Shown here one piece after another: positions 1 through 64,000 of a DNA stretch of 64,000 nt (position 1 is its first letter; every line of letters starts with the position of its first letter). This DNA is from Emticicia sp. C21. GTDB taxonomy: Bacteria > Bacteroidota > Bacteroidia > Cytophagales > Spirosomataceae. Where the stretch lies: the NCBI RefSeq assembly GCF_003418935.1, contig NZ_QVMT01000008.1:171920-235919 (forward strand), in the 5' to 3' direction. Made by a program: the position numbers and the translations under genes. The notes under the pieces were generated by a model. That model saw only the letters and a list, made by a program, of their open reading frames with translations. It searched no databases and was not told where the DNA came from.

Positions 1-330
1 GCGAGATATTATCAAATAAACCAAAATACGACACAATATATACGTTACAAAGATTTACTATTGAAAGTATCACGAACATTACTTATTAAGAAGCATACAT
101 CCTTTCGAAAGATTATCCCCAATAACAATTCCCCTTATTTATGGTCCCTTGGAGACGTATTGCAATACGTCTCTACCAGAATTGGCGAAAATACTATTTC
201 ATACTCTCCTCCTCAACAGTCTGATTCTACCAAAAACCTCCCCAAACCCTTTGAAAACAGAATCCAAAGCCAGAAATTTACTGGATTACAATCTACACAA
301 CAATTAAGAAAATGGAAAAAGAGAAAATGA
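1..330 (+). pseudogene. Truncated N-terminal duplicate of the amidohydrolase gene (runs off left edge)
   Basis: The frame is open from the first base to a TGA at 328-330. Codons 25-81 encode a 19-residue block, NTTQYIRYKDLLLKVSRTL, that matches DTTKYIRYKDLPLKASRTL of the intact amidohydrolase (1737-1793) at 15 of 19 positions, with many synonymous differences, so the copies are related but old. After SRTL the similarity stops and the rest (KKHTSFRKII onward) looks like non-coding sequence read through, including the palindrome at 152-173. The only nearby start is a TTG at 61, inside the matching block, so I do not treat 61-330 as a gene in its own right. The stop overlaps an ATG at 327 of the next gene. 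It could be the start of a paralogue whose 5' part lies outside the window. Confidence 0.5.
152..173. repeat. Perfect 22-bp palindrome, REP-like
   Basis: Two 11-base arms, GAGACGTATTG and its exact complement, meet with no loop. It shares the AGACG(T/C)A core with the hairpin at 9444-9470, which suggests one family of small dispersed palindromes. No T-run follows, so it is not a typical terminator. Confidence 0.6.
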
Positions 331-1238
331 ATGCAGGTGGCAGGGGTATCACCGACTATAAGCCTGAGTATGACGAGCAAGCCTATAATTATTGCCTGTT
401 AGGGGCTACGAATGAGACGTTGGCCGAATTTTTTGGGGTGTCTGATACGACTATTAAAAAATGGATGAAGAAGTATCCGGGTTTTCAGGAGTCTGTCAGG
501 AATGGGAAAGAACTGGCCGATATGCAGGTAGCCAGAAGTCTGTTCAGAAGGGCGGTTGGGTATACTTACGAGCAGGTAGTTTCGGAGTTTGTCAGGGTAG
601 CAGACAATCAAGAGGAGCCTGAAAAGGTTAACCATACAGTGAGAACCTTTCTGCATGCCGACAGTAATGGTTCGCAAAAAAGCAGTTTAGCGACCATTCA
701 AGGAGAACTGGAAAAGGTTACCAATACGGTAGGAACCTATTTGAATGAGAACAACAATAGTGTGCAGAAAAGCAGTTTAACAACCATTCAAGAGGAACTG
801 GAAAAGGTGATAAATATGGTGAAAACCTTTGTGAATGCCGACAGCGACGGTTTGCAGAAAATCAGTACATCGACCACTCAGACGGAACCAGAAAAGGTGA
901 CCCATACGGTGGAAACCTTTTTGGATGAGGAAAGGAAAGGTTTGCAGAAAAGCAGTGCAACGACCACCCAAACGGAACCGGAAAAGGTGACCAATACGGT
1001 AGGAACCTTTTTGAATGAGGAAAGGGAGGGTTTGCAGAAAATCAGGGTGACAACCAGGGAAGTAATACCAGACGTGAGGGCACAGATATTCTGGTTAAAG
1101 AACCGTCAGCCGAAGCTCTGGCGGGATAAACAGGAGATTGACCATACGACGAAAGGTGAAAAGATGTCTTACGTCAAGATATTTGAGCTGCCTGATGATG
1201 GGCGCAACGATTACAGCAACCTTAAAAATAACTACTAA
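312..1238 (+). CDS. Orphan phage terminase small subunit-like protein with internal tandem repeats
   Basis: Residues about 12-90 (DYKPEYDEQAYNYCLLGAT, then a helix-turn-helix around FFGVSDTTIKKWMKKYPGF, then ADMQVARSLFRRAVGYTYE) look like the DNA-binding half of terminase small subunits found in Bacteroidota phages. Residues about 246-280 (VIPDVRAQIFWLKNRQPKLW, then RDKQE) match the family's C-terminal motif. Between them lie five copies of a 30-residue unit (residues 102-245) that normal members of about 150-180 residues lack. The unit has an ExEKVxxTVxTFL...GLQK pattern and may form a helix (inference). No large terminase, portal or capsid gene follows, so packaging function is doubtful; a domesticated or remnant gene is more likely. 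A start at 327 (M6) is equally possible and overlaps the preceding stop. Confidence 0.7.
   Translation: MEKEKMNAGGRGITDYKPEYDEQAYNYCLLGATNETLAEFFGVSDTTIKKWMKKYPGFQESVRNGKELADMQVARSLFRRAVGYTYEQVVSEFVRVADNQEEPEKVNHTVRTFLHADSNGSQKSSLATIQGELEKVTNTVGTYLNENNNSVQKSSLTTIQEELEKVINMVKTFVNADSDGLQKISTSTTQTEPEKVTHTVETFLDEERKGLQKSSATTTQTEPEKVTNTVGTFLNEEREGLQKIRVTTREVIPDVRAQIFWLKNRQPKLWRDKQEIDHTTKGEKMSYVKIFELPDDGRNDYSNLKNNY
615..1046 (+). repeat. Five in-frame 90-bp tandem repeats inside the terminase-like gene
   Basis: Units start at 615, 705, 795, 885 and 975. Each encodes 30 residues beginning E-(P/L)-E-K-V and containing (G/S)-x-Q-K near residue 21; the last is partial and runs into the C-terminal domain. 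Units 4 and 5 are the most alike, which suggests growth by unequal crossing-over or replication slippage. The reading frame is kept in all copies. Confidence 0.85.
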
Positions 1239-1286
1239 AAATGGCAACATTATACAGTCATTTCCTGTTGAGGCGGACGGCCAGTC

Positions 1287-1349
1287 TACGATTAAAAATC
1301 TAGGTTAAAATAATGTATGGAGAAAAGGTAGTTCAGATTTTTAATCGTA
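1287..1349. repeat. 15-bp perfect inverted repeat with 33-bp spacer
   Basis: TACGATTAAAAATCT at 1287-1301 is repeated in inverse orientation at 1335-1349. It lies just after the terminase-like gene, in a 350-bp spacer without a convincing gene. It could fold in RNA, or be what is left of an element's ends. Confidence 0.55.
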
Positions 1350-1390
1350 CGAGTTTAAATGACTCCTGCTTTTTTGGACGCCCAGTCCGA

Positions 1391-1419
1391 GTTACTTTTT
1401 TTCAGGTAAAAAAAGTAAC
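1391..1419. repeat. 12-bp perfect hairpin, REP-like
   Basis: GTTACTTTTTTT at 1391-1402 pairs exactly with 1408-1419 across a 5-base loop. Hairpins of the GTTACTTTTTT...AAAAAAGTAAC type occur widely between genes in Bacteroidota (general knowledge). It may also end transcription from the terminase-like gene. Confidence 0.5.
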
Positions 1420-1595
1420 AACCCGGGATTATGAAAGAAAACAATATAAGACATGGCTGTCAATATTGAAAGAATACGGTAGCTGTCATTTAAAAACCTC
1501 AAACCATTTCTATGTTTATTTACCACCACCGCACTCAAATACTCAGAAATTTTAATATTTTTACCGAAAAACACTTCTATAAAAACTTCTTTTAC

Positions 1596-4500
1596 ATGAA
1601 ACCTGAATTTACCTTGAAAACAGCTTTACTGAGTATTGGCATTGGGTGCTGCGTGGTGGCAGGCGTCTTTGCTTCCAAGGGTCGCAGCTTTTCGCGACTT
1701 TTTCTTTCGCTGCAGGATACTACCAAAGCGGCCAAAGATACGACCAAGTATATACGTTATAAAGATTTACCGCTGAAAGCCTCGCGCACGCTGCGCACCA
1801 ACACAACCGAGGGCACGTGGTTATCGGTCGATGTGAGCCCGGATAGCAAAACGATTGTGTTTGATATGATGGGCGATTTATTCACCATTCCGTTTGCAGG
1901 TGGTAAGGCTACCAATGTAACCAAAGGGATGGCTTTTGATACGCATCCGCGCTATAGTCCGGACGGTAAAAAGCTCCTGTTTATCTCTGACCGCACAGGC
2001 TCAGATAATGTCTGGTACATTGACTTTGAGAAAAAAGATACGGTGCAGGTAACGAAAGACCGCGACCAGAATTTTACCTCTGCCGACTGGACACCCGACG
2101 GCAAATATATTGTGTACTCAAAAGGCCGTATGAACGTGCAATTGTGGATGGTGCACCACGACGGTGGTGGAGGGGTACAATTGATTGACGCACCTACGAA
2201 CCTGAAAACGATTGATGCTGCTGTTGGTCATGATGGCCGCTATGTGTATTTCTCGCAACGCAGTGGCGCCTGGAACTACAATGCTATGATGCCACAATAC
2301 CAGATTGGTATCTACGACCGTGATAATGCCAAACGTACTACCATTACCTCAAGATATGGTTCGGCCTTTACGCCTACGCTTTCGGGCGATGGTAAATGGC
2401 TGGTATATGGCTCCCGCTATGAAGATAAAACTGGATTGGTGCTTCGCAATTTAGAAAATGGCGATGAAAAATGGCTGGCCTACCCTATTCAACGGGATGA
2501 GCAGGAGTCTATTGCTACGATGGGGGTTTTGCCGGGTATGTCGTTTACGCCTGATAATCAGGCCGTGTTGGCTTCTTATGGTGGTAAGATTTACAAAATC
2601 GGCGTGAATGGTGAGAAGCCTGTGGCCATTCCGTTTAATGTAGATATGGAAATAGAAATGGGGCCTCAACTGGAGTTTAAATATCCGGTATCGGATACCA
2701 GCCATGCCCTGATTACGCAGATTCGCGATGCGATTGCTTCGCCAGATGGCAAGAAATTAGCCTTTACAGCCTTGAATCGCCTGTATATAGCAGATTATCC
2801 GAATGGCACGCCTCGTCTGATTACGACAAACGATTTCACCGAAGCTCAACCGGCATGGTCGACCGATGGTAAAAATCTGGTGTTTACGACCTGGACACCT
2901 GAGGGTGGAAATTTATATAAAGTAAATGCAGAGGGTACACCTAATCTGCAAAAACTTACTCAAAGTTCTGCTTTATACGGCCAACCTGTGTGGACGCCTA
3001 AAAACGACCGCATTGTGTTTATCCGTACACGTCTGCAAGCCTTTAAATCTTCTATCGGGCCTGTAGCTAATGGTTCGGAAGACGATATTTGCTGGATAGA
3101 TGCCAATGGTGGTGCTGTTACGGTGATAGACAAAGCCCGTAACCGCACTACCCCGCACTTTGTGAGTAGCCAGGCTGACCGTATTTATTTAAGCGGTAGT
3201 GATGGTGACCTGCAATCTATCAAATGGGATGGGACGGATGAGAAAACGCATGTGAAAGTGACGGGTATCACCACTTATGGGATGAGTATTGAAGGCGAAG
3301 ATTTTGCACATAACTGTATGCTCTCAGAAAAAGCGGCACAGGCTATGGAGGTGAATCGTCCGTCGCCGGCTTCGCAGATTATCATGGCCCCGGATGGCGA
3401 CCAGGCATTGGCGCAGATTAATAATGAGATTTATACACTGAATGTACCAAAAACTGGTAAAACGGTGAATATCTCGGTAGCAGACGTAGGTTCAGCCCAG
3501 TTTCCGGCTAAAAAGCTGACTGAGTTGGGCGGAGAGTTTCCGTCGTGGTCGAGCGATTCGAAGAAAGTGCATTGGTCGCTGGGACGTTATCATATTGTAT
3601 ATGATCTGGAAAGAGCAAAGAATTTTGATGATAGCGTGAAAGTGGCGAAAAAGGCCGAAGAAAAACGTAAGGCAGATTCGTTGAACAAGGCGAAATCGGA
3701 TACCATCAAGATTAAAACCGATAGCGTGAAAGTGAAAGATGCGAAGAAAGCAGCGGCGAAAAAAGAAGAGCCAAAGTATAAACCGGAGGAAACGGAGATA
3801 AAAATCTATTTCAGCAGAGATATGCCAACGGGAGCGGTGCTATTGAAAGGCGCTCGCGTGATTACGATGAAAGGCAATGAAGTGATAGAAAACGGTGATA
3901 TTCTGATTGAAAACAACCGTATCAAGGAGATTGGTAAAAGCGGAACGCTCAAAGGGACGGGCAAGGCCAAGGTAATAGATGTAAAAGGGAAGACGGTGAT
4001 ACCGGGCTTTGTGGATACGCATGCGCATATGTGGCCGCAGTGGGGTATCCAGAAGAATCAGGTTTGGGTGTATGCCGCTAATTTAGCTTATGGCGTAACG
4101 ACAACACGTGACCCGCAAACGGCTACGACCGACGTATTTACGTATGGTGATATGGTTGAGGCAGGTAAAATTGCCGGACCAAGAATCTATTCAACAGGGC
4201 CGGGCGTAGGTTTCTGGGCCTATAATATTAAAGATTCTACAGGGGCTATTAATGCTTTGAAACAGTATAGCAAGTACTATAACTCGAAGTATATCAAGAT
4301 GTATCTGACCGGAAATCGTCAGAGTCGCCAGTGGATTATCAAGGCTGCGAGAGACCAGAAATTGATGCCTACGACTGAGGGAGGGTTGAACTATAAGCTG
4401 AACATGACGAACCTTATAGATGGGTATCCGGGTCATGAGCACGCCATTCCGGTATACCCGTTGTATAACGATGTGGTGAAAAGTATCGCTTACTCACAAA

Positions 4501-5087
4501 TGGCGGTGACTCCCACCCTATTGGTTTCGTACGGTGGGCCTTTTGCTGAAATCTATTATTTTGAGACTGAGAATCCGTACCATGATAAGAAGATGCAGAA
4601 TTTTATGCCTTATGATGAACTGGCAGAAAAGACTCGTCGGGTAAGTACTTGGTTCTTGCCGGAAGAGCACGTATTCCAGAAACATGCGAAATCGATGAAA
4701 TCGATGGTGGAAAGCGGGTCTTTGGCTGGTATCGGTAGTCATGGTGAGTTCCAGGGATTAGGGTATCACTGGGAATTATGGTCGATGCAAAGTGGTGGTA
4801 TGAAAAATCATGACGCCTTGAAAGTAGCTACTATTCTTGGTGCTAAAGCACTAGGATTAGACCAGGATTTGGGCAGTATCGAAAAAGGTAAACTGGCTGA
4901 TTTGTTGATTATGGATAAAAATCCGCTGGAGAATATCCGTAACTCGAATACGTTGAAAATGGTTGTGAAGAATGGTCGGGTGTACGATGCGAATACTTTA
5001 GATGAGGTTTATCCGGCTCAGAAGAAGTTAATTCGTACGGAGTGGACTTTTGAGAAGCCTGCGAATACTACGGGGTTAACAGACTAG
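1596..5087 (+). CDS. Exported amidohydrolase with N-terminal TolB-like beta-propeller
   Basis: The protein has about 1163 residues from the ATG at 1596, chosen because a signal peptide (MKPEFTLKTALLSIGIGCCV) begins there; the frame is open further upstream but that part looks random. Residues about 60-680 contain repeated PD40/WD40-like blades (SPDSKTIVFD, YSPDGKKLLFISDRTGSDNVW, TPDGKYIVYSKG). A Lys/Glu-rich linker (about 682-735) leads to a metal-dependent amidohydrolase domain with the metal-binding DTHAH motif near residue 808 and the closing EKGKLADLLIMDKNPLENI. Such propeller-amidohydrolases are thought to cleave cyclic amide or peptide-like substrates outside the cytoplasm, but the substrate is unknown. 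A truncated relative lies at the left edge. The gene stands alone, with a hairpin at 5132-5175 after it. Confidence 0.9.
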   Translation: MKPEFTLKTALLSIGIGCCVVAGVFASKGRSFSRLFLSLQDTTKAAKDTTKYIRYKDLPLKASRTLRTNTTEGTWLSVDVSPDSKTIVFDMMGDLFTIPFAGGKATNVTKGMAFDTHPRYSPDGKKLLFISDRTGSDNVWYIDFEKKDTVQVTKDRDQNFTSADWTPDGKYIVYSKGRMNVQLWMVHHDGGGGVQLIDAPTNLKTIDAAVGHDGRYVYFSQRSGAWNYNAMMPQYQIGIYDRDNAKRTTITSRYGSAFTPTLSGDGKWLVYGSRYEDKTGLVLRNLENGDEKWLAYPIQRDEQESIATMGVLPGMSFTPDNQAVLASYGGKIYKIGVNGEKPVAIPFNVDMEIEMGPQLEFKYPVSDTSHALITQIRDAIASPDGKKLAFTALNRLYIADYPNGTPRLITTNDFTEAQPAWSTDGKNLVFTTWTPEGGNLYKVNAEGTPNLQKLTQSSALYGQPVWTPKNDRIVFIRTRLQAFKSSIGPVANGSEDDICWIDANGGAVTVIDKARNRTTPHFVSSQADRIYLSGSDGDLQSIKWDGTDEKTHVKVTGITTYGMSIEGEDFAHNCMLSEKAAQAMEVNRPSPASQIIMAPDGDQALAQINNEIYTLNVPKTGKTVNISVADVGSAQFPAKKLTELGGEFPSWSSDSKKVHWSLGRYHIVYDLERAKNFDDSVKVAKKAEEKRKADSLNKAKSDTIKIKTDSVKVKDAKKAAAKKEEPKYKPEETEIKIYFSRDMPTGAVLLKGARVITMKGNEVIENGDILIENNRIKEIGKSGTLKGTGKAKVIDVKGKTVIPGFVDTHAHMWPQWGIQKNQVWVYAANLAYGVTTTRDPQTATTDVFTYGDMVEAGKIAGPRIYSTGPGVGFWAYNIKDSTGAINALKQYSKYYNSKYIKMYLTGNRQSRQWIIKAARDQKLMPTTEGGLNYKLNMTNLIDGYPGHEHAIPVYPLYNDVVKSIAYSQMAVTPTLLVSYGGPFAEIYYFETENPYHDKKMQNFMPYDELAEKTRRVSTWFLPEEHVFQKHAKSMKSMVESGSLAGIGSHGEFQGLGYHWELWSMQSGGMKNHDALKVATILGAKALGLDQDLGSIEKGKLADLLIMDKNPLENIRNSNTLKMVVKNGRVYDANTLDEVYPAQKKLIRTEWTFEKPANTTGLTD

Positions 5088-5131
5088 AGCACAGCCCCCC
5101 GCCCCTGAAGGGGAGCTTAAGCGCAAAGACT

Positions 5132-5175
5132 ACCGTGCCACGCCTCTACTCGTTCGAGAAAGGGCGTGGCACGGT
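5132..5175 (+). terminator. Strong hairpin after the amidohydrolase gene
   Basis: ACCGTGCCACGCC at 5132-5144 pairs perfectly with 5163-5175; the 18-base loop holds a further CTCG/CGAG pairing. No long T-run follows, so it could be a REP-like element or a protective 3' hairpin rather than a classical terminator. Just upstream (5101-5114) is a small CCCCTGAAGGGG hairpin of a kind common in this phylum. Confidence 0.5.
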
Positions 5176-5378
5176 TATTAATGGAGAGAAATAAAATAAC
5201 AGAACAAAAAATATTGAAATTTCAGAATATTTTGAAATTTTTGTAAAGTTTAAATATTCGGAAATTTTTACATATTTAAAATATTCAATATTTACAAACA
5301 GTTATAAAAATACAGCAGTTATTATAGCTTTTTCATGGCAAATGTTTAATTTTTTAAGTAATAGCTAATCAATCCATA

Positions 5379-5534
5379 TTATAGATTTTTCAACAACTTT
5401 CTTAAATCCACAACGCCAAATAAGAATATGATACAGGCAATTGGGTAGTTAAGAAATTTCTTTAGTGGATTGTTATAAAAAGTTTTCATGGCGTTATTGG
5501 CTGTTTTTTCTGCTTTTGATGCCACAAAGTTCAT
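5379..5534 (-). CDS. Possible 51-residue small membrane protein
   Basis: An ATG at 5534 opens a 51-codon frame: a basic, amphipathic N-terminus (MNFVASKAEKTANNAMKTFY), one likely membrane span (YPIACIIFLFGVV) and a basic tail (DLRKLLKNL). Composition and layout look like a real small membrane protein, but I see no clear ribosome site and recognise no family. It sits downstream of the 5678-6121 gene, beyond that gene's terminator. The rest of the 590-base gap 5088-5677 holds only hairpins, a very AT-rich stretch (5200-5330), and a short direct repeat around CTTGAATGGC at 5565-5603. Confidence 0.35.
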   Translation of the reverse strand: MNFVASKAEKTANNAMKTFYNNPLKKFLNYPIACIIFLFGVVDLRKLLKNL

Positions 5535-5625
5535 TGAAATTCTGTGTGTACCCAACTATAAATGCTTGAATGGCAGGGTTTAGTTCTTGAATGGCGGGTT
5601 TGAGGAAGTAAATGGTGATTATAAA

Positions 5626-5658
5626 AAATACGCAGGCAGATTGGCTGCCTGCGTATTT
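5626..5658 (-). terminator. Rho-independent terminator of the secreted-protein gene
   Basis: Fourteen-base perfect arms (5626-5639 and 5645-5658) with a 5-base loop; read on the minus strand the stem is followed by a run of T. It lies 20 bases after the stop of the gene that ends at 5678. Confidence 0.8.
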
Positions 5659-5677
5659 AAGCTCAACTAAAATTATA

Positions 5678-6121
5678 TTACTTCAGATAATACGTTGTCA
5701 ATAACTTAGTAGCTTCCGCAGCGTTTTCAGCACAGGCTTCGCAAAATGTACCTCTACCCTCAACCGGGCCTTCGTATAACCAACGAAAGGTCTTTGAGTA
5801 TTTGCCGTCAAGGCTAGCAATTTTTAAAGTATTATTCTTTTTCGGAATTACATACAAGCGCAGATTATTTGGAAAAAGTACTTTGAATGCTTTTTCACCA
5901 TTCATCATATCCACTCCTTCATATTGGAGTTTCATGCTCTTAATATCGCCCTCGGGTGTTTTATAAGAATAGTTAATATCACCCACCTGATTGGCATTTA
6001 CCCAGAAGCCATAGGCTTCAAAGTCTTTGGCATTGAAGTTTTTGTAGGAAAAATTGGCCACGCGTTGTGCGAAAGTAGTGGCAGGTAATAGCAATGTGAG
6101 ATAAATCAAAAGTCTGTACAT
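5678..6121 (-). CDS. Small secreted protein of unknown function
   Basis: I chose the ATG at 6121, ten codons inside the longest frame, because it starts a clean signal peptide, MYRLLIYLTLLLPATTFAQ. The mature protein of about 128 residues is rich in beta-strand-like sequence and has a Cys pair (FCEAC) near the C-terminus that could form a disulphide or bind a metal. I recognise no family. It lies 59 bases after the HEAT-repeat-like gene on the same strand, so the two may be co-transcribed, and a strong terminator follows. Confidence 0.65.
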   Translation of the reverse strand: MYRLLIYLTLLLPATTFAQRVANFSYKNFNAKDFEAYGFWVNANQVGDINYSYKTPEGDIKSMKLQYEGVDMMNGEKAFKVLFPNNLRLYVIPKKNNTLKIASLDGKYSKTFRWLYEGPVEGRGTFCEACAENAAEATKLLTTYYLK

Positions 6122-6180
6122 GGATTTTATGATTTGTTTGTTGCAAACCAATATTAAAATACTGTGCCAGACCCTTGCTA

Positions 6181-6810
6181 TTATTTACCTTGAAGCTTCT
6201 TCAATACTTTTTCTACACGTTTGCGCTTACTTTCTTTATCAAATTCAGAGAGTCTGGCTATAAGTGTTTTGATGAAAACATTTTTGTGGGCTTCATCAAT
6301 AACCCCCGCTGCATTTTCGGCATACATGGGTAATTGGTTGGTTGGGCTAATTAAAAACTGCTCATGAAGCAGATCAAAAGCATCATTACTGTAATCAGCA
6401 ACAGAACATAATTTAGTCAGAATACTTACATAATTATCTCTGGTGATGACCGAGCCTTTATCGGCTACTGCTGCCAGTTTAGCCACTGCACCAAATACAG
6501 TGGCAGGGCTTGCTGAGGCAATGGTATTGAGGGCTGTCATAGCACCCCATTGCAACCGATTGTTCCTGCTATCTAATAATTCGACAAAGTTGCTGGCATA
6601 AGGAGCTATTAATTGTGGTTTTGCTTCGCCAATTTCGTAGAGTACCTTGATGCAATCGCTCTGGATATCTTTGTTTTTGTTCGAAAGATTCTGAATCAAT
6701 TCAGCTACCGCCTCTTTGTTCTCAGTTTCAACGAGTTCTTTTGCTAATTCCTGATTTGGCACTTCGTCTCTTCTATTCAATGAAGTAGCCAATTTGTCAA
6801 TAATACTCAT
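6181..6810 (-). CDS. HEAT/ARM-repeat-like helical protein
   Basis: The protein has 209 residues, no signal peptide and no membrane span. Its pattern of paired helices (KEAVAELIQNLSNKNKDIQS, then CIKVLYEIGEAKPQLIAPYA, then LQWGAMTALNTIASASP) is that of HEAT-type repeats, a scaffold for protein binding, and the C-terminus is very basic (KESKRKRVEKVLKKLQGK). Such proteins are conserved in Bacteroidota without an assigned role. It is expected to act in the cytoplasm. The gene is divergent from the flavoprotein gene at 7019, sharing a 208-base promoter region. Confidence 0.6.
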   Translation of the reverse strand: MSIIDKLATSLNRRDEVPNQELAKELVETENKEAVAELIQNLSNKNKDIQSDCIKVLYEIGEAKPQLIAPYASNFVELLDSRNNRLQWGAMTALNTIASASPATVFGAVAKLAAVADKGSVITRDNYVSILTKLCSVADYSNDAFDLLHEQFLISPTNQLPMYAENAAGVIDEAHKNVFIKTLIARLSEFDKESKRKRVEKVLKKLQGK

Positions 6811-6942
6811 GGTATATATAGGTTAATATCTGATAGCAATTTAAAAATAAATCAACAAATGAGGTTATTTTTAAGTATCCATACTAATAATAAATGCTCC
6901 TCTCATACCTCCTACTTTATTTAATAATTTTGATTTATTTTT

Positions 6943-6981
6943 TGCAACATTGTTGCATTTATAAAATTATTCTTACCTTTG
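6943..6981 (+). promoter_or_regulatory. Promoter with dyad operator before the flavoprotein gene
   Basis: TGCAACA and TGTTGCA flank a single T at 6943-6957. A TTG at 6953-6955, inside the dyad, sits 18 bases before TACCTTTG (6974-6981), which fits the Bacteroidota -7 consensus TAnnTTTG. A protein bound to the dyad would cover the -33 box, so repression is expected. The regulator is not adjacent. Confidence 0.65.
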
Positions 6982-7018
6982 TCAGATAACAGTTCAACAA
7001 TTTAAACGCATTTATCAG

Positions 7019-7927
7019 ATGGCAAATGGTCAGGAATTTGAAGTAATCATCATAGGCGGAAGCTATGCAGGACTTTCAGCGGCTATGAGTTTAGGACGTG
7101 CCCTAAGAAAAGTTTTAGTAATCGACAGTGGTTTACCGTGCAATAGACAAACACCTCATTCACATAATTTCCTTACACAAGACGGGAAAAAACCCAAAGA
7201 AATAACCAATATCGCCTTAGCTCAAATAGCTCATTATACTACGGTAGAATTTTATCAGGGATTAGCTATAAATGCATCAAAAACAAAAAAAGGCTTCCTG
7301 GTTGAGATACAAAACGGAGAAGTCTTCCAAGCCAAAAAATTAGTATTTGCTACCGGTATAAAAGATATAATGCCTGACATAGAGGGCTTTACCGAATGCT
7401 GGGGGATTTCGGCAGTACATTGTCCGTATTGTCATGGATACGAAATAAAGGGTCAAAAAACGGGCATTATCGCCAATGGTGATGCCGCTATGCACTATGC
7501 GCAGTTAATTCACCAGTGGACAAAAGACCTTATGCTCTTTACTAATGGTAAGTCTACTTTGACCGAAGAACAAAGTAACAAACTTAAAAAGTACAATATA
7601 ACTGTAGTTGAAACTGATATAGATGCATTAGTTCATACAGATGGATATATTGAAAAGATTGTCTTAAAAGATGGCCCCGCCATTGCGCTCAATGCGGTTT
7701 ACTATAGACCCGTATTTGTGCAACATTCGGATATTCTTCAAGCATTAGGTTGTGAATTGACCGAACATGGATTGATACGTGTTGACAGCTTTCAGAAAAC
7801 TACTATTGCAGGAGTCTTTGCCTGTGGCGATAACTCAAACCCTATGCGCTCGGTGGCTATGGCAGTGGCATCAGGCTCTGCTACCGGAGCATTTGTGAAT
7901 CATGAATTGATTGGAGAAACGTTTTAA
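7019..7927 (+). CDS. NAD(P)/FAD-dependent oxidoreductase, thioredoxin-reductase-like
   Basis: A 302-residue flavoprotein. The FAD-binding GGSYAG lies at residues 13-18, a CPYC redox pair at 135-138 occupies the place of the CATC site of thioredoxin reductases, and the second FAD motif is GVFACGDNSNPMRSVAMAVA near the C-terminus. It is expected to move electrons from NAD(P)H through FAD to the disulphide and then to an unknown partner. True TrxB enzymes are similar in length, but this belongs to the group related to fungal dithiol oxidases and TrxB-like proteins, so I give no gene symbol. It stands alone behind a dyad-regulated promoter, which suggests a stress-induced role. Confidence 0.85.
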   Translation: MANGQEFEVIIIGGSYAGLSAAMSLGRALRKVLVIDSGLPCNRQTPHSHNFLTQDGKKPKEITNIALAQIAHYTTVEFYQGLAINASKTKKGFLVEIQNGEVFQAKKLVFATGIKDIMPDIEGFTECWGISAVHCPYCHGYEIKGQKTGIIANGDAAMHYAQLIHQWTKDLMLFTNGKSTLTEEQSNKLKKYNITVVETDIDALVHTDGYIEKIVLKDGPAIALNAVYYRPVFVQHSDILQALGCELTEHGLIRVDSFQKTTIAGVFACGDNSNPMRSVAMAVASGSATGAFVNHELIGETF

Positions 7928-7996
7928 AAACTGAGAAAGGGCACCGTAGTAAAAAAGTTTTTCATCGCATACAACCTATATATACGTTTATGCATT

Positions 7997-8046
7997 AGGT
8001 CTTTAAATACCCTCTGAGAATTTCTGAGCTGAGACTTTAAAGACCT
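7997..8046 (+). terminator. Hairpin followed by T-run after the flavoprotein gene
   Basis: AGGTCTTTAAA (7997-8007) pairs with TTTAAAGACCT (8036-8046), followed by more T residues. The 28-base loop is long for a terminator, so confidence is moderate. Confidence 0.55.
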
Positions 8047-8052
8047 TTTTGC

Positions 8053-8279
8053 ATGAAACGATTTCTATAACTTTTATTGCTCACAACTATTTCGATTACT
8101 CATAGCGCTTTTCAGAAAAATACTGAACCCGCTACTAATCCATAGATTCAAGCCTACCTTAACACATATCTATTGAATATGGAACCAGAAAAATGTATAG
8201 TAAAAAAGTTATACATTACATAGAAAGTATCAAACAAATCATACTGAAAAAGCAATGGAGTGGTTAAAACAATAAAACT
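8053..8279 (+). pseudogene. Possible fossil of a small secreted protein
   Basis: An ATG right after the hairpin reads MKRFL, stop, LLLLTTISITHSAFQKNTEP, ATNP, stop, IQAYLNTYLLNMEPEKCIVK and so on, with further in-frame stops. The first stop (8068-8070) interrupts what is otherwise a good signal peptide. This looks like a decayed reading frame rather than chance, but the evidence is composition only. It fills most of the 360-base gap 7928-8288. Confidence 0.3.
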
Positions 8280-8288
8280 AAAAAACGT

Positions 8289-9065
8289 ATGAAAAAGACA
8301 ATAGTTTTGCTCCTTGCCTTTATGGTATATTCAGGCATTCATGCCCAGAGTCTCAATATTCTTTTAAGCTCACAGATGCCTAAAATAGAAATAATTGATG
8401 GGAAAAAAGTAACAACTGTTGAGGTAAGCAGCCCAACAGGTGACTCAGGGTCAGGCGGTCGTACACCTCGTTCAATCTCTTATTTGGGTAGTCCGTTTTT
8501 TATAGATACTTTTCAGACCACTACCTTTTCTGTTGATAGTTCAACTGCTCCGATTACTGCCCCCGTTATTTTAAATCTGGCAAATGATGAGCTCCTGGTA
8601 CAATTAGCAGACAAAATCACACCACTTCGAAAGATAAATTTCTCGCTTGCCGGACACGAATTTGTAAATATTAAAGACCGCTATTATGAACAACTATATG
8701 GCGGACAAGTACAGCTTCTAAAAAGATATGAACGGAGTTTAATTCCTGTATTAATCAATAATTCGATTGCCGGTAGTGGTTATGGTCGTAGTAGCCAGAA
8801 ATATGATGGAGAAATCGGCAATAAAGAAATTTATTATCTGGTCTTCCATGGTAATAAAATGAGAGTAGTTAATATGAATCCTAAATCAATCATTAATGTC
8901 TTGAAAAAAGAAAACAAAGGCCATTTTGTAAACGGAGACTTTGAGCGGATGAATGAAAATGATGAATACCTAAAAGCTATGGAGAAGGTATCAAACTTAT
9001 CTAAAATAGATGAAAAAGCCTTAGTAAAGGCTTTAAGGAATGCTGATAGTCCTGTATTACCTTAA
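8289..9065 (+). CDS. Secreted protein of unknown function
   Basis: 258 residues with a clear signal peptide (MKKTIVLLLAFMVYSGIHAQ). A Gly/Ser-rich low-complexity segment (TGDSGSGGRTPRS, residues about 51-63) is followed by a compact domain and a Lys/Asn-rich C-terminus. No family recognised. The KxxYYxVxxGNKMRVVNM stretch resembles small periplasmic Bacteroidota proteins but gives no function. It is a single gene with no partner on the same strand. Confidence 0.6.
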   Translation: MKKTIVLLLAFMVYSGIHAQSLNILLSSQMPKIEIIDGKKVTTVEVSSPTGDSGSGGRTPRSISYLGSPFFIDTFQTTTFSVDSSTAPITAPVILNLANDELLVQLADKITPLRKINFSLAGHEFVNIKDRYYEQLYGGQVQLLKRYERSLIPVLINNSIAGSGYGRSSQKYDGEIGNKEIYYLVFHGNKMRVVNMNPKSIINVLKKENKGHFVNGDFERMNENDEYLKAMEKVSNLSKIDEKALVKALRNADSPVLP

Positions 9066-9340
9066 GACTATATACTAGAATATACTTTAGCATGTGTGCA
9101 TGACAGTAATAATTCATATTTGTTTCCTCTGTTTGCATATACTGCTCTTAATTTTATAAACTCTTTTTTCTCAATTAATATACTAATTGAGGAGAATATT
9201 TTCCTGTCACAAAACCTCTTAATAATTTTTCCGAATAAAATTCTTAGAAAATTCACTAAACCGCTTTAACTTCTTTATATTTACAAAAGAGGTATAGCGA
9301 ATAAGCGGTTTACCCTTTTATTAACCTAATTTTATATAAA

Positions 9341-9370
9341 AAAGCAATACTAGTAAGATAGTATTGCTTT
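9341..9370 (-). terminator. Hairpin terminator of the 9492-11561 operon
   Basis: AAAGCAATACTA (9341-9352) pairs perfectly with 9359-9370 over a 6-base loop; on the minus strand a run of T follows. It lies 120 bases after the operon's last stop. The remaining gap 9066-9491 holds a 10-bp inverted repeat (9257-9266 with 9303-9312) and the palindrome at 9444; I see no credible gene. Confidence 0.6.
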
Positions 9371-9443
9371 AGCCATTTAAACAATTGATATAAATCTTTC
9401 TTATATAATTACCGTAGTTTTGTTTTAAAAGTTTGTTTATTTC

Positions 9444-9470
9444 GTAAAGACGCAATTTTTGCGTCTTTAC
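9444..9470. repeat. 12-bp perfect hairpin, REP-like (AGACGCA core)
   Basis: GTAAAGACGCAA (9444-9455), a TTT loop and the exact complement (9459-9470). The core is like that of the palindrome at 152-173. It lies 22 bases past the stop codon of the PNPOx-like gene. Confidence 0.6.
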
Positions 9471-9491
9471 CTTTTAAAAGCCCAACTAAAG

Positions 9492-10040
9492 TCAAATAAT
9501 GGGCGGAGCGGGATAATAAAAAGCATCTAAGGCAGCCTCAGGAACCAGATGCCGTTTGGCAAACCAATCTTCAATTTTGATTTTAGCCACATAAATAGGC
9601 TTGGTTTGCGCTGAGGTCATTGGCTCATAAGTATCTTTGGGTATGTGAGCAAAAAACTTATCAAAGAATACCTGCATTGCTTCCATCCGTTCAGCTTCAT
9701 CTACCACTATCCGTATCTTGCCATAGATAATCACGCTCTGATATTCACAGCCAAAATCAACAGCTTTAGTTGACGTATATAACTTACCATATTTGTAAAT
9801 AGAAACGCATACTTTCCTGCCATCAATTATCTCTTGTCCTGCGTAGCCGTGTTTTGAAAAATGAAAGATAATTTCTTGATTTGCTTCATCATATACAAAA
9901 AATGCCACATGCATCATAGGGAAACCCTCTTTCTCAACGGCAATTGAACAAGAAACAGATTCATTCAATAATTCAACCAGAAATTCCTGGTCTGTTTCTT
10001 GACGATCCGTTCTTCTTACTTTTTTCGAATAATCGTTCAT
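9492..10040 (-). CDS. Pyridoxamine 5'-phosphate oxidase family (FMN split-barrel) protein
   Basis: 182 residues without a signal peptide. The order of strands (SCSIAVEKEGFPMMHVAFFV, then IIFHFSKHGYAGQEIIDGRK, CVSIYK, SVIIYGKI) is that of the small FMN-binding split-barrel proteins related to NimA and PNPOx, which reduce or bind small aromatic compounds. It lacks the features of PdxH itself, so a role in vitamin B6 synthesis is not claimed. It is the last gene of a tight minus-strand cluster (8-base gap to the cupin gene) headed by a MarR regulator, which fits a detoxification role (inference). Confidence 0.8.
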   Translation of the reverse strand: MNDYSKKVRRTDRQETDQEFLVELLNESVSCSIAVEKEGFPMMHVAFFVYDEANQEIIFHFSKHGYAGQEIIDGRKVCVSIYKYGKLYTSTKAVDFGCEYQSVIIYGKIRIVVDEAERMEAMQVFFDKFFAHIPKDTYEPMTSAQTKPIYVAKIKIEDWFAKRHLVPEAALDAFYYPAPPII

Positions 10041-10048
10041 GGTTTGTT

Positions 10049-10420
10049 TTATTCAAGTGTTATTCTGTCTTGATTGGTAGTTGGTTGTGAAATTACCAGA
10101 AACTCTAATACTTCGGTGGTTTCATTAGCGATATAATGCTTAGTGCCGGGTTTTATCAACAAGCCTTTTTGCTCACCTACTATTATTTTTTCATTTTCAG
10201 GATAAAAGGTAGCCTTACCTTTCATAATAAAGAAAAACTGTTGCGCATGGGTATGAAAATGTCGCTTCTCTTTCGTACCACCCGGCATAGACTCCTGCTT
10301 GACTGACAACCCAGCACTATCAACCAGCACCCAGCTATCACATTTACCTCCCCAAAAATAGTGCACCGCAGTTTGTTTATCAACTGCTAGAAAATTCTCC
10401 TCAGTTTTCATGTTAGGCAT
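10049..10420 (-). CDS. Small cupin-fold protein
   Basis: 123 residues with the two cupin motifs: motif 1 around GGTKEKRHFHTHAQQFFFI (metal-binding His residues and a downstream residue in place of the usual Glu) and motif 2 around GLLIKPGTKHYIANET. Cupins of this size bind a metal and a small ligand or act as isomerases; the substrate cannot be told from sequence. The gene lies between the acetyltransferase (17-base gap) and the PNPOx-like gene (8-base gap), so all three are probably on one transcript. Confidence 0.8.
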   Translation of the reverse strand: MPNMKTEENFLAVDKQTAVHYFWGGKCDSWVLVDSAGLSVKQESMPGGTKEKRHFHTHAQQFFFIMKGKATFYPENEKIIVGEQKGLLIKPGTKHYIANETTEVLEFLVISQPTTNQDRITLE

Positions 10421-10437
10421 ATTTCAGAAAATCATTA

Positions 10438-10902
10438 TTACTCTAATTCCATGCGCATTTCTAACAGATTACCTTTGAATCCGGCTTTTTCGTAAGCTTT
10501 TTTTGCTATTGTATTGTCATCATATACTTCTAATCGAATCTCCCTGATGTTTCGACTGATAGCCCATTCTTTGAGTGCCTCCAGAATAGCCTTATTCACA
10601 CCCTGTCCTCTGTGTTGGGGTTTTACATACATAAACCCCAGATAAGCGTAGTGGGTATGTTTCAGGTAGGACTTTGCTTCTTTAATCAAAGCATATCCCG
10701 AACCCACAAGTTCGCCATCAATTTCAGCTACCACTACTTCTGCTTCAGGATTTTCAATTAATTGAATTAAATCATAATAGTGTATTTCACCCTCTTTCAA
10801 GGTACTATCAAACGGGCGCTCTGCTTCAACAATCCCCTGTTCAAATGTTAGAAGCGTTTCTATATCATCTTTTTGTGCTGCTCTGACTGTAATATTTTTC
10901 AT
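10438..10902 (-). CDS. GNAT-family N-acetyltransferase
   Basis: 154 residues spanning a single GNAT fold. The acetyl-CoA-binding motif A is VKPQHRGQGVNKAILEALKE (the Q/RxxGxG/A pattern), followed by the RLEVYDDNTIAKKAYEKAGF stretch typical of motif B. It transfers an acetyl group from acetyl-CoA to an amine on an unknown substrate. It starts 7 bases after the end of a decayed nitrilase tail and is the first intact enzyme of the cluster downstream of the MarR gene. Confidence 0.85.
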   Translation of the reverse strand: MKNITVRAAQKDDIETLLTFEQGIVEAERPFDSTLKEGEIHYYDLIQLIENPEAEVVVAEIDGELVGSGYALIKEAKSYLKHTHYAYLGFMYVKPQHRGQGVNKAILEALKEWAISRNIREIRLEVYDDNTIAKKAYEKAGFKGNLLEMRMELE

Positions 10903-10909
10903 TGTGGAT

Positions 10910-11086
10910 TTATGGTTTTGCTATAAAAATCTTCAAATTTGATTGATGCACTGAATGAATAATTAACAAACTTTCTTCATTAGCTAATTGTGCTACCAAT
11001 TTACCACTTTTATTCTAGAAAGCACTTTGCCCTGCTGCTTTAAAGCCATAGGATTCGCCACAAATTTTTTTAACTATATAATGCCA
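10910..11086 (-). pseudogene. Fossil C-terminus of a carbon-nitrogen hydrolase (nitrilase superfamily)
   Basis: Read on the minus strand in one frame this stretch gives CGESYGFKAAGQSAF, a TAG, then NKSGKLVAQLANEESLLII and about 16 more residues to a TAA. The pattern (E)S-G-F-x-A-A-G-x-S-A-(V/F)-W-N-x-x-G-x-L-(V/L)-A-Q-L is the end of carbon-nitrogen hydrolases, with the expected Trp codon TGG turned into TAG. The catalytic Glu-Lys-Cys part is absent and a stop lies just upstream. It sits between the MarR gene and the acetyltransferase, so an enzyme was probably lost from this operon. Confidence 0.5.
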
Positions 11087-11111
11087 TTATTACCTATCAA
11101 GTATAACACTT

Positions 11112-11561
11112 TCAGACAATTTTCTGAAGTAGTTGTACCAGTTTAATCAGCTCATTATCTGTGAAATTTTTGAGTATATCCTGATGGGCAGGAGGGAATT
11201 TCAAATTTAACCTTTCTAACAACTCAATGCCCTCTATAGTAATTATAGTCAGTGAATGACGCATGTCTTTCTCAGCACTGATTCGCTTTACTAAACTTCT
11301 GGTCTCCAATCTATCAATCAGGCGAGTTACATCCGATTTATCAATCATTCGCTTACGGATTTCAGAACGTGGATGAGCACCAGGATAAACACCTCTTAAA
11401 ATTCTGAGGATATTAAATTGAGATAAGGTGATATTTTCGCTTTCACAAAGAGACTCCAATTTTGCCCTGACTCTCTGTGAAACGAGCATTAAATTTATTA
11501 TGGCTTCCTGATGTAGATTTTGAGATGATTCTTGTGCGGTTTCTTTGGTAATTTCAGTCAT
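11112..11561 (-). CDS. MarR-family transcriptional regulator
   Basis: 149 residues with the MarR winged helix: recognition region around KRMIDKSDVTRLIDRLETRS, the wing with DMRHSLTIITIEG, and flanking dimerisation helices. MarR proteins usually repress their own operon and are released by small aromatic or oxidising ligands. The perfect dyad at 11580-11600, 19 bases before the start, is the likely operator. The genes behind it (acetyltransferase, cupin, PNPOx-like) would be the regulated set, after the fossil hydrolase. Confidence 0.88.
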   Translation of the reverse strand: MTEITKETAQESSQNLHQEAIINLMLVSQRVRAKLESLCESENITLSQFNILRILRGVYPGAHPRSEIRKRMIDKSDVTRLIDRLETRSLVKRISAEKDMRHSLTIITIEGIELLERLNLKFPPAHQDILKNFTDNELIKLVQLLQKIV

Positions 11562-11579
11562 AACAGAGTTAAAATAGTC

Positions 11580-11600
11580 TTAGACTACAATTTAGTCTAA
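11580..11600 (-). promoter_or_regulatory. Likely MarR operator (TTAGACTA-n5-TAGTCTAA)
   Basis: Perfect 8-base arms separated by CAATT, 19 bases upstream of the MarR start. An extra TAGTCT half-site adjoins it at 11575-11580, and a related CAGACT/AGTCTG dyad lies at 11662-11675, which could be a second site. The position and symmetry fit autoregulation. Confidence 0.6.
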
Positions 11601-12022
11601 ATAAAGATTGGATAATAATTTTATGTTTTAATTATCACAATCAAACTATTATTTCATTTGTCAGACTTCAGTCTGGTCAGGTAGCGTAAGATCTAGCAAA
11701 GCTTATATCTTATGCTACTAGTGTCATTTTTGTTTGATTACCATCGTTTATTTCTTATGAAGTTATGTTCACTATTTAATTTTCAGTATAATACTTTAAA
11801 CAAATTACGTATATACAGACTAGTTAAATAGATTAATTATAAACTAGGTAAATATTAGGTAAAAATTGCGACGAACTATTGCTTTTATCAAACATAATCC
11901 TAAATTTTGTCTATGAAATGATTTGAGTTTACCTTAACGATTTTCTCAAATAACTTTTGCTAATCATAAAAGTGAACTGCGTTTTTTAGTTTAACAATCT
12001 AAATCGCCAGAAAACAAACATG

Positions 12023-12057
12023 CCAAAGCCTTGCTGAAAAAAAGGCTTTGGTTTTTT
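12023..12057 (+). terminator. Rho-independent terminator without an upstream gene
   Basis: CCAAAGCC (12023-12030) pairs with GGCTTTGG (12044-12051) and six T residues follow. No plus-strand gene lies upstream within the region, which is why it is a pointer to a possible small RNA. Confidence 0.65.
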
Positions 12058-12103
12058 ATGTGTCAGATAGAAGAAAAATCACAGAAGTTACAAAAAAGAA
12101 AAA

Positions 12104-12174
12104 TCGTAAGATAAAATCTTACGACTTTCTAAAACAACTTTTGCTGTAATCAGTCTATAGGATAGACTGATTAC
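12104..12174. repeat. Two adjacent perfect hairpins
   Basis: TCGTAAGAT/ATCTTACGA (12104-12112 with 12116-12124, 3-base loop) is followed by a 13-base stem GTAATCAGTCTAT (12146-12158) paired with 12162-12174 around an AGG loop, then a T-rich tail. The first resembles the GTAGCGTAAGAT hairpin at 11681. Confidence 0.6.
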
Positions 12175-12740
12175 AAATTTTATTTTATTTTTTTGTATTT
12201 TCCAAAGAATTTGTCACATTCTTGCAAAAAAAAAATTTCTACTCTCAAAATTGACGTTTTTTGTATTATTTTAAGCATTTTTCATGCCAAAAATAAGAAA
12301 ATAAAATTTTCTTTATAAGAAACATTATGATTCGTATGTCATTTCTAAAAAAACATTGTTTTATCAGGATTATACGAAAAAATGGCATTTCGTGAAAAAG
12401 TACAAATTTTACTACTCAATTTTGTATAAGACAATAGAATTTTTTTAAGATATTCATTTAACAAAAAATCCTATTTTTAATTTTTTTTAAAAATTTTTCT
12501 ATTTTTTCGAGGATAAATAACGCTTTACGTTCTCTTAGAACTCTCAAATATTTATTACTTATACTCAATCCCGAAAATTTACAAGTTTAGTTCTTTATTT
12601 GAGCTTTGAAAATACCTGTATAAAGCCAGAAATACTCATAGTAAAGCATGGGTTAAGCGTAGTACCTTTGGGCGCACAATAATTGACAATTGCTCTCCTT
12701 ATTTGAGGTGACTCTACTAGTCTCACGTGGCCTTAGCCAA

Positions 12741-13652
12741 TTACCTTTTAGGAACCAGAAATTTATAAGTTCTCCCTTCTTTCACCTCAAACATTACATT
12801 CATCAATTTATTTTCCTCGTAATATTTATCTGATTTCAACGAACCGGGATTATACACCAGCCAGGGATTATAATACTTAAGTGTTTTATAATTGGTATTA
12901 TGTTTCCTGGCCAATTCTATTAGGTTCATATCTTCTTTTACCTCCACTACTTCTGTTGGTTCTAAAGGCTCGGTTTTGCTCACAATAAAACCATAATTAG
13001 CCGGATTTTCACAAATCAATTTCAAGGCTAATATCCTGAATACATAATCGTTGGTTTCTAAAGTCAGATGCAAATCGTAGTAAGATTGCACACCTTGCGC
13101 TTTCATGGTATTCATTATAGTCGTACGGCCAGAGTTATACGCAGCAGCCGTAAGTGTCCAGTTTTTAAAGGTTTTATTCAGATTATTCAGAAAATTACAG
13201 GCTGCCTGAGTTGATAACTCAAGGTCACGACGTTGGTCGACAAACTTACTTACTTCCAATTTATATTCTTTGGCCGTTGAATCTCTGAACTGCCAGAAAC
13301 CGGCTGCTTTGCCAGAATTGGCATAAGGCCATAATTCACTTTCAATAACAGATAAGTAAAAGAAATCATCAGGAATCTTATTCTTGGTCAAAATACCCAT
13401 CACTTTCTCCTTATACCTAGCCACACGGTTCAGAATCATCAGGGTCGATGAATGTTTATATACGTTTTTTATTAATTCCTGCTCTAGTTGTTCATAGATA
13501 ATCGGGTTGTTCAACGGTACTTTCTCTCCCGCAAATTCTAAGGAAGCAGGTATAGGAGGTACACTAATTTTTTGTGCTACGGGTTGTTGAGCCATAGCCA
13601 TGTTCAACCCAAAAAGGCAAATGAGTATGTATGAAAGATTACCTTTATTCAT
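12741..13652 (-). CDS. Lytic transglycosylase, MltD-like, with degenerate LysM tail
   Basis: 303 residues with an N-terminal signal peptide ending near MAMAQ. The catalytic domain (about 75-225) has the GH23 hallmark FYLSVIESELWPYANSGKAA with likely catalytic Glu104, GFWQF and TAAAYNSGRTTI. Such enzymes cut the MurNAc-GlcNAc bond of peptidoglycan with formation of 1,6-anhydroMurNAc, acting in the periplasm during wall remodelling. The last 70 residues (LIELARKHNTNYKTLKYYNP) look like one degenerate LysM cell-wall-binding module; typical MltD has two or more. It lies 70 bases after the alpha/beta hydrolase gene on the same strand. Confidence 0.88.
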   Translation of the reverse strand: MNKGNLSYILICLFGLNMAMAQQPVAQKISVPPIPASLEFAGEKVPLNNPIIYEQLEQELIKNVYKHSSTLMILNRVARYKEKVMGILTKNKIPDDFFYLSVIESELWPYANSGKAAGFWQFRDSTAKEYKLEVSKFVDQRRDLELSTQAACNFLNNLNKTFKNWTLTAAAYNSGRTTIMNTMKAQGVQSYYDLHLTLETNDYVFRILALKLICENPANYGFIVSKTEPLEPTEVVEVKEDMNLIELARKHNTNYKTLKYYNPWLVYNPGSLKSDKYYEENKLMNVMFEVKEGRTYKFLVPKR

Positions 13653-13722
13653 GCTGATTAATGTTCTTATTCAAAGTTCTGGTATTTGAAATACTATTGG
13701 AACTCTATTAATGAAATAAAGT

Positions 13723-14667
13723 TTAGAACCTTGCTAAAAAATCCGTGATATCTGCTTTCCATTGATGCTCGTACTTATTCAGATAGTTTTCATGCCCTGC
13801 CAATGGATACACTTTAAGTTGCTTTTGTCCTGATATGTTGGCAAATATTTCGTCGATTTCTTCCCTGCTTACCTTATCATCTAGTTCGCCATACATTAAT
13901 AAAGCCGGACAAGTAATTTTTTCAGCGTAATTAATCGGATTATGTCCGAATGCCCAGAAACTATTTTGTAGCCCACCCCAAAAAACGAGTAAACCAGCCA
14001 TCGGAAAAGTAGGTGCATGCATCAGTCTGAATCTGGCACAAACAGTTTCATACATAGAGCCAAACGGGCACTCTATCATGATACCTGATGGATGGATATT
14101 ATAATCATTAATGGCTTTCATGATAGCTACAGCTCCCATCGAGGTTCCCCACAAGTAAATTTTATTTTCGCCAAGAGATTTCAGGTAATCAAAACAGGTT
14201 TTTACCTCTTCGGCTTCAAAGAAACCTATGGTGGTCTGGTTTCCCTCTGAGCCACCTGAGCCCATAAAATCAACTAACATAGTATTATATCCCAATTCCT
14301 CAAAAATGACTGACTTCTCCAAAAGCGATGATTTCTCACCTGCAAACCCATGGAATAAAACTACGGTTCCTTTGGCATTCGCAGTTTTTACAAGCCAGCA
14401 TTCAATCGTTTTATTGCTTTTTAGCCGGATAGTCTGATAAGGTTTTGTCGGGAATCGCCCATTAGTAGGTCTGGGATTATTGATGCCGAAAGCTAAAGAC
14501 TTCAGCCTTCCAATAAGCGTAAGCTCTTTAGGGTCTCTTGTCCGGATAAGGTTATTATCACCAAAATGCGTAAACTTATAGGCATGAAAGCAGGCTACTA
14601 TATTAAGTACTATGAAAACGATTAATAATCCCCAGCCTATTCTTTTGAGTATTGTTTTGCGTGTCAT
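13723..14667 (-). CDS. Membrane-anchored alpha/beta hydrolase
   Basis: 314 residues. One N-terminal membrane anchor (IGWGLLIVFIVLNIVACFHA, about 10-30) is followed by an alpha/beta hydrolase domain: oxyanion HGFAGEKSS (106-114), nucleophile elbow GTSMG with Ser176, acid in GELDD (263/264) and His292 in AGHENYL. It therefore has a full catalytic triad. Substrate unknown; the anchor and cap resemble FrsA/BAAT-like serine hydrolases acting at the membrane. The 314-base stretch upstream (14668-14981), shared with the divergent secreted-protein gene, shows no gene and only AT-rich promoter-like sequence. Confidence 0.85.
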   Translation of the reverse strand: MTRKTILKRIGWGLLIVFIVLNIVACFHAYKFTHFGDNNLIRTRDPKELTLIGRLKSLAFGINNPRPTNGRFPTKPYQTIRLKSNKTIECWLVKTANAKGTVVLFHGFAGEKSSLLEKSVIFEELGYNTMLVDFMGSGGSEGNQTTIGFFEAEEVKTCFDYLKSLGENKIYLWGTSMGAVAIMKAINDYNIHPSGIMIECPFGSMYETVCARFRLMHAPTFPMAGLLVFWGGLQNSFWAFGHNPINYAEKITCPALLMYGELDDKVSREEIDEIFANISGQKQLKVYPLAGHENYLNKYEHQWKADITDFLARF

Positions 14668-14981
14668 CAGTTTTGCAAAAGGTTTAAGTAATGAATGAAA
14701 ACAGGACTAATAATAATGTACCAGATAATTTTCTAAAAGAGAAATCGGTCATTTCAGAATCTATTGCTTTCAACTCCCTACAATTTTCTGTGAATTGTTT
14801 TTTTAACTCACCTTTAATATAAATTTTAAATGGCTTTTAAACCATCACCTTTGCTTTGTCCCATCAAAACGGCAGTGAAGAGAATTTAAAACCAATCGCA
14901 TAATATAAGATTTTATGATGAGACATACTTCTACTCTATTCTAATTAAATCATTATATTATTTTATAACTCAAACAAGACA

Positions 14982-15593
14982 ATGAAAAAGAACATCATTA
15001 TGGTAAGCATCCTAGCCTTGCCATTTTTCGCCAATGCACAAACAGCCGCTGCTACTCTGGTAGCCAACACCACAACTCTAGCATCGTTTGCAACAGATAT
15101 TCCGCAAAACGGTATTTTCTTAAATGCTGATGAGTTTCAGAATGGTATCCCAGAAATGGGTTTTGATAAAAAGTCAAAAGAAAACCATATCCGCGAGTTC
15201 GATAACAGAGTAATTCTGATAGAGAATGCTGAAAAAACTAAATTTGATAAATCTGAAATCTGGGGTTTCCGCAAAAACAATAAGGATTATCGTACCTACA
15301 ATAATGAAGATTACGCTGTTGCCTACGCACCTAAAGGCTTATCTATTATCTTTTATACCCTGGGAGACGTAACCGGAGATGAAAGTATAAAAAATGAGTT
15401 CGTGAGCAAATATTATTTTAGCCGAAACGGTCAATCCGCTATTTATCCTTTAAACATTGCGAATATTAAAGAAGTGTTTTCTGACCAGATTCCGTTTGTA
15501 GAAGCTATCAACAAAGGCAATTTATCTGATAATATGCCTATTCATGAAGTAAATAAGGTATTGTCGGCTTATGTGAAAAATGGGGTGAATTAG
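14982..15593 (+). CDS. Secreted protein of unknown function
   Basis: 203 residues with a clear signal peptide (MKKNIIMVSILALPFFANAQ). The mature part begins with a segment like NGIFLNADEFQNGIPE and continues with EIWGFRKNNKDYRTYNNEDY, then GLSIIFYTLGD. This motif order recurs in small secreted Bacteroidota proteins that have no assigned function, so I call it a conserved secreted protein only. Single gene. The 419-base gap that follows holds a terminator at 15889-15914 and otherwise nothing I can identify. Confidence 0.6.
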   Translation: MKKNIIMVSILALPFFANAQTAAATLVANTTTLASFATDIPQNGIFLNADEFQNGIPEMGFDKKSKENHIREFDNRVILIENAEKTKFDKSEIWGFRKNNKDYRTYNNEDYAVAYAPKGLSIIFYTLGDVTGDESIKNEFVSKYYFSRNGQSAIYPLNIANIKEVFSDQIPFVEAINKGNLSDNMPIHEVNKVLSAYVKNGVN

Positions 15594-15888
15594 TGCAGAG
15601 GGCATGGAGCCAGGTGCAGGGGTAATAAACCGAAAAACCAGGAAATATAAAACTGAAAAATGTTAAAGGAAACTTTTCAAAGTGAAAACCTGGAAAAATT
15701 GCAATAGAGTATAATAGAAAAGAAGTAGATATGATTTGTTAAGAATAATTTGTCAGGAAGTAGGTGGTGAGTTGCTATAATAAACGATTGCTATGTGCAT
15801 TTAGGGTTTGCAGGATATTTCGTTTTATTATGGTGGCTCATCGCTCAAATCTGTACCTGTGTATCTTTTAGATAAAAATCTGTTAAAG

Positions 15889-15914
15889 AAAGGTGGTTGA
15901 ATGCCACCTTTTTT
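15889..15914 (+). terminator. Hairpin with T-run before the outer-membrane protein gene
   Basis: AAAGGTGG (15889-15896) pairs with CCACCTTT (15904-15911) and more T residues follow. It is nearly 300 bases past the previous stop. Confidence 0.6.
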
Positions 15915-16012
15915 GTTTTATTTCGTTATAGATTAAAAGCTATCGATGAATAGTCATATTTGCCTGATAGCTCATACTGCATATACTTAAATCCCCGACT
16001 TTGATTGATCCT

Positions 16013-17194
16013 ATGAGCATACGAGTAAGCATTATTTTTATCCTTTTTTTTGCCCCAACGATTCTCCCAGCTCAAATACCCTATTCGCAGCAAAGAGATG
16101 CAATAGATTTGTTGAGAAAAATATTGCATTTCAAGAAACCCAGAAAGTCTGATTCTACCTCATTGAAAGAGGGTGGTAGAGTGGTAACCATTCTGCCTAC
16201 ACCTGGCTATGCGCCTCAAAGCAATTTTTTCTTGCAGTTGATTGCCAATGCAGCTATACGAAACACCAATGCCAATGTTTCAGTGCTCAATCTGGTGGCT
16301 ACCTATACGCAAAACAAACAGTCAATTTTGCAATATACTACCAGTTATTTCTCCAAAAATAATAAATACTACTTTTCAACCGACTGGCGTTTTATGGACT
16401 ACCCACAGCCTACCTATGGCCTGGGTATGTACACTTCTCTGGATAATGCCATTGATATGAATTTCAGGTACCTGAAACTCTATCAGACACTGATGCGTAG
16501 TGTGAGCAAAAATTTATATGTAGGTATCGGTTATCAATACGATTATCATTGGAAAACACAAAGCTTCATGAATGGCGATGAAATTGACCGTATTTCAGAT
16601 TATACACTAGGGGTTTCTGGTAAATCCGTTTCATCAGGGCCAACGTTGGCATTGCTGTATGATAGCCGTACTAATTCATTGAGTGCTACGCAAGGGCTTT
16701 ATACTAATATGGTATTTAAACAAAGCCTGAAAAGTCTGGGTAGTAATACCAATTATCCATCATTGTTGATTGATGCCCGTAAGTATTTCAACCTTAGTGG
16801 TAATACTAATCATATACTGGCTTTGTGGTCTTATAATTTCTTTACTCGCGGCACTGTTCCCTATTTAGATATGCCAAGCACCGGATGGGATACCAATGTG
16901 AATACAGGCCGAGGTTTCATTCAAGGAAGATTCAGAGGTAAAAACCTGATGTACTTTGAGACTGAATACAGATTTGCTATCACCAGAAACCAGTTCTTAG
17001 GTGGGGTTCTGTTTTCAAACCTGCAAACAGTAAGCGAAATCACTACTAAGAAATTCGAAAAAGTGATTCCTGCTGTGGGTGCAGGGCTTCGTATAAGGGT
17101 CAATAAGTTTTCCAGAGCCAATCTCGCTATTGACTATGGCATAGGTGGCGATGGATCACGGAACATTTATTTTAATTTCGGAGAGGTGTTCTAG
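16013..17194 (+). CDS. Outer-membrane beta-barrel protein, BamA/TamA (surface antigen D15)-like
   Basis: The ATG at 16013 gives 393 residues with a signal peptide (MSIRVSIIFILFFAPTILPA); a longer frame from a TTG was rejected. The body is alternating beta-strand sequence rich in aromatic residues, contains the barrel motif GRGFIQGRFRGKNLMYFETE typical of Omp85-type barrels, and ends in Phe (NIYFNFGEVF), the usual C-terminal signal for barrel insertion. No POTRA domains are present, so it is a barrel-only family member, not BamA. Likely role: outer-membrane channel or assembly-related; substrate unknown. Confidence 0.8.
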   Translation: MSIRVSIIFILFFAPTILPAQIPYSQQRDAIDLLRKILHFKKPRKSDSTSLKEGGRVVTILPTPGYAPQSNFFLQLIANAAIRNTNANVSVLNLVATYTQNKQSILQYTTSYFSKNNKYYFSTDWRFMDYPQPTYGLGMYTSLDNAIDMNFRYLKLYQTLMRSVSKNLYVGIGYQYDYHWKTQSFMNGDEIDRISDYTLGVSGKSVSSGPTLALLYDSRTNSLSATQGLYTNMVFKQSLKSLGSNTNYPSLLIDARKYFNLSGNTNHILALWSYNFFTRGTVPYLDMPSTGWDTNVNTGRGFIQGRFRGKNLMYFETEYRFAITRNQFLGGVLFSNLQTVSEITTKKFEKVIPAVGAGLRIRVNKFSRANLAIDYGIGGDGSRNIYFNFGEVF

Positions 17195-17198
17195 GGAA

Positions 17199-17228
17199 TT
17201 GAGTGATTGAGCGAATTAGTGATTAATT
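17199..17228. repeat. TGATTGAG-type dispersed repeat, copy 1
   Basis: TTGAGTGATTGAG followed by CGAATTAGTGATTAA, starting four bases after the stop of the barrel protein. It is the most diverged of six copies; see 32919, 33119, 43099, 57234 and 57321. Confidence 0.6.
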
Positions 17229-17290
17229 ATGCTGAGATATTAACTTTTCTACAAAATAACTTATATTTACTTTGCTTAATATGTTGTAAA

Positions 17291-17713
17291 ATGATTATAG
17301 AAATCCTTACTTCTTCTTTTGCAGTTCTCATACTTGTTCTTCTTCCCTTCATTGGACGGGCATATTGGATTTATAAGCAATTGCAAAAGAATGGCTTGAA
17401 AACCCAAGGAGAAATTACTGCTTATGAAGAATGTTCCAACAATAAAGGTATAAAGTCTTTTTTTCCTATTGTCCGATTCAGCACAAATCACAGACAAGAA
17501 GTCCATCAAAGAACTCTGTATGGGTTGAAAGCCAACCAATATATCGGGAAAGGTGCTAAGGTTGAAATAATTTATTTAGAAAATAAACCTACTCGTTTTA
17601 TGCTGCAGGATCATAATCCTTTCAAAACGGATGGCCTTATATTAGCTGCTTTCATAGTAAGTTTCTTCATATCTCTTTTAGTGCTTCTGCATTCGTTTAG
17701 CAATCTCTTTTGA
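17291..17713 (+). CDS. DUF3592-like membrane protein
   Basis: About 140 residues from the ATG at 17291; the longer frame from a TTG starts inside the dispersed repeat and is unlikely. A membrane span at the start (SSFAVLILVLLPFIGRAYW) and another at the end (LILAAFIVSFFISLLVLL) flank a small soluble beta domain (GEITAYEE, FPIVRFST, GAKVEIIYLENKPTRFML) with the layout of DUF3592 proteins. The function of that family is unknown. The gene converges on the minus-strand gene ending at 17730 with a 16-base gap. Confidence 0.7.
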   Translation: MIIEILTSSFAVLILVLLPFIGRAYWIYKQLQKNGLKTQGEITAYEECSNNKGIKSFFPIVRFSTNHRQEVHQRTLYGLKANQYIGKGAKVEIIYLENKPTRFMLQDHNPFKTDGLILAAFIVSFFISLLVLLHSFSNLF

Positions 17714-17729
17714 GTACCTTTAAGTAGGA

Positions 17730-18236
17730 TTATTGGAATTTTAAATGCGTGATTTTGATACAGAGCGGAATCAACCCTAAAGAAACAGCGATAAAGATTC
17801 CTACCCGTACATAGTTCAATGTACGCCATAAACTGGCTCTGCTTAATAAATCTTCTGCGTTGCTACCTACGTTTGCTATCTTCTGAAACTCTATAATATT
17901 TGGTGCAAAATATGCGAGTGTCCACACCCTTACTGCGAAATGAATTATAAATAGAATCAACAACCAGTTTCTGATAGGGTCAAGTTTCCAGCAAAATATA
18001 ATGGCTATAATAAAAGTGACTTCATGGATTGAGTGCATTATTATCCAGAAAACTTTAAAATCCAATCCATACTTACCCTTAAATAATTGAAATGAGTCCG
18101 TCGGTGCGGCTGTCCATTTAGGTACAATTACGGCAGTTTCAAAAATCTGAGCCCCATTCATCAGAAAATAGATGAGTGTAGTAATAAAAAGCCAGCTTGC
18201 CCCTCTTGAAATATAATCCTTTGCTATCTGTTCCAT
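17730..18236 (-). CDS. Four-span membrane protein under MarR control
   Basis: 168 residues with four predicted membrane spans (SWLFITTLIYFLMNGAQIF, IIMHSIHEVTFIIAIIF, LLILFIIHFAVRVWTL, VGIFIAVSLGLIPLCI). The first loop carries ETAVIVPKWTAAPTDSF, reminiscent of anthrone-oxygenase/DUF1772-like small membrane proteins, but I cannot assign an activity. It starts 4 bases after the MarR gene ends, so it is surely co-transcribed and is probably the target of that regulator, suggesting a role in tolerance to a small hydrophobic compound (inference). Confidence 0.65.
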   Translation of the reverse strand: MEQIAKDYISRGASWLFITTLIYFLMNGAQIFETAVIVPKWTAAPTDSFQLFKGKYGLDFKVFWIIMHSIHEVTFIIAIIFCWKLDPIRNWLLILFIIHFAVRVWTLAYFAPNIIEFQKIANVGSNAEDLLSRASLWRTLNYVRVGIFIAVSLGLIPLCIKITHLKFQ

Positions 18237-18240
18237 TTTA

Positions 18241-18696
18241 TTATTTTTGATTTAATTCTCCTGTTATACCATTCATTGTTGCTATAGTTGTGCAGAGATA
18301 TTTTTCAATAATCGTTTTTTCTTCATCCGAAAAATCTGACATCATTTCTACAATTCTGCTTTGCAGCATGGCAAATGTTCCCCCCAATAACTGCATCGCA
18401 TTTTTCGTTTCAGGTACAATCATTATTTTTCTTCTATCATCTTTATCAAACTGTCGTTTAGCCAGTTTTTTCTTTTCAAGTCTGTCTACCAGACCAGTGA
18501 CTGCTCCGGTAGTTAGGCCAGTAAATTGGGCAAATTCTCCTGCAGTTATAGCCCCTTTCTCTATTAATATACCTAAATACTTATGGTCTGTGCCTGTCAA
18601 GCCAGCCTTTCGGGCTATAGCTTCATGCATCAGAATAGTGGTATCAGAAAAGAGCCTTCCGAGTTCGCTGATGCTTTGTGTCTGTTCTTTACTCAA
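18241..18696 (-). CDS. MarR-family transcriptional regulator
   Basis: 151 residues. The winged helix includes AGEFAQFTGLTTGAVTGLVD (recognition helix), RLEKKKLAKR, and the wing DDRRKIMIV. The N-terminal helix (LGRLFSDTTILMHEAIARKA) would form the dimer interface. The promoter upstream has a complete -33/-7 pair and an AACTAA/TTAGTT dyad directly after the -7 box, so autorepression is likely. It forms a two-gene operon with the membrane protein at 17730. Confidence 0.9.
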   Translation of the reverse strand: MSKEQTQSISELGRLFSDTTILMHEAIARKAGLTGTDHKYLGILIEKGAITAGEFAQFTGLTTGAVTGLVDRLEKKKLAKRQFDKDDRRKIMIVPETKNAMQLLGGTFAMLQSRIVEMMSDFSDEEKTIIEKYLCTTIATMNGITGELNQK

Positions 18697-18722
18697 TGTT
18701 TTTTTTTATTTTAAATTATTTT

Positions 18723-18775
18723 AGCAACTAAGATATTTAGTTACAAAGATATGTTATTAGGCGTGAGTATTGCAA
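18723..18775 (-). promoter_or_regulatory. MarR promoter and operator
   Basis: On the minus strand: TTG (18773-18775), 21 bases, TATCTTTG (18744-18751), and then the dyad of AACTAA (18726-18731) and TTAGTT (18737-18742) around GATAT. The -7 box fits TAnnTTTG exactly, and the dyad covers the expected start of transcription. Confidence 0.75.
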
Positions 18776-18874
18776 GATTTATTTAAGAAAAAAGATTGAT
18801 ACTTAATCAAAAAGTAATTGTAGAATAGTTCAAGCAGGAATCCACAGAATAACACGGGCATTGGTTTTAGCTAT

Positions 18875-19351
18875 TTATTCTTTATCTGATCCCATTATAA
18901 CTATAGCAATAATAGCTATCACTCCTATTAGCAAGAGCAGCTTTGCCCAGACGGGTATCGTAGCCCAGATTGATTTACGTTCTGTAACTTCTGAATCAAT
19001 ATCCTCATCCAGGTCTTCTTTAAAGGCTTTAGGTTGTCTTTTTTCTTCGAGGTAATCCAGATAATCAAGGTAAGAATGAAACTGCCCGTACCATTCTATG
19101 ACCTCTGGTCTTAGGCTTATGGGCTTATAGTAAGTCTCTTCTTTCGTCTCTGCATGCGTATTTATCAGGCGTTTGCTTACGAGCATGTACAGCAGATTCT
19201 GATATTGTCTTTCTGATAAATCAGGTATATCGACAAATAGCTCTGTGCACAGCAGATCATAATTGGGCAACTGTGTCCAATCTAAGTTTTGCTTTACCTG
19301 TTTGTTATATAAAGTGGAAATTATCTTATCAATCTGTTGATTTGTTGTCAT
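18875..19351 (-). CDS. Tail-anchored protein of unknown function
   Basis: 158 residues without a signal peptide. The N-terminal 85 residues are helical with a pattern like a winged helix (SERQYQNLLYMLVSKRLI). An acidic linker follows (EDLDEDIDSEVTE), then a single C-terminal membrane span (IWATIPVWAKLLLLIGVIAI, then IAIVIMG) with a short tail. That makes it a likely tail-anchored inner-membrane protein facing the cytoplasm. No family recognised. It may be co-transcribed with the 19450 gene upstream (98-base gap). Confidence 0.6.
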   Translation of the reverse strand: MTTNQQIDKIISTLYNKQVKQNLDWTQLPNYDLLCTELFVDIPDLSERQYQNLLYMLVSKRLINTHAETKEETYYKPISLRPEVIEWYGQFHSYLDYLDYLEEKRQPKAFKEDLDEDIDSEVTERKSIWATIPVWAKLLLLIGVIAIIAIVIMGSDKE

Positions 19352-19449
19352 GAATCCCTTGCATTTTTGGATATGCTCAAAGATAGAGAATCAGACACAT
19401 TCAGCCAATAGTCTGTTTTGAATTTATGATGCTTGCTATTATCAAATTT

Positions 19450-20001
19450 CTATATAATCTTCTGAATAGCTGATTGCCGACCGATTTGCATATTATGCTC
19501 AATCTCCTTTAGAGTATCAGTAAATTTACTATAGACGTTCGGCAAATCTCCGTTCCATCCATATTCATGAATATTTGGTAAATCAAGTATGTTAATTGTA
19601 CCATCAATTGAAATTACCGAAATCTTTTCATCAAATGGAGGATAGTCTTTATTGCTCAACAAACTAAGCGTATAGCTATAAGCCTCTTTAGGCAAAATTC
19701 CTTTGGCGAAAAAAAGAGATGGATTAGGTCTAAGAATCTGGTAGCGGTACTTATCAACAGCAGAATCCTCAGAAAAATAAATCCTAGAATCTTTATTATT
19801 GTCCCACAACCCGTACTCCCAACAAATTTCATTTTGCTCGTTTATCGAAACTGATAATAATTCTATATCAGAGAAAGAAGGTTTAATAATAAAGGAAAAA
19901 AGATTAGGCTTTCCTATAATTTCCTGTAGCAACCCAGCTGCAAAATTATAGAATGTTACATAATCTCTAGCTGATGGTCTTCTGGTTAATGGACTATTCA
20001 T
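19450..20001 (-). CDS. Hypothetical soluble protein
   Basis: 183 residues, no signal peptide or membrane span. The sequence reads like a compact alpha/beta protein (AGLLQEIIGKPNLFSFIIKP, then ISVISIDGTINILDLPNIHE, YGWNGDLPNVYSKF). I recognise no family. Its size and acidic, Trp-containing composition resemble small immunity-type or phage-derived proteins, but no toxin gene is next to it. It starts 42 bases after the truncated DUF1624-like gene. Confidence 0.5.
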   Translation of the reverse strand: MNSPLTRRPSARDYVTFYNFAAGLLQEIIGKPNLFSFIIKPSFSDIELLSVSINEQNEICWEYGLWDNNKDSRIYFSEDSAVDKYRYQILRPNPSLFFAKGILPKEAYSYTLSLLSNKDYPPFDEKISVISIDGTINILDLPNIHEYGWNGDLPNVYSKFTDTLKEIEHNMQIGRQSAIQKII

Positions 20002-20043
20002 GGTTTTAGTTTTTTCATAATTGAATTTTCTTTCCCAATAATA

Positions 20044-20454
20044 CTACAAATACTTCAACCACCCTTTCTCAGGATGTGATTTTTTATAATTGTCATACCA
20101 CCGACACTTTACATAAAGAATAGCTACATCAATCAGAAAAACCAGGTAAAGTAGTGATAAAGGCCATCGATTGGCTTCAGGTACACCTGCAAAAGGAGCG
20201 GTTGCGTACCACTCCTGATGAGAGGCTCCCTCACGAAGATAATTAACTATTAATGCAGAAATATGAATAAGCAGGATATGCATTAAATAATAAAACATAG
20301 GTACCCGCCCAAAAACAGCCAGGGCATTAGTAAACCAGTTTTTGGCTCGCTCTACTACACGTACGTGATCAATTGCCATAAGTACCATTACTAATCCTCG
20401 TAGGATATCAACCGATTGAATGCTTTGAGGTGCATCTGAAGATAGCTGTTTCAT
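20044..20454 (-). CDS. Internally deleted DUF1624/HGSNAT-type membrane protein
   Basis: 136 residues instead of the usual 350-400. The first 32 residues (SVDILRGLVMVLMAIDHVRV) are the start of the family's first membrane span, and from about residue 36 (ERAKNWFTNALAVFGRVPMF) the sequence continues as the last third of a normal member, with the end TWYDNYKKSHPEKGWLKYL-like intact. About 220-250 middle residues are missing in frame, including most of the transmembrane acyltransferase core, so activity is unlikely. A naturally short protein cannot be excluded, but the fusion point inside DHVR/ERAK looks like a deletion. Confidence 0.7.
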   Translation of the reverse strand: MKQLSSDAPQSIQSVDILRGLVMVLMAIDHVRVVERAKNWFTNALAVFGRVPMFYYLMHILLIHISALIVNYLREGASHQEWYATAPFAGVPEANRWPLSLLYLVFLIDVAILYVKCRWYDNYKKSHPEKGWLKYL

Positions 20455-20810
20455 GATGAGAAAGGGGGTTTTAAGTTTAAGATGGGCTAAGCGCTGTAAG
20501 TGCTACATACTAAAAGAGCGCAACACGACTTTTAGCCAGATATACATCCGCTTTCATTAATCGTACTGCGCTCTATAGTTTTGATATAACTATTAAATTT
20601 ACAGATAATCAGTCAAAAAACTAAATAAAAGCGGAAATATTTATAGGAAATAAATATGGATTCTCATGTTTCAAAGTCCACTTATTGAATTAAGAAATAA
20701 GTTCAGCCTGTGAATTTGAGTATTAATCGTTCAAAATTTACTATCTTGGCAATGATTAACCCTTTTTATGACTAATCATTCTCATAACCAAAGAAAAATA
20801 TACACATTAA
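20455..20810. other. Intergenic region with two overlapping hairpins
   Basis: AGAGCGCA (20515-20522) pairs with TGCGCTCT (20577-20584), while CTAAAAG (20510-20516) can instead pair with CTTTTAG (20529-20535). The two overlap and are mutually exclusive. The region separates divergent genes; a TATCTTGG at about 20741 may be the -7 box of the lipoprotein gene. Nothing else is seen. Confidence 0.35.
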
Positions 20811-21464
20811 ATGACCTGTTCTCTTACCCGATTTCCGAAACGATACTTTTTGTTTTTCCTGCTCCTGATTGGCATATCTGCCTGTCAGTCAATCAACAAA
20901 AAAGTGAAATACTATTCTACTGACATAACCCTGAAAAACGGTACTGTATTGAAAGGTAGCACCTCTCCTATTGCCAATGATAATTTCAGTTTTAAAGATG
21001 CTGTAACAAGCAAAAAATCAACGATTCAGAATAAAGACGTACAGACTATTACTAAGAATCTACCAGATGGTACGAAAGAATATGCCCAGTTTGAGATTGA
21101 AACCAGTAAAAAGCATGAGAAAAAGGAAACAATTTTAGGCGCTTATGTAGTAAAAGGAGACTTAAGCCTGATTTCTTATGAAGCAACTGAGCATACCCGA
21201 ACAACCCAGAATGTTAATAACCGACAAACCTTTGTAAATGAAACTATACTGGCCAAACATTATTATCTGAAATGGAGTAATGCTCCCGGAAAAGAAGTAA
21301 ATATGGGCACGCGTAAAGCACAGGAAGAAGATTTTATGGATACAGCTCTGGAGTTTTTTGCTGATGCCCCGGAGCTAATGAAAAAAATAGGCAGTGAGGG
21401 TTATCAGGCCAAGAACATCAAGAAAATAGTAGAGGAATATAATGCATTTAAAGGCAAAAAATGA
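20811..21464 (+). CDS. Lipoprotein of unknown function
   Basis: 217 residues. The N-terminus has a basic region, a hydrophobic stretch and a lipobox (LIGISAC, Cys at about 25), so it should be lipid-anchored in the envelope. The mature part starts with a small beta domain (DITLKNGTVLKGSTSPIAND), a layout seen in proteins that remodel under stress, then a helical C-terminus (AQEEDFMDTALEFFADAPEL). No family recognised. It ends at a bidirectional terminator shared with the convergent patatin gene. Confidence 0.65.
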   Translation: MTCSLTRFPKRYFLFFLLLIGISACQSINKKVKYYSTDITLKNGTVLKGSTSPIANDNFSFKDAVTSKKSTIQNKDVQTITKNLPDGTKEYAQFEIETSKKHEKKETILGAYVVKGDLSLISYEATEHTRTTQNVNNRQTFVNETILAKHYYLKWSNAPGKEVNMGTRKAQEEDFMDTALEFFADAPELMKKIGSEGYQAKNIKKIVEEYNAFKGKK

Positions 21465-21467
21465 TGC

Positions 21468-21497
21468 AGTGGCTTGGTGATTAATTCCCAAGCCACT
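21468..21497. terminator. Bidirectional terminator between convergent genes
   Basis: AGTGGCTTGG (21468-21477) pairs exactly with 21488-21497. It is 3 bases after the lipoprotein stop and 15 bases from the end of the patatin gene, with T-rich sequence on the right side. Confidence 0.75.
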
Positions 21498-21512
21498 TTA
21501 TTAAACTTAATT

Positions 21513-23270
21513 TTAAACCATAAACTTAGGCTCTTTTTGAAATAGTTTCCAATCAACCAAAAGCCTATCTCTCAATTCTTTGATGTCTTGAGTAACCAGT
21601 TCTCTTTTTAAAATTTCCAGCTCACAGATATACATGATCAGATTATAGCACATAGTAAACTGTCCTGTAGCTATCAGGCACTGCAATGCTTCCCTTTGCA
21701 TATCATTTTCATCAAACCAGAGTGTAGTGCCAACCGTTGAGGCTATTTGTGCCACATCCTCAATTTTTGAATCAGGGCTCAAGTCCAGTTCAGTCACTAC
21801 ATCTTTTAAGCCTTTCACTCTGTTGATTCTGGCCTCAGCAACTTTTCTATGTGCTTTGCTTAATTCATAAATCATTACCGCTACCCTTCTGTTTTCCCAG
21901 TCTTTGCTTTCATAGAGTTTATCATACCACATACTACGTATCCGTTTTAAAAACACATCAGCCACCATGATACCCGTAGATTTGATCCTTGCCCGGATCA
22001 TTTGAGAAAATGAAGCAAAAGGGATAGTAAAAAAATAGCCTATATATTTCCTGATCATCTTGGTCCAGGTATTATTTTTAGCGGTTCCCTCAGATAGTTG
22101 CCGATATACAATAATACCCAGTGCTAATGGTATAAAGCCCATAATTATAGCCGTTGCCAACATGGCCATATTGTTGGTATAATAGAACCCAACTGATAAA
22201 CCTATAATTATCAGAATATAAAGAATGCCCCAGAACCTTAGGGAGAATCCTTTTAAAAGCGTTTTTTCTACCTTTGGTAATGAGTACGCATCCATAAAAG
22301 GACTGGAAACATCACATATAATTAATGTACCGAATTTGCCATTCTTACGATTATCTGCTAGTATAGAACTTTGTATAGCCTGATTATCTGTTATTCCGCC
22401 ATCCATTAGTCCAAACGCAGTTGGTTTCCCGTTTTCGTTTAGAATATGTCTCTCATTTTTTTCTAATTCTTCAGTAAGTTCAGTTTCCAGACCTATTCCT
22501 CTTTTTTCCTGTAAACGTATTCCACTTTTTTCATTGAGAGTTATGCCATCTGCAATTTGTTTATATGCTTCCTGCGATTTCACTATTTCCTTTAGTTCGT
22601 CTTTAGTGAGAGAAGTTTTTCCTGTGCCTACATACGTAAAATCTTCCGGATACATGATAGGCTCAAAACCGAGTGGAAAACAGGATGAAGCAGCCGTAAT
22701 ATCGCCCAAGCGTATCTTCCTTAAAGTATTAAAGGATTTTTTTTCTTTTAAGTATAAGGCATAATTACCTATGATTCCGGTTCTTTGATGGTTGTCTACA
22801 TTCTGAAAACGAAAGGGCAAGCCATTTTTAAACTCTGTCGAATTGGCGCAAACCTGCTTTATATGCTTTATAAAAGATGGCTCGAAAAAATTATTCCATG
22901 TACCCCCTTCAAATAAGTCTTTGTGATACACTTTAGCAAAAGCATTAATCAGATTACGACCTTTTTCTGGCGTATCTTCCCAGGCAATATCATCTTCTAA
23001 TATATCAAAGGCAGCTTTAAGGGCGTTCTCACCATTCAGGAAGCCCTTCATATGCTTATAATAATCCTCAAATGGCTTGTCCTGATAAAGCCAGTGCGCA
23101 TACGTCAAGCTTGCTAAAGTACCGCCCGAAGCTGATGCCATAAACGACACCTCTGATAACAATCCACATTTATTTAAATAACTAAGACAACCTAAACTAA
23201 AGGCAGCGGCACGAAAGCCCCCACCCGAAAAAGACATGGCTACATGTTTAAGCGGTTGATGATTATCCAT
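21513..23270 (-). CDS. Patatin-like phospholipase with two membrane spans
   Basis: 585 residues. The oxyanion motif GGGFR lies at 16-20, the nucleophile is Ser48 in MASASGGT (the usual GxSxG has Ser in place of the first Gly), and the catalytic Asp is in LMDGG near residue 290. These give the Ser-Asp dyad of patatins, which release fatty acids from phospholipids or related lipids. After the catalytic domain come two adjacent membrane spans (about 345-390: WGILYILIIIGLSVGFYY, AMLATAIIMGFIPLALGIIV) and a 190-residue helical tail. The membrane segments are unusual for a soluble patatin and place it at the inner membrane. No partner gene is obvious. Confidence 0.85.
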   Translation of the reverse strand: MDNHQPLKHVAMSFSGGGFRAAAFSLGCLSYLNKCGLLSEVSFMASASGGTLASLTYAHWLYQDKPFEDYYKHMKGFLNGENALKAAFDILEDDIAWEDTPEKGRNLINAFAKVYHKDLFEGGTWNNFFEPSFIKHIKQVCANSTEFKNGLPFRFQNVDNHQRTGIIGNYALYLKEKKSFNTLRKIRLGDITAASSCFPLGFEPIMYPEDFTYVGTGKTSLTKDELKEIVKSQEAYKQIADGITLNEKSGIRLQEKRGIGLETELTEELEKNERHILNENGKPTAFGLMDGGITDNQAIQSSILADNRKNGKFGTLIICDVSSPFMDAYSLPKVEKTLLKGFSLRFWGILYILIIIGLSVGFYYTNNMAMLATAIIMGFIPLALGIIVYRQLSEGTAKNNTWTKMIRKYIGYFFTIPFASFSQMIRARIKSTGIMVADVFLKRIRSMWYDKLYESKDWENRRVAVMIYELSKAHRKVAEARINRVKGLKDVVTELDLSPDSKIEDVAQIASTVGTTLWFDENDMQREALQCLIATGQFTMCYNLIMYICELEILKRELVTQDIKELRDRLLVDWKLFQKEPKFMV

Positions 23271-23528
23271 AAAAGTTTTTGAGAGTGATAAATAGTTGGT
23301 GCAGGTATCTATTCAGCAATCTATAGAATACCTGCTTAGCTAGTAAAAAGGAAATTTTTAAAGAGAAATATTATACCTAAATATACAAAAAAATACATAT
23401 AAAATCAAGTATTTCAATATTTATCTCATATTAAATTCTTGCTATTGAAATATAGAATTGGACGTCAAATATAGTGGCAGTAAAGCAGTAATCGGTGAAT
23501 TATCAACCAATAATAATTCGCCTGATCG

Positions 23529-24857
23529 TTAATTCTTCTTTTGCTGGTCGTAGCCACTTTTCTGCAGGAAGTTCAGTGGGTCGTCCATATCAATAATGTC
23601 TTTGATAGCTTGTGCTTTATCAGAGGAGTTATTGTAGTAGGCCTTTGCAATTCTATATCCCATATAGTAGCCTAGGTCTGCAGGTCTGTCTTTGACAGTA
23701 GCTCCGTTGTAGAGCCATTTCAATACATTCGGAGCGCATAAGGTCGATTTAAACTCTGTCCAAAGTTCATTTTCGTGTTTATCGCCATACTCATTTACTA
23801 CCGAATAATTGGTTTCGCCGGTTATCAATTCTCCTATAAAATTAGCTATTCCTTCTCTTAAACAATTGTATAACTGATTGCAAACCACTGCTTTTTCATT
23901 CAGCTTATCTTTTTGTTGGGTATGCACACATTCGTGGGCTATCATGCCTTTAATCCTAAGTGGAATATCAGGCTCTTTTGTTGAGTCTTTAGGCGCCCAG
24001 TTTCCTCCTAATTCTGAATAATCAACGTTTTTACCAGTAGTAATCATTTCCGTGCCCAAAAGTACATATCTGTCTGATACAGTTCCACCTGTCCGGTGTA
24101 CCCCTATCGCAAAACAAACTTTAAAAGGCTTGAAGTTGCCGTAGATAGATTTCAATTTAGCAAATACTTCTTCAATCAAAGGCTCCGCTTTCTTAGACTC
24201 ATAAGTATAAGGTCGAACAGATTGATAGTATTTAGGGTATCTGGCAATGGTGCGCACAAATTCATCGGCTGAAAAATTGCGTACTCTGATGAAATCAATC
24301 AAGCCATTTGTAGCTCTGTCGAGATAGAGATTCTGGAATGATAAGACACTATCCCATCTGGTTTTGCAGTTTTTCAGATTATCTACCGCCTCCCAGAAAT
24401 GGTCAATATCAGCCGTCAATACGTTTTTATTATTTTCAATGGCTAATCCCTGCCTGGTTTTTTCTTTGAGTGCCTGTTCAGCCTTTGAATATTTTTTGAT
24501 ATAGTAGCTGATAATGCCTTTATCGACATTGCTATCTTCTTCAAGCTTTTTAATAGTAAGCGTATATTCTTTGGTCTCCTTAGATAAGTATTCTGCTATT
24601 TCGAAGCCATATCTGCCATTTGGGGAGTCTTTTTCCAAGATGACTTTATTTGTTTCATCACTTAAGGTAAGCATTACATCAATGCCCTGTTGCAAGACCA
24701 AAAACTGATACATAGCGCCTTTTTCAAACTTTAATTTCAGCAATAAATCTGCTCCTTTGGCAATGCTAACGTTTTCGTAAGGATGATTAAATTGGGTTGT
24801 CTGGGCAAATGTGAAGGATGAATAAAATACTAATAAAGCGAGTAAGGTCTTTTTCAT
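23529..24857 (-). CDS. Secreted zinc metalloprotease-like protein (HExxH, DUF2268-like)
   Basis: I start at the internal ATG at 24857 (tenth codon of the longer frame), which opens a signal peptide MKKTLLALLVFYSSFTFAQ. The protein has about 442 residues. The metal site is HECVH near residue 305, with a later Glu in LREGIANFIGEL fitting the DUF2268 Zn-protease pattern. The first 130 residues form a beta-rich domain. It should act in the periplasm or outside. Such proteins are predicted, not proven, peptidases. It lies 258 bases upstream of the patatin gene on the same strand but with its own probable promoter. Confidence 0.75.
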   Translation of the reverse strand: MKKTLLALLVFYSSFTFAQTTQFNHPYENVSIAKGADLLLKLKFEKGAMYQFLVLQQGIDVMLTLSDETNKVILEKDSPNGRYGFEIAEYLSKETKEYTLTIKKLEEDSNVDKGIISYYIKKYSKAEQALKEKTRQGLAIENNKNVLTADIDHFWEAVDNLKNCKTRWDSVLSFQNLYLDRATNGLIDFIRVRNFSADEFVRTIARYPKYYQSVRPYTYESKKAEPLIEEVFAKLKSIYGNFKPFKVCFAIGVHRTGGTVSDRYVLLGTEMITTGKNVDYSELGGNWAPKDSTKEPDIPLRIKGMIAHECVHTQQKDKLNEKAVVCNQLYNCLREGIANFIGELITGETNYSVVNEYGDKHENELWTEFKSTLCAPNVLKWLYNGATVKDRPADLGYYMGYRIAKAYYNNSSDKAQAIKDIIDMDDPLNFLQKSGYDQQKKN

Positions 24858-24961
24858 TAATAAGCTTATAAATAGTGTCTTACCCATTATACGTAAGTGT
24901 GGATGAAATTATTGTTTCTCTAACTATTAAGTTGAGCGAGCAATTATAAAATGAAAAGTTT

Positions 24962-25624
24962 TTATGATAGGTTCTCAATATAAAACTCATCTCCCTTATA
25001 TAAATCTTCTAATTTATGAATTATTTTTTCAGGACGTTCCTCAATCCACTGTAATAGTTCATCAAAACTTTCACAATCTTCATCGCCAAATCCCCATTCT
25101 GAAAAGTAAATCGCTTGCTTTACATCAAAAAGTCGGAAAAGGGTTCTGATTAGCTCTTGCCATCCCTCTCTTAGTTTTTCATGTGAGTTGGCGCATAGTT
25201 CAAACCATTTCGAAAAAGTGTCAAAATCGCCAATAAAACAGCATATATTACTACGAAGAAAAAGCTTAAATGAGTCAGCAATGCTTTTATCATTAATTGT
25301 ATTTAAGTCATCAAAATAATATTTAAAACTTATCCTATGGCCTTCGTTTTCGTCAATTTCCCAATTATCAGGATTATATTTTTTTATCTGACTTTCTTTA
25401 TTTAAGAATTTACTTTGTTTTCTTTTGTAATATTCATTGATGCCTTGAACGAATTCGGTATTTTCATCAAAACCTTGATTATGTATAGGATTTACTAAAG
25501 AAAAATAGGCTAGAAAATCAAAATTCAATTCAACTTTTTTAATCCTTTCTTTTAATTCTTCTACTACTTTTTTATCACGTAAATCATGAGGATTACGACC
25601 CCACACTACTAACCATACAGCCAT
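24962..25624 (-). CDS. Hypothetical protein, possibly immunity-like
   Basis: 220 residues, no signal peptide. It is rich in acidic and aromatic residues (YFDDLNTINDK, FSEWGFGDEDCESFDELLQW) and ends acidic (DEFYIENLS). I recognise no domain; the acidic Trp-rich composition recalls bacterial immunity proteins and DUF-type cytoplasmic proteins. It lies alone between the protease and the glycan-uptake locus, with no toxin gene nearby. Confidence 0.5.
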   Translation of the reverse strand: MAVWLVVWGRNPHDLRDKKVVEELKERIKKVELNFDFLAYFSLVNPIHNQGFDENTEFVQGINEYYKRKQSKFLNKESQIKKYNPDNWEIDENEGHRISFKYYFDDLNTINDKSIADSFKLFLRSNICCFIGDFDTFSKWFELCANSHEKLREGWQELIRTLFRLFDVKQAIYFSEWGFGDEDCESFDELLQWIEERPEKIIHKLEDLYKGDEFYIENLS

Positions 25625-25675
25625 ATTTTTTTATTTTAAGGCTCAAATATAGCATTTTATAAATTATTAAAATCT

Positions 25676-27649
25676 TCACTTCTTCACCAACTTAATCACA
25701 TACCCCCCACCAGGTGCCAAATGAATTTTAAGTGAATCCTTTTTGGTCAATGTAGCAGTAGATAGATTATAGTCGGCAGGGTATTTATCAGCATTCATCC
25801 CATCTTTGCAGATTGTTGCTGTATAAGTGCCTGCTTCTAAAAAATCAAGCGATACAGTCAGATCACGGGCATTCGCATCAGTCATAGCTGCCACATACCA
25901 GGTTTTATTCTTTTTGCGGGCTGTTACGATATAATCACTTACTTTGGCATCTAATACCTTTGTATCATCCCAAACCGTTGGGATACTGCCTAAAAACTCC
26001 ATAAACTTCGGCTCCAGATAACCTTGTGAAGGATTCCCTGCAAAAAACTGAATCGGGCTTTCATAAATCACAAACATAGCCAGTTGCTGGGCTCGAGTAG
26101 TCATCGACATCACATTTTCTGCATGTGACTTAAAACCCTGAATAGTCGCATTATTCAGCATACCCGGTTCATAATCGAGCGGGCCGGCCAGCATTCTGAT
26201 AAATGGTAGTCTTAAATTATGTTCAGGTGTTACTTTATTACTCCAGATATTGTATTCAGAACCCAATACTGCTTCACGCGCTATGGCATGCGGAAAAGTA
26301 CGATTAAACCCTGCAGGTTTAAATGCGCCATGAAACATCAGCATGAGTTTATGACGTGCACAGGCTTCTGCTATTTTGTAGAAAAGCTGCACAGTCTTCT
26401 GGTCATCTCTATTGAAAAAATCGGTCATGATAAAATCAACTCCCCATTTATTAAACTGGTCTAAGGCTTGTTCCAGTTGTTTTTCCAGAGTTAATCCCAA
26501 TGTCCACATGCTAACGCCTATTCCTTTGCTTTTGGCATAACTCATAATCTTCTGCATGTCGATGCCAGGCGTGATTTTGAATAGATCATTATTATCACTC
26601 CACCCGGCATCCATCATGATACGCTCAAAACCAAAGCGTTTGGCAAAATCAATATAATAGAGATACGTTTCCGTATTAATACCGCTTTTGAATGGTACAT
26701 TGAAGATATTGGAAGTAATAATCCATTCATCAGTTGCTTTACCCGGTTTTACCCATGATACGTCAGCCACCCTTGATGGTGACGCTAACCTATACACGAG
26801 GTCATTGGCAGGCAAATCTTTGTCTTGCGGCGCAATCATTAATACCCGCCACGGGAATACTCTGCTACCTTTGGTCCTGGCAATAAAATCGGCTCGTTTG
26901 GTAACATATTTCAAAGAATAGAGTTCTTTTGATTCCGTTTCTTCTGCCGGATAAGGGGCAAAGTTGCCTCTCAAGGCATTGCTCATAGTACCCACTAAAA
27001 ACATACCGGGATAATCTTCTAAATCTGATTCGGTGATGGCTATTTTAGGCGCTTTCTCCGGCGCAACTAACACAGGAGTAAAGAACAAATCATTTGTAGA
27101 GATACTATCCATTACCTGAACTGTGTAGAGTTCTTCAAAGCTTGTATGGTATCTATCCATATTGTCAGGAGGTACCACTTTCGGGAAATATACCGGATGA
27201 TTAGTAGGGAAATGAAACTCTGCTACCTCATCCCGTACCTGAATAGGGTCTTTAAAACTCGTTATGATTCTATAAGCTACACCATCATTATATACCCTGA
27301 AAATCACGCCAAATGAATTAGATAAGGTAACCGTCAGTTCATTGTATTCATCCGGAATCCGCTTTCTTTTTTCAGGAACAGGGGAAATAATGACGCTTTT
27401 AATACTACGCTGAGAAAAGTCCGGATTGGCCAATCCCTCTGACAACTTCCTGCCATCAGATAGAATCATGTCAATTTTTGAGGGAGAAACCAATGGCTGG
27501 CTTTTATAATAAACGCTATAGGTCAGTCGGTTTGATACATCAACCAATAGGCGGACAGACTGGTCGGGAGAGGTTATCTCCCTGACCATATCTGCCTTTG
27601 CCGAGTAAGGGTAAATTATAAGTATAAGGATGAATAGATACTGTTTCAT
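25676..27649 (-). CDS. Glycoside hydrolase family 97 protein
   Basis: 657 residues with a signal peptide (MKQYLFILILIIYPYSAKA). The GH97 layout is complete: N-terminal beta-super-sandwich (about 20-290), a TIM barrel (MMDAGWSDNNDLFKI; WGVDFIMTDFFNRDDQ; LMFHGAFKPAGFNRTFPHAI) and a small C-terminal beta domain. GH97 holds alpha-glucosidases (SusB type, inverting) and alpha-galactosidases (retaining, Asp nucleophile). The Asp near residue 409 in MTDFFNRDDQ is where the retaining enzymes have their nucleophile, so alpha-galactosidase activity is favoured (inference). It is the last gene of the SusC/SusD locus and likely cleaves the imported oligosaccharide in the periplasm. Confidence 0.9.
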   Translation of the reverse strand: MKQYLFILILIIYPYSAKADMVREITSPDQSVRLLVDVSNRLTYSVYYKSQPLVSPSKIDMILSDGRKLSEGLANPDFSQRSIKSVIISPVPEKRKRIPDEYNELTVTLSNSFGVIFRVYNDGVAYRIITSFKDPIQVRDEVAEFHFPTNHPVYFPKVVPPDNMDRYHTSFEELYTVQVMDSISTNDLFFTPVLVAPEKAPKIAITESDLEDYPGMFLVGTMSNALRGNFAPYPAEETESKELYSLKYVTKRADFIARTKGSRVFPWRVLMIAPQDKDLPANDLVYRLASPSRVADVSWVKPGKATDEWIITSNIFNVPFKSGINTETYLYYIDFAKRFGFERIMMDAGWSDNNDLFKITPGIDMQKIMSYAKSKGIGVSMWTLGLTLEKQLEQALDQFNKWGVDFIMTDFFNRDDQKTVQLFYKIAEACARHKLMLMFHGAFKPAGFNRTFPHAIAREAVLGSEYNIWSNKVTPEHNLRLPFIRMLAGPLDYEPGMLNNATIQGFKSHAENVMSMTTRAQQLAMFVIYESPIQFFAGNPSQGYLEPKFMEFLGSIPTVWDDTKVLDAKVSDYIVTARKKNKTWYVAAMTDANARDLTVSLDFLEAGTYTATICKDGMNADKYPADYNLSTATLTKKDSLKIHLAPGGGYVIKLVKK

Positions 27650-27723
27650 AGAGGTCTGTTTATTTTTCGAATATATAGGTCTGAGTAATCTGTTTCGAAA
27701 ATAAACAAATCAACCATTAAATA

Positions 27724-29226
27724 CTAATAACCAGGGTTTTGTGCTGGTACGCCCCCATCGCCCAACTTGATATTCCGGTCGATTTCTGATTGTGGTATAG
27801 GTAACAAACCATGTTTATTTGCTTGGAAATACGAGATAGGTTCACCACCCAAGAGTGCCAGTTTTCCTGCAGCACGCCAACGCATAATATCACGGTTACG
27901 CACCTGTTCGCCCGCCAGTTCTACTTTTCTTTCGTGCATAATGGCTTGCAATACCTCATCTTTTGTTTTGCAGGGAAACTGTGCGGTAGGCAATAAAGAG
28001 AATTTGGCCGTCTTTAAATCTTCACGGCTACGCACTTCATTCAGGCGGGCAAGGGCATTTTCTGTATTATCCGCATCGTTTTCACATTCTGCCAGCATTA
28101 GCAATACTTCTGCATACCGAATCATACGGCGGTTAATGGCACTCGCCACATTGCCCGGATTTGAGTTCTTATAACTCAAGGTATATTTCTTCCAGGATTC
28201 CTGATTCATTGTTCCGCCTGCCCATGTATCACCTATTTCATACATGGCTACTTTTTTACGAATATCCCCTGTTTCAAATGCACTTTTGAGTGTTGAGGCA
28301 GGTAGTACAATGCCATTGCCTGTATTCATATCATATTGGCGTGTACCATTAGTCGACTCACGGTATAAGCCCTGTGCATAATCATCCCCTTCGTCTTCTG
28401 CTGCTGATGGATAGGGAGAGAACACACATTCAAAGATAGATTCTTTATTAAATTCCGTTTCTTCTTTAAAGTTATCGTTGTTATTTTCCATCAAACTATA
28501 TAAACCAGAGGTTCTTACTTTTTCAAGATAAGTTTTAGCACTACTGTAATTGCCCATCTGCATATATATTCTGCCTAATAAGGCATTAGCAGCACCTTTG
28601 GTGGCACGGCCATTATTGGAGGCCTCATAAGTAGCCGGAAGTGCTTCTGCGGCTTCCTGCAAATCTTTGATAGCGGCTTCATACACCACCTGCTGGGTAG
28701 AACGAGGTACAAATCCGCTGAAATCTGAGATAGGTTTGGTAATCAATGGTACACCCCCCCAAAGACTTGCCAGTTCGAAATAAGCGAAGGCGCGTAAAAA
28801 TTTGGCCTCAGCTACTACTCTATTTCTTAGTTGTCCATTCGGGTCGTCTCCATCGGTGTTAATAGTATTATTGATAACCACATTGGCGCGGTGGATAACG
28901 ATATAAAAACCTTTCCAGACACGCTCTACATAAGAGTTATTTACACCTAATGTACCACGTAGTATCTCGCCACGGTCGTCGGCGAGGGTGGTACCTACAA
29001 AATCATCCGAACGTAAATCATGTAACCAGATATAGCAATCTCCTACCAGGTAACTCCCATTCAGGGTAGTATAGGCAGCATTTACACCTTTTTCAAGCTC
29101 TGCAGCAGTTTTGAAATAACTTTCAGAAGTAACCGCATTTGGATTGACCTTATCCAGTTGGTTTTCGCAACTGCTAAGCAGGCTTACAGCCAGAATCAAA
29201 CCGAATATAAGACTATTTTTTTTCAT
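27724..29226 (-). CDS. SusD/RagB family outer-membrane lipoprotein
   Basis: 500 residues with lipobox LLSSC (Cys about 20). The family signature is seen throughout: the N-terminal PNAVTSESYFKTAAELEKGV, TPR-like helices with AEAKFLRAFAYFELASLWGG and ATKGAANALLGRIYMQMGNY, and the C-terminal ARLNEVRSREDL and IMHERKVELAGE. SusD proteins sit on the outer surface over a SusC channel and bind the glycan. It starts 24 bases after susC ends and 75 bases before the GH97 gene, forming one transcript. Confidence 0.93.
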   Translation of the reverse strand: MKKNSLIFGLILAVSLLSSCENQLDKVNPNAVTSESYFKTAAELEKGVNAAYTTLNGSYLVGDCYIWLHDLRSDDFVGTTLADDRGEILRGTLGVNNSYVERVWKGFYIVIHRANVVINNTINTDGDDPNGQLRNRVVAEAKFLRAFAYFELASLWGGVPLITKPISDFSGFVPRSTQQVVYEAAIKDLQEAAEALPATYEASNNGRATKGAANALLGRIYMQMGNYSSAKTYLEKVRTSGLYSLMENNNDNFKEETEFNKESIFECVFSPYPSAAEDEGDDYAQGLYRESTNGTRQYDMNTGNGIVLPASTLKSAFETGDIRKKVAMYEIGDTWAGGTMNQESWKKYTLSYKNSNPGNVASAINRRMIRYAEVLLMLAECENDADNTENALARLNEVRSREDLKTAKFSLLPTAQFPCKTKDEVLQAIMHERKVELAGEQVRNRDIMRWRAAGKLALLGGEPISYFQANKHGLLPIPQSEIDRNIKLGDGGVPAQNPGY

Positions 29227-29249
29227 AGGATTGAACGATTTAATGCGAT

Positions 29250-32200
29250 TTAGAAACCTAATTGTAAACCTAAAATGAATGAACGTGCAGCCGGATATTG
29301 TCCGTAATCAATACCGTTGGTGAGGTTTCCGGCACCACGGTTACTACCCAGTTTCATCCCGATTTCGGGGTCATAGCCCAGATTATATTTTGTCAAAGTC
29401 AGCAGGTTTTGTGAGGCCACATAGACTCTGAATTTGCTGATTGCTCCGTTTGTTTTCTTATTCAATACATCGACAGGTATTTCATAACCGATATTGATGT
29501 TTTTCAGGCGCAGGTAAGAGCCATCCTGTATCCAACGTCTGGAAACCCTTGAATTATCGTTAGGGTCACTCCATTTGATACGAGGATTTGTAGTACTTGG
29601 GTTCTCTGCTGTCCAGGCGTCTTCGTGGGCTTTTAAGCTGCCACCCAAAGGCCAGCGGAATGCGCCTGCATAGACTCCGATACCACTATAAATATCATTG
29701 CCTTGCACGCCCTGGAAAAGGATGGATACATCGAAGTATTTATAATTAGCTGTCAGGTTCAGTCCATAAGTAAAATCAGGCAGGAATGAACCGATTACCT
29801 TCCGGTCTTTATCGTCTACAATGCCATCACCATTCAAATCACGAAAACGCACATCTCCGGGAGCAGTAGCAGCACTTTGATAGAATGCGCCTGCTGAACC
29901 TGTTTTTGCTCTGGCGGCAGCATTATCGGCATCTATTTCGCTTTGGGTCTGATAGATTTTGTCAAAATCCCAACCGTAGAATGACTGAATAGGTTCTCCG
30001 GCCACAGTACGTGTAACGGGCACACCCCAGCTTGAGAAGTAATTACCATCACCGCCATAAATCACCCCACTTGGTGAGTCTAAACGCAACACCTTATTAT
30101 TTACATGACTGATATTGGCGCTGATACCCCAGTTAAAATCTCTTTTGCCCGGTGAACGGTAGCCCAATTGTGCCTCCCATCCTTTATTCTGCATTTTACC
30201 GATATTCACATCCGTAAACTGTACATAACCGAATGATGGTGGTGTGGGTGCTTTCAGAATCAGGTTGTCTGTGATGCGGTCGAAATACTCAGCTGTAAAC
30301 GAAACAGTATTGTTGAATAAAGAAGCATCCAGACCGATATTCAATTGATTGGTCTTTTCCCATTTCAGGTTCTGATTAGCCAGTTTGTTATAAAACGAAG
30401 CATTTACTACGTTTTCGTTATTGAATGGATAAGATGAATTATATACCAATGATTGCCATGGGTAATTACTCAATGCAGTAGGGTTTAAGCCTGTTAAACC
30501 ATAACTAGCACGAATCTTTAAGTCAGACAAAAAAGAAACATGCTGCATAAATGACTCCTGTCCCAGATTCCAGCCGATGGAGGCGGCGGGAAAATTGGCA
30601 AACTTATTCCCGGGAGCCCATACCGATGAACCATCGCGACGAATACTCGCATTGATGATATATTTACCTTTGAAACCGTAACCTACGCGTGCCACATAAG
30701 AGAGCAACAGGTTTTCCTCTATCGCATTTAATGCACTTAGATTCGTAGCTCCATTCAGGGTTTTAATGGCAGGATTTGATTGTTTGCCCGACATCATTTC
30801 TGTTCTGATTTTGCCATTCTGTGTTTCAAAAACCAGCGTGGCATTCAGGTGATGATTGCCTATCACTTTATCGGCTGTTAGTTGCTGTGAAAATAAAAAA
30901 GAAGAATAGGCATTGCGGTTATTTGAAATGGTTGACAAACCATCGTTTGTCTTAAACGTATTCTGTCCATCATTTACCAGATAGCTATTATCAATACCAT
31001 CTTCTAAAGCATTGGCATAATCAACTCCGAAGGTGCTTCTGAATTTCAGCCAGTCTGATAGTTTAATATCTAAATAAGCGCTTCCTAAGATCTTCGTGGT
31101 ATTTCTTCTGAAAACGATGTTTTCAATATCTGCAATCAGATTCGGGAACGGGTGTCCGTCAATGGCATCGCCTCCGGCTTTTATCCATGCGCCTGTGTTT
31201 GGGTCTTTGACTGGTAAATGTGGCAGCGCAAATTGTAATAAGGATAATGGAGTGCCCTGGTCGCCAGTTTGTCCATCAGAATTATTGAATAATTGCGATG
31301 AATAGGCTACTAATAGGTTTTGACCAAATGTAATGCGAGAACTTAAATCATAAGTAGAATTGACTCTGAAATTATAGCGGTCGAAACCTACGCCTTTCAC
31401 AATACCCTCCTGACGCATATAGCCACCCGAAGTATAGAAAGTAGAACGTTCCCCACCACCTGAGATAGAAATATTATTGCTATTCATCAATCCACTTCTA
31501 AAATAAAGGTCTTGCCAGTCGGTATTGGTTTGTGCATAGGTTTGTGTAGCTCCCGGATAAGGAAACTTAGCCATTTCGGTAGGGGTATAGCGAGATGGAC
31601 GAGCGCCTGCATTCTCATTATTTGCACCTGAATACATGCTATTCATAAAGGCCGTGCGTTGGTCTGTATTCATAGGGTCAAGCAAACGCCAAGCAGACTC
31701 TACGCCTGCATAAGTATCCAGATTAATAGATAATTTCTTGCCTTTCTGACCTTTTTTAGTGGTTATCAGAATCACTCCATTGGTAGCTCTTGAACCATAG
31801 ATTGCTGCTGCGCTGGCATCTTTTAAAATCTCTACCGATTCTACATCGTGATTATCAAAACTCGATAAGTTCGTAGTCGGGAAGCCGTCTACTACATACA
31901 AGGGATCAGTAGAAAAGCTTACTGAGCTAACCCCTCTGATGCGGATATTCGGCGCTGTTCCCGGTGAACTCACATTAGTAACGGTAAGCCCCGGTACACG
32001 TCCTTGTAGCGCTTGGCCGACTTCTGCTACAGGTAACTCGTTCAATTCCTTGGCCGAAACCTTGGAGATTGCACTTGTTAATTCACGTTTAATTTGTGTA
32101 CCGTAGCCTACCACTACTACTTCGTCGAGGGATTTAGGATTGGGAACAAGCTGAATATTAATCGCAGTCTGATTATTAATGTTTACTTCCTGCGTCTGGT

Positions 32201-32786
32201 AGCCCACATAAGAAAAAACCAGCACAGAAGCATTATCAGAAACAGTGAGCCGATAGTCGCCATTGGCATTAGTCATGACCCCCTGTGTAGTACCTTTTAA
32301 AACAACACTCACACCCGGCAGCCCTTCGCCTGTTTCTCCTGTTACCGTACCTGTAATCGTACGGTCAGGGATAGCGGCATTTGACGCACTACCGGATTTT
32401 TCTTCCTTTTCGGCTGAGGTAGTATTTTGCTGGCTCAGAATAATCTGATTGCCAATAACCCTATAATTAATGCGCATAGGTTTCAGAACTGCCTCCAGAA
32501 CTTCTTTTACAGCCTGATTCTGGATATTCACAGAAGTCTTGCGCTCAGCCTGAATCACTTTCGGACTATAGATAAATTTGGCTTCGGCCAATGCTTCAAT
32601 TTTATTCAGAATATTTTTTAGTGAAACATCTTCTACCCGAATAGAAATCCGTTTTTCGAGGAGTTCCTGTGCGGGCGAATCAAAAGCATAGGTGAGTTGT
32701 ATGCCTAAGAGTGTGAGAATCAAAGGTAGTAATGATTTTTTCATAACTGTCAGAAGCAGTTCATACCTGAGTATGGTTGGTTTCAT
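29250..32786 (-). CDS. SusC/RagA TonB-dependent outer-membrane receptor with STN domain
   Basis: 1178 residues. After a signal peptide come an STN (secretin/TonB N-terminal) domain (about 45-110, SVNIQNQAVKEVLEAVLKPM), a carboxypeptidase-regulatory-like domain (about 143-215, TGEGLPGVSVVLKGTTQGVM), the TonB-box region (LDEVVVVGYG), the plug (about 245-360, VGQALQGRVPGLTVTNVSS) and a 22-strand barrel ending in Phe (LGLQLGF). It imports a glycan with energy from TonB. The STN domain is what lets SusC-type receptors signal to a FecR anti-sigma, fitting the fecR/sigma pair just upstream. Confidence 0.93.
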   Translation of the reverse strand: MKPTILRYELLLTVMKKSLLPLILTLLGIQLTYAFDSPAQELLEKRISIRVEDVSLKNILNKIEALAEAKFIYSPKVIQAERKTSVNIQNQAVKEVLEAVLKPMRINYRVIGNQIILSQQNTTSAEKEEKSGSASNAAIPDRTITGTVTGETGEGLPGVSVVLKGTTQGVMTNANGDYRLTVSDNASVLVFSYVGYQTQEVNINNQTAINIQLVPNPKSLDEVVVVGYGTQIKRELTSAISKVSAKELNELPVAEVGQALQGRVPGLTVTNVSSPGTAPNIRIRGVSSVSFSTDPLYVVDGFPTTNLSSFDNHDVESVEILKDASAAAIYGSRATNGVILITTKKGQKGKKLSINLDTYAGVESAWRLLDPMNTDQRTAFMNSMYSGANNENAGARPSRYTPTEMAKFPYPGATQTYAQTNTDWQDLYFRSGLMNSNNISISGGGERSTFYTSGGYMRQEGIVKGVGFDRYNFRVNSTYDLSSRITFGQNLLVAYSSQLFNNSDGQTGDQGTPLSLLQFALPHLPVKDPNTGAWIKAGGDAIDGHPFPNLIADIENIVFRRNTTKILGSAYLDIKLSDWLKFRSTFGVDYANALEDGIDNSYLVNDGQNTFKTNDGLSTISNNRNAYSSFLFSQQLTADKVIGNHHLNATLVFETQNGKIRTEMMSGKQSNPAIKTLNGATNLSALNAIEENLLLSYVARVGYGFKGKYIINASIRRDGSSVWAPGNKFANFPAASIGWNLGQESFMQHVSFLSDLKIRASYGLTGLNPTALSNYPWQSLVYNSSYPFNNENVVNASFYNKLANQNLKWEKTNQLNIGLDASLFNNTVSFTAEYFDRITDNLILKAPTPPSFGYVQFTDVNIGKMQNKGWEAQLGYRSPGKRDFNWGISANISHVNNKVLRLDSPSGVIYGGDGNYFSSWGVPVTRTVAGEPIQSFYGWDFDKIYQTQSEIDADNAAARAKTGSAGAFYQSAATAPGDVRFRDLNGDGIVDDKDRKVIGSFLPDFTYGLNLTANYKYFDVSILFQGVQGNDIYSGIGVYAGAFRWPLGGSLKAHEDAWTAENPSTTNPRIKWSDPNDNSRVSRRWIQDGSYLRLKNINIGYEIPVDVLNKKTNGAISKFRVYVASQNLLTLTKYNLGYDPEIGMKLGSNRGAGNLTNGIDYGQYPAARSFILGLQLGF

Positions 32787-32918
32787 AGAATTAATAGGCC
32801 ATTCCGGCGGTTTTTAAGGTGGAACGATTTCAACAAAACAGATTCCAACACCCAGTGTCGTAGGCAATGGGTGAATAACTAAGAAATTAGCGGCCCGCGG
32901 ATACCGTTATTTCCTTTA

Positions 32919-33153
32919 TTGAGTGAATGCGTGAGTTAGTGATTGAGTGATTAGTCTTGAACTTTGATTTAGCTGATTGAATTGATTTAACTGATGATGA
33001 CTCTTTACATTTAATCATCACTTGATAATAAAACTATCATTCATAGTTCATCAAAAAAACAATAATCATTCTAATCATGTGAATCAGGTAAATCATAGTT
33101 CAAGACTAGTTCGCCATTCATGATTAATCACACAATCACTCATTCACTAAATT
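32919..33153. repeat. Long imperfect inverted repeat between the SusC and FecR genes, containing two dispersed-repeat copies
   Basis: The left arm (32919-33000) starts with a copy of the TGATTGAG repeat; the right arm (33061-33153) ends with an inverted copy. The core AGTCTTGAACT-T-TGATTTA (32953-32971) pairs with 33089-33107 with one mismatch in 19. The right arm has about 15 extra bases near 33108-33122. The first 35 bases differ from the copy at 43099 at only two positions. Since the four-gene operon is read through here, the RNA would form a large hairpin that could set the relative levels of FecR and SusC (inference). The rest of the 368-base gap shows no gene. Confidence 0.7.
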
Positions 33154-33154
33154 C

Positions 33155-34228
33155 CTATCTACAACCCCTCCCATCAATCACAACCTGTCCATCCATTACT
33201 TTATAAGTTGCCTGAATGGTTTCACAGACTATGGTAAGTTTGTCATAGAAAGAACCATCGTTGAGTGAACCTGTCAGGTTACAGTCTTTCAGACGGTCGG
33301 TGTCATAGATAATTTTTACTCCATATAATTCTTCGATTGTGCTCAGCACCTCAATGATTGGAGTTTCTGAAAACTCGAAGCGATTTCTGGCATTTTCTTT
33401 GTTTAGCACAGCAGGTTTTTCAACCAATGTCTTTACAAACTTGTCTTCTTTTTTTACAAAAACAGCTTGTTGGTTTGGGGTCAGAATTATTTCTTCTGAG
33501 CGTAATGGCTCTGTCTGGGTTTTATCTGATTGCTTAAAGACCGTTACTTTTCCTGTACGCACATCTACCGATACATCGGCATCCTGTTCATACGCTTTTA
33601 TTCTGAAACTCGTGCCCAAAACTTTAGTAACTACTTTGCCCGAATACACCAGGAAAGGTTTGTCAGCATTTTTGGTTACCTGAAAAAACGCTTCACCACT
33701 CAGGTACACTTCACGTTTATTCTGCCCGAAATCCTGCCCTATCTGAAGGCTACTATTCCCTTCCAATATCACCTGGCTCCCATCGGATAGGGTGATGGTT
33801 TTAGCGGTTTTGCCTATATTAATTTCTTTCTGGTCTATTGCTTCTATAGCAGGTGTTTCTGTGGTTGCAGTCGGCATTACCATTTTCTGACTAAGATACC
33901 AATACCCGGCAAACCCTAGTAATAATGCTACTGATGCTGCCATTGCCCATTTGTTACGGGTATAAAATGGTAAGGGCTTCTTATCTACAGTATTAGCTAA
34001 AATGGTTTCAATGGCATTTTTAATTTCTTCCGAATTTTCGTTGGTAGGGTTTATCTGCAAGGCAATCACCATTGACTTTGCCTTTTCTATTAATTCTTCC
34101 CGTTCAGGATGTGTGGTTTGCCAGATTTCCCAGAATCGGTCTTCGGGCGGCAATTTCCCTAATACCCATCGTCGGAAATAAGGGTCTTGCACAAAGTCTT
34201 CTATCTGGTAATTCAGGTAATTTTTCAT
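33155..34228 (-). CDS. FecR-family anti-sigma factor
   Basis: 357 residues. The cytoplasmic N-terminus (about 1-90) binds the sigma factor; one membrane span follows (WAMAASVALLLGFAGYWYL), then the periplasmic FecR domain (TITLSDGSQVILEGNSSLQI, VYLSGEAFFQVTKNADKPFL, VLGTSFRIKAYEQDADVSVD) and a DUF4974/STN-like end (NRFEFSETPIIEVLSTIEEL, YGVKIIYD). Its start overlaps the sigma gene's stop by 4 bases, so they are translationally coupled. It should hold the sigma factor inactive until SusC with its STN domain binds substrate. Confidence 0.92.
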   Translation of the reverse strand: MKNYLNYQIEDFVQDPYFRRWVLGKLPPEDRFWEIWQTTHPEREELIEKAKSMVIALQINPTNENSEEIKNAIETILANTVDKKPLPFYTRNKWAMAASVALLLGFAGYWYLSQKMVMPTATTETPAIEAIDQKEINIGKTAKTITLSDGSQVILEGNSSLQIGQDFGQNKREVYLSGEAFFQVTKNADKPFLVYSGKVVTKVLGTSFRIKAYEQDADVSVDVRTGKVTVFKQSDKTQTEPLRSEEIILTPNQQAVFVKKEDKFVKTLVEKPAVLNKENARNRFEFSETPIIEVLSTIEELYGVKIIYDTDRLKDCNLTGSLNDGSFYDKLTIVCETIQATYKVMDGQVVIDGRGCR

Positions 34229-34866
34229 TGCAAAAAGTAAGAGGTAATAGAGCTGATGAATGATAAGAACCAGTTTTTACGAAGTAGCTTCAAAGCTTCA
34301 TAAATCAGATTAACGGCTGAGTGATAATTGATTGACATTACTTTAGCGATGTCGTCATATTCCATTTCCTGAAAAAAACGCAGGTAAATGGCCTCCCGTT
34401 GCCGCTTGGGTAATTTCTCCAGATTAAACTGTAAGCGTTTTAAATCTTCATGTTGTACTTCGTTATTGACCAGATAAGATTCTATGGCAAATTGTACCTC
34501 AAAGGCATACTCATCGTTTACTTCTTCTGCCTCCCGGAACCAACGTAATCGTTTAGATTCACGGAAAAGCCGGTGGCGTAACGAGATAAGCAAATAGGGT
34601 TTTAGTTTTTCGACTCCCTCTAATTTATGACGGCGGTTCCATAAGTCTACAAAAAGATCATGCAGACAATCCTTTACAAACTCACGGTCTTTCTGAAACT
34701 GACTACCGTAATTCAGCAATATGGGGTAATAATCATTCATCAGGCTCGCAAAGGCATTTCTGTCACCTTTCCGAAAAGCCTCCCAAACCAGACGCTCCCG
34801 CTCGGTAGTACTACCTGTTGGCATATTGTCGGACTGGAAAGAAGTGGTATTCAGGCGAGCCATCAA
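34225..34866 (-). CDS. ECF sigma-70 factor (FecI-like)
   Basis: 213 residues. Region 2 is VKDCLHDLFVDLWNRRHKLE preceded by DRNAFASLMNDYYPILLNYG; region 4 is FNLEKLPKRQREAIYLRFFQ with the helix-turn-helix EMEYDDIAKVMSINYHSAVN. Overlap with the FecR gene is 4 bases. It is the first gene of the glycan-uptake locus and probably drives transcription of the susC operon and of itself. A start at the second Met or at M15 cannot be excluded. Confidence 0.92.
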   Translation of the reverse strand: MMARLNTTSFQSDNMPTGSTTERERLVWEAFRKGDRNAFASLMNDYYPILLNYGSQFQKDREFVKDCLHDLFVDLWNRRHKLEGVEKLKPYLLISLRHRLFRESKRLRWFREAEEVNDEYAFEVQFAIESYLVNNEVQHEDLKRLQFNLEKLPKRQREAIYLRFFQEMEYDDIAKVMSINYHSAVNLIYEALKLLRKNWFLSFISSITSYFLQ

Positions 34867-35021
34867 AAATGAGTTTTATCTAAAATTAACAAGGATTGTT
34901 TATATTTTTACTTTTAAACTAAGGAGTCCGAAAAGGATTTTATATCCTGTAAAATTTCTAAAAATTTTCTGATTTTTTTCTCTTGCCCAATTACTGATAC
35001 AGTTTGGAGAATTATAAAAAA

Positions 35022-35070
35022 AATAAACTCAACTACCATAAATATCTGCTTTATGATGGTTGAGTTTATT
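35022..35070 (-). terminator. Terminator of the lipocalin-like lipoprotein gene
   Basis: AATAAACTCAAC (35022-35033) pairs exactly with 35059-35070; on the minus strand a T-run follows. It lies 23 bases after the stop. Confidence 0.75.
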
Positions 35071-35092
35071 TGCTATCAGAGTGACCTGGTAA

Positions 35093-35569
35093 CTACTTCA
35101 CCCGCACATATTTTTCAATATTCAAGCGCTCAATACCTGCGCTTTCTACTTTCTCTATGCCTTTTTGAATCAGGGTATCATTCTTAATTTCGATAGTGAA
35201 AGTGAAGTCGTGCCCTTCCCATTCTCTGGCATTGCAATATTCCAGATGCTCGGTATAATTATTGTCTTTTAGTGTATAAGTGCCTGCACCTGCTGAAAAG
35301 GCTGCAGTTGTGGAGTCTTTCCCATGATTCAGGTCATGGTTGGTAAAACTAAAATGCGTATCGTTGATTATTTTGATGAATGATAAATTTTTGGTGTAGT
35401 CGGTTACGGTTGTATCTCCTTTTTCAATCAGTGTGCCTGTCTGCAATTTCCAGGTGCCTACAATCGGCAATTTGGTATCAACCGATGTTTTAGTCTCTTT
35501 AGCACAGGAGAATACAATAGTCATTATGACTATTAGAAAGGTTAGTCTTTTAAGGTATTGGTTAATCAT
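35093..35569 (-). CDS. Lipocalin-like lipoprotein
   Basis: 158 residues; lipobox IVFSC (Cys about 22). The mature part has the small barrel pattern of lipocalin-like Bacteroidota lipoproteins: PIVGTWKLQTGTL at the start, then strands with THFSFTNHDL, GAGTYTLKDNNYTEHLEYCN and FTFTIEIKNDTLIQKG. Such proteins are thought to bind small hydrophobic ligands; nothing more specific is possible. It is divergent from the STM3941-type membrane protein gene with 191 bases between. Confidence 0.75.
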   Translation of the reverse strand: MINQYLKRLTFLIVIMTIVFSCAKETKTSVDTKLPIVGTWKLQTGTLIEKGDTTVTDYTKNLSFIKIINDTHFSFTNHDLNHGKDSTTAAFSAGAGTYTLKDNNYTEHLEYCNAREWEGHDFTFTIEIKNDTLIQKGIEKVESAGIERLNIEKYVRVK

Positions 35570-35760
35570 TTTTCTATAGAATTAGGTTGAGTCCGAAATC
35601 TACTAGATTTACTGATGCAGTGCAAATTTATTTAAGTGCTTCCCAGGCATCAGCGACAAAGAGCTTCAATAAAATTTTCCTGGGTCTTCCCAGTATTGAT
35701 TTGCATATCTGAAATCAATACTATACTTTTAATCTATTACTTAAACACTGAAGGAACTTT

Positions 35761-36306
35761 ATGAAAACCTCTGAATACCCTATCGAAATTCCACTAAGCA
35801 AACAAAAGCTTGTTCTCTTATTGATTAGTGCCATAGCTTTTGTTGGCATTGGTATATGGTTTGTTGCTAAGCCTGAGTCTTTTAAAAATGGTTTATTGGG
35901 TAACCCTACTATAGTTTTAAGCATTGGTATTTTATCGATTGCCGTTTTCGGGCTTGCGGCTTTTGTAATGGTCAAAAAATTAATGGATAATGCGCCCGGA
36001 TTAATTATTGACAAAACAGGTATTACCGACAATTCTACCGGCGTTCCGGCAGGACATATTCCCTGGAGTGATATTAAGGAGATAAAGACCAATAAAGTAC
36101 TTGCCCAAAAATTTCTGGTAATTATGGTTACTAAACCAGAAGAATACATTAAACGTCAAACAAGTGGAGCAGCTAAGAAAGGTGTAGAAGCGAATCATAA
36201 AATTACCGGCTCGCCTGTTAATATTCCATCATCTACGCTTAAATATAATTTTGATGAGTTGGAGGCCCTCCTAAAAAGCGAATTCGCAAAAAATAAGTCT
36301 ATATAA
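35761..36306 (+). CDS. STM3941-family membrane protein
   Basis: 181 residues with two membrane spans (LVLLLISAIAFVGIGIWFVA and VLSIGILSIAVFGLAAFVMV) followed by a cytoplasmic PH-like domain (PGLIIDKTGITDNSTGVPAG, HIPWSDIKEIKTNK). The order EIPLSKQKLVLLL at the N-terminus matches STM3941-family proteins, whose function is unknown. Single gene; a 17-base-pair terminator stem follows directly. Confidence 0.75.
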   Translation: MKTSEYPIEIPLSKQKLVLLLISAIAFVGIGIWFVAKPESFKNGLLGNPTIVLSIGILSIAVFGLAAFVMVKKLMDNAPGLIIDKTGITDNSTGVPAGHIPWSDIKEIKTNKVLAQKFLVIMVTKPEEYIKRQTSGAAKKGVEANHKITGSPVNIPSSTLKYNFDELEALLKSEFAKNKSI

Positions 36307-36311
36307 AGTGC

Positions 36312-36349
36312 AATAAGGGAAAAGATTTTAGCAAATCTTTTCCCTTATT
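36312..36349 (+). terminator. Strong terminator hairpin
   Basis: Seventeen perfect pairs (36312-36328 with 36333-36349) around a TAGC loop, 6 bases after the stop of the STM3941-type gene. The flanks are AT-rich on both sides, so it may work both ways. Confidence 0.85.
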
Positions 36350-36445
36350 AAAATCTAGCTTCATTGTTTCCTCCTTCCCACTTCTTTTCCTTCCTATGTT
36401 GTTGAATCTATCTTCAAATAATATAAGATTTTCAGTTTAATTTTC

Positions 36446-36453
36446 TATTTTTG
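36446..36453 (+). promoter_or_regulatory. -7 box of the oxidoreductase gene
   Basis: TATTTTTG fits TAnnTTTG and lies 24 bases before the ATG at 36477. No clear -33 TTG is seen at the usual distance. Confidence 0.45.
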
Positions 36454-36476
36454 ATTCAACAAATCAATACCTACCT

Positions 36477-37814
36477 ATGATCAATGACCGTCGAAAATTT
36501 TTAAAAAACCTCAGTAAAACTACCATTGGAGCTGCCGCTATCGCATCTACTCCACTCATTGAAACACAAGCCGCTACCTCTCAAGCTAATGCTGCCAATC
36601 TTGTCAATGTGGCCCTCATTGGTGTGCGGGGAATGGGCTGGGCTGATCTTCATTCTTTTCTGAAAAATGCTGATACCAGATGTATTGCACTCTGTGATGT
36701 GGATGCCGATTTACTCGCCACAAGAGCCGCTGAAATAGAAAAGAAATTTGGTAATAAACCACAGACCTTTAGCGACCACCGGGAACTGCTCAAAGTAAAA
36801 GACCTGCAGGCGGTGATGATAGGCTCGCCCGACCACTGGCACTGTATACATGCCTGTGATGCCCTGGCTGCCGGCAAAGATGTATATGTAGAAAAACCTA
36901 TCTCACTAAATGTGGAAGAAGCCGATCTGATGGTAAAAATGGTGAGAAAACATAATAGGATATTACAAGTAGGGCAATGGCAGCGCAGCGACCGCCATTG
37001 GATTGATGCCCTGAAAGAATTAAAATCCGGTTCAATCGGAAAAGTTAGACAAGTAAAAGCCTGGGCAGATGTAAATTATGGACGTGATTTTAACGTAGTG
37101 CCCGATTCGGAAGCACCTAAGGGCGTTGACTATGATCGTTGGTTGGGACCTGCGCCAAAAAGACCTTTCAACAAAAACAGGTTCCATGGTACTTTCCGCT
37201 ATTTCTGGGATTATGCCGGGGGATTAATGACCGATTGGGGTGTGCATATGCTCGATATGGTACTGGCAGGTATGGATGCCCAAAACCCTAAATCTGTGAT
37301 GGCCATTGGTGGTAAGCTGGCGTTCCCGAATGATGCTGCTGAAACACCGGATACCTTAACCACGGTTTATGATTTTGGTAATTTCAGTCTGGTATGGGAG
37401 CAGTTTATGGGCATGGGAACCTCGCCTTATTTAGATGACGTCAGCGAGCCAGGTGTGGCATTTATCGGAGAAAAGGGTATTCTTGCCATCAACAGAGCGC
37501 ACTGGAAAATAATTCCATTGGAAGACAATGGTAAATATATGATGACACCTATGCCTGCTCGCAGAAGCTGGGACTCAGGCCTGGATGCGCATACTAAAAA
37601 TTGGTTGGAATGCATCAGAGACCGTAAAGACCCTAACTGCACGATAGAAATGGGCAGAAATACGGCGGTAGTAGCCCAATTGGGCAATATTGCCTATCGC
37701 ACAGGTAAAAAACTGGAGTGGGATGCCGAAAAACGCCAGTTTAGCAACGATACAGAAAGCAATAAATTATTGAAAGCCAATTACCGTGCTCCCTGGGCGT
37801 TGCCGAAAGTTTGA
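36477..37814 (+). CDS. Tat-exported Gfo/Idh/MocA-family oxidoreductase
   Basis: 445 residues. The N-terminus is a twin-arginine signal (DRRKFLKNLSKTTIGAAAIA), so the folded protein with its cofactor is exported. The dinucleotide-binding fold starts at about 44 (VNVALIGVRGMGWADLHSF), and the family's EKPIS motif is in DVYVEKPISLNVEEA; the C-terminal dimer domain has YFWDYAGGLMTDWGVHMLDM. These enzymes oxidise or reduce sugars or inositol-like compounds with bound NAD(P). Exported members may act by hydride shuttling without free cofactor, such as in sugar hydrolysis (family knowledge). Single gene with its own promoter and terminator. Confidence 0.9.
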   Translation: MINDRRKFLKNLSKTTIGAAAIASTPLIETQAATSQANAANLVNVALIGVRGMGWADLHSFLKNADTRCIALCDVDADLLATRAAEIEKKFGNKPQTFSDHRELLKVKDLQAVMIGSPDHWHCIHACDALAAGKDVYVEKPISLNVEEADLMVKMVRKHNRILQVGQWQRSDRHWIDALKELKSGSIGKVRQVKAWADVNYGRDFNVVPDSEAPKGVDYDRWLGPAPKRPFNKNRFHGTFRYFWDYAGGLMTDWGVHMLDMVLAGMDAQNPKSVMAIGGKLAFPNDAAETPDTLTTVYDFGNFSLVWEQFMGMGTSPYLDDVSEPGVAFIGEKGILAINRAHWKIIPLEDNGKYMMTPMPARRSWDSGLDAHTKNWLECIRDRKDPNCTIEMGRNTAVVAQLGNIAYRTGKKLEWDAEKRQFSNDTESNKLLKANYRAPWALPKV

Positions 37815-37844
37815 TTTGAGAAAGTAGGATAGATAATAATTAGC

Positions 37845-37877
37845 TTAAAAGGGAAGCATTTAGGGCCTCCCTTTTAA
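37845..37877 (+). terminator. Terminator of the oxidoreductase gene
   Basis: TTAAAAGGGA (37845-37854) pairs with 37868-37877; 30 bases after the stop. The rest of the gap to 38172 has a G-rich CCTTTAGGGGTTAGGGGTTA stretch (37948-37974) but no gene. Confidence 0.7.
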
Positions 37878-38172
37878 AATATATCCAGAGGTATAACAGC
37901 AATTATCTTATTTTAAAAATTACCGGAATCAATTCTAGCACCTTTAAAAGCCCGCCTTTAGGGGTTAGGGGTTAAATAATTTCAAACCATACTTTGAAAT
38001 GGAATGAAAAAATCTCTAATTTTGATAGCAGATATAAAATTATAACATACTGCCCATATTTCTGGTTTTCATGTAAAAGAATACTCTTGGGAATTTTATA
38101 ATTTGCGACTTAATTCACCATAACCTAAGACCTACCCTCATAGAATCATAATTATCTCAGCTGAACCCGATA

Positions 38173-38565
38173 ATGCAGAAAATTACCGTCTTCCTTATTG
38201 ACGATGATGTAGACGACCAGGAAATTTTTGCATTCATTCTATCCGATGCTTTTCCACAAGTTGACTGTGTTTTTGCCAATGATGGATTGGATGCCCTGGA
38301 AAAATTACAAGATGTTTCTTTTAATCCCGGTATCATTTTCATTGATATTAACATGCCAAGAATGAATGGTCTGGAGATTCTGAAAGAAATCAAAAAAGTA
38401 AAAAGATTTTCCAAAACCCCGGTTTATATGTATTCTACCTCCAATGAAAATAAGGTAGTAGAACAAAGTAGAGAATTAGGTGCTACGGGTTTTATTAAAA
38501 AGCATATTGATACCGACGTAGCAAAAGAGGAATTCCAACATATCATTGCAAAGCTCAAATTGTAA
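38173..38565 (+). CDS. Single-domain response regulator (Rcp1-type)
   Basis: 130 residues, one CheY-like receiver with no output domain. Acidic pocket DDDVDD (residues 10-15), phospho-acceptor Asp in IIFIDINMPRMNG (about 57), Ser/Thr and Lys in VYMYSTSN and GFIKKH. Receivers with this short DD-V-DD start are the usual partners of phytochrome-type kinases (family knowledge), which fits the second kinase core of the next gene. Only 11 bases separate the two genes, so they are one operon. Confidence 0.9.
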   Translation: MQKITVFLIDDDVDDQEIFAFILSDAFPQVDCVFANDGLDALEKLQDVSFNPGIIFIDINMPRMNGLEILKEIKKVKRFSKTPVYMYSTSNENKVVEQSRELGATGFIKKHIDTDVAKEEFQHIIAKLKL

Positions 38566-38576
38566 AAGACAAATGT

Positions 38577-41500
38577 ATGTCAGACAAGAAAATCCATGAG
38601 TTCCTGGCCGGAGGCGGAGAAATGGGGGAACGTATCCGCTCTTTCGACTGGAGTAAAACCTCATTGGGAGACCCTGAGCATTGGCCACAGGAGTTAAAAA
38701 CCTGTGTTCGTATCATGCTTAGTTCGCAACAGCCTATCTGGATAGGTTGGGGAAAAGACCTGATTAAGCTTTATAATGATACTTATATTGACATTGTACG
38801 CGGTAAGCACCCTGTCGCGTTAGGCCAACCGGCTTCGGTTGTATGGCGCGACATCTGGAAGGACATCAGTCCTTTGCTTTCAAAAGCCATGCTGAAAGAT
38901 GAAGGTACTTATGTAGAGTCGCAGTTGTTGATTATGCACCGCAGTGGTTTCCCTGAAGAAACTTATTATACTTTTTCTTATACTCCTGTATTGGGTGATG
39001 ACGATAAGCCCGCAGGCATTATTTGTTATAATACTACCGATACCGAAAGAATTATTAATGAGCGTTCGCTCAAAACCTTACAACAGTTAGATAGTCTCGT
39101 ACAGAAAAAGACCGAGAGAGAAGTCTACTTACAGGCAGCTAAAGCAGTTGAGTTTAATAAGTGGGACTTCCCCTTTGCACTCATCTATAAAATAAACGAC
39201 GAAGGCGAAAGCGCAGAACTTGTAGCTACGGCGGGATTTGAAGAAAAACACCCTACTTTACCAGATATTGTTGATGTAACCAAACCAACTGTTAATACAG
39301 AACCTTTCTGTAAAGCTGTAAGCGAAAACAGACTGGTAGAATCAGAAAATAATGGTCGTTGGGGCGATTTACCTAAAGGAGCATGGGATATTATACCGCA
39401 CCATTTTCTTCATGTGCCTATCAAAGGAGCTAATAAGAAATTCCCTCTGGCTATTCTGAGCATGGGGCTGAATCCCTACCGACAATTTGATGATGTTTAT
39501 AAAAACTTTATTCAACTAACTGCTGACCAGATTTCTTTAGGAGTCAACAATGCCATTGCTTATGAAGAAGAGCGCAAACGGGCACAGGTACTAGAAGAAC
39601 TGGACAAGGCCAAAACATTGTTTTTTTCCAATATCAGCCATGAGTTTCGTACGCCTATTACACTCATGCTTGGGCCATTGGAAGAATTATTGAATAAACC
39701 TGATATTCACCTGAGTGCTTATGAAAGGCAACATGTAGAAGTAACTCACCGCAATGCCCTACGTTTACTCAAACTTGTAAATACGCTACTAGATTTCAGC
39801 CGGATTGAAAGTGGCCGACATCAGGCACATTTCGTTCCTACCAATTTATCAGATTATACCAAAAACCTTGCGTCTAATTTTCGTTCAGTAATGGAAAAAG
39901 CTGGTCTGGAATTGGTGGTTGAAGACGGTGTTTTGCAAGAACCTGTATACGTAGATAAACAGATGTGGGAGAAGATTGTATTCAATCTTTTATCTAATGC
40001 TTTTAAATATACGCTACAAGGTTCTGTCAGAGTCCAATTGCATACAGATGGGCATCAGGCTTTTATGAGTGTGGAAGATACAGGTGTCGGGATTCCGGAG
40101 AAAGAACTCCCGCATATGTTCGACCGCTTCCATCGGGTACAGAATACAGCAGGCCGAACCCACGAGGGAACGGGTATCGGCTTGTCTTTAGTAAAAGAAT
40201 TAGTTCAATTACATAAAGGAGAAATAGCAGTAGAAAGTAAAGAAGGGGTTGGCACTAAATTCACGGTAAGTATTCCTTTCGGTAATGCGCATTTACCCGC
40301 TGCACAAATACAAGAAACGGCAGATTTCGCCGACGTTATCTCAAATGTCTATATAGACGAAGCTACTTCTTTTTTACAAGACGGAATCGGCAAGTCAGAT
40401 TCTGAACAAAAAAGTTTTAATCCCAGTCTGGCAACTATTCTGATAGTTGATGATAATACCGATATGCGCCAGCACATTGAATCTATTGTCAGCACCAGAT
40501 ATAATACACTTACTGCCGCAAATGGCGTAGAAGCTTTACATATTATTAAGCGACATCAGCCTGCCTTGATTCTAAGTGATATTATGATGCCTGTAATGGA
40601 TGGCATTGAGTTATTAAAAGAAGTAAAAAAGAATCGTGAAATAGCGCATATTCCGGTAATTCTGATTACTGCCCGGGCAGGAGAAGAATCAAGAATAGAA
40701 GGTTACGAAACAGGTGCCGATGATTATATGACCAAGCCTTTTTCGGCCAATGAATTATTGTCAAGAGTAAAGTCTCAACTAAAAATTGCCCATACACGTC
40801 AGGAAGTTGAGCAACGCCTGAGAGGCTTTCTTATGCAGGCACCTGCGGCCATTGCTATTCTCGAAGGCCCCGAACATGCCTTTAGCTTAACTAATACCAG
40901 ATTTCTACAGATAATCGGTCGTGAGGCAGAAGAACTATTAGGACGTGGTCTAAGAGAACTGTTTCCTGAATTTGAGGGGCAGGGTATTTACGAAATCTTC
41001 GATTATGTATATAACAGCGGCGAACCTTTTGCCACTAATGAATTTTTTGCCTCTTTCATTTATAAAGGAAATATCAGGTCAGGCTATTGGGATTTTATCA
41101 TTTATCCTATCAAAAACGAAAATGGCATCATTAACGAATTGATGGTGCATGTAATTGAATCTACCGTACAGGTAGAAGCAAGAAAGAAAGTGGAAGCCAG
41201 CGAAAGACAGTTCAGAAATGTGTTGGTTCAATCGCCAAGTATATTCATGCTATTGAAAGGACCGGATATGCTAATCACATTTGCTAATGAGCCATTGCTT
41301 ACCTCCTGGGGGAGAACTAAAGATATTATTGGCAATAAATTATTAGAGGTATTGCCTGAACTCCGAGACCAGGCTTTTCCGAAATTATTACAACAGGTAT
41401 ACGAAACAGGTGAAGTATATTATGGCAACGAAGAAAAAGCCAGAATTATTAAAGATGGTGAAATCAAAGACATCTATTATAATTATGTGTATCAGCCAAG

Positions 41501-43103
41501 TTACGATTTAGATAATACGATTGCGGGTATTACCGTAATGGCGACTGATGTTACTGAACAGGTAAATGCCCGCAAGAAAATAGAAGCCAGTGAAGAGCAG
41601 TTCAGAACATTGGCCGAAACATTGCCCCAACTAGTCTGGATAACAGACTCACAGGGCAATCAACAATATGCTTCCGGTCGTTGGGAAGAATATACAGGAC
41701 ACTCGTCATCGCCAGAAAACTGGGTTAAAACAGTTCACCCGGAAGATTATCAAAAGATGGTCAGGTTATGGAGTCATAGCTTAGCCACGGGTGATATCTA
41801 CAGAATTGAATTACGTCTGAGAAGCAAGGCCGGAGAATATCGCTGGCATTACGGGCATGGAGAACCTATCCGGAATGAACATGGAGAGATTATCAGTTGG
41901 ATTGGTAATTTCATGGATATCCACGACCAGAAAGTCTTTACCGAAAAATTAGAAGAGACTGTTAAAGAAAGAACGGCCGAGCTTTTAGAGAAAAATACAG
42001 CCCTCGAAAACTCCGAATCGTTTTTACAGCAATTAATCGATTCTTCCGTAGAGTTTATTATGGTAATAGACAAAGATTTCCAGATTATTAATGTCAACAA
42101 AAGATTTGAAGAGGGAATAGGTAAAACAAGCGAAGAGATATGTGGGCAAAACCTTTTTGATTTTAACCCAAAAGCAAAAGATACCGAAGAGCATGGAGCT
42201 ATCTTGAAAGCCCTGCAAGGGGAAACAGTTCATTTTGATAAAAGGAGGTCTATTGCTAAAGACGACTATTTTATTGATACCTATTTTATTCCGCTAAGAG
42301 TTCAGAATCAGATTGAGGGTGTAATTATTATGTCGAGAGATGTAACCGACATTGTGCATTCTGAAATCATGCTTGAAGAAAAGAATAACGCACTCGAAAA
42401 TTCTAACAAAGAACTGGAATCATTTAACTATATCGCCAGCCACGATTTACAGGAGCCGCTTCGAAAAATCAGAACCTTTATTCATCTGATTGAAAAGAGC
42501 GGTTTTGAAAGTGAAAGTGCCCGGAAATATTTCGAAAAAATCAATTCCTCAGCTCAACGTATGAGTGATTTGATTCAGTCGGTTTTAACTTATAGTCGCC
42601 TATCTAAAACAGGAGAAGACTTTACACAGACTGACCTGAATAAGATTCTGACCGAAGTACAGACTGATTTTGAGTTGTTAATAAAAGAAAAGAATGCTAC
42701 TATTAAGGCTGGCAAGCTACCTTCTATTAAGGCAAATGCTTTGCAGATAAATCAGCTATTTTCCAATCTGATTAGCAATTCTCTTAAGTTTTCGACTGAA
42801 AAACCTAAGATTACAATCTCTTCAAAAATAGAAAAAGGCAAACAGATAAGTATCTTAGCTAATCCTGATCAATCTTATGTGCATCTGACATTTAAAGACA
42901 ATGGTATCGGTTTCCCTGATGAATTTAAAGATAAAATCTTTAACCTTTTCCAACGCCTGCATGGCAAATCTGAATATTCAGGCACAGGTATCGGCTTAAG
43001 CATTGTGAAGAAAATAGTAGAACAGCATAAAGGATTTATCTCTGCTGAATCGAAAGATGGAGAGGGAGCAGTTTTTAATATATGGCTGCCGATAGGCGAT
43101 TGA
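38577..43103 (+). CDS. Hybrid histidine kinase with two complete kinase cores
   Basis: 1508 residues, no membrane span, so cytoplasmic. Order: a PAS/GAF sensory N-terminus (1-335), a first HisKA with FFSNISHEFRTPITLM (His about 354) and HATPase (about 450-575, GTGIGLSLVKELV), a receiver (about 620-740, acceptor Asp in LILSDIMMPVMDG), three PAS domains (about 745-1125, the third with a PAC), a coiled coil (EETVKERTAELLEKNTALEN), another PAS (about 1145-1265) and a second kinase: HisKA with SHDLQEPLRKI (His about 1290) and HATPase (GTGIGLSIVKKI). The second HisKA is of the phytochrome type and has no receiver of its own; the small regulator upstream is its likely target. Confidence 0.9.
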   Translation: MSDKKIHEFLAGGGEMGERIRSFDWSKTSLGDPEHWPQELKTCVRIMLSSQQPIWIGWGKDLIKLYNDTYIDIVRGKHPVALGQPASVVWRDIWKDISPLLSKAMLKDEGTYVESQLLIMHRSGFPEETYYTFSYTPVLGDDDKPAGIICYNTTDTERIINERSLKTLQQLDSLVQKKTEREVYLQAAKAVEFNKWDFPFALIYKINDEGESAELVATAGFEEKHPTLPDIVDVTKPTVNTEPFCKAVSENRLVESENNGRWGDLPKGAWDIIPHHFLHVPIKGANKKFPLAILSMGLNPYRQFDDVYKNFIQLTADQISLGVNNAIAYEEERKRAQVLEELDKAKTLFFSNISHEFRTPITLMLGPLEELLNKPDIHLSAYERQHVEVTHRNALRLLKLVNTLLDFSRIESGRHQAHFVPTNLSDYTKNLASNFRSVMEKAGLELVVEDGVLQEPVYVDKQMWEKIVFNLLSNAFKYTLQGSVRVQLHTDGHQAFMSVEDTGVGIPEKELPHMFDRFHRVQNTAGRTHEGTGIGLSLVKELVQLHKGEIAVESKEGVGTKFTVSIPFGNAHLPAAQIQETADFADVISNVYIDEATSFLQDGIGKSDSEQKSFNPSLATILIVDDNTDMRQHIESIVSTRYNTLTAANGVEALHIIKRHQPALILSDIMMPVMDGIELLKEVKKNREIAHIPVILITARAGEESRIEGYETGADDYMTKPFSANELLSRVKSQLKIAHTRQEVEQRLRGFLMQAPAAIAILEGPEHAFSLTNTRFLQIIGREAEELLGRGLRELFPEFEGQGIYEIFDYVYNSGEPFATNEFFASFIYKGNIRSGYWDFIIYPIKNENGIINELMVHVIESTVQVEARKKVEASERQFRNVLVQSPSIFMLLKGPDMLITFANEPLLTSWGRTKDIIGNKLLEVLPELRDQAFPKLLQQVYETGEVYYGNEEKARIIKDGEIKDIYYNYVYQPSYDLDNTIAGITVMATDVTEQVNARKKIEASEEQFRTLAETLPQLVWITDSQGNQQYASGRWEEYTGHSSSPENWVKTVHPEDYQKMVRLWSHSLATGDIYRIELRLRSKAGEYRWHYGHGEPIRNEHGEIISWIGNFMDIHDQKVFTEKLEETVKERTAELLEKNTALENSESFLQQLIDSSVEFIMVIDKDFQIINVNKRFEEGIGKTSEEICGQNLFDFNPKAKDTEEHGAILKALQGETVHFDKRRSIAKDDYFIDTYFIPLRVQNQIEGVIIMSRDVTDIVHSEIMLEEKNNALENSNKELESFNYIASHDLQEPLRKIRTFIHLIEKSGFESESARKYFEKINSSAQRMSDLIQSVLTYSRLSKTGEDFTQTDLNKILTEVQTDFELLIKEKNATIKAGKLPSIKANALQINQLFSNLISNSLKFSTEKPKITISSKIEKGKQISILANPDQSYVHLTFKDNGIGFPDEFKDKIFNLFQRLHGKSEYSGTGIGLSIVKKIVEQHKGFISAESKDGEGAVFNIWLPIGD

Positions 43104-43138
43104 GTGAATTTGTGAGTTAGTGATTGAGTGATTAAATT
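43099..43138. repeat. TGATTGAG-type dispersed repeat, overlapping the kinase stop codon
   Basis: The 35 bases from 43100 match 32919-32953 except for two positions. The repeat begins inside the last codons of the kinase gene (its TGA is part of the repeat), so the repeat may have provided the present stop. Confidence 0.7.
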
Positions 43139-43183
43139 ATCAAAATTTGCTTTTAATTTATCTTTTTTGACCCAAAAATAAAC

Positions 43184-43819
43184 ATGAACCCACTCAACTG
43201 GCTATTAGTTTCTCAACGCCTGCAAGCACTAGCCCAGACCGGATTGGCTTATACTGAAAGTGAGTATGATCGTGAGCGGTATGAAGAAATCAATGCTATC
43301 GGTCAGCAAATTCTGGCGCAATTGAGTAATGTAGCCATTGAACATGTCATTCAGCTTTTTCCGGATGAAATAGGGTATCGCACGCCAAAAGTAGATATAC
43401 GGGCCATTGTTTTTCGGGGTAGCGATGAATTGCTGATGGTGCAGGAGAAAATAGACAACAACCGTTGGACCGTTCCCGGAGGTTGGGCAGACATCGGCTA
43501 TACGCCGTTTGAAGTAGCCGAAAAAGAAGTATGGGAAGAAACCGGATTAAAAGTAAAGGCTGCAAGGTTGTTAGCGGTATTCGATAAGAAAATGCACCCA
43601 CATCCCTACCAACCTTGGTATGTCTATAAATTCTTTATTTTGTGCGACGTAACAGGTGGTGAAATATTGGCAGAAACCAACGAAACATCAGGTATAGCCT
43701 GGATTCCCAAAAAAGAACTACCGAATTTATCTCTTTCCATCGATAGGGCTACTTATTCGCAATTAGAAAAAATGTTTGAGTTTCTCTCCAATCCTGATTT
43801 ATCAGCCTTGTGTGATTGA
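43184..43819 (+). CDS. NUDIX hydrolase with N-terminal Nudix_N_2-type domain
   Basis: 211 residues. The first 60 residues are the helical N-terminal domain found with this NUDIX group (WLLVSQRLQALAQTGLAYTE). The NUDIX box is GWADIGYTPFEVAEKEVWEE followed by TGL. The first box Glu is replaced by Tyr and the Arg of REUxEExGU by Lys, while the metal-binding Glu pair is kept, so hydrolysis is probably retained. This group acts on ADP-ribose- or nucleoside-diphosphate-type substrates (family knowledge). A TATCTTTTTTG motif near 43160 may be the promoter. Confidence 0.82.
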   Translation: MNPLNWLLVSQRLQALAQTGLAYTESEYDRERYEEINAIGQQILAQLSNVAIEHVIQLFPDEIGYRTPKVDIRAIVFRGSDELLMVQEKIDNNRWTVPGGWADIGYTPFEVAEKEVWEETGLKVKAARLLAVFDKKMHPHPYQPWYVYKFFILCDVTGGEILAETNETSGIAWIPKKELPNLSLSIDRATYSQLEKMFEFLSNPDLSALCD

Positions 43820-43871
43820 GGCTTCTCTTTATTTCATACTTTTTAATTCTCCTATAATATTCTTATAAATG

Positions 43872-43903
43872 CAACGTCCAACCCTATTATGGCTTGGACG
43901 TTG
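43872..43903. terminator. Bidirectional terminator of NUDIX and first M36 genes
   Basis: CAACGTCCAA (43872-43881) pairs with 43894-43903. The arm sequence AACGTCCAACC recurs in the terminator after the second M36 gene (48269-48300), so the terminator was probably duplicated together with the gene. Confidence 0.75.
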
Positions 43904-43929
43904 TGTTATTCTTCATCGTTAACTATATA

Positions 43930-46900
43930 TCAGTGTAAACCTGCTTCACAACCTAGTATAACTGCCAGGAATGTTTCTGTACCCCCAGCCTGAAAGCCTG
44001 GATTCAGTGTAATCGTTTTGCCTGCTATATAATTTACACCGTTAGCTACATTAGCCGTACTTGTAATACTTTGCGAAACCCTATAAGTTCCGGCCGTTTG
44101 GCTACCCGTATAAGTGGCATTAATGTTTATAGTAGCAACCACTGGCACTCTGTTCGAAGTACAGCCTCCAACGTTACAAGCCGCATAATATGTGGTGGTT
44201 GTATTCAGGTTAGGCGTAGCATAGGTACCTCCTGTAAATATGGCTGAACCTCCGCTAGCAACATTGTACCACATAACTGTACCACCACTACAGCCTGAAG
44301 CCAATAAGGTTACCGAACCTTCCCCACAACGGCTTCCGCCTGTTCCTATTGGTGCATTAGGAATTGGCGTAATGGTTGCTGTTACACTTACCCTGCCAGA
44401 GGTACAACCATTTAATGTACAGGTTATCTGGTATGTAGTAGTAGACGATAAACTTGGTGTCGGATAACTGGTTCCTGTGGCAATAGACGAACCTCCACTT
44501 GCTAAGTTATACCAGTTAATAGTACCTCCGGGACAACCAGATGCGGTTAAGGTTACCGAACCAGACCCACATCGACTAGCGCCAATCCCAGTTGGTATGG
44601 TGGCGTTACTCCTGGTAATAGTTGCTATAGCTGAGTTAACCGCAGTACAGGCTCCACTTTTGACAACAGCACGGAATTGTGTTGTTTGTGTGATGTTTGA
44701 ATAGTTGAGCGTAGTGGTAGTATTAGCAATCTGCGTAATAAGATTGGTGAAACCATCAGTTGAAGACTCCCATCTCACAACAGAGCCTGTATGCCCGCTT
44801 AAGGTAAGTGTACCCGAATTAGTATCAAAACACACTGTAGTACTACCTGCTACTGTACCACCAACAGAAGCAGGGTTGACTGTAAATGTAGTCGGTGTAC
44901 GGCAACCTACAGCCGAGCTATCTGCCAGATAAAAGGTTTTTGTAATCGGAGTAGATGTATTAGGAATACCCGAGTTGGCCACGCCGACAGGATTAAATAT
45001 ATTACCCCTGAACAGAGAGGAACCTCCTGAGCTGGCAGTATACCAATCACTGACATTCTTGAAAATAGGAGAAGTGGCTTGTAAGGTATAATCTCCGGTT
45101 ACGCCATTATCGTAGGTGCTAATAACCAATATATAAGTAGTGCCTGCTGTTAGGTTCTGAACAATTCTTGGAGCATAGGTTTTCGTTCCACTATCATCAT
45201 CGCCTCTTACAAAATTAACAGCCGGAGTTGTCGGATTAAATGAGGTATGATAGAGCGTCATATATCCGTCATAAGGTGTAAACCCATCAAATGTTCCATC
45301 GATTAACTCAATAGATACGGTACCGTTCGATGTGGGTGTAAAGGTATGGGTTTTATAGTGTACAGCAGTACCAACACTAGATGCCCAATAGTAAGTTATA
45401 TTATTACCATCACCTCTTCTATAAGTTGGAGAACTGGTAGTTAATGTTCCATGCAAAAGCGTAGTAGAAGTACCTACACCAACTAAACCCTGTCCACCAG
45501 GCACAGCACCATTCTGACAAACGGCATAAGTTGCTACAGCCGGGGTCGGTCTGGGATTAACTGTTACCTTAACTGCCTGAGGTGCCTGGCAGCTACTTGG
45601 CGTTAACAAAAAGTAATAAGTAACAACAATTGGTAATTTAGTAGTATTAATCAAAGTCTCATTGATAGAAGAACTATTACCGCTACCTGCTGAATTGCTG
45701 ATACCTGTTACTGCGGGGCGCGACCAGCTAAAAGTAGTGGTTCCTGCAGTGGCTGTGGTAGCAGTATAAGCAAACGCCGTATTTGAACAAACCGTAACAA
45801 ATTTGGCAGAACTTAGTGGTCTGTCAGTAAACGGCGTAAAATCTTCTACAACGGTAAGGTCGTCAGTTGATACCCCTGTAGAGGCATTCATCCCTAAACC
45901 ACGGCGGGCAAATGCTTTCCAGATAGCACATTTATAACGTCCGCCAAAAAGGTTTTGGTCGGCTGTCAGAATAGCGTTACGGGCATCTACAAAACTGGGG
46001 CTACAAGGTTGTAATCTCAAGCCCTCGTTTACTAGTTTTAGCGCCGCTATATTACCCCTCATATCGGTAATAGCTGCCGGAGTAGTATAAATATTATTTA
46101 CGATCTGGCCATCCTGCATGATAATCTCCCAGGTCATGTCCCAAAGCATCGTTGCCCAGATTGACCCTATGCCATGAGGAATAGAATAGTCTGTTATTTT
46201 CCCATAAGTAATCAACGGATTTACATTGGCCATATCATACGAGTATGGGTACGGACGAATACCACCACCATTGGTAGACTCTCCTAATACATAAGTCCCC
46301 ATACTTCTGGAAATATTCGCACTAGCCAGATTGGGTGATAATGAACTCCAGTTAGTTGTAAGCATCAAAGCCAGATAATCACTCCATCCTTCTCCGCCTT
46401 GTTCTGCATTTTGAAGACAGCTAACATTAGCAGGGCCACCCGTTAATCGGTTCGACCAGCCATGTCCATATTCATGAGTCATTACACCATTATCAAAATC
46501 AGAATCCGGTGTATAGGCAGGGCTTCCTCCATCATCAAATATATACATCTGCATTCGTGGATTCTGTCCATCCGGTGGTGTACCGAAGTTTGCGTTATTG
46601 GTACCTGAGCCATCCTGTGCATCAGCATATACATAATCGTTTCCTAGCCCCTGTCCGGTTGTATTTATTTTCTGGAAATTGCCACTAGGTTCATCAAAAC
46701 CATATTTCAATAAAACATCATGAATCAGATTATTCCAATAGAAAAGATTGGTAATAGCGGCATCGCGGTTGGCCGCTGCCGTTCCTGTAGTTTGTGAATA
46801 CGGGTAGTTAAAATCCAGTGTAGCCGAGTTTGGGCTTGCTCCGGCAGTAATTTCATCATCATCTGCTAAATCTTCTTTTGCCCATACGTTATTTCCACGT

Positions 46901-47850
46901 GTATTTGTATAATTGGTTGTCCCATCAAAATGCCAGCCATTGGTAGCCCCAAGCGAAGGATTTGCAGGCATAAATTTGGTATAAGGGTTCGTGACAATTG
47001 TACGAGCTCCGTGAATGGGGCTCTCCAGTGGATAGTCAAAAACATTGTAACTATTTGCCACTAAAGGTTGAAGGAAATTGAAAGTTTGTCTGGCATTGGC
47101 AGGTTGCTCATCACAAATATGAGGCTCCTGTCTGTGCTGAGGCGTTCCAAAATTGCAATGAATAATCTGGTCGATAGTAGATACAATCTCTCCTGAAACG
47201 GCATCTACTTTCACACTCCAGTGACTCTTATGATCTTTTGTATATATTTGAACATTCCATACTAACTGAACACCGGGCTTAGGCGTTTTACCCTCTATCT
47301 TAGCCCCAGTAAACCAATACAACTTCACATCAATATTTTCATTTGATAAATCGGCATTGGTATAAACAGCTTTGCTTATTTGTCCGTTCGCTAACTTAAT
47401 CACATTTACTTCTTTGTTGTTAGCCTGATTATTAGGCAGATTCAGGCTTGCAGCCGCTTTTGAAATAGCACTCACAGGTGTTAGCTGTATAGCTGAAACA
47501 CTCGTCGGAGCTTTTGAAGCGATGTCTTCAAGAAAATTATTACCTACATGAATGACTTTCTCATTAGCAAATGTAGCATTCAATATACCATTATACACTT
47601 CTACTGACTGATAGTTCTGGATATAATAAACGTGATACCAACCAGTACTTGGCGAAAGGTAAGCGCTTGAAATACCCATTTCTCTCAGGTCATTAGCCGA
47701 AAGCTTGTAAGTTGAAGCATTAGCTGTGAGATATTCCTTTACTTTCTCAACTTCTTTTTGTGCCTGCACCTGAAAAGAACATAAGAGTACAAGCAAGAGC
47801 AGACACCAGTTTTGGCAGGCTCTGTTTTTGATTCGTAAATGTGTTAGCAT
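43930..47850 (-). CDS. M36 (fungalysin-type) metallopeptidase with two Ig-like modules
   Basis: 1306 residues. Signal peptide, then an FTP-like propeptide (about 30-230, EVEKVKEYLTANASTYKLSA), then the M36 catalytic domain with zinc motif HEYGH near 456 and the downstream Glu in EQGGEGWSDY. A non-catalytic part follows: a PKD/Ig-like segment, a PPC-type domain with the DDDSG motif, a linker, and two modules of about 80 residues, each with four Cys (SRCG, SGC, then two more). The C-terminus (SITSTANVANGVNYIAGKTI, then TLNPGFQAGG) is the '3-coathanger stack' tail of secreted Cytophagales proteins. Expected to be a secreted or surface endopeptidase. Confidence 0.9.
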   Translation of the reverse strand: MLTHLRIKNRACQNWCLLLLVLLCSFQVQAQKEVEKVKEYLTANASTYKLSANDLREMGISSAYLSPSTGWYHVYYIQNYQSVEVYNGILNATFANEKVIHVGNNFLEDIASKAPTSVSAIQLTPVSAISKAAASLNLPNNQANNKEVNVIKLANGQISKAVYTNADLSNENIDVKLYWFTGAKIEGKTPKPGVQLVWNVQIYTKDHKSHWSVKVDAVSGEIVSTIDQIIHCNFGTPQHRQEPHICDEQPANARQTFNFLQPLVANSYNVFDYPLESPIHGARTIVTNPYTKFMPANPSLGATNGWHFDGTTNYTNTRGNNVWAKEDLADDDEITAGASPNSATLDFNYPYSQTTGTAAANRDAAITNLFYWNNLIHDVLLKYGFDEPSGNFQKINTTGQGLGNDYVYADAQDGSGTNNANFGTPPDGQNPRMQMYIFDDGGSPAYTPDSDFDNGVMTHEYGHGWSNRLTGGPANVSCLQNAEQGGEGWSDYLALMLTTNWSSLSPNLASANISRSMGTYVLGESTNGGGIRPYPYSYDMANVNPLITYGKITDYSIPHGIGSIWATMLWDMTWEIIMQDGQIVNNIYTTPAAITDMRGNIAALKLVNEGLRLQPCSPSFVDARNAILTADQNLFGGRYKCAIWKAFARRGLGMNASTGVSTDDLTVVEDFTPFTDRPLSSAKFVTVCSNTAFAYTATTATAGTTTFSWSRPAVTGISNSAGSGNSSSINETLINTTKLPIVVTYYFLLTPSSCQAPQAVKVTVNPRPTPAVATYAVCQNGAVPGGQGLVGVGTSTTLLHGTLTTSSPTYRRGDGNNITYYWASSVGTAVHYKTHTFTPTSNGTVSIELIDGTFDGFTPYDGYMTLYHTSFNPTTPAVNFVRGDDDSGTKTYAPRIVQNLTAGTTYILVISTYDNGVTGDYTLQATSPIFKNVSDWYTASSGGSSLFRGNIFNPVGVANSGIPNTSTPITKTFYLADSSAVGCRTPTTFTVNPASVGGTVAGSTTVCFDTNSGTLTLSGHTGSVVRWESSTDGFTNLITQIANTTTTLNYSNITQTTQFRAVVKSGACTAVNSAIATITRSNATIPTGIGASRCGSGSVTLTASGCPGGTINWYNLASGGSSIATGTSYPTPSLSSTTTYQITCTLNGCTSGRVSVTATITPIPNAPIGTGGSRCGEGSVTLLASGCSGGTVMWYNVASGGSAIFTGGTYATPNLNTTTTYYAACNVGGCTSNRVPVVATININATYTGSQTAGTYRVSQSITSTANVANGVNYIAGKTITLNPGFQAGGTETFLAVILGCEAGLH
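44120..44612 (-). repeat. Two Ig-like modules of the first M36 protein
   Basis: Two units of about 80 residues, each with RCG..VTL.ASGC.GG...WY..ASGGS pattern and ending in VxATI. They match the ten-unit array of the neighbouring paralogue. Confidence 0.8.
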
Positions 47851-48268
47851 AGAGATATTGTTATAGATATACAGTAAAAATTATTAATGATTTTAATAAA
47901 ATCACAGCATACATTTAAAGTAACTGCAGAAGTTCTGGTGGTGAATTCTAAAGAATAATGAACCTTTTGGTAAGAAATTATACTAAAATCAAATCAGGAA
48001 ATAATATACAATTAGTTTATCGCTAAGGTTAACATATCATTATTCTGGACAGTAAAACGGTAAAATCGGGTAAGATTCTTTGTGTACATGGCTTAATATT
48101 CTACTTCTCTGAAATAAACCTCTATTTTACGGCAAAATCATGTCTAAAACAACATCTATTTACTAAACGGCTACGTATATAGAAGCTTTTTTTACTTTAG
48201 AAAATAGTTAATTTCAAAGCATAATACGCAGATTATATTATGGGTTTATTTTTACTACTCAATAAAGC

Positions 48269-48300
48269 AAAACGTCCAACCTTTACTGGACGGACGTTTT
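48269..48300 (-). terminator. Terminator of the second M36 gene
   Basis: AAAACGTCC (48269-48277) pairs with 48292-48300, 40 bases after the stop, and on the minus strand it ends in TTTT. It shares AACGTCCAACC with the terminator of the first M36 gene. The rest of the gap 47851-48339, including the promoter side of the first M36 gene, holds no gene. Confidence 0.7.
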
Positions 48301-48339
48301 CACATTAATCTTTGTCAGAATATTTTATCTCTCACTTTG

Positions 48340-51300
48340 TTAATCCGGACTCTGGTTACATTCCAGAATTCTGGCGGTAAATGTTTCATTACCCCCTGCC
48401 TGAAAGCCAGGTGTTAAAATAATGGACTTTCCTGCAAAATAACTCGTGCCTGTACTTATGTCAGATGCACTTGTGATACTTTGCGAAGCTCTATAAGTTC
48501 CGGCAGCTTGATTGCCCAAGGCATAAGTAATATTTGTATTAATGACAGCCAATACAGACACTCTTGAAGAAACACAAGACCCTATGACACAAGCCACATA
48601 GTAAGTGGTATTGGAAGAAATACTTGGAGTAATAAATGTACCACCTGCACCTACAGCAGAGCCTCCGGTAGCAGTTGCATACCAATTAAGTGTGCCTCCG
48701 CTACAACCCGTAGCTGTCAGGTTAACAGTACCCGTACCACATCGGCTGGCATTAACAGGGGTTGGTGCGCCGGGAACAGGATTAATAGTAGCAGTAATAG
48801 CCACTCTATTTGAAGTACAAATGCCAATAGTGCAACTGATGTAATAAGTTGTGGTAACCGTGAGATTCTGCGTTGCATAACTCGTTCCGGCAGCAATAGC
48901 AGAGCCCCCGCTATTGGCAGTATACCAGTTAATAGTACCACCTGTACAACCGGTAGCGGTTAGGGTTATCACTCCTGCCCCACAACTACTGCCATTGTTT
49001 GGTGTAGGTGCCGTTGGGTTTGGATTAACCGTTGCTACCACCGGTTTTCTGGCAGAAATACAAGTACCTACTGTACAACTTACATGATAAGTTGTGGTAG
49101 TTGTAAGATTAGGGATATTATAACTTGTCCCGGTAGTAAGTAATGAGCCTCCACTGGCGGCATTATACCAGTTAATAGCTCCCCCTGCGCAACCAGTTGC
49201 AGTCAGATTTACACTGCCGGCTCCACATCTGCTTACATCAGTCACTGACGGAACATCAGGTATTGGGTTTATAGTAGCTGTTACAGCTATTCTATTTGAT
49301 GAACAAGGCCCTACAATGCAAGCTACATAATATGTTGTCGTAGTTGAAAGCCCTGGTGTAGCATAACTAGTTCCGGTTGCAATGGCTGAACCACCACTAC
49401 TAGCCGTATACCAGTTAATGTTTCCACCTGCACAACCTGTTGCTGTAAGCATTATCGAACCTGAATCACAACGGCTGGCACCAGTCGGCGTAGGTGCACC
49501 AGGTGCCGGATTAACGGTTGCCACTGCAGGTACTCTGTTAGAAACGCATGGTCCAAGCGTACAACCGGCATAATAGGTTGTCGTACTGGCTATATTGGGT
49601 GTATTAAAACTTGTTCCGGTTGCCATAGCTGAGCCACCGATACTTGCTGTATACCAGTTAATAGTACCACCTATACAACCCGAAGCAGATAATGTTACTG
49701 AACCTACATCACAGCGGCTATTACCAGTGGTTGAAGGTGTACTTGGAACAGGATTAACGATAGCTGTTATAGATACTCTATCAGAAGCACAAGCGCCTAC
49801 GACACAACTGATATAATAAGTAACAGAGTTTGTAAGATTTCCTGTAGTATAGCTTGTCCCAACTGATATGGCAAGCCCACCACTCGTAGTAGTATACCAG
49901 TAAACATCTCCACCAGAACAGCCTGCGCTTATAAGTGTTACAGTTCCTGGCCCGCAACGATTTACATTGGTTGAAGTTGGTGCAGCTGGCCCGGGATTAA
50001 CAGTGGCAACTACAGGCACTTTGGTTGATGAACAAGCACCTAGTACACAAGCCACATAATAAGTGGTAGTGGCAGAAATAGCAGGTGTAGCATATGTTTC
50101 GCCGGTTGCAATAGCAGATCCTCCACTATTAGAAGTAAACCAACTCAAGGTACCACCTCCGGCGCAACCTACGGCTGTAAGTGTTACAGAACCTGTGCCA
50201 CAACGACTTCCATCTGTACCCGATGGAGCAGAGAGACTTCCTGCAGATATAGTAGCTGTTATAGACGCTCTGCCACTGGAAACGCAATTATTAACTGTGC
50301 AATTGACATAATAGGTTGTGGTAGTAGATAAACTTGGGGTAGTAAAACTCGTACCTGTAGCAATTGAAGAGCCACCATTCATTGCTGTAAACCAATTGAT
50401 AGTACCATTGCCACAACCTGTTGCCATAAGTGTTACAGTACCAGCGCCACATCGTCCTCCATTTACTGGAATAGGATTATCCGGTATTTGGGTAATAGTA
50501 GCGGTTACAGAAGCACGAACAGAATTACAATTATTAATAGTGCATCCTACATAATAAGTCGTTGTTATTGAGAGTGTCGGGGTAGTATAGCTTGTACCTG
50601 TAGCTATGGGTGAGCCTCCGCTAATAGCTGTATACCAGTTTAGCGTACCATTGGTACAACCAGTTGCTGTTAGCATTAGGGCTGCATTACCACAACTGCT
50701 GCTTCCTAAGGTTACTGGTAAGGTGGTAGAGGTAATCGTGGCTGTTACAGGGACTCTTCCATCACCACAATTACTAACCGAACAATTCACATAATAAGTA
50801 GTGGTAGTAGATAGGTTCGGGGTAGTATAGCTTGTACCTGTAGCGATTACTGAGCCTCCACTTGCTGCAGTGTACCAATTGACAGTACCACTTGTACAAC
50901 CCGTAGCTGTTAATGTTAACGATCCTACATCGCAACGACCGGCTCCAGTAGCTATGGGAGAATCTCCCGGTAGATAGGTAATGGTGGCAATACTAGAATA
51001 CTGCTCACTACAAGCTCCGCTTTTTACAATAGCTCTATACTGGGTAGTTTGAGTTAGGTTTATAAAAGTAAGAGTAGTAGTGGCACCATTGATAATGGTA
51101 ATATCATTAAAATTATTAGTAGAAGACTCCCATCTGACAACAGAGCCCACATGTCCTGCTAAAGTAAGCGTTCCGGTATTATTGCTAGAACAAACTGTTG
51201 TGCTCCCTGCCAGGTTGCCGCCTATGGTATATGGATTAATTGTAAAGGTCGTTTGAGTACGACATGCAGCCTCTGGTGAACTAGCGTAAAATATAGTTGT

Positions 51301-54189
51301 GCCCGGAGTAGATGTATTCGGAATACCGGAGCCTTCAACCCCAACAGGATTAAATACATTTCCGGTTGCTATCGGTGTTCCGCCAGAGCTGGTGGTATAC
51401 CATTGTACAAAGCCTCCAAAAACTGGCGAAGTAGCCTGGATTCTGTAAGTTCCTGTATAACCACTACTATAAGTGGAACCTACTAATATATAGGTAGTTC
51501 CTGCAACTACCGGATAAGTTATACTGGCGTACCAACCGTACCCGCTGTCATCATCACCCATTAAAAAATTATTGGCTGGGGTATTGGGGTCAAAAGAATT
51601 TTGATAAAGTGTGATATAATTATCAACAGAATTACCATTTAAAATGGCTTCTGTTGTCTCGAAAGTTACATAGCCGGAAATAGTTGGTGTAAAAGTATGT
51701 GTCTGATAATAAACACTGGTACCTGATGAATAATATGTAGTTGTTGCGTTCCCATATCCTCTTATATAGCTTGGAGAATTGCTGGTTAAAGTGCCATTAA
51801 CAATATTTGTATTTACGCTTGAAGCCATTACCAAGCCCTCTCCTTCAGGTACTGAATTATCTTTACAAACAGCATATGCACCGACTTCTGCCACAGGCGA
51901 TGGATTTACGATAACTGCTACATCCTGAGAAGAAAGACACGAACTTGGTGTTAAATAGAATTTATAAACAACTGTGATGGCCTGCCCGGTAGTATTTATC
52001 AGTGCTTCATTGATCATATTAGTATTACCACTCGCTGCAGGATTACTGATTCCTACGACCGCTGCACGTGTCCAGTTATAGGTGGTTGTACCACCTGCTG
52101 ATGTAGTAGCGGTATAAGCAAGTGGGCTGCCTGAACAGATCGTAACATTCAGTGGCGAAGTTAATTGTCTGTCTGTAGCCGGTGTAAAATCTTCTGTTAT
52201 ATACGTATCATCAGAACTTACTCCTGTTGATGCATTTACACCCAAGCCACGGCGAGCAAATGCTTTCCAGATTGAACATTTATAACGCCCGTTGAATAAT
52301 AATGAATCGGCTTTCAGAATAGCGTTACGGGCATCTATAAAACTTGGACTGCAAGGCTGTAATCTTAAGCCTTCATTTACCAGCTTAAATGCTGCTGCAT
52401 TTCCTACTAATTCTGTTGTATTATAGATATTGTTAATAATGCGGTTATCCTGCATAATAATTTCCCAGGTCATATCCCATAACATCGTTGCCCAGATTGA
52501 ACCTATCCCGTGTGGAATAGCATAAGTAGCTACCTTTCCATAAGTTACCGGAGCATTGATATTAGCCATATCGTAAGAATATCGATATGGGCGGATACCA
52601 TCACCTGAGGTAGGTTCTGTCAATACATAGGTACCAATTCCTCTGGGAATGTTGGCACTTGTGATAGTTGGAGTCATTAAAGACCAGTCTGTTGTCAGCA
52701 TCAGACCCAGATAATCGCTCCAGCCCTCGCCCCCTTGTTCATCATTCCAGAGACAATCTACGTTGGCCGGGCCACCTGTTAATCTGATGGACCAACCATG
52801 ACCATATTCATGGGCAATTACAGCATTATCAAAATCTGAATCAGGTTGGTATTGCGGGCTCCCGCCTGTGTTCCACAAAAACATCTGCATCCGAGGATTA
52901 GCCCCATCGGCTGGTGTGTAGAAATTGGCATTATTACTTCCTGAGCCATCTTGTGCATCGGCATATACAAAGTCGTTGCCATTGCCACCCCTACTCATAT
53001 TGTTTTGCTGGAAATTGCCTGCAGGTTCATCAAACCCGTATTTCCACAATACATCATGTATCAGGTTGTTCCAGTAGAAAAGATTGGTAATAGCTGCATT
53101 CTGATTAGCCAGGTAAGTATTAGGTCCTTGTGTATATGAATAATCAAACTCTAAAGATGGTGAATCAGGGCTTGCCCCTATCGACCACTCATTATCAGCA
53201 CTTCTGTCTTCTTTAGCCCAGACATTATTACCTCTGGTATTGGTATAGTTATTTGTACCATCAGTATGCCAACCATTGGTATTACCCGGGCCAGTACCGG
53301 CTCCCGTAAATTTTGTGTAAGGATTAGTTACAATTGTTCTGCTACCATGATTCGGACTTTCTACAGGATAATCGAATACATTATAGCTATTAGGTGCTAA
53401 GGTCTGAGGCTTATTATTCTCTTTTGCCTGACTGGCATGCGCAAGAGCAGTAGCTTCATTTGGGAGATGTGTATGTTCACGCCCTCCGAAACTACAACGA
53501 ATGATTTTATCTGAAGTCTTTAAAACATCTCCTGTAATGGCATCCAGTTGAACACTCCAGGCATTTTTATGGTCTTTCGTCGTTATTCTGACATCCCACG
53601 AAAGTTTCACCTTAGGCACATCTTTTTTACCCTCACTATTATTGTAGGTTACCCAATAGAGTTTTACTTCAATATTTTCGTTAGATAGTTCTGCATTAGT
53701 ATATACTGCCTTAGTGATTTGTCCGTTTGCCAACCTCACAACATTTTGTTCCTTATTATTAGTTGGGCTATGCGCGAGATTCAGACTTAGAGCAGCTTTT
53801 GCCATTGCATTAACAGGGCTCATCAATAACCCTATCGAATCGCCTGGAATCCTGGCGGCTATATTTCCTACAAAACTATTGGCTATATGCGCTACATTAT
53901 CATTGACTATCGTTGCATTCAGTAATCCATTATATACCTCTATTGATTGATAAGTCTGGTTGAAATAAACATGATACCAACCTGTAGTAGGCGATAAATA
54001 GGCACTTGAGATAGACATTTCGTCAATATCTTTGGCCGTTAATTGATACTTCGTGGTGTTAGCTCGCAGGTAGGTCTTTATTTTTTCAACTTCTTTTTGG
54101 GCATGAAGCGTAAGCGATAAAGTCAAAGCAAACAATAGCAAGTAGCATTTTCTATAAATGCTGTTTTTAGAAAGTAGATGTTTGGTCAT
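48340..54189 (-). CDS. M36 (fungalysin-type) metallopeptidase with ten Ig-like modules
   Basis: 1949 residues, paralogous over its whole length to the 43930 gene: signal peptide, FTP propeptide (EVEKIKTYLRANTTKYQLTA), catalytic domain with HEYGH near 457 and EQGGEGWSDY, PPC domain, then ten modules of about 81 residues against two in the neighbour, and the same tail (SITSASDISTGTSYFAGKSI). Each module has four Cys, probably two disulphides. The long stalk may hold the catalytic domain away from the cell or bind polysaccharide (inference). No gene separates the two paralogues. Confidence 0.9.
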   Translation of the reverse strand: MTKHLLSKNSIYRKCYLLLFALTLSLTLHAQKEVEKIKTYLRANTTKYQLTAKDIDEMSISSAYLSPTTGWYHVYFNQTYQSIEVYNGLLNATIVNDNVAHIANSFVGNIAARIPGDSIGLLMSPVNAMAKAALSLNLAHSPTNNKEQNVVRLANGQITKAVYTNAELSNENIEVKLYWVTYNNSEGKKDVPKVKLSWDVRITTKDHKNAWSVQLDAITGDVLKTSDKIIRCSFGGREHTHLPNEATALAHASQAKENNKPQTLAPNSYNVFDYPVESPNHGSRTIVTNPYTKFTGAGTGPGNTNGWHTDGTNNYTNTRGNNVWAKEDRSADNEWSIGASPDSPSLEFDYSYTQGPNTYLANQNAAITNLFYWNNLIHDVLWKYGFDEPAGNFQQNNMSRGGNGNDFVYADAQDGSGSNNANFYTPADGANPRMQMFLWNTGGSPQYQPDSDFDNAVIAHEYGHGWSIRLTGGPANVDCLWNDEQGGEGWSDYLGLMLTTDWSLMTPTITSANIPRGIGTYVLTEPTSGDGIRPYRYSYDMANINAPVTYGKVATYAIPHGIGSIWATMLWDMTWEIIMQDNRIINNIYNTTELVGNAAAFKLVNEGLRLQPCSPSFIDARNAILKADSLLFNGRYKCSIWKAFARRGLGVNASTGVSSDDTYITEDFTPATDRQLTSPLNVTICSGSPLAYTATTSAGGTTTYNWTRAAVVGISNPAASGNTNMINEALINTTGQAITVVYKFYLTPSSCLSSQDVAVIVNPSPVAEVGAYAVCKDNSVPEGEGLVMASSVNTNIVNGTLTSNSPSYIRGYGNATTTYYSSGTSVYYQTHTFTPTISGYVTFETTEAILNGNSVDNYITLYQNSFDPNTPANNFLMGDDDSGYGWYASITYPVVAGTTYILVGSTYSSGYTGTYRIQATSPVFGGFVQWYTTSSGGTPIATGNVFNPVGVEGSGIPNTSTPGTTIFYASSPEAACRTQTTFTINPYTIGGNLAGSTTVCSSNNTGTLTLAGHVGSVVRWESSTNNFNDITIINGATTTLTFINLTQTTQYRAIVKSGACSEQYSSIATITYLPGDSPIATGAGRCDVGSLTLTATGCTSGTVNWYTAASGGSVIATGTSYTTPNLSTTTTYYVNCSVSNCGDGRVPVTATITSTTLPVTLGSSSCGNAALMLTATGCTNGTLNWYTAISGGSPIATGTSYTTPTLSITTTYYVGCTINNCNSVRASVTATITQIPDNPIPVNGGRCGAGTVTLMATGCGNGTINWFTAMNGGSSIATGTSFTTPSLSTTTTYYVNCTVNNCVSSGRASITATISAGSLSAPSGTDGSRCGTGSVTLTAVGCAGGGTLSWFTSNSGGSAIATGETYATPAISATTTYYVACVLGACSSTKVPVVATVNPGPAAPTSTNVNRCGPGTVTLISAGCSGGDVYWYTTTSGGLAISVGTSYTTGNLTNSVTYYISCVVGACASDRVSITAIVNPVPSTPSTTGNSRCDVGSVTLSASGCIGGTINWYTASIGGSAMATGTSFNTPNIASTTTYYAGCTLGPCVSNRVPAVATVNPAPGAPTPTGASRCDSGSIMLTATGCAGGNINWYTASSGGSAIATGTSYATPGLSTTTTYYVACIVGPCSSNRIAVTATINPIPDVPSVTDVSRCGAGSVNLTATGCAGGAINWYNAASGGSLLTTGTSYNIPNLTTTTTYHVSCTVGTCISARKPVVATVNPNPTAPTPNNGSSCGAGVITLTATGCTGGTINWYTANSGGSAIAAGTSYATQNLTVTTTYYISCTIGICTSNRVAITATINPVPGAPTPVNASRCGTGTVNLTATGCSGGTLNWYATATGGSAVGAGGTFITPSISSNTTYYVACVIGSCVSSRVSVLAVINTNITYALGNQAAGTYRASQSITSASDISTGTSYFAGKSIILTPGFQAGGNETFTARILECNQSPD
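48530..50965 (-). repeat. Array of ten Ig-like modules (about 243 bp each)
   Basis: Ten in-frame units, each starting with a P-rich linker, then RC(G/D).G(S/T)(V/L)TL.A.GC..G...W(Y/F)T...GGS.I..GTSY.TP.L..TTTYY..C...C...R..(V/I)TA.I. DNA identity between units is clear but far from complete, so the array is not recent. Small plus-strand open frames inside it are shadows of the repeat. Confidence 0.85.
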
Positions 54190-54513
54190 AAAAGTTTATC
54201 AATGTAATAAAACATAAGTCATCAGCATTATGTGGCCAATCAATCAGCACAGATGAACCAAGGCCAAGCCTGAAAAACAGACTATTGATTCAAAAGTTTT
54301 AGGATTTTGTAAAATAAATGTGAGGAATTTCACACAGCAAAACGATAAAAGGAAGCTTCTTTTACCGAATAATGAATAGTTGACATAATCAAAGCGTTTG
54401 AAATAGTATATTAATTATCCACCAAATTTAGTAAACAGACAATTAAGGGTGAAGTATACGGCAAAAATATGGGAAAAGCAATTTTTTTATTTTGGAGGTA
54501 TATATTCTATCAA

Positions 54514-54558
54514 ACAAAATGGAGAAAATGATTATATAAATCATTTTCTCCATTTTGT
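54514..54558 (-). terminator. 20-bp perfect terminator stem of the permease operon
   Basis: Twenty perfect pairs (54514-54533 with 54539-54558) around ATATA, 26 bases after the last permease gene. The region from 54190 to 54513 has no gene. Confidence 0.8.
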
Positions 54559-54583
54559 TAAAGCCCAATTAATTCCAATCCTA

Positions 54584-57223
54584 TCACTCAATCTTCAATG
54601 ATTTCAACGGATTAAGCAAAGCAGCTTTGATGCTCTGAAAACTAACTGTCAGAACAGCAATAAGAATAGCTGATGAACCTGCTGCGGCAAACATCCACCA
54701 CTGTATCTCAACAGCATAGGCAAATTCCTTCAGCCATTGGGTCATTCCCCACCATCCTAATGGAAATGCTAATAAGGTGGCAATCACCACTAACCACAGA
54801 AAGTCTTTAGATAGCAGAATCACCACACTTGTTATCGATGCACCCAGAGTTTTCCGGATCCCTATTTCTTTTGTACGCAATTGAGCTACATAAGCCGATA
54901 AACCAAATAATCCTAAGCAGGAAATAAAGATGGCGAATACCGCAAATACTTTCATGATATTGCCAACTCGCTGTTCCGAATCATACAAATGTTCTATCTT
55001 TTCATCTAAAAATGAATAGCTGAATACACTATTAGGTGAAACACGGGCTACTGTGTTTTGTGCAGCTTGTATGGTTTTAGTTAAGTTTTCACCTTTCACT
55101 TTCATCAGGAAATAGGTGGTTTCCTGCGGGATATTTACAATTACCAATGGCTCAATAGCATTATGAAGTGAGGCAAAATGGAAGTCTTTCACCACTCCTA
55201 CTATTTCAACCGTTTTATCCCAGAAAATTAGTTTTTGCCCGATTGGGTCTTTAACATTTAAGACTTTCGCTGCAGCTTCATTGATAATAAGGGTTGGAGG
55301 AGCATCATCAGTTTTGGGAAGAAAATTTCGCCCTGACTTTAAATCAATTTTCAGTACAGGCAGTAAGTTTTCATCACCAAATACCAAGCGCATGGATATA
55401 TCTTCCTTCGGTTTTTCGGGCAAAGCTAATCGATCCATCCCTATTCGGTCTCCAGGTAAATTGGAAGTTAAGCCTATTTGTGTTATAGAAGTATTTTTTA
55501 ATAATTCATTCTTGATAGTACTTACTTTATTATATAAATCGCCGTAGAGTTTGACTGCCACCACCTGCTCCTGCTCAAAGCCTAATTTCTTGTTCTGGAA
55601 GAACTTCATTTGCTGATACACCACAATGGTACTGAAAATCATGAATACAGATACCACAAACTGAAACACAATGAGGCCCTTGCGAACGAAGGTAACTGAT
55701 GACCCCATCAGTTTTTTACCTTTCAATGATTTTATCGGTTCAAAGTTTGAAATAAACCAGGCAGGATACATGCCCGCCACAAGGCTGATAAAAACTACAA
55801 TGCCCAACATAGTCAGGATATTGACCGGTGTAAACAAAGTCCAGATTGAAAGGCTCTTGGCTGTCAGGTCATTATAAAATGGCAACGCAAGCAAAAATAT
55901 TACTAATGCAATTACTGCAGCAATAAGAGTCATTAGGGTAGATTCGCCTAAGAATTGCTTTATCAACTCTGATTTCCTTGCCCCTAAAACTTTTCTGACA
56001 CCCACTTCTTTCATCCGATTGAAAGCCTGTGCCGTAGCCATATTGACAAAATTAACCGAGGCTACCAGTAGAATAAGCACAGCTACTATCGAGAAAATAT
56101 AGACATAGAGTATATCACTGTTAGGCCCCATTTCTTTCTCGAAATGCGAACGCAGGTGAATATCTGTAATGGGTTGCAGATATATTTGTCGACTTTTCAG
56201 AATCTTATCTCTTTTCTCTCCGATAGCCCCATAGAACTTTACCATAAAATCGGGTATTTTGGTCTCTACCCCCAATTTTGTTGAGCTTTTGTTTAGCATC
56301 ACGAAATTATAGAAACCAGACCATGTTCTGTTTTTCAATCTGTCCTGTACAGGTTCTCTATAAATAGTAGACATAGAAATTAGATAATCGAACGACAAAT
56401 GTGTTGGGAATGAGAAGTTTTCAATAACCCCTGTTACCATTAATAGGTGATTGTCTATATCATCTTTGATATACTTTCCTATAGGGTCTTCATTACCAAA
56501 GTATTTTCTTGCCATATCTTCAGTCAATACAATGGCATCTAACTGGCTTAATGCCGTTTTATGATTACCTTTGATAAAAGGCAAATCGAACATTTCTGTT
56601 ACAGTTGAATCGGCAAAGAACCCTCTCTTCTCTTCAAATTGTCTTACTTCGCTGGTAGATGAGGCTTTGTAACTAAATACACGGTCAGGATACGGTCTGT
56701 TAAACCGGGCGATGGTCTGAATAGCCGGAATTTCCTTTTGCATTTCAACTGCTAAAACAGGCGAAGTAGCGGTCCAACGTCGGTTGGTTTCATCGATATT
56801 TTCCATATTAATCCGATAAATACGGTCGGCACTGGTAAAGCCTTTGTCATAACTTAATTCATCTTTAACATGCAGGAGAATCAGCAACACACAGGCTAGG
56901 CCCAGTGCCAGACCCATAATAGTTAACGAGCTATTCAGGCGGTCTTTTAATAGCGTACGAAAAGCGATTTTAAAGTGATTTCTTAACATAGTAATAGCTA
57001 AATTTGATTTTTCGTAATTATCTCTTTTTTTACGTCGACGAACAAAAGGTGGCAAAACGGTAATCACACTAAATATATAGTGTAGATCTGCCCATAACTT
57101 TCCTGATTTTTGAATCCAATAGGCATATAGTTCTTCCAAATCTCCGGCTACCTCCTCCAAAGTGTCTTCAGGGTGGAATCGGGCGAGTAGATATATTGCC
57201 CATTTAGGAGGGGTTTGGTTCAT
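54584..57223 (-). CDS. FtsX/MacB-type ABC permease with prefix domain
   Basis: 879 residues. The N-terminal 75 residues (MNQTPPKWAIYLLARFHPED, then TLEEVAGDLEELYAYW) are the permease prefix domain common in Cytophagales. Next come MLRNHFKIAFRTLLKD, a membrane span, a large periplasmic MacB domain (about 110-380), three spans with NRMKEVGVRKVLGARKSEL, a second periplasmic domain and the last three spans (LRTKEIGIRKTLGASITSVV). The layout is that of a full MacB-like permease fused in duplicate. No ATPase gene is nearby, so the partner is unlinked. It lies behind the related gene at 57357 with a repeat-filled 133-base gap. Confidence 0.88.
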   Translation of the reverse strand: MNQTPPKWAIYLLARFHPEDTLEEVAGDLEELYAYWIQKSGKLWADLHYIFSVITVLPPFVRRRKKRDNYEKSNLAITMLRNHFKIAFRTLLKDRLNSSLTIMGLALGLACVLLILLHVKDELSYDKGFTSADRIYRINMENIDETNRRWTATSPVLAVEMQKEIPAIQTIARFNRPYPDRVFSYKASSTSEVRQFEEKRGFFADSTVTEMFDLPFIKGNHKTALSQLDAIVLTEDMARKYFGNEDPIGKYIKDDIDNHLLMVTGVIENFSFPTHLSFDYLISMSTIYREPVQDRLKNRTWSGFYNFVMLNKSSTKLGVETKIPDFMVKFYGAIGEKRDKILKSRQIYLQPITDIHLRSHFEKEMGPNSDILYVYIFSIVAVLILLVASVNFVNMATAQAFNRMKEVGVRKVLGARKSELIKQFLGESTLMTLIAAVIALVIFLLALPFYNDLTAKSLSIWTLFTPVNILTMLGIVVFISLVAGMYPAWFISNFEPIKSLKGKKLMGSSVTFVRKGLIVFQFVVSVFMIFSTIVVYQQMKFFQNKKLGFEQEQVVAVKLYGDLYNKVSTIKNELLKNTSITQIGLTSNLPGDRIGMDRLALPEKPKEDISMRLVFGDENLLPVLKIDLKSGRNFLPKTDDAPPTLIINEAAAKVLNVKDPIGQKLIFWDKTVEIVGVVKDFHFASLHNAIEPLVIVNIPQETTYFLMKVKGENLTKTIQAAQNTVARVSPNSVFSYSFLDEKIEHLYDSEQRVGNIMKVFAVFAIFISCLGLFGLSAYVAQLRTKEIGIRKTLGASITSVVILLSKDFLWLVVIATLLAFPLGWWGMTQWLKEFAYAVEIQWWMFAAAGSSAILIAVLTVSFQSIKAALLNPLKSLKIE

Positions 57224-57233
57224 AGTTTTAATT

Positions 57234-57363
57234 TAGTGATTGAGCGATTGAGCGATTGAGTGATTAGAAATCATGAATAATAAATGATATACTGGTGAGT
57301 AATTCATTTCCTCTTTGTTTCAATCCCTCATTCACTCAATAAATCAAATCACTAATTCACTCA
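57234..57363. repeat. Pair of inverted TGATTGAG-type repeats between the two permease genes
   Basis: TGATTGAGCGATTGAGCGATTGAG (57237 onward, three repeats of an 8-base unit) and, 60 bases on, the reverse-oriented copy 57321-57363, which overlaps the last codons of the upstream permease gene. As in the SusC/FecR gap, two copies face each other inside an operon. Confidence 0.65.
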
Positions 57364-59864
57364 TTTTTAAGTGATTTTACCGGATTCATCATCGCCGCCC
57401 TTATCGACTGGAAACTGACTGTAAACAAGGCGATCAGAATAGCCAATGCAGCTGCTCCTACAAATAACCATGCACTGATTTTAATACGATAAGGATAATC
57501 CTTTAACCACTCGTTGATGGCATAATAGGCTGATGGAAAAGCAAATACAAATGATATTACGACCAGTTTCAGGAAGTCAGACGATAGCAACTGAACAATG
57601 CTGTTGACTGATGCGCCTAATACCTTGCGGATACCTATTTCTTTCGTTCGACGTTCGGCTGAAAGCGTTACTAAACCAAATAAACCAATGCAGGAAATAA
57701 AAATGGTGAGCATAGCACCAAAAAACATAATCTGTTTCCATTTTGCTTCTGATTCATATCTTTTCTTATTTTCTTCGTCAATAAATTTGTAAGTATAGGG
57801 CGTAAAAGGGAACAGTTTTTTAAATATTTTTTCGATATGAGCCAGACTAGCAGTCTCTGAGTCTGGCTTTATTTTTATAAACATTCTACCGTAGTCACGC
57901 TTAGGCTTCATGGTAAATACCTGAGGATTAATCTCCCTGGTTAAATCGTAGAAATGATAATCTTTTACTACGCCAACTACCTGATACTTGTCATTTTCGT
58001 TATACCAGAAATCAATTATCTGTCCTATCGGGTTTTTCCAACCGGCCTCTTTAACAAAGCTCTCATTAACTAAAACCGCTTTGGTAGAATCTGTCGGGAA
58101 ATCAGCTGAAAAGTTTCGACCCATCACTATCGGGATTTTCAGCATAGGCAGGTATCCGGCATCAACGGTTTCATAATTAAAGGTTATTTGCTTATCGCCG
58201 TTAATTTTTGCACCATCATTTGAGCTACCTCCATTTTTAGGAGCAACAGCTACGATATTCGGATTTTGTAGTAATACTTCTTTCCATAATCGTGCTTCAT
58301 TTCGGCTTAAACGCGATTTATCAACACTAATCAGGTTGGTATCATCATATCCCAGATCTTTATTGAGCAGGTAATCAAATTGAGAATAAATTGTTAGCGT
58401 GCCGATAATAAGGAAAGAACCAATAGAAAACTGTAACACAACCAATCCCTTTTGCAGGTAGTTTCTGCCTGATAGATTGAATCGGTTATACAAGGTCTGA
58501 ACAGGGCTGTACTCTGATAATACCAGAGCCGGATAAAAACCAGCTAACATGCCCGTTAGCATGAAGAGCACTATGTAAGATCCAATCAATTTAGCATCAA
58601 ACAAATAAGAAAGTGCCAGTGCTTTATTGGATAATTGATTAAAAACAGGTAGTGCCAACTGTACTAATGCTATGGCAAAAGTGAAAGCAATGAAACAAAG
58701 CAAATACGACTCGCCTAAAAACTGAAGAATTAATTGTTTTCTTCCGCCTCCTACTACTTTTCTTACACCAATTTCTTTCGCTCTTTTAAGCGAACGGGCC
58801 ACGGTAAGGTTAACAAAGTTGATGCAGGCAATCAGAAGTATAAAAATGGCTATTCCGGATAATATATAAGAAAACATCGGGTTACTCCCATCTACCAGCC
58901 CATTTTCGGGAGGTAGTTCTTCATCCAGATGCATAGCTGTATAAGGCTGAAGTTTGTATACATTTTTACTGTGATAATCATACTTCTGCTCCATATCAGT
59001 GATAATGTCCTTAGCATCGGCCATATATACCCGATTCATTTTGTTTTCAACGGTTCTGATACTGGTATTTGGCTTAATCAGCACAAATGTGTTGAGCGAA
59101 GAACTAAACCATTTTTGCTTATTCTGCATTACTTCATTTTCTACCACCATAGGCACCAGAGCATCGAACTTGATACTAGAGTTCTCAGGGCATTTTTTTG
59201 TAACCCCTGTAACTATATAAGGCGTAAACTGGCTACTTTTACCATATGTATCTTTCAGAAAAATAACTCTTCCTAAAGCATTGGTGGTATTAAACTGTCG
59301 TTCGGCCATCTCTTCTGAAATAACAATCGATTGCGGATTTATTAAAGCTGTTTTAGGCTCACCGCCTATCATGGGAAATGAAAAGATCGAAAAGAAATCG
59401 CGGTCTACTTTGTATACTCCCAGGCTCTTTATATTGTCTTTTTCTTTAATATCATTCTGGTTATATTGAAACCGAGCAAAATGCTGAATTTCCGGCACAC
59501 CCTCTGCAAATTTTGGCCCTTGCAAATACCCGGTATTACTTTGTTTACCAACCGTTTCGCCATTGGGATGATGAATGTCTATCACAATCCTATATATATT
59601 CGGATTATTAGTATGAAACCGGTCGTAGCTTACTTCGTCTTTGGTATAAAGCATAATCAGCATGGCAGCGGCTAAACCCATACTTAAACCTAATATGTTG
59701 ATACCTGAATATACCTTATTGTGAGCAATGGTTCTAAAAGCAATTTTGAAATAGTTTTGTAGCATAGCTGAACTTAAGATTGAGGGTTTATAATAGCTTT
59801 CTTTTCTTTGTCTTTTACGTACAAAGGGTGGTAAAACCGATAATACATTTAACAGGTATAGCAT
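57357..59864 (-). CDS. FtsX/MacB-type ABC permease, main part of a frameshifted gene
   Basis: 835 residues from ATG 59864. It has the FtsX pattern twice (AKEIGVRKVVGGGRKQLILQ and TKEIGIRKVLGASVNSIVQL) and MacB periplasmic domains. The sequence upstream in another frame (59849-60049) encodes the prefix domain that the paralogue at 54584 has in the same frame. Alignment around SGKFRA / MLYLLNVLSVLPPFVRKRQ with SGKLWADLHYIFSVITVLPP shows a small out-of-frame loss. If not a sequencing error, the protein either starts at 59864 without the prefix, by coupling to the short frame, or is not made properly. Confidence 0.8.
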   Translation of the reverse strand: MLYLLNVLSVLPPFVRKRQRKESYYKPSILSSAMLQNYFKIAFRTIAHNKVYSGINILGLSMGLAAAMLIMLYTKDEVSYDRFHTNNPNIYRIVIDIHHPNGETVGKQSNTGYLQGPKFAEGVPEIQHFARFQYNQNDIKEKDNIKSLGVYKVDRDFFSIFSFPMIGGEPKTALINPQSIVISEEMAERQFNTTNALGRVIFLKDTYGKSSQFTPYIVTGVTKKCPENSSIKFDALVPMVVENEVMQNKQKWFSSSLNTFVLIKPNTSIRTVENKMNRVYMADAKDIITDMEQKYDYHSKNVYKLQPYTAMHLDEELPPENGLVDGSNPMFSYILSGIAIFILLIACINFVNLTVARSLKRAKEIGVRKVVGGGRKQLILQFLGESYLLCFIAFTFAIALVQLALPVFNQLSNKALALSYLFDAKLIGSYIVLFMLTGMLAGFYPALVLSEYSPVQTLYNRFNLSGRNYLQKGLVVLQFSIGSFLIIGTLTIYSQFDYLLNKDLGYDDTNLISVDKSRLSRNEARLWKEVLLQNPNIVAVAPKNGGSSNDGAKINGDKQITFNYETVDAGYLPMLKIPIVMGRNFSADFPTDSTKAVLVNESFVKEAGWKNPIGQIIDFWYNENDKYQVVGVVKDYHFYDLTREINPQVFTMKPKRDYGRMFIKIKPDSETASLAHIEKIFKKLFPFTPYTYKFIDEENKKRYESEAKWKQIMFFGAMLTIFISCIGLFGLVTLSAERRTKEIGIRKVLGASVNSIVQLLSSDFLKLVVISFVFAFPSAYYAINEWLKDYPYRIKISAWLFVGAAALAILIALFTVSFQSIRAAMMNPVKSLKNE

Positions 59865-60049
59865 GCCCGGAATTTGCCCGAGCGTTGATAACGATAAGCA
59901 TGCAACTCTTCCAGATCACCTGTTACTTCTTCTAATGTCTCTTCAGGATGAAACCACAATAACAGGCGGTATATCCATTGGGGTGGTGAGCTACCTCTTT
60001 GGATATCAGGTTTCATAGGGTCTATATTGTCCGATTCTGGCTTTTTCAT
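59849..60049 (-). pseudogene. Prefix-domain fragment cut off by a frameshift from the permease gene
   Basis: 66 residues, ending in RACYTC and a TAA. Residues 24-58 (PQWIYRLLLWFHPEETLEEV, then TGDLEELHAYRYQRSGKF) match the prefix domain of the permease at 54584. It overlaps the main permease frame by 16 bases and, at its own start, the PadR stop by 4 bases (ATGA). The original gene would thus have run from 60049 to 57357, about 897 codons. Confidence 0.75.
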
Positions 60050-60384
60050 AATCCACTTAAACGAAGAGTATGAGGTGGTATCATTTGCCAGAGCCCCTGA
60101 CGTAATTCGTTCACTTCCTGCAAGGTTCTGCTACCCAAGGCTGTAACTTTAAACAGTCGTTTTCGACGCCCTCCTCTTTCGTTCGTAGCACCACCTAGCT
60201 CTGAACTTACAAAGCCCTTTTCCTCTAATCTTATTAGGGTATTGTGTACCGTACCAAAGGCCACTACCCGCCCAGTATGTTCTTCAAGGGCCTGGTTGAC
60301 CGATACCCCATAAGCTTCTTTATCTAAAATGGCTACCATGAGTAAAACCATTTCTTCAAATTCGCCCAGATTTGCTCTATGCAT
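60046..60384 (-). CDS. PadR-family transcriptional regulator
   Basis: 112 residues: N-terminal PadR winged helix with GEFEEMVLLMVAILDKEAYG, VAFGTVHNTLIRLEEKGFVS, and the wing NERGGRRKRLFKVTALG. It is the compact type that lacks the long C-terminal dimer domain. PadR proteins of this layout often precede FtsX permease genes in Bacteroidota. Here the stop overlaps the next gene's ATG, so they are translationally coupled. A TATATTTG box lies 33 bases upstream of the start. Confidence 0.88.
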   Translation of the reverse strand: MHRANLGEFEEMVLLMVAILDKEAYGVSVNQALEEHTGRVVAFGTVHNTLIRLEEKGFVSSELGGATNERGGRRKRLFKVTALGSRTLQEVNELRQGLWQMIPPHTLRLSGL

Positions 60385-60416
60385 AGGTTTAAATGATTAG
60401 TTTCTATTTTGTCGTA

Positions 60417-60424
60417 CAAATATA
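60417..60424 (-). promoter_or_regulatory. -7 box of the PadR/permease operon
   Basis: TATATTTG on the minus strand fits TAnnTTTG exactly. The bases between it and the start (GTACGACAAAATAGAAAC) could hold a PadR site, but no clear dyad is seen. Confidence 0.55.
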
Positions 60425-60480
60425 ATGCCACTAGATAAAAACGGCCTTTCAGGCCATTCTGAGGCATATTTGATTAAAAG

Positions 60481-60525
60481 TGTCCGTCCGCAAGCGGACA
60501 AATTCTGTCCGCTTGCGGACGGACA
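60481..60525. repeat. 20-bp perfect hairpin, REP-like
   Basis: The arm at 60481-60500 (TGTCCGTCCGCAAGCGGACA) pairs exactly with 60506-60525 over an AATTC loop. Each arm also contains GTCCGC-AA-GCGGAC, a smaller palindrome, so it has nested symmetry like a BIME. It is GC-rich in an AT-rich setting and lies between two divergent promoters, where a terminator would make little sense. A GGCCT-TTC-AGGCC hairpin lies 20 bases to its left. Confidence 0.75.
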
Positions 60526-60641
60526 AGCTTAAGTTTTCTATAAAAGAAAATAATGTTATTTCCTTAATGAATGTAGTTTTTAATGGTTTTTACATTTAAG
60601 AGAAAATGGCTTAATTTGTTTAATAAATTCAATGAATTTTT

Positions 60642-61124
60642 ATGCTACAACCAAGAATAGAAACACTACAAGAAAAGAAACTGATAGGCAGGCACCTGAC
60701 CATGTCTTTTAACGACAATAAAACTGGTGAATTATGGCGAAGTTTTATGCCACATCGTAGCGCCATAACCAATGCTGTCAGCACTGACCTTTATTCCATG
60801 CAACTATATACATCGGATTTCTTTAAGCAGTTTAATCCACATACAACTTTCGAAAAATGGGCAGCTGTTGAGGTAGAAGGTTTTGATAGCATTCAAGAGG
60901 GAATGGAACCATTTACACTCACAGGTGGCTTATATGCAGTTTTCCTGCATAGGGGCTCAAGTACTGATAACAGCACATTTCAATATATTTTCAGCACATG
61001 GCTACCCAATTCTGAATATCTGCTTGACGACCGCCCACATTTTGAATTGTTAGGAGCAAAATATAAAAATTCCGACACAGATTCGGAAGAAGAGATATGG
61101 ATACCAATACGATTGAAGGATTAA
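60642..61124 (+). CDS. GyrI-like / AraC-effector-binding-domain protein
   Basis: 160 residues without a DNA-binding domain, made only of the SOUL/GyrI-like ligand-binding fold: KKLIGRHLTMSFNDNKTGEL, WAAVEVEGFDSIQEGMEPFT, GLYAVFLHRGSST and the family end FELLGAKYKNSDTDSEEEIW, then IPIRLKD. Such stand-alone proteins bind or sequester small hydrophobic compounds; some protect gyrase. Single gene, divergent from the PadR operon, converging on the next gene with a 25-base gap. Confidence 0.8.
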   Translation: MLQPRIETLQEKKLIGRHLTMSFNDNKTGELWRSFMPHRSAITNAVSTDLYSMQLYTSDFFKQFNPHTTFEKWAAVEVEGFDSIQEGMEPFTLTGGLYAVFLHRGSSTDNSTFQYIFSTWLPNSEYLLDDRPHFELLGAKYKNSDTDSEEEIWIPIRLKD

Positions 61125-61149
61125 ATCATTGTTCTGATATCCCGAAAGT

Positions 61150-61500
61150 TTACTTCTTCAAAGGATAACCCAGATAAATCATCACCAAAGGCATTAATAA
61201 GAAAGGAATTTCTATCAGAGCCGTTTTAAGATTACCTGTTTTTAGCGATAAAGCCATAATTAAAACAATCAGCATGGCATTCAAAACATTACCAATAAAA
61301 AAGGTTTGAGGGAATAATACCAAAGCACCAACTGCCAGACTGAGGATGCTGATAGTTAGAATAACAGGTTTACTGATGCCGAGGGCAGCGACCATTTCGT
61401 TGGTTTCAGATTTCATTGAGAGTCCATCCCAACCGTGTTTGAAACTCAGGAAGGCTGTTATCAGAATAAGTATGCCGCTAATGATTTTTAAGAGAGTCAT
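61150..61500 (-). CDS. Small four-span membrane protein (DoxX-like)
   Basis: 116 residues with four spans: ISGILILITAFLSFKHGWDG, PVILTISILSLAVGALVLFP, VLNAMLIVLIMALSL, IPFLLMPLVMIYLGY. The length and span order resemble DoxX-like small membrane proteins. It starts 96 bases after the AraC gene on the same strand and is probably its target. Confidence 0.65.
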   Translation of the reverse strand: MTLLKIISGILILITAFLSFKHGWDGLSMKSETNEMVAALGISKPVILTISILSLAVGALVLFPQTFFIGNVLNAMLIVLIMALSLKTGNLKTALIEIPFLLMPLVMIYLGYPLKK

Positions 61501-61596
61501 GTTGCAAGAGTTTATTAAAGTTTCTATTAAACAAAGGTCATACAGAAAACCATCTCATTGCTTACAAACATCAATCCATTATTTGCAAGAATCAAA

Positions 61597-62529
61597 TCAT
61601 GCACGAAAGCCCAGGGGTGTAACAGAGGTTTGTTTTTTGAAAAAGTTAGAAAAATGGGCTACTTCTTCAAAGCCTAGCGAATAGGCAATCTCTGATATAT
61701 TCCAGTCAGTTTGCTTTAATAATATCTTAGCTTCTCTAATAATCCTACCACTAATCAGGTCGGTTGTGGTTTTACCTGTATTTTCCTTTAATACCTTATT
61801 TAGATGATTTACATGTACAGCCAGCCTGTCAGCATAATCCTTAGCAGTCCTGAGGCTTAGTTTTTGTTGCGGCGATTCTATCGGAAACTGGCGTTCCAGT
61901 AATTCGATAAATAAAGAGGAAACACGAGCAGCAGCATTATGACTGGTATAAAGCGCCGAGAGAGGTTGTAATTTTTGCCCGTAATGAATTAATTCCAACA
62001 CATAATTCCGTATTAAATCATATTTATAGACATAGTCAGACGATAATTCTTTGTGCATTTTTTTGAAGATATAATTAATATCTTCAACCTCATCTTCCGA
62101 TAACTGAAAGACCGGATAGCCGCCTGATTTAAAAATAGGCAGGTCGTCTAATACTACCCCGCTTTTATTCTTAATTAAAAACTCATCGGTAAACACACAA
62201 AAATGGCCCGATTGATTCGTATCTTTCGGCACATAATGGTAAGGTATTTTGGGTGAAGCAAATAATAGGGCATTCTTTTCAATATCTATCACTTTATCGG
62301 CATACTCGGCCTTGTTTCTGCCTCTGATTAAGCTTATTTTATAATAGGCTCGTCGGTTATAAGGCATTACCGGTTTTTCCCTGATTTGCTTGGTGATTTC
62401 TTCAATGTTGAATACATTAAAATGCCCGATTTCACGGCTATAATCTTTGGGCAAAAGCGAAATCACGTCACCATCATCATTCTTATAGCTCGTTTGTTTA
62501 TAAAACTCTTCTATTGAAACGGTCTCCAT
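61597..62529 (-). CDS. AraC-family transcriptional regulator
   Basis: 310 residues. An N-terminal cupin-like sensor domain (about 40-180) is followed by the double helix-turn-helix (about 225-310): RTAKDYADRLAVHVNHLNKV and ILLKQTDWNISEIAYSLGFE, ending with the signature HFSNFFKKQTSVTPLGFRA. It likely activates the small membrane protein gene downstream, or the divergent genes nearby. Confidence 0.9.
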   Translation of the reverse strand: METVSIEEFYKQTSYKNDDGDVISLLPKDYSREIGHFNVFNIEEITKQIREKPVMPYNRRAYYKISLIRGRNKAEYADKVIDIEKNALLFASPKIPYHYVPKDTNQSGHFCVFTDEFLIKNKSGVVLDDLPIFKSGGYPVFQLSEDEVEDINYIFKKMHKELSSDYVYKYDLIRNYVLELIHYGQKLQPLSALYTSHNAAARVSSLFIELLERQFPIESPQQKLSLRTAKDYADRLAVHVNHLNKVLKENTGKTTTDLISGRIIREAKILLKQTDWNISEIAYSLGFEEVAHFSNFFKKQTSVTPLGFRA

Positions 62530-62602
62530 ACGCTTGTTGTAAAATTCAAATATATTTTCAACAAAGATACAATACCAATCTATAAAAGCTTACTGCTAGA
62601 GG

Positions 62603-63367
62603 TTAAAATTTCGCCTCCATAATGATTCTCTTAAATGGATAAAATGCAGGAGATTTAGGGAATCTGTTTTTCAGACGTTCTTTATAAACAGCAATGAATT
62701 GTTCTTTCGTTTCTCCACTCAGTCTTTCGGTATAAGGAATCAAAGCCGTTCCAGAAACCCAATCGTATAGTGCATCAGAATCTTTTAGCACCAACGGGTA
62801 AATCTTCTCAAAAATAGTCATTTGCTGGCTACCGTTCTCAAAAAGTATCTGGGCATATCTCTCCATATCCAATACAGGTGTGTTTCGATTCCAGTTTTGC
62901 AAAGCCGAAGCGAAAGGTTCTTCTGTAGCCAGTTTGTCTAGGATAAGATTTGATAAATTCTGTTTCTGGTCGGGGAGTTGAATCACCAGTTGGCCACCGG
63001 GTTTTACCATAGCAATAATCTTCGGCAATAGTTCTTCATGATTATATACCCATTGAATAGCGGCATTCGAAAAAACCAAATCGTATTTAGTGATCTCATT
63101 TACCTGATCCTCAATACTTCTCAATTCAAATTGTATCTGTTCGTTTTCGAAAGCCTTAGAATCATTGAGCATTTCCTTTGAGGAATCAATTCCTAGTACT
63201 CTTGATTCCGGCAATGCATCTGCCAGTTTTCTGGTTAATTCCCCTGTTCCACAGCCTAAATCGATCACATTAATTCCCTGTCTGATTGTAATCAGATTCA
63301 GACAATCATAAAATGGAGCAAATCTTTCTGATTTGAATTTATTGTAGGTGTCAGGATTCCATGACAT
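62603..63367 (-). CDS. tam: SAM-dependent methyltransferase, trans-aconitate 2-methyltransferase-like
   Basis: 254 residues in one class I methyltransferase domain. Motif I is VIDLGCGTGELTRKL, motif II GIDSSKEMLND, motif III region YDLVFSNAAIQWVYNHEELL, motif IV PGGQLVIQLPDQ. The start MSWNPDTYNKFKSERFAPFY matches the Tam family, as does the C-terminal half (YDWVSGTALIPYTERLSGET). Tam methylates trans-aconitate, an inhibitor of the TCA cycle made from cis-aconitate; the assignment is by overall similarity, not proven. Single gene. Confidence 0.8.
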   Translation of the reverse strand: MSWNPDTYNKFKSERFAPFYDCLNLITIRQGINVIDLGCGTGELTRKLADALPESRVLGIDSSKEMLNDSKAFENEQIQFELRSIEDQVNEITKYDLVFSNAAIQWVYNHEELLPKIIAMVKPGGQLVIQLPDQKQNLSNLILDKLATEEPFASALQNWNRNTPVLDMERYAQILFENGSQQMTIFEKIYPLVLKDSDALYDWVSGTALIPYTERLSGETKEQFIAVYKERLKNRFPKSPAFYPFKRIIMEAKF

Positions 63368-63461
63368 ATTTTTGAAGTTTAATAAGGTTGCTAATTATAC
63401 TACAAATTAAAACCCGAAAAGATTTATTATTTCTTCTGTTTAACAGATGGTGAACACAAAA

Positions 63462-63491
63462 TAAGAGCCATGAAAATTTTCACGGCTCTTA
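63462..63491 (-). terminator. Terminator of the Ig-like lipoprotein gene
   Basis: TAAGAGCC (63462-63469) pairs with 63484-63491, with an inner TGAAAATTTTCA palindrome and one mismatch between them. It lies 28 bases after the stop. Confidence 0.65.
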
Positions 63492-63519
63492 TACACCAGA
63501 ATTCACTATATGAATAATC

Positions 63520-63948
63520 CTATTGTCCCGAATTTGCGGGAGAAATAGGCATAGTTACAGAACAGGTCTGCCCGCCAAAGTTAATCAGGAAGGATGCATT
63601 ACGCACGGTATCTGCCGTACTAGGAGTACCCGTAACTGCATAAGTTAAATTCCCACCCCCTGACATCAAACTACCTGAATTTAAGGTCGCTGTTAAACCG
63701 GTTGTTCCGGTTGAAGAAATACCGGTACCGGTTGTGTAGGCCATTCCGTTACCTCCGGTATAAGGTACTGTAAAAGTACCTGTGTAAGCAGTTCCTCTTA
63801 CGGCATTAGTTGAAAAAACAGCACTTGGGCAAGTAAGACCTGAAATTGTCGGGTTCATTATAGCTGGCTCATTGTCATCTTCACAAGCTTGAAATGCTAA
63901 GCCAAAAATCATGGCTAAACCCAAAATAAATAATCGATTCGTTTTCAT
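63520..63948 (-). CDS. Small lipoprotein with Ig-like fold
   Basis: 142 residues; lipobox LAFQAC (Cys about 22). The mature part is rich in Gly, Ser and Thr with the beta-strand pattern of bacterial Ig-like domains (GTAYTGTFTVPYTGGNGMAY, TTGLTATLNSGSLMSG, GNLTYAVTGTPS) and two Cys (LTCPSAVF and GQTCSVTM) that may form a disulphide. Function unknown; such proteins are common surface lipoproteins in Cytophagales. Its promoter runs off the right end of the window. Confidence 0.75.
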   Translation of the reverse strand: MKTNRLFILGLAMIFGLAFQACEDDNEPAIMNPTISGLTCPSAVFSTNAVRGTAYTGTFTVPYTGGNGMAYTTGTGISSTGTTGLTATLNSGSLMSGGGNLTYAVTGTPSTADTVRNASFLINFGGQTCSVTMPISPANSGQ

Positions 63949-64000
63949 GATAAAAAGAGGATTTTAATTGTATGGTTAATCTTTTCCGTTGAGGTATATT

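Follow-up and report, generated by a model that had tools for sequence, protein, structure and literature searches.

What is a gene for a phage terminase small subunit (TerS) doing among host genes in Emticicia sp. C21, and how did its coding sequence come to carry a tandem repeat? The gene lies at the left end of the window (the whole 64,000-nucleotide stretch of DNA that was analysed), where an open reading frame on the plus strand (positions 312-1238) begins with ATG and encodes 308 amino acids without interruption. An earlier note, made from the letters alone, had described it as an orphan TerS gene in which five in-frame 90-bp repeats separate two conserved parts. The two ends are indeed TerS-like. 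The N-terminal, helix-turn-helix (HTH) part (positions 318-632) matches the terminase small subunit family PHROG_309 (E 5.5e-43, best stretch residues 3-107). The C-terminal part (1046-1238), delimited by alignments and bearing the AQIFWLKNRQP motif, matches phrog_23444 (E 5.1e-8, best stretch residues 211-272) and extends 8 residues beyond the usual GRND end; a Pfam search of the protein returned no family at its cut-off. In an AlphaFold2 model (mean pLDDT 68.8, pTM 0.45) the HTH part is confidently predicted, with ten-residue pLDDT means of 90-97 over residues 21-90, while repeat residues 122-180 are predicted to be helical at pLDDT of about 67-85 and the blocks of residues 181-240 fall below 60. 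The top Foldseek matches of this model were to Sf6 TerS (prob 1.00) at weak E values (best 0.028, none at E 0.001 or below), and a PDB sequence search with a TerS profile gave no match at E 0.1.

The repeat array was recovered as described: Tandem Repeats Finder reported a period of 90 with 4.9 copies at 608-1045 (76% matches, no indels), corresponding to five 30-residue units at 608-1057 on the plus strand. The only other tandem array within the 64 kb, at position 5226, has a period of 27 and is 61 bp long. Such repeats do not appear to be an ordinary feature of TerS: among TerS ORFs obtained from 72 of 80 viral contigs (median 161.5 aa, longest 221), nothing comparable was found, and internal self-similarity scores were at most 27 versus 114 for the window protein. 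The lack of a phage neighbourhood was likewise borne out. Over 16.9 kb to the left, ORFs of at least 120 aa appeared host-like by eye and no prophage could be seen; the three neighbours on either side gave non-phage Pfam families (in two cases with scores short of the cut-off), and no TerL or phage head genes were seen adjoining the window copy. Thus, neither of the two outcomes that the earlier note had named as speaking against it came up. The next gene downstream is a host gene of beta-propeller/amidohydrolase type (1512-5087, plus strand), which runs in the same direction.

The idea of a lone orphan, or of a single domesticated gene, did not survive comparison with the rest of the genome. 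Searching the genome with the window protein (tblastn) gave 55 matches, many of them broken by stops and bearing repeats. The core of the repeat is a near-palindrome, AAAAGGTTACC-N8-GGGAACCTTTT, which makes a 30-nt hairpin. Allowing two mismatches, this pattern occurs 150 times here and 49 times in the sister genome Emticicia sp. BO119, and not at all in the other nine genomes of the genus; a reversed control pattern gave no matches. At up to one mismatch it is present in 2 of 222 genomes of the bacterial family, and distant TerS relatives (E 1e-8) occur in 23 of the other 220, one or two in each. The window gene is also preceded by a conserved leader (aligned without gaps at 214-280, plus strand, and located at 218). 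Leaders of this kind were located at 57 loci in this genome and 30 in BO119. Their left edge, which falls between CAAC and AGT-N-TGATT (in the window, AGT starts at 218), is sharp, since mean column information over the 87 loci jumps from 0.08 bits at -40 to -15 to 1.39 bits at -4 to +9. Therefore, the window gene is an intact member of a dispersed family of small elements in two sister Emticicia species.

In copies that retain the gene, the leader is followed by an ATG and TerS. Remains of TerS were detected at 42 of 87 loci, always on the strand of the leader and never on the other, and were undetectable at 45. Hairpins, one to six per locus, are present at 82 of the 87. In intact genes such as the window gene, L010 and, in BO119, L076, the hairpin sits in the linker-coding part of TerS, and every unit of the window gene has a hairpin-like core; many copies without an open TerS still carry the same core. 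The 30-residue repeat is the coding form of the 30-nt hairpin. At the right end, a minority of copies share a tail, which was recognized by a model at 22 of the 82 hairpin-bearing loci; in the solo gene L010 it starts at the TerS stop codon. The tail edge was examined at 15 of the 18 loci whose tails reach model position 62 or beyond (L040, L111 and L124 were omitted); it usually reads ...ACAAGTTCA and is followed by unrelated DNA. Where leader and tail were both found, they span 0.25-0.9 kb. None of the 57 leader loci in this genome lies inside a longer foreign ORF.

Within a locus, the units are arranged head to tail on a single strand. Repeat periods in this genome range from 55 to 175 bp. 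Of 105 periods, 59 are divisible by three, where chance would give 1/3 (p 1.3e-6); counting one period per locus, 28 of 49 are (p 5e-4). Many arrays were therefore being translated when they arose or as they were maintained, which sharpens the earlier suggestion that the repeats reflect either selection or slippage.

Several smaller features accompany the elements. Mini-repeats resembling GGACGCCCAGTC lie at 1275-1286 and 1376-1387 of the window, and between leader and ATG at many loci; they are enriched in elements, with 43 counted inside and 15 outside in 624 kb, two of the outside matches being double-counted from overlapping loci. Their reading as a second hairpin was not pressed, both arms being found at only 13 of 87 loci. 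A 22-bp palindrome, GAGACGTATTGCAATACGTCTC, is located slightly upstream of the window leader, at 152-173.

The copies usually sit in front of a gene and point its way. Orientation was scored here at the 51 of 56 loci with genes on both sides, with ORFs of at least 100 aa in place of annotation and with L012 and L078 omitted from the counts of the two genomes, the next gene in these being TerL. At 48 of the 51 loci the next gene runs in the direction of the element, versus 63% of other gaps at these loci (p 3e-7): 27 sites are divergent, 21 co-directional, 2 convergent and 1 reversed. Similarly, in BO119 the next gene follows the element direction at 28 of 29 loci against a background of 60% (p 9e-6), although 24 sites belong to both sets, which are not independent; the five unpaired BO119 loci give 5/5 (p 0.19). 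The downstream genes form no evident regulon by eye.

The two genomes differ in where elements are inserted. The flanks of 18 loci were queried in BO119; both flanks fell on one contig for 13 of these, and one or none for the other 5. The BO119 interval was shorter by about 0.36-1.5 kb in 10 of the 13, the window's included, and these ten were aligned; the intervals of L015, L023 and L044, which are longer there, were checked for leader and hairpin and not aligned. Neither leader nor hairpin was found in any of the 13 matching stretches, so that at 10 of the 18 queried loci the BO119 site is both shortened and free of the element. For instance, the flanks of the window locus are 22 bp apart in BO119 and about 1.57 kb apart here; the DNA absent from BO119 covers positions 1-1543 and starts about 30 bp left of the window. 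At L021, joined flank pieces of 275 bases span only 288 bases in BO119, compared with a distance of 738 bases between these anchors here. Both the family and these insertion differences are well supported, although precise loss in BO119 may account for individual sites.

The inserts begin 6-346 bp left of the leader, implying that other repeats travel along with the element or lay there first. Two further dispersed modules were noticed upstream of leaders, at 16 and 14 of the 87 loci (examples are L018, L030 and L057, and L032, L026 and L074, respectively), at a distance that is not always fixed. Because insert starts vary and some copies have these extra modules, the mobile unit is not cleanly defined. 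In the window, positions 1-67, left of the element, resemble the start of the downstream gene, as a diverged copy (79 bp, 76% identity to the BO119 gene) that looks like a duplicated flank.

For 24 element sites, one flank or both could be matched between the two genomes. Repeat number, which the earlier note had proposed to compare between strains, differs at these sites: this genome has more hairpins at 18, fewer at 1 and the same number at 5 (p 4e-5 in a one-sided sign test). Unit identity is 0.80 within loci and 0.80 between species. Loss in BO119 is therefore no less probable than growth in this genome, and at the shared sites unit divergence lends no support to a recent lengthening of arrays here. 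One such pair consists of L057, decayed here and with three hairpins, and its BO119 counterpart L076, with an intact TerS and one hairpin. Two other pairs, L014/L082 and L027/L080, have orthologous right flanks and different left flanks with a break near the leader, as if the elements had served as rearrangement points.

The TerS protein, repeats included, has been mostly under purifying selection in one orthologous pair, L010 here and L077 of BO119, which are solo TerS genes with three repeats each. Their dN/dS is 0.16 (Fisher p 3e-14), with 0.19 for the repeat part (Fisher p 1e-4) and 0.15 for the rest. Of the two possibilities raised for the repeats, some selection is thus supported, with the qualification that L077 carries an early stop and may be newly dead. 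Between the window gene and L076, dN is 0.16 and dS 1.05, so their separation appears old for a copy that is missing from BO119 at that site.

In each genome a single leader-TerS copy is paired with TerL, L012 here and L078 in BO119; by the consensus search, the TerS genes adjoining TerL have no hairpin. TerL genes of this family number one here and two in BO119. The second BO119 TerL (L079) belongs to a prophage, with an adjoining portal gene (phrog_64, E 1e-72) and a TerS without a leader; this prophage (L079/L099-L102, G001 C24) thus has TerS and TerL of the same family, a portal gene and no leader. In an alignment of 17 of 20 TerLs (L156, L159 and L161 were left out), the invariant residues are kept in both L012 and L078. 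These include residues of Walker type and the acidic D314, D370 and D485 of L012. With dN at 0.12 and synonymous sites saturated, TerL appears to be constrained, whether within the element or in parent phages. No sequence match to a solved structure was found for the L012 TerL at E 0.01. The ten neighbours of L012 and L078 mostly gave no match to PHROGs or matched general cellular-type families. To the right of the L078 TerL, at a distance of 1.9 kb, is an endolysin-like gene (L078:8290-8877; phrog_181, E 1.5e-28), with response-regulator-like and transporter-like genes, as judged by eye, in between; among the L012 neighbours, one has a weak match to a virion protein (E 1e-5). The leader-TerS-TerL pairs may therefore be prophage remnants.

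The protein thus resembles phage TerS of the PHROG_309, SPP1/Sf6 type in its HTH N-terminal part, its C-terminal AQIFWLKNRQP part and its pairing with TerL at L012, L078 and L079. It differs from phage TerS in that a 90-bp hairpin repeat occupies the linker, the leader is dispersed in the host genome, and solo copies exist, such as the window copy, next to which no TerL or further phage gene was seen. The point of comparison is SPP1, in which pac overlaps the promoter, the ribosome-binding site and the beginning of the gene for TerS, and the two terminase subunits together are enough to cut pac on a plasmid (PMC6316719). The elements share with the SPP1-type pac-TerS-TerL module conserved DNA just upstream of TerS and one TerS-TerL pair kept per genome. 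They differ in being multicopy in a host chromosome, and the leader is a putative TerS site by analogy.

From the dispersed family to TerS as the driver of its spread, the step is one that we infer. It is marginally probable, in our assessment, that these are dispersed elements whose spread is driven by TerS together with TerL or another nuclease. By analogy with phage TerS on pac, which in the phage model lies beside and inside its own TerS gene, TerS would bind the leader and/or the hairpins of its own element. It would then recruit a nuclease, either the single adjacent TerL kept per genome or another enzyme, and the cut would start copying into new sites. The 30-residue repeats would be hairpins multiplied while the gene was translated, and in most copies the gene would later be lost, leaving leader and hairpins behind. 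In its most specific form, the mobility protein is a phage TerS that marks leader and hairpins, a terminase nuclease cuts in cis or in trans, and a packaging machine has been turned into one for copying, with insertion in front of genes always in a set orientation; this full version is speculative and, taken as a whole, unlikely. Against TerS-driven spread, no movement was observed, TerS is detectable at only about half of the loci, and a common tail was found at 22 of 82. Neither leader nor hairpin was found in viral contigs, so that an origin in pac is at most putative. The family itself is better supported than its candidate driver.

Among the alternatives, the strongest is that a Y1 (HUH) transposase acting in trans moves a REPIN-like or IS200/IS605-like non-autonomous element by way of its hairpins, with TerS as cargo. 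At the 15 loci with defined tail edges, a search for a terminal inverted repeat (TIR) gave matches at 5 of 20 end positions, which amounts to none, and there was no target-site duplication (TSD) above shuffles: shared words averaged 3.80 versus 3.64 in shuffled pairs, and 67 of 300 shuffles scored as high. A conserved CAA(C/T) left edge, hairpins, no TIR and no TSD above shuffles would fit the IS200/IS605 class. Additionally, this genome has five Y1_Tnp genes. REPINs, repeats that fold into hairpins, are linked to RAYTs, and REPs can be arrayed in tandem (PMC3116915). Like REPIN/RAYT systems and BIMEs, the present family comprises more than 100 palindromic repeats in one genome, intergenic and in tandem, with one associated protein family. 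However, the partner here is a terminase subunit instead of a Y1 transposase, the repeat lies inside the gene in intact copies, and the units run head to tail instead of forming inverted doublets. Moreover, tail or hairpin was found at none of the five Y1 loci (3-4.5 kb each), where the sole leader match is a weak one that covers just part of the leader (31 positions, E 0.07), so no convincing link to a nearby RAYT emerged at these loci. Nor would mere cargo explain the constraint on TerS in L010 and L077. Taken together, these points leave movement by a Y1 transposase a rather doubtful explanation, if a serious one. The elements also recall MITEs and other IS-derived non-autonomous elements, in that they are short dispersed copies with recognizable ends and insertion differences between sisters. 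Unlike these, they have no TIR that could be found, and no parent transposon with the same ends was found.

The copies could instead be host regulatory cassettes, in which hairpin arrays act as terminator-like or attenuator-like switches before genes and TerS is a domesticated regulator. The placement of the elements argues for this, 48 of 51 sites having the direction of the next gene and only 2 being convergent. The consensus hairpin folds at -12.4 kcal/mol (z -3.6) and is followed by T. The five hairpins of the window gene fold weakly in comparison, with z between -0.9 and -2.1: unit 1, 622-651, -5.3 kcal/mol, z -0.9; unit 2, 712-741, -6.5 kcal/mol, z -1.1; unit 3, 802-831, -4.5 kcal/mol, z -1.8; unit 4, 892-921, -10.5 kcal/mol, z -2.1; and unit 5, 982-1011, which has zero mismatches to the genomic pattern, -8.3 kcal/mol, z -1.7 (all on the plus strand). 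Pooled over the 24 pairs, hairpins are better conserved between the species than the rest of the element (0.76 versus 0.62), although these figures are only rough because several pairs are misaligned. Strong covariation of the stem was not supported: 9.20 pairs were observed versus 8.95 in shuffles (maximum 9.08), which is modest even if above the shuffled values. A known structured RNA was also rejected, only tRNAs reaching the gathering threshold in 15 loci other than that of the window copy. Weighing against a regulatory cassette, the elements are missing from 9 of 11 genomes of the genus, the downstream genes show no evident regulon by eye, copies decay and differ between sisters, and the conservation comparison includes the misaligned loci. 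A regulatory cassette is, on this evidence, unlikely.

Dead phage ends are a further alternative, in which left ends were captured at chromosome breaks after pac cutting beside TerS. The fixed left edge next to TerS is consistent with this, as is the location of the SPP1 pac (PMC6316719). The BO119 prophage with the same TerS/TerL family and a portal gene, and the endolysin-like gene 1.9 kb from the L078 pair, also point to a phage source. However, the right end is common to a minority of copies (22 of 82 tail matches), and TerL occurs only once here and twice in BO119, which argues that DNA beyond TerS was not captured at varying lengths. Furthermore, the leader is absent from the TerS of the BO119 prophage and from two viral contig sets (34 and 80 contigs, possibly overlapping). 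We regard captured phage ends as distinctly improbable. Finally, that a single orphan TerS was domesticated as a DNA-binding protein, with repeats setting its spacing, fits the intact ORF, the strong TerS ends and the partly helical AlphaFold2 prediction, but is very hard to reconcile with dozens of related copies in the genome, the empty BO119 site and the same hairpin core in many copies without an open TerS.

Transposases are the usual partners of dispersed repeats in bacteria. In the present family, a packaging protein is the only one found to accompany the copies, which sit before genes in one direction. No TerS-based dispersed repeat is apparent in open PMC papers, as far as titles and the starts of abstracts tell, and the element family may be a new kind of mobile DNA. 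If TerS does drive the spread, then packaging terminases would be a source of transposition machinery. If it does not, there remains a family of hairpin repeats that has a protein partner and species-level insertion differences. Either way, what moves these elements in Emticicia, and how they affect nearby genes, is a directly testable question.
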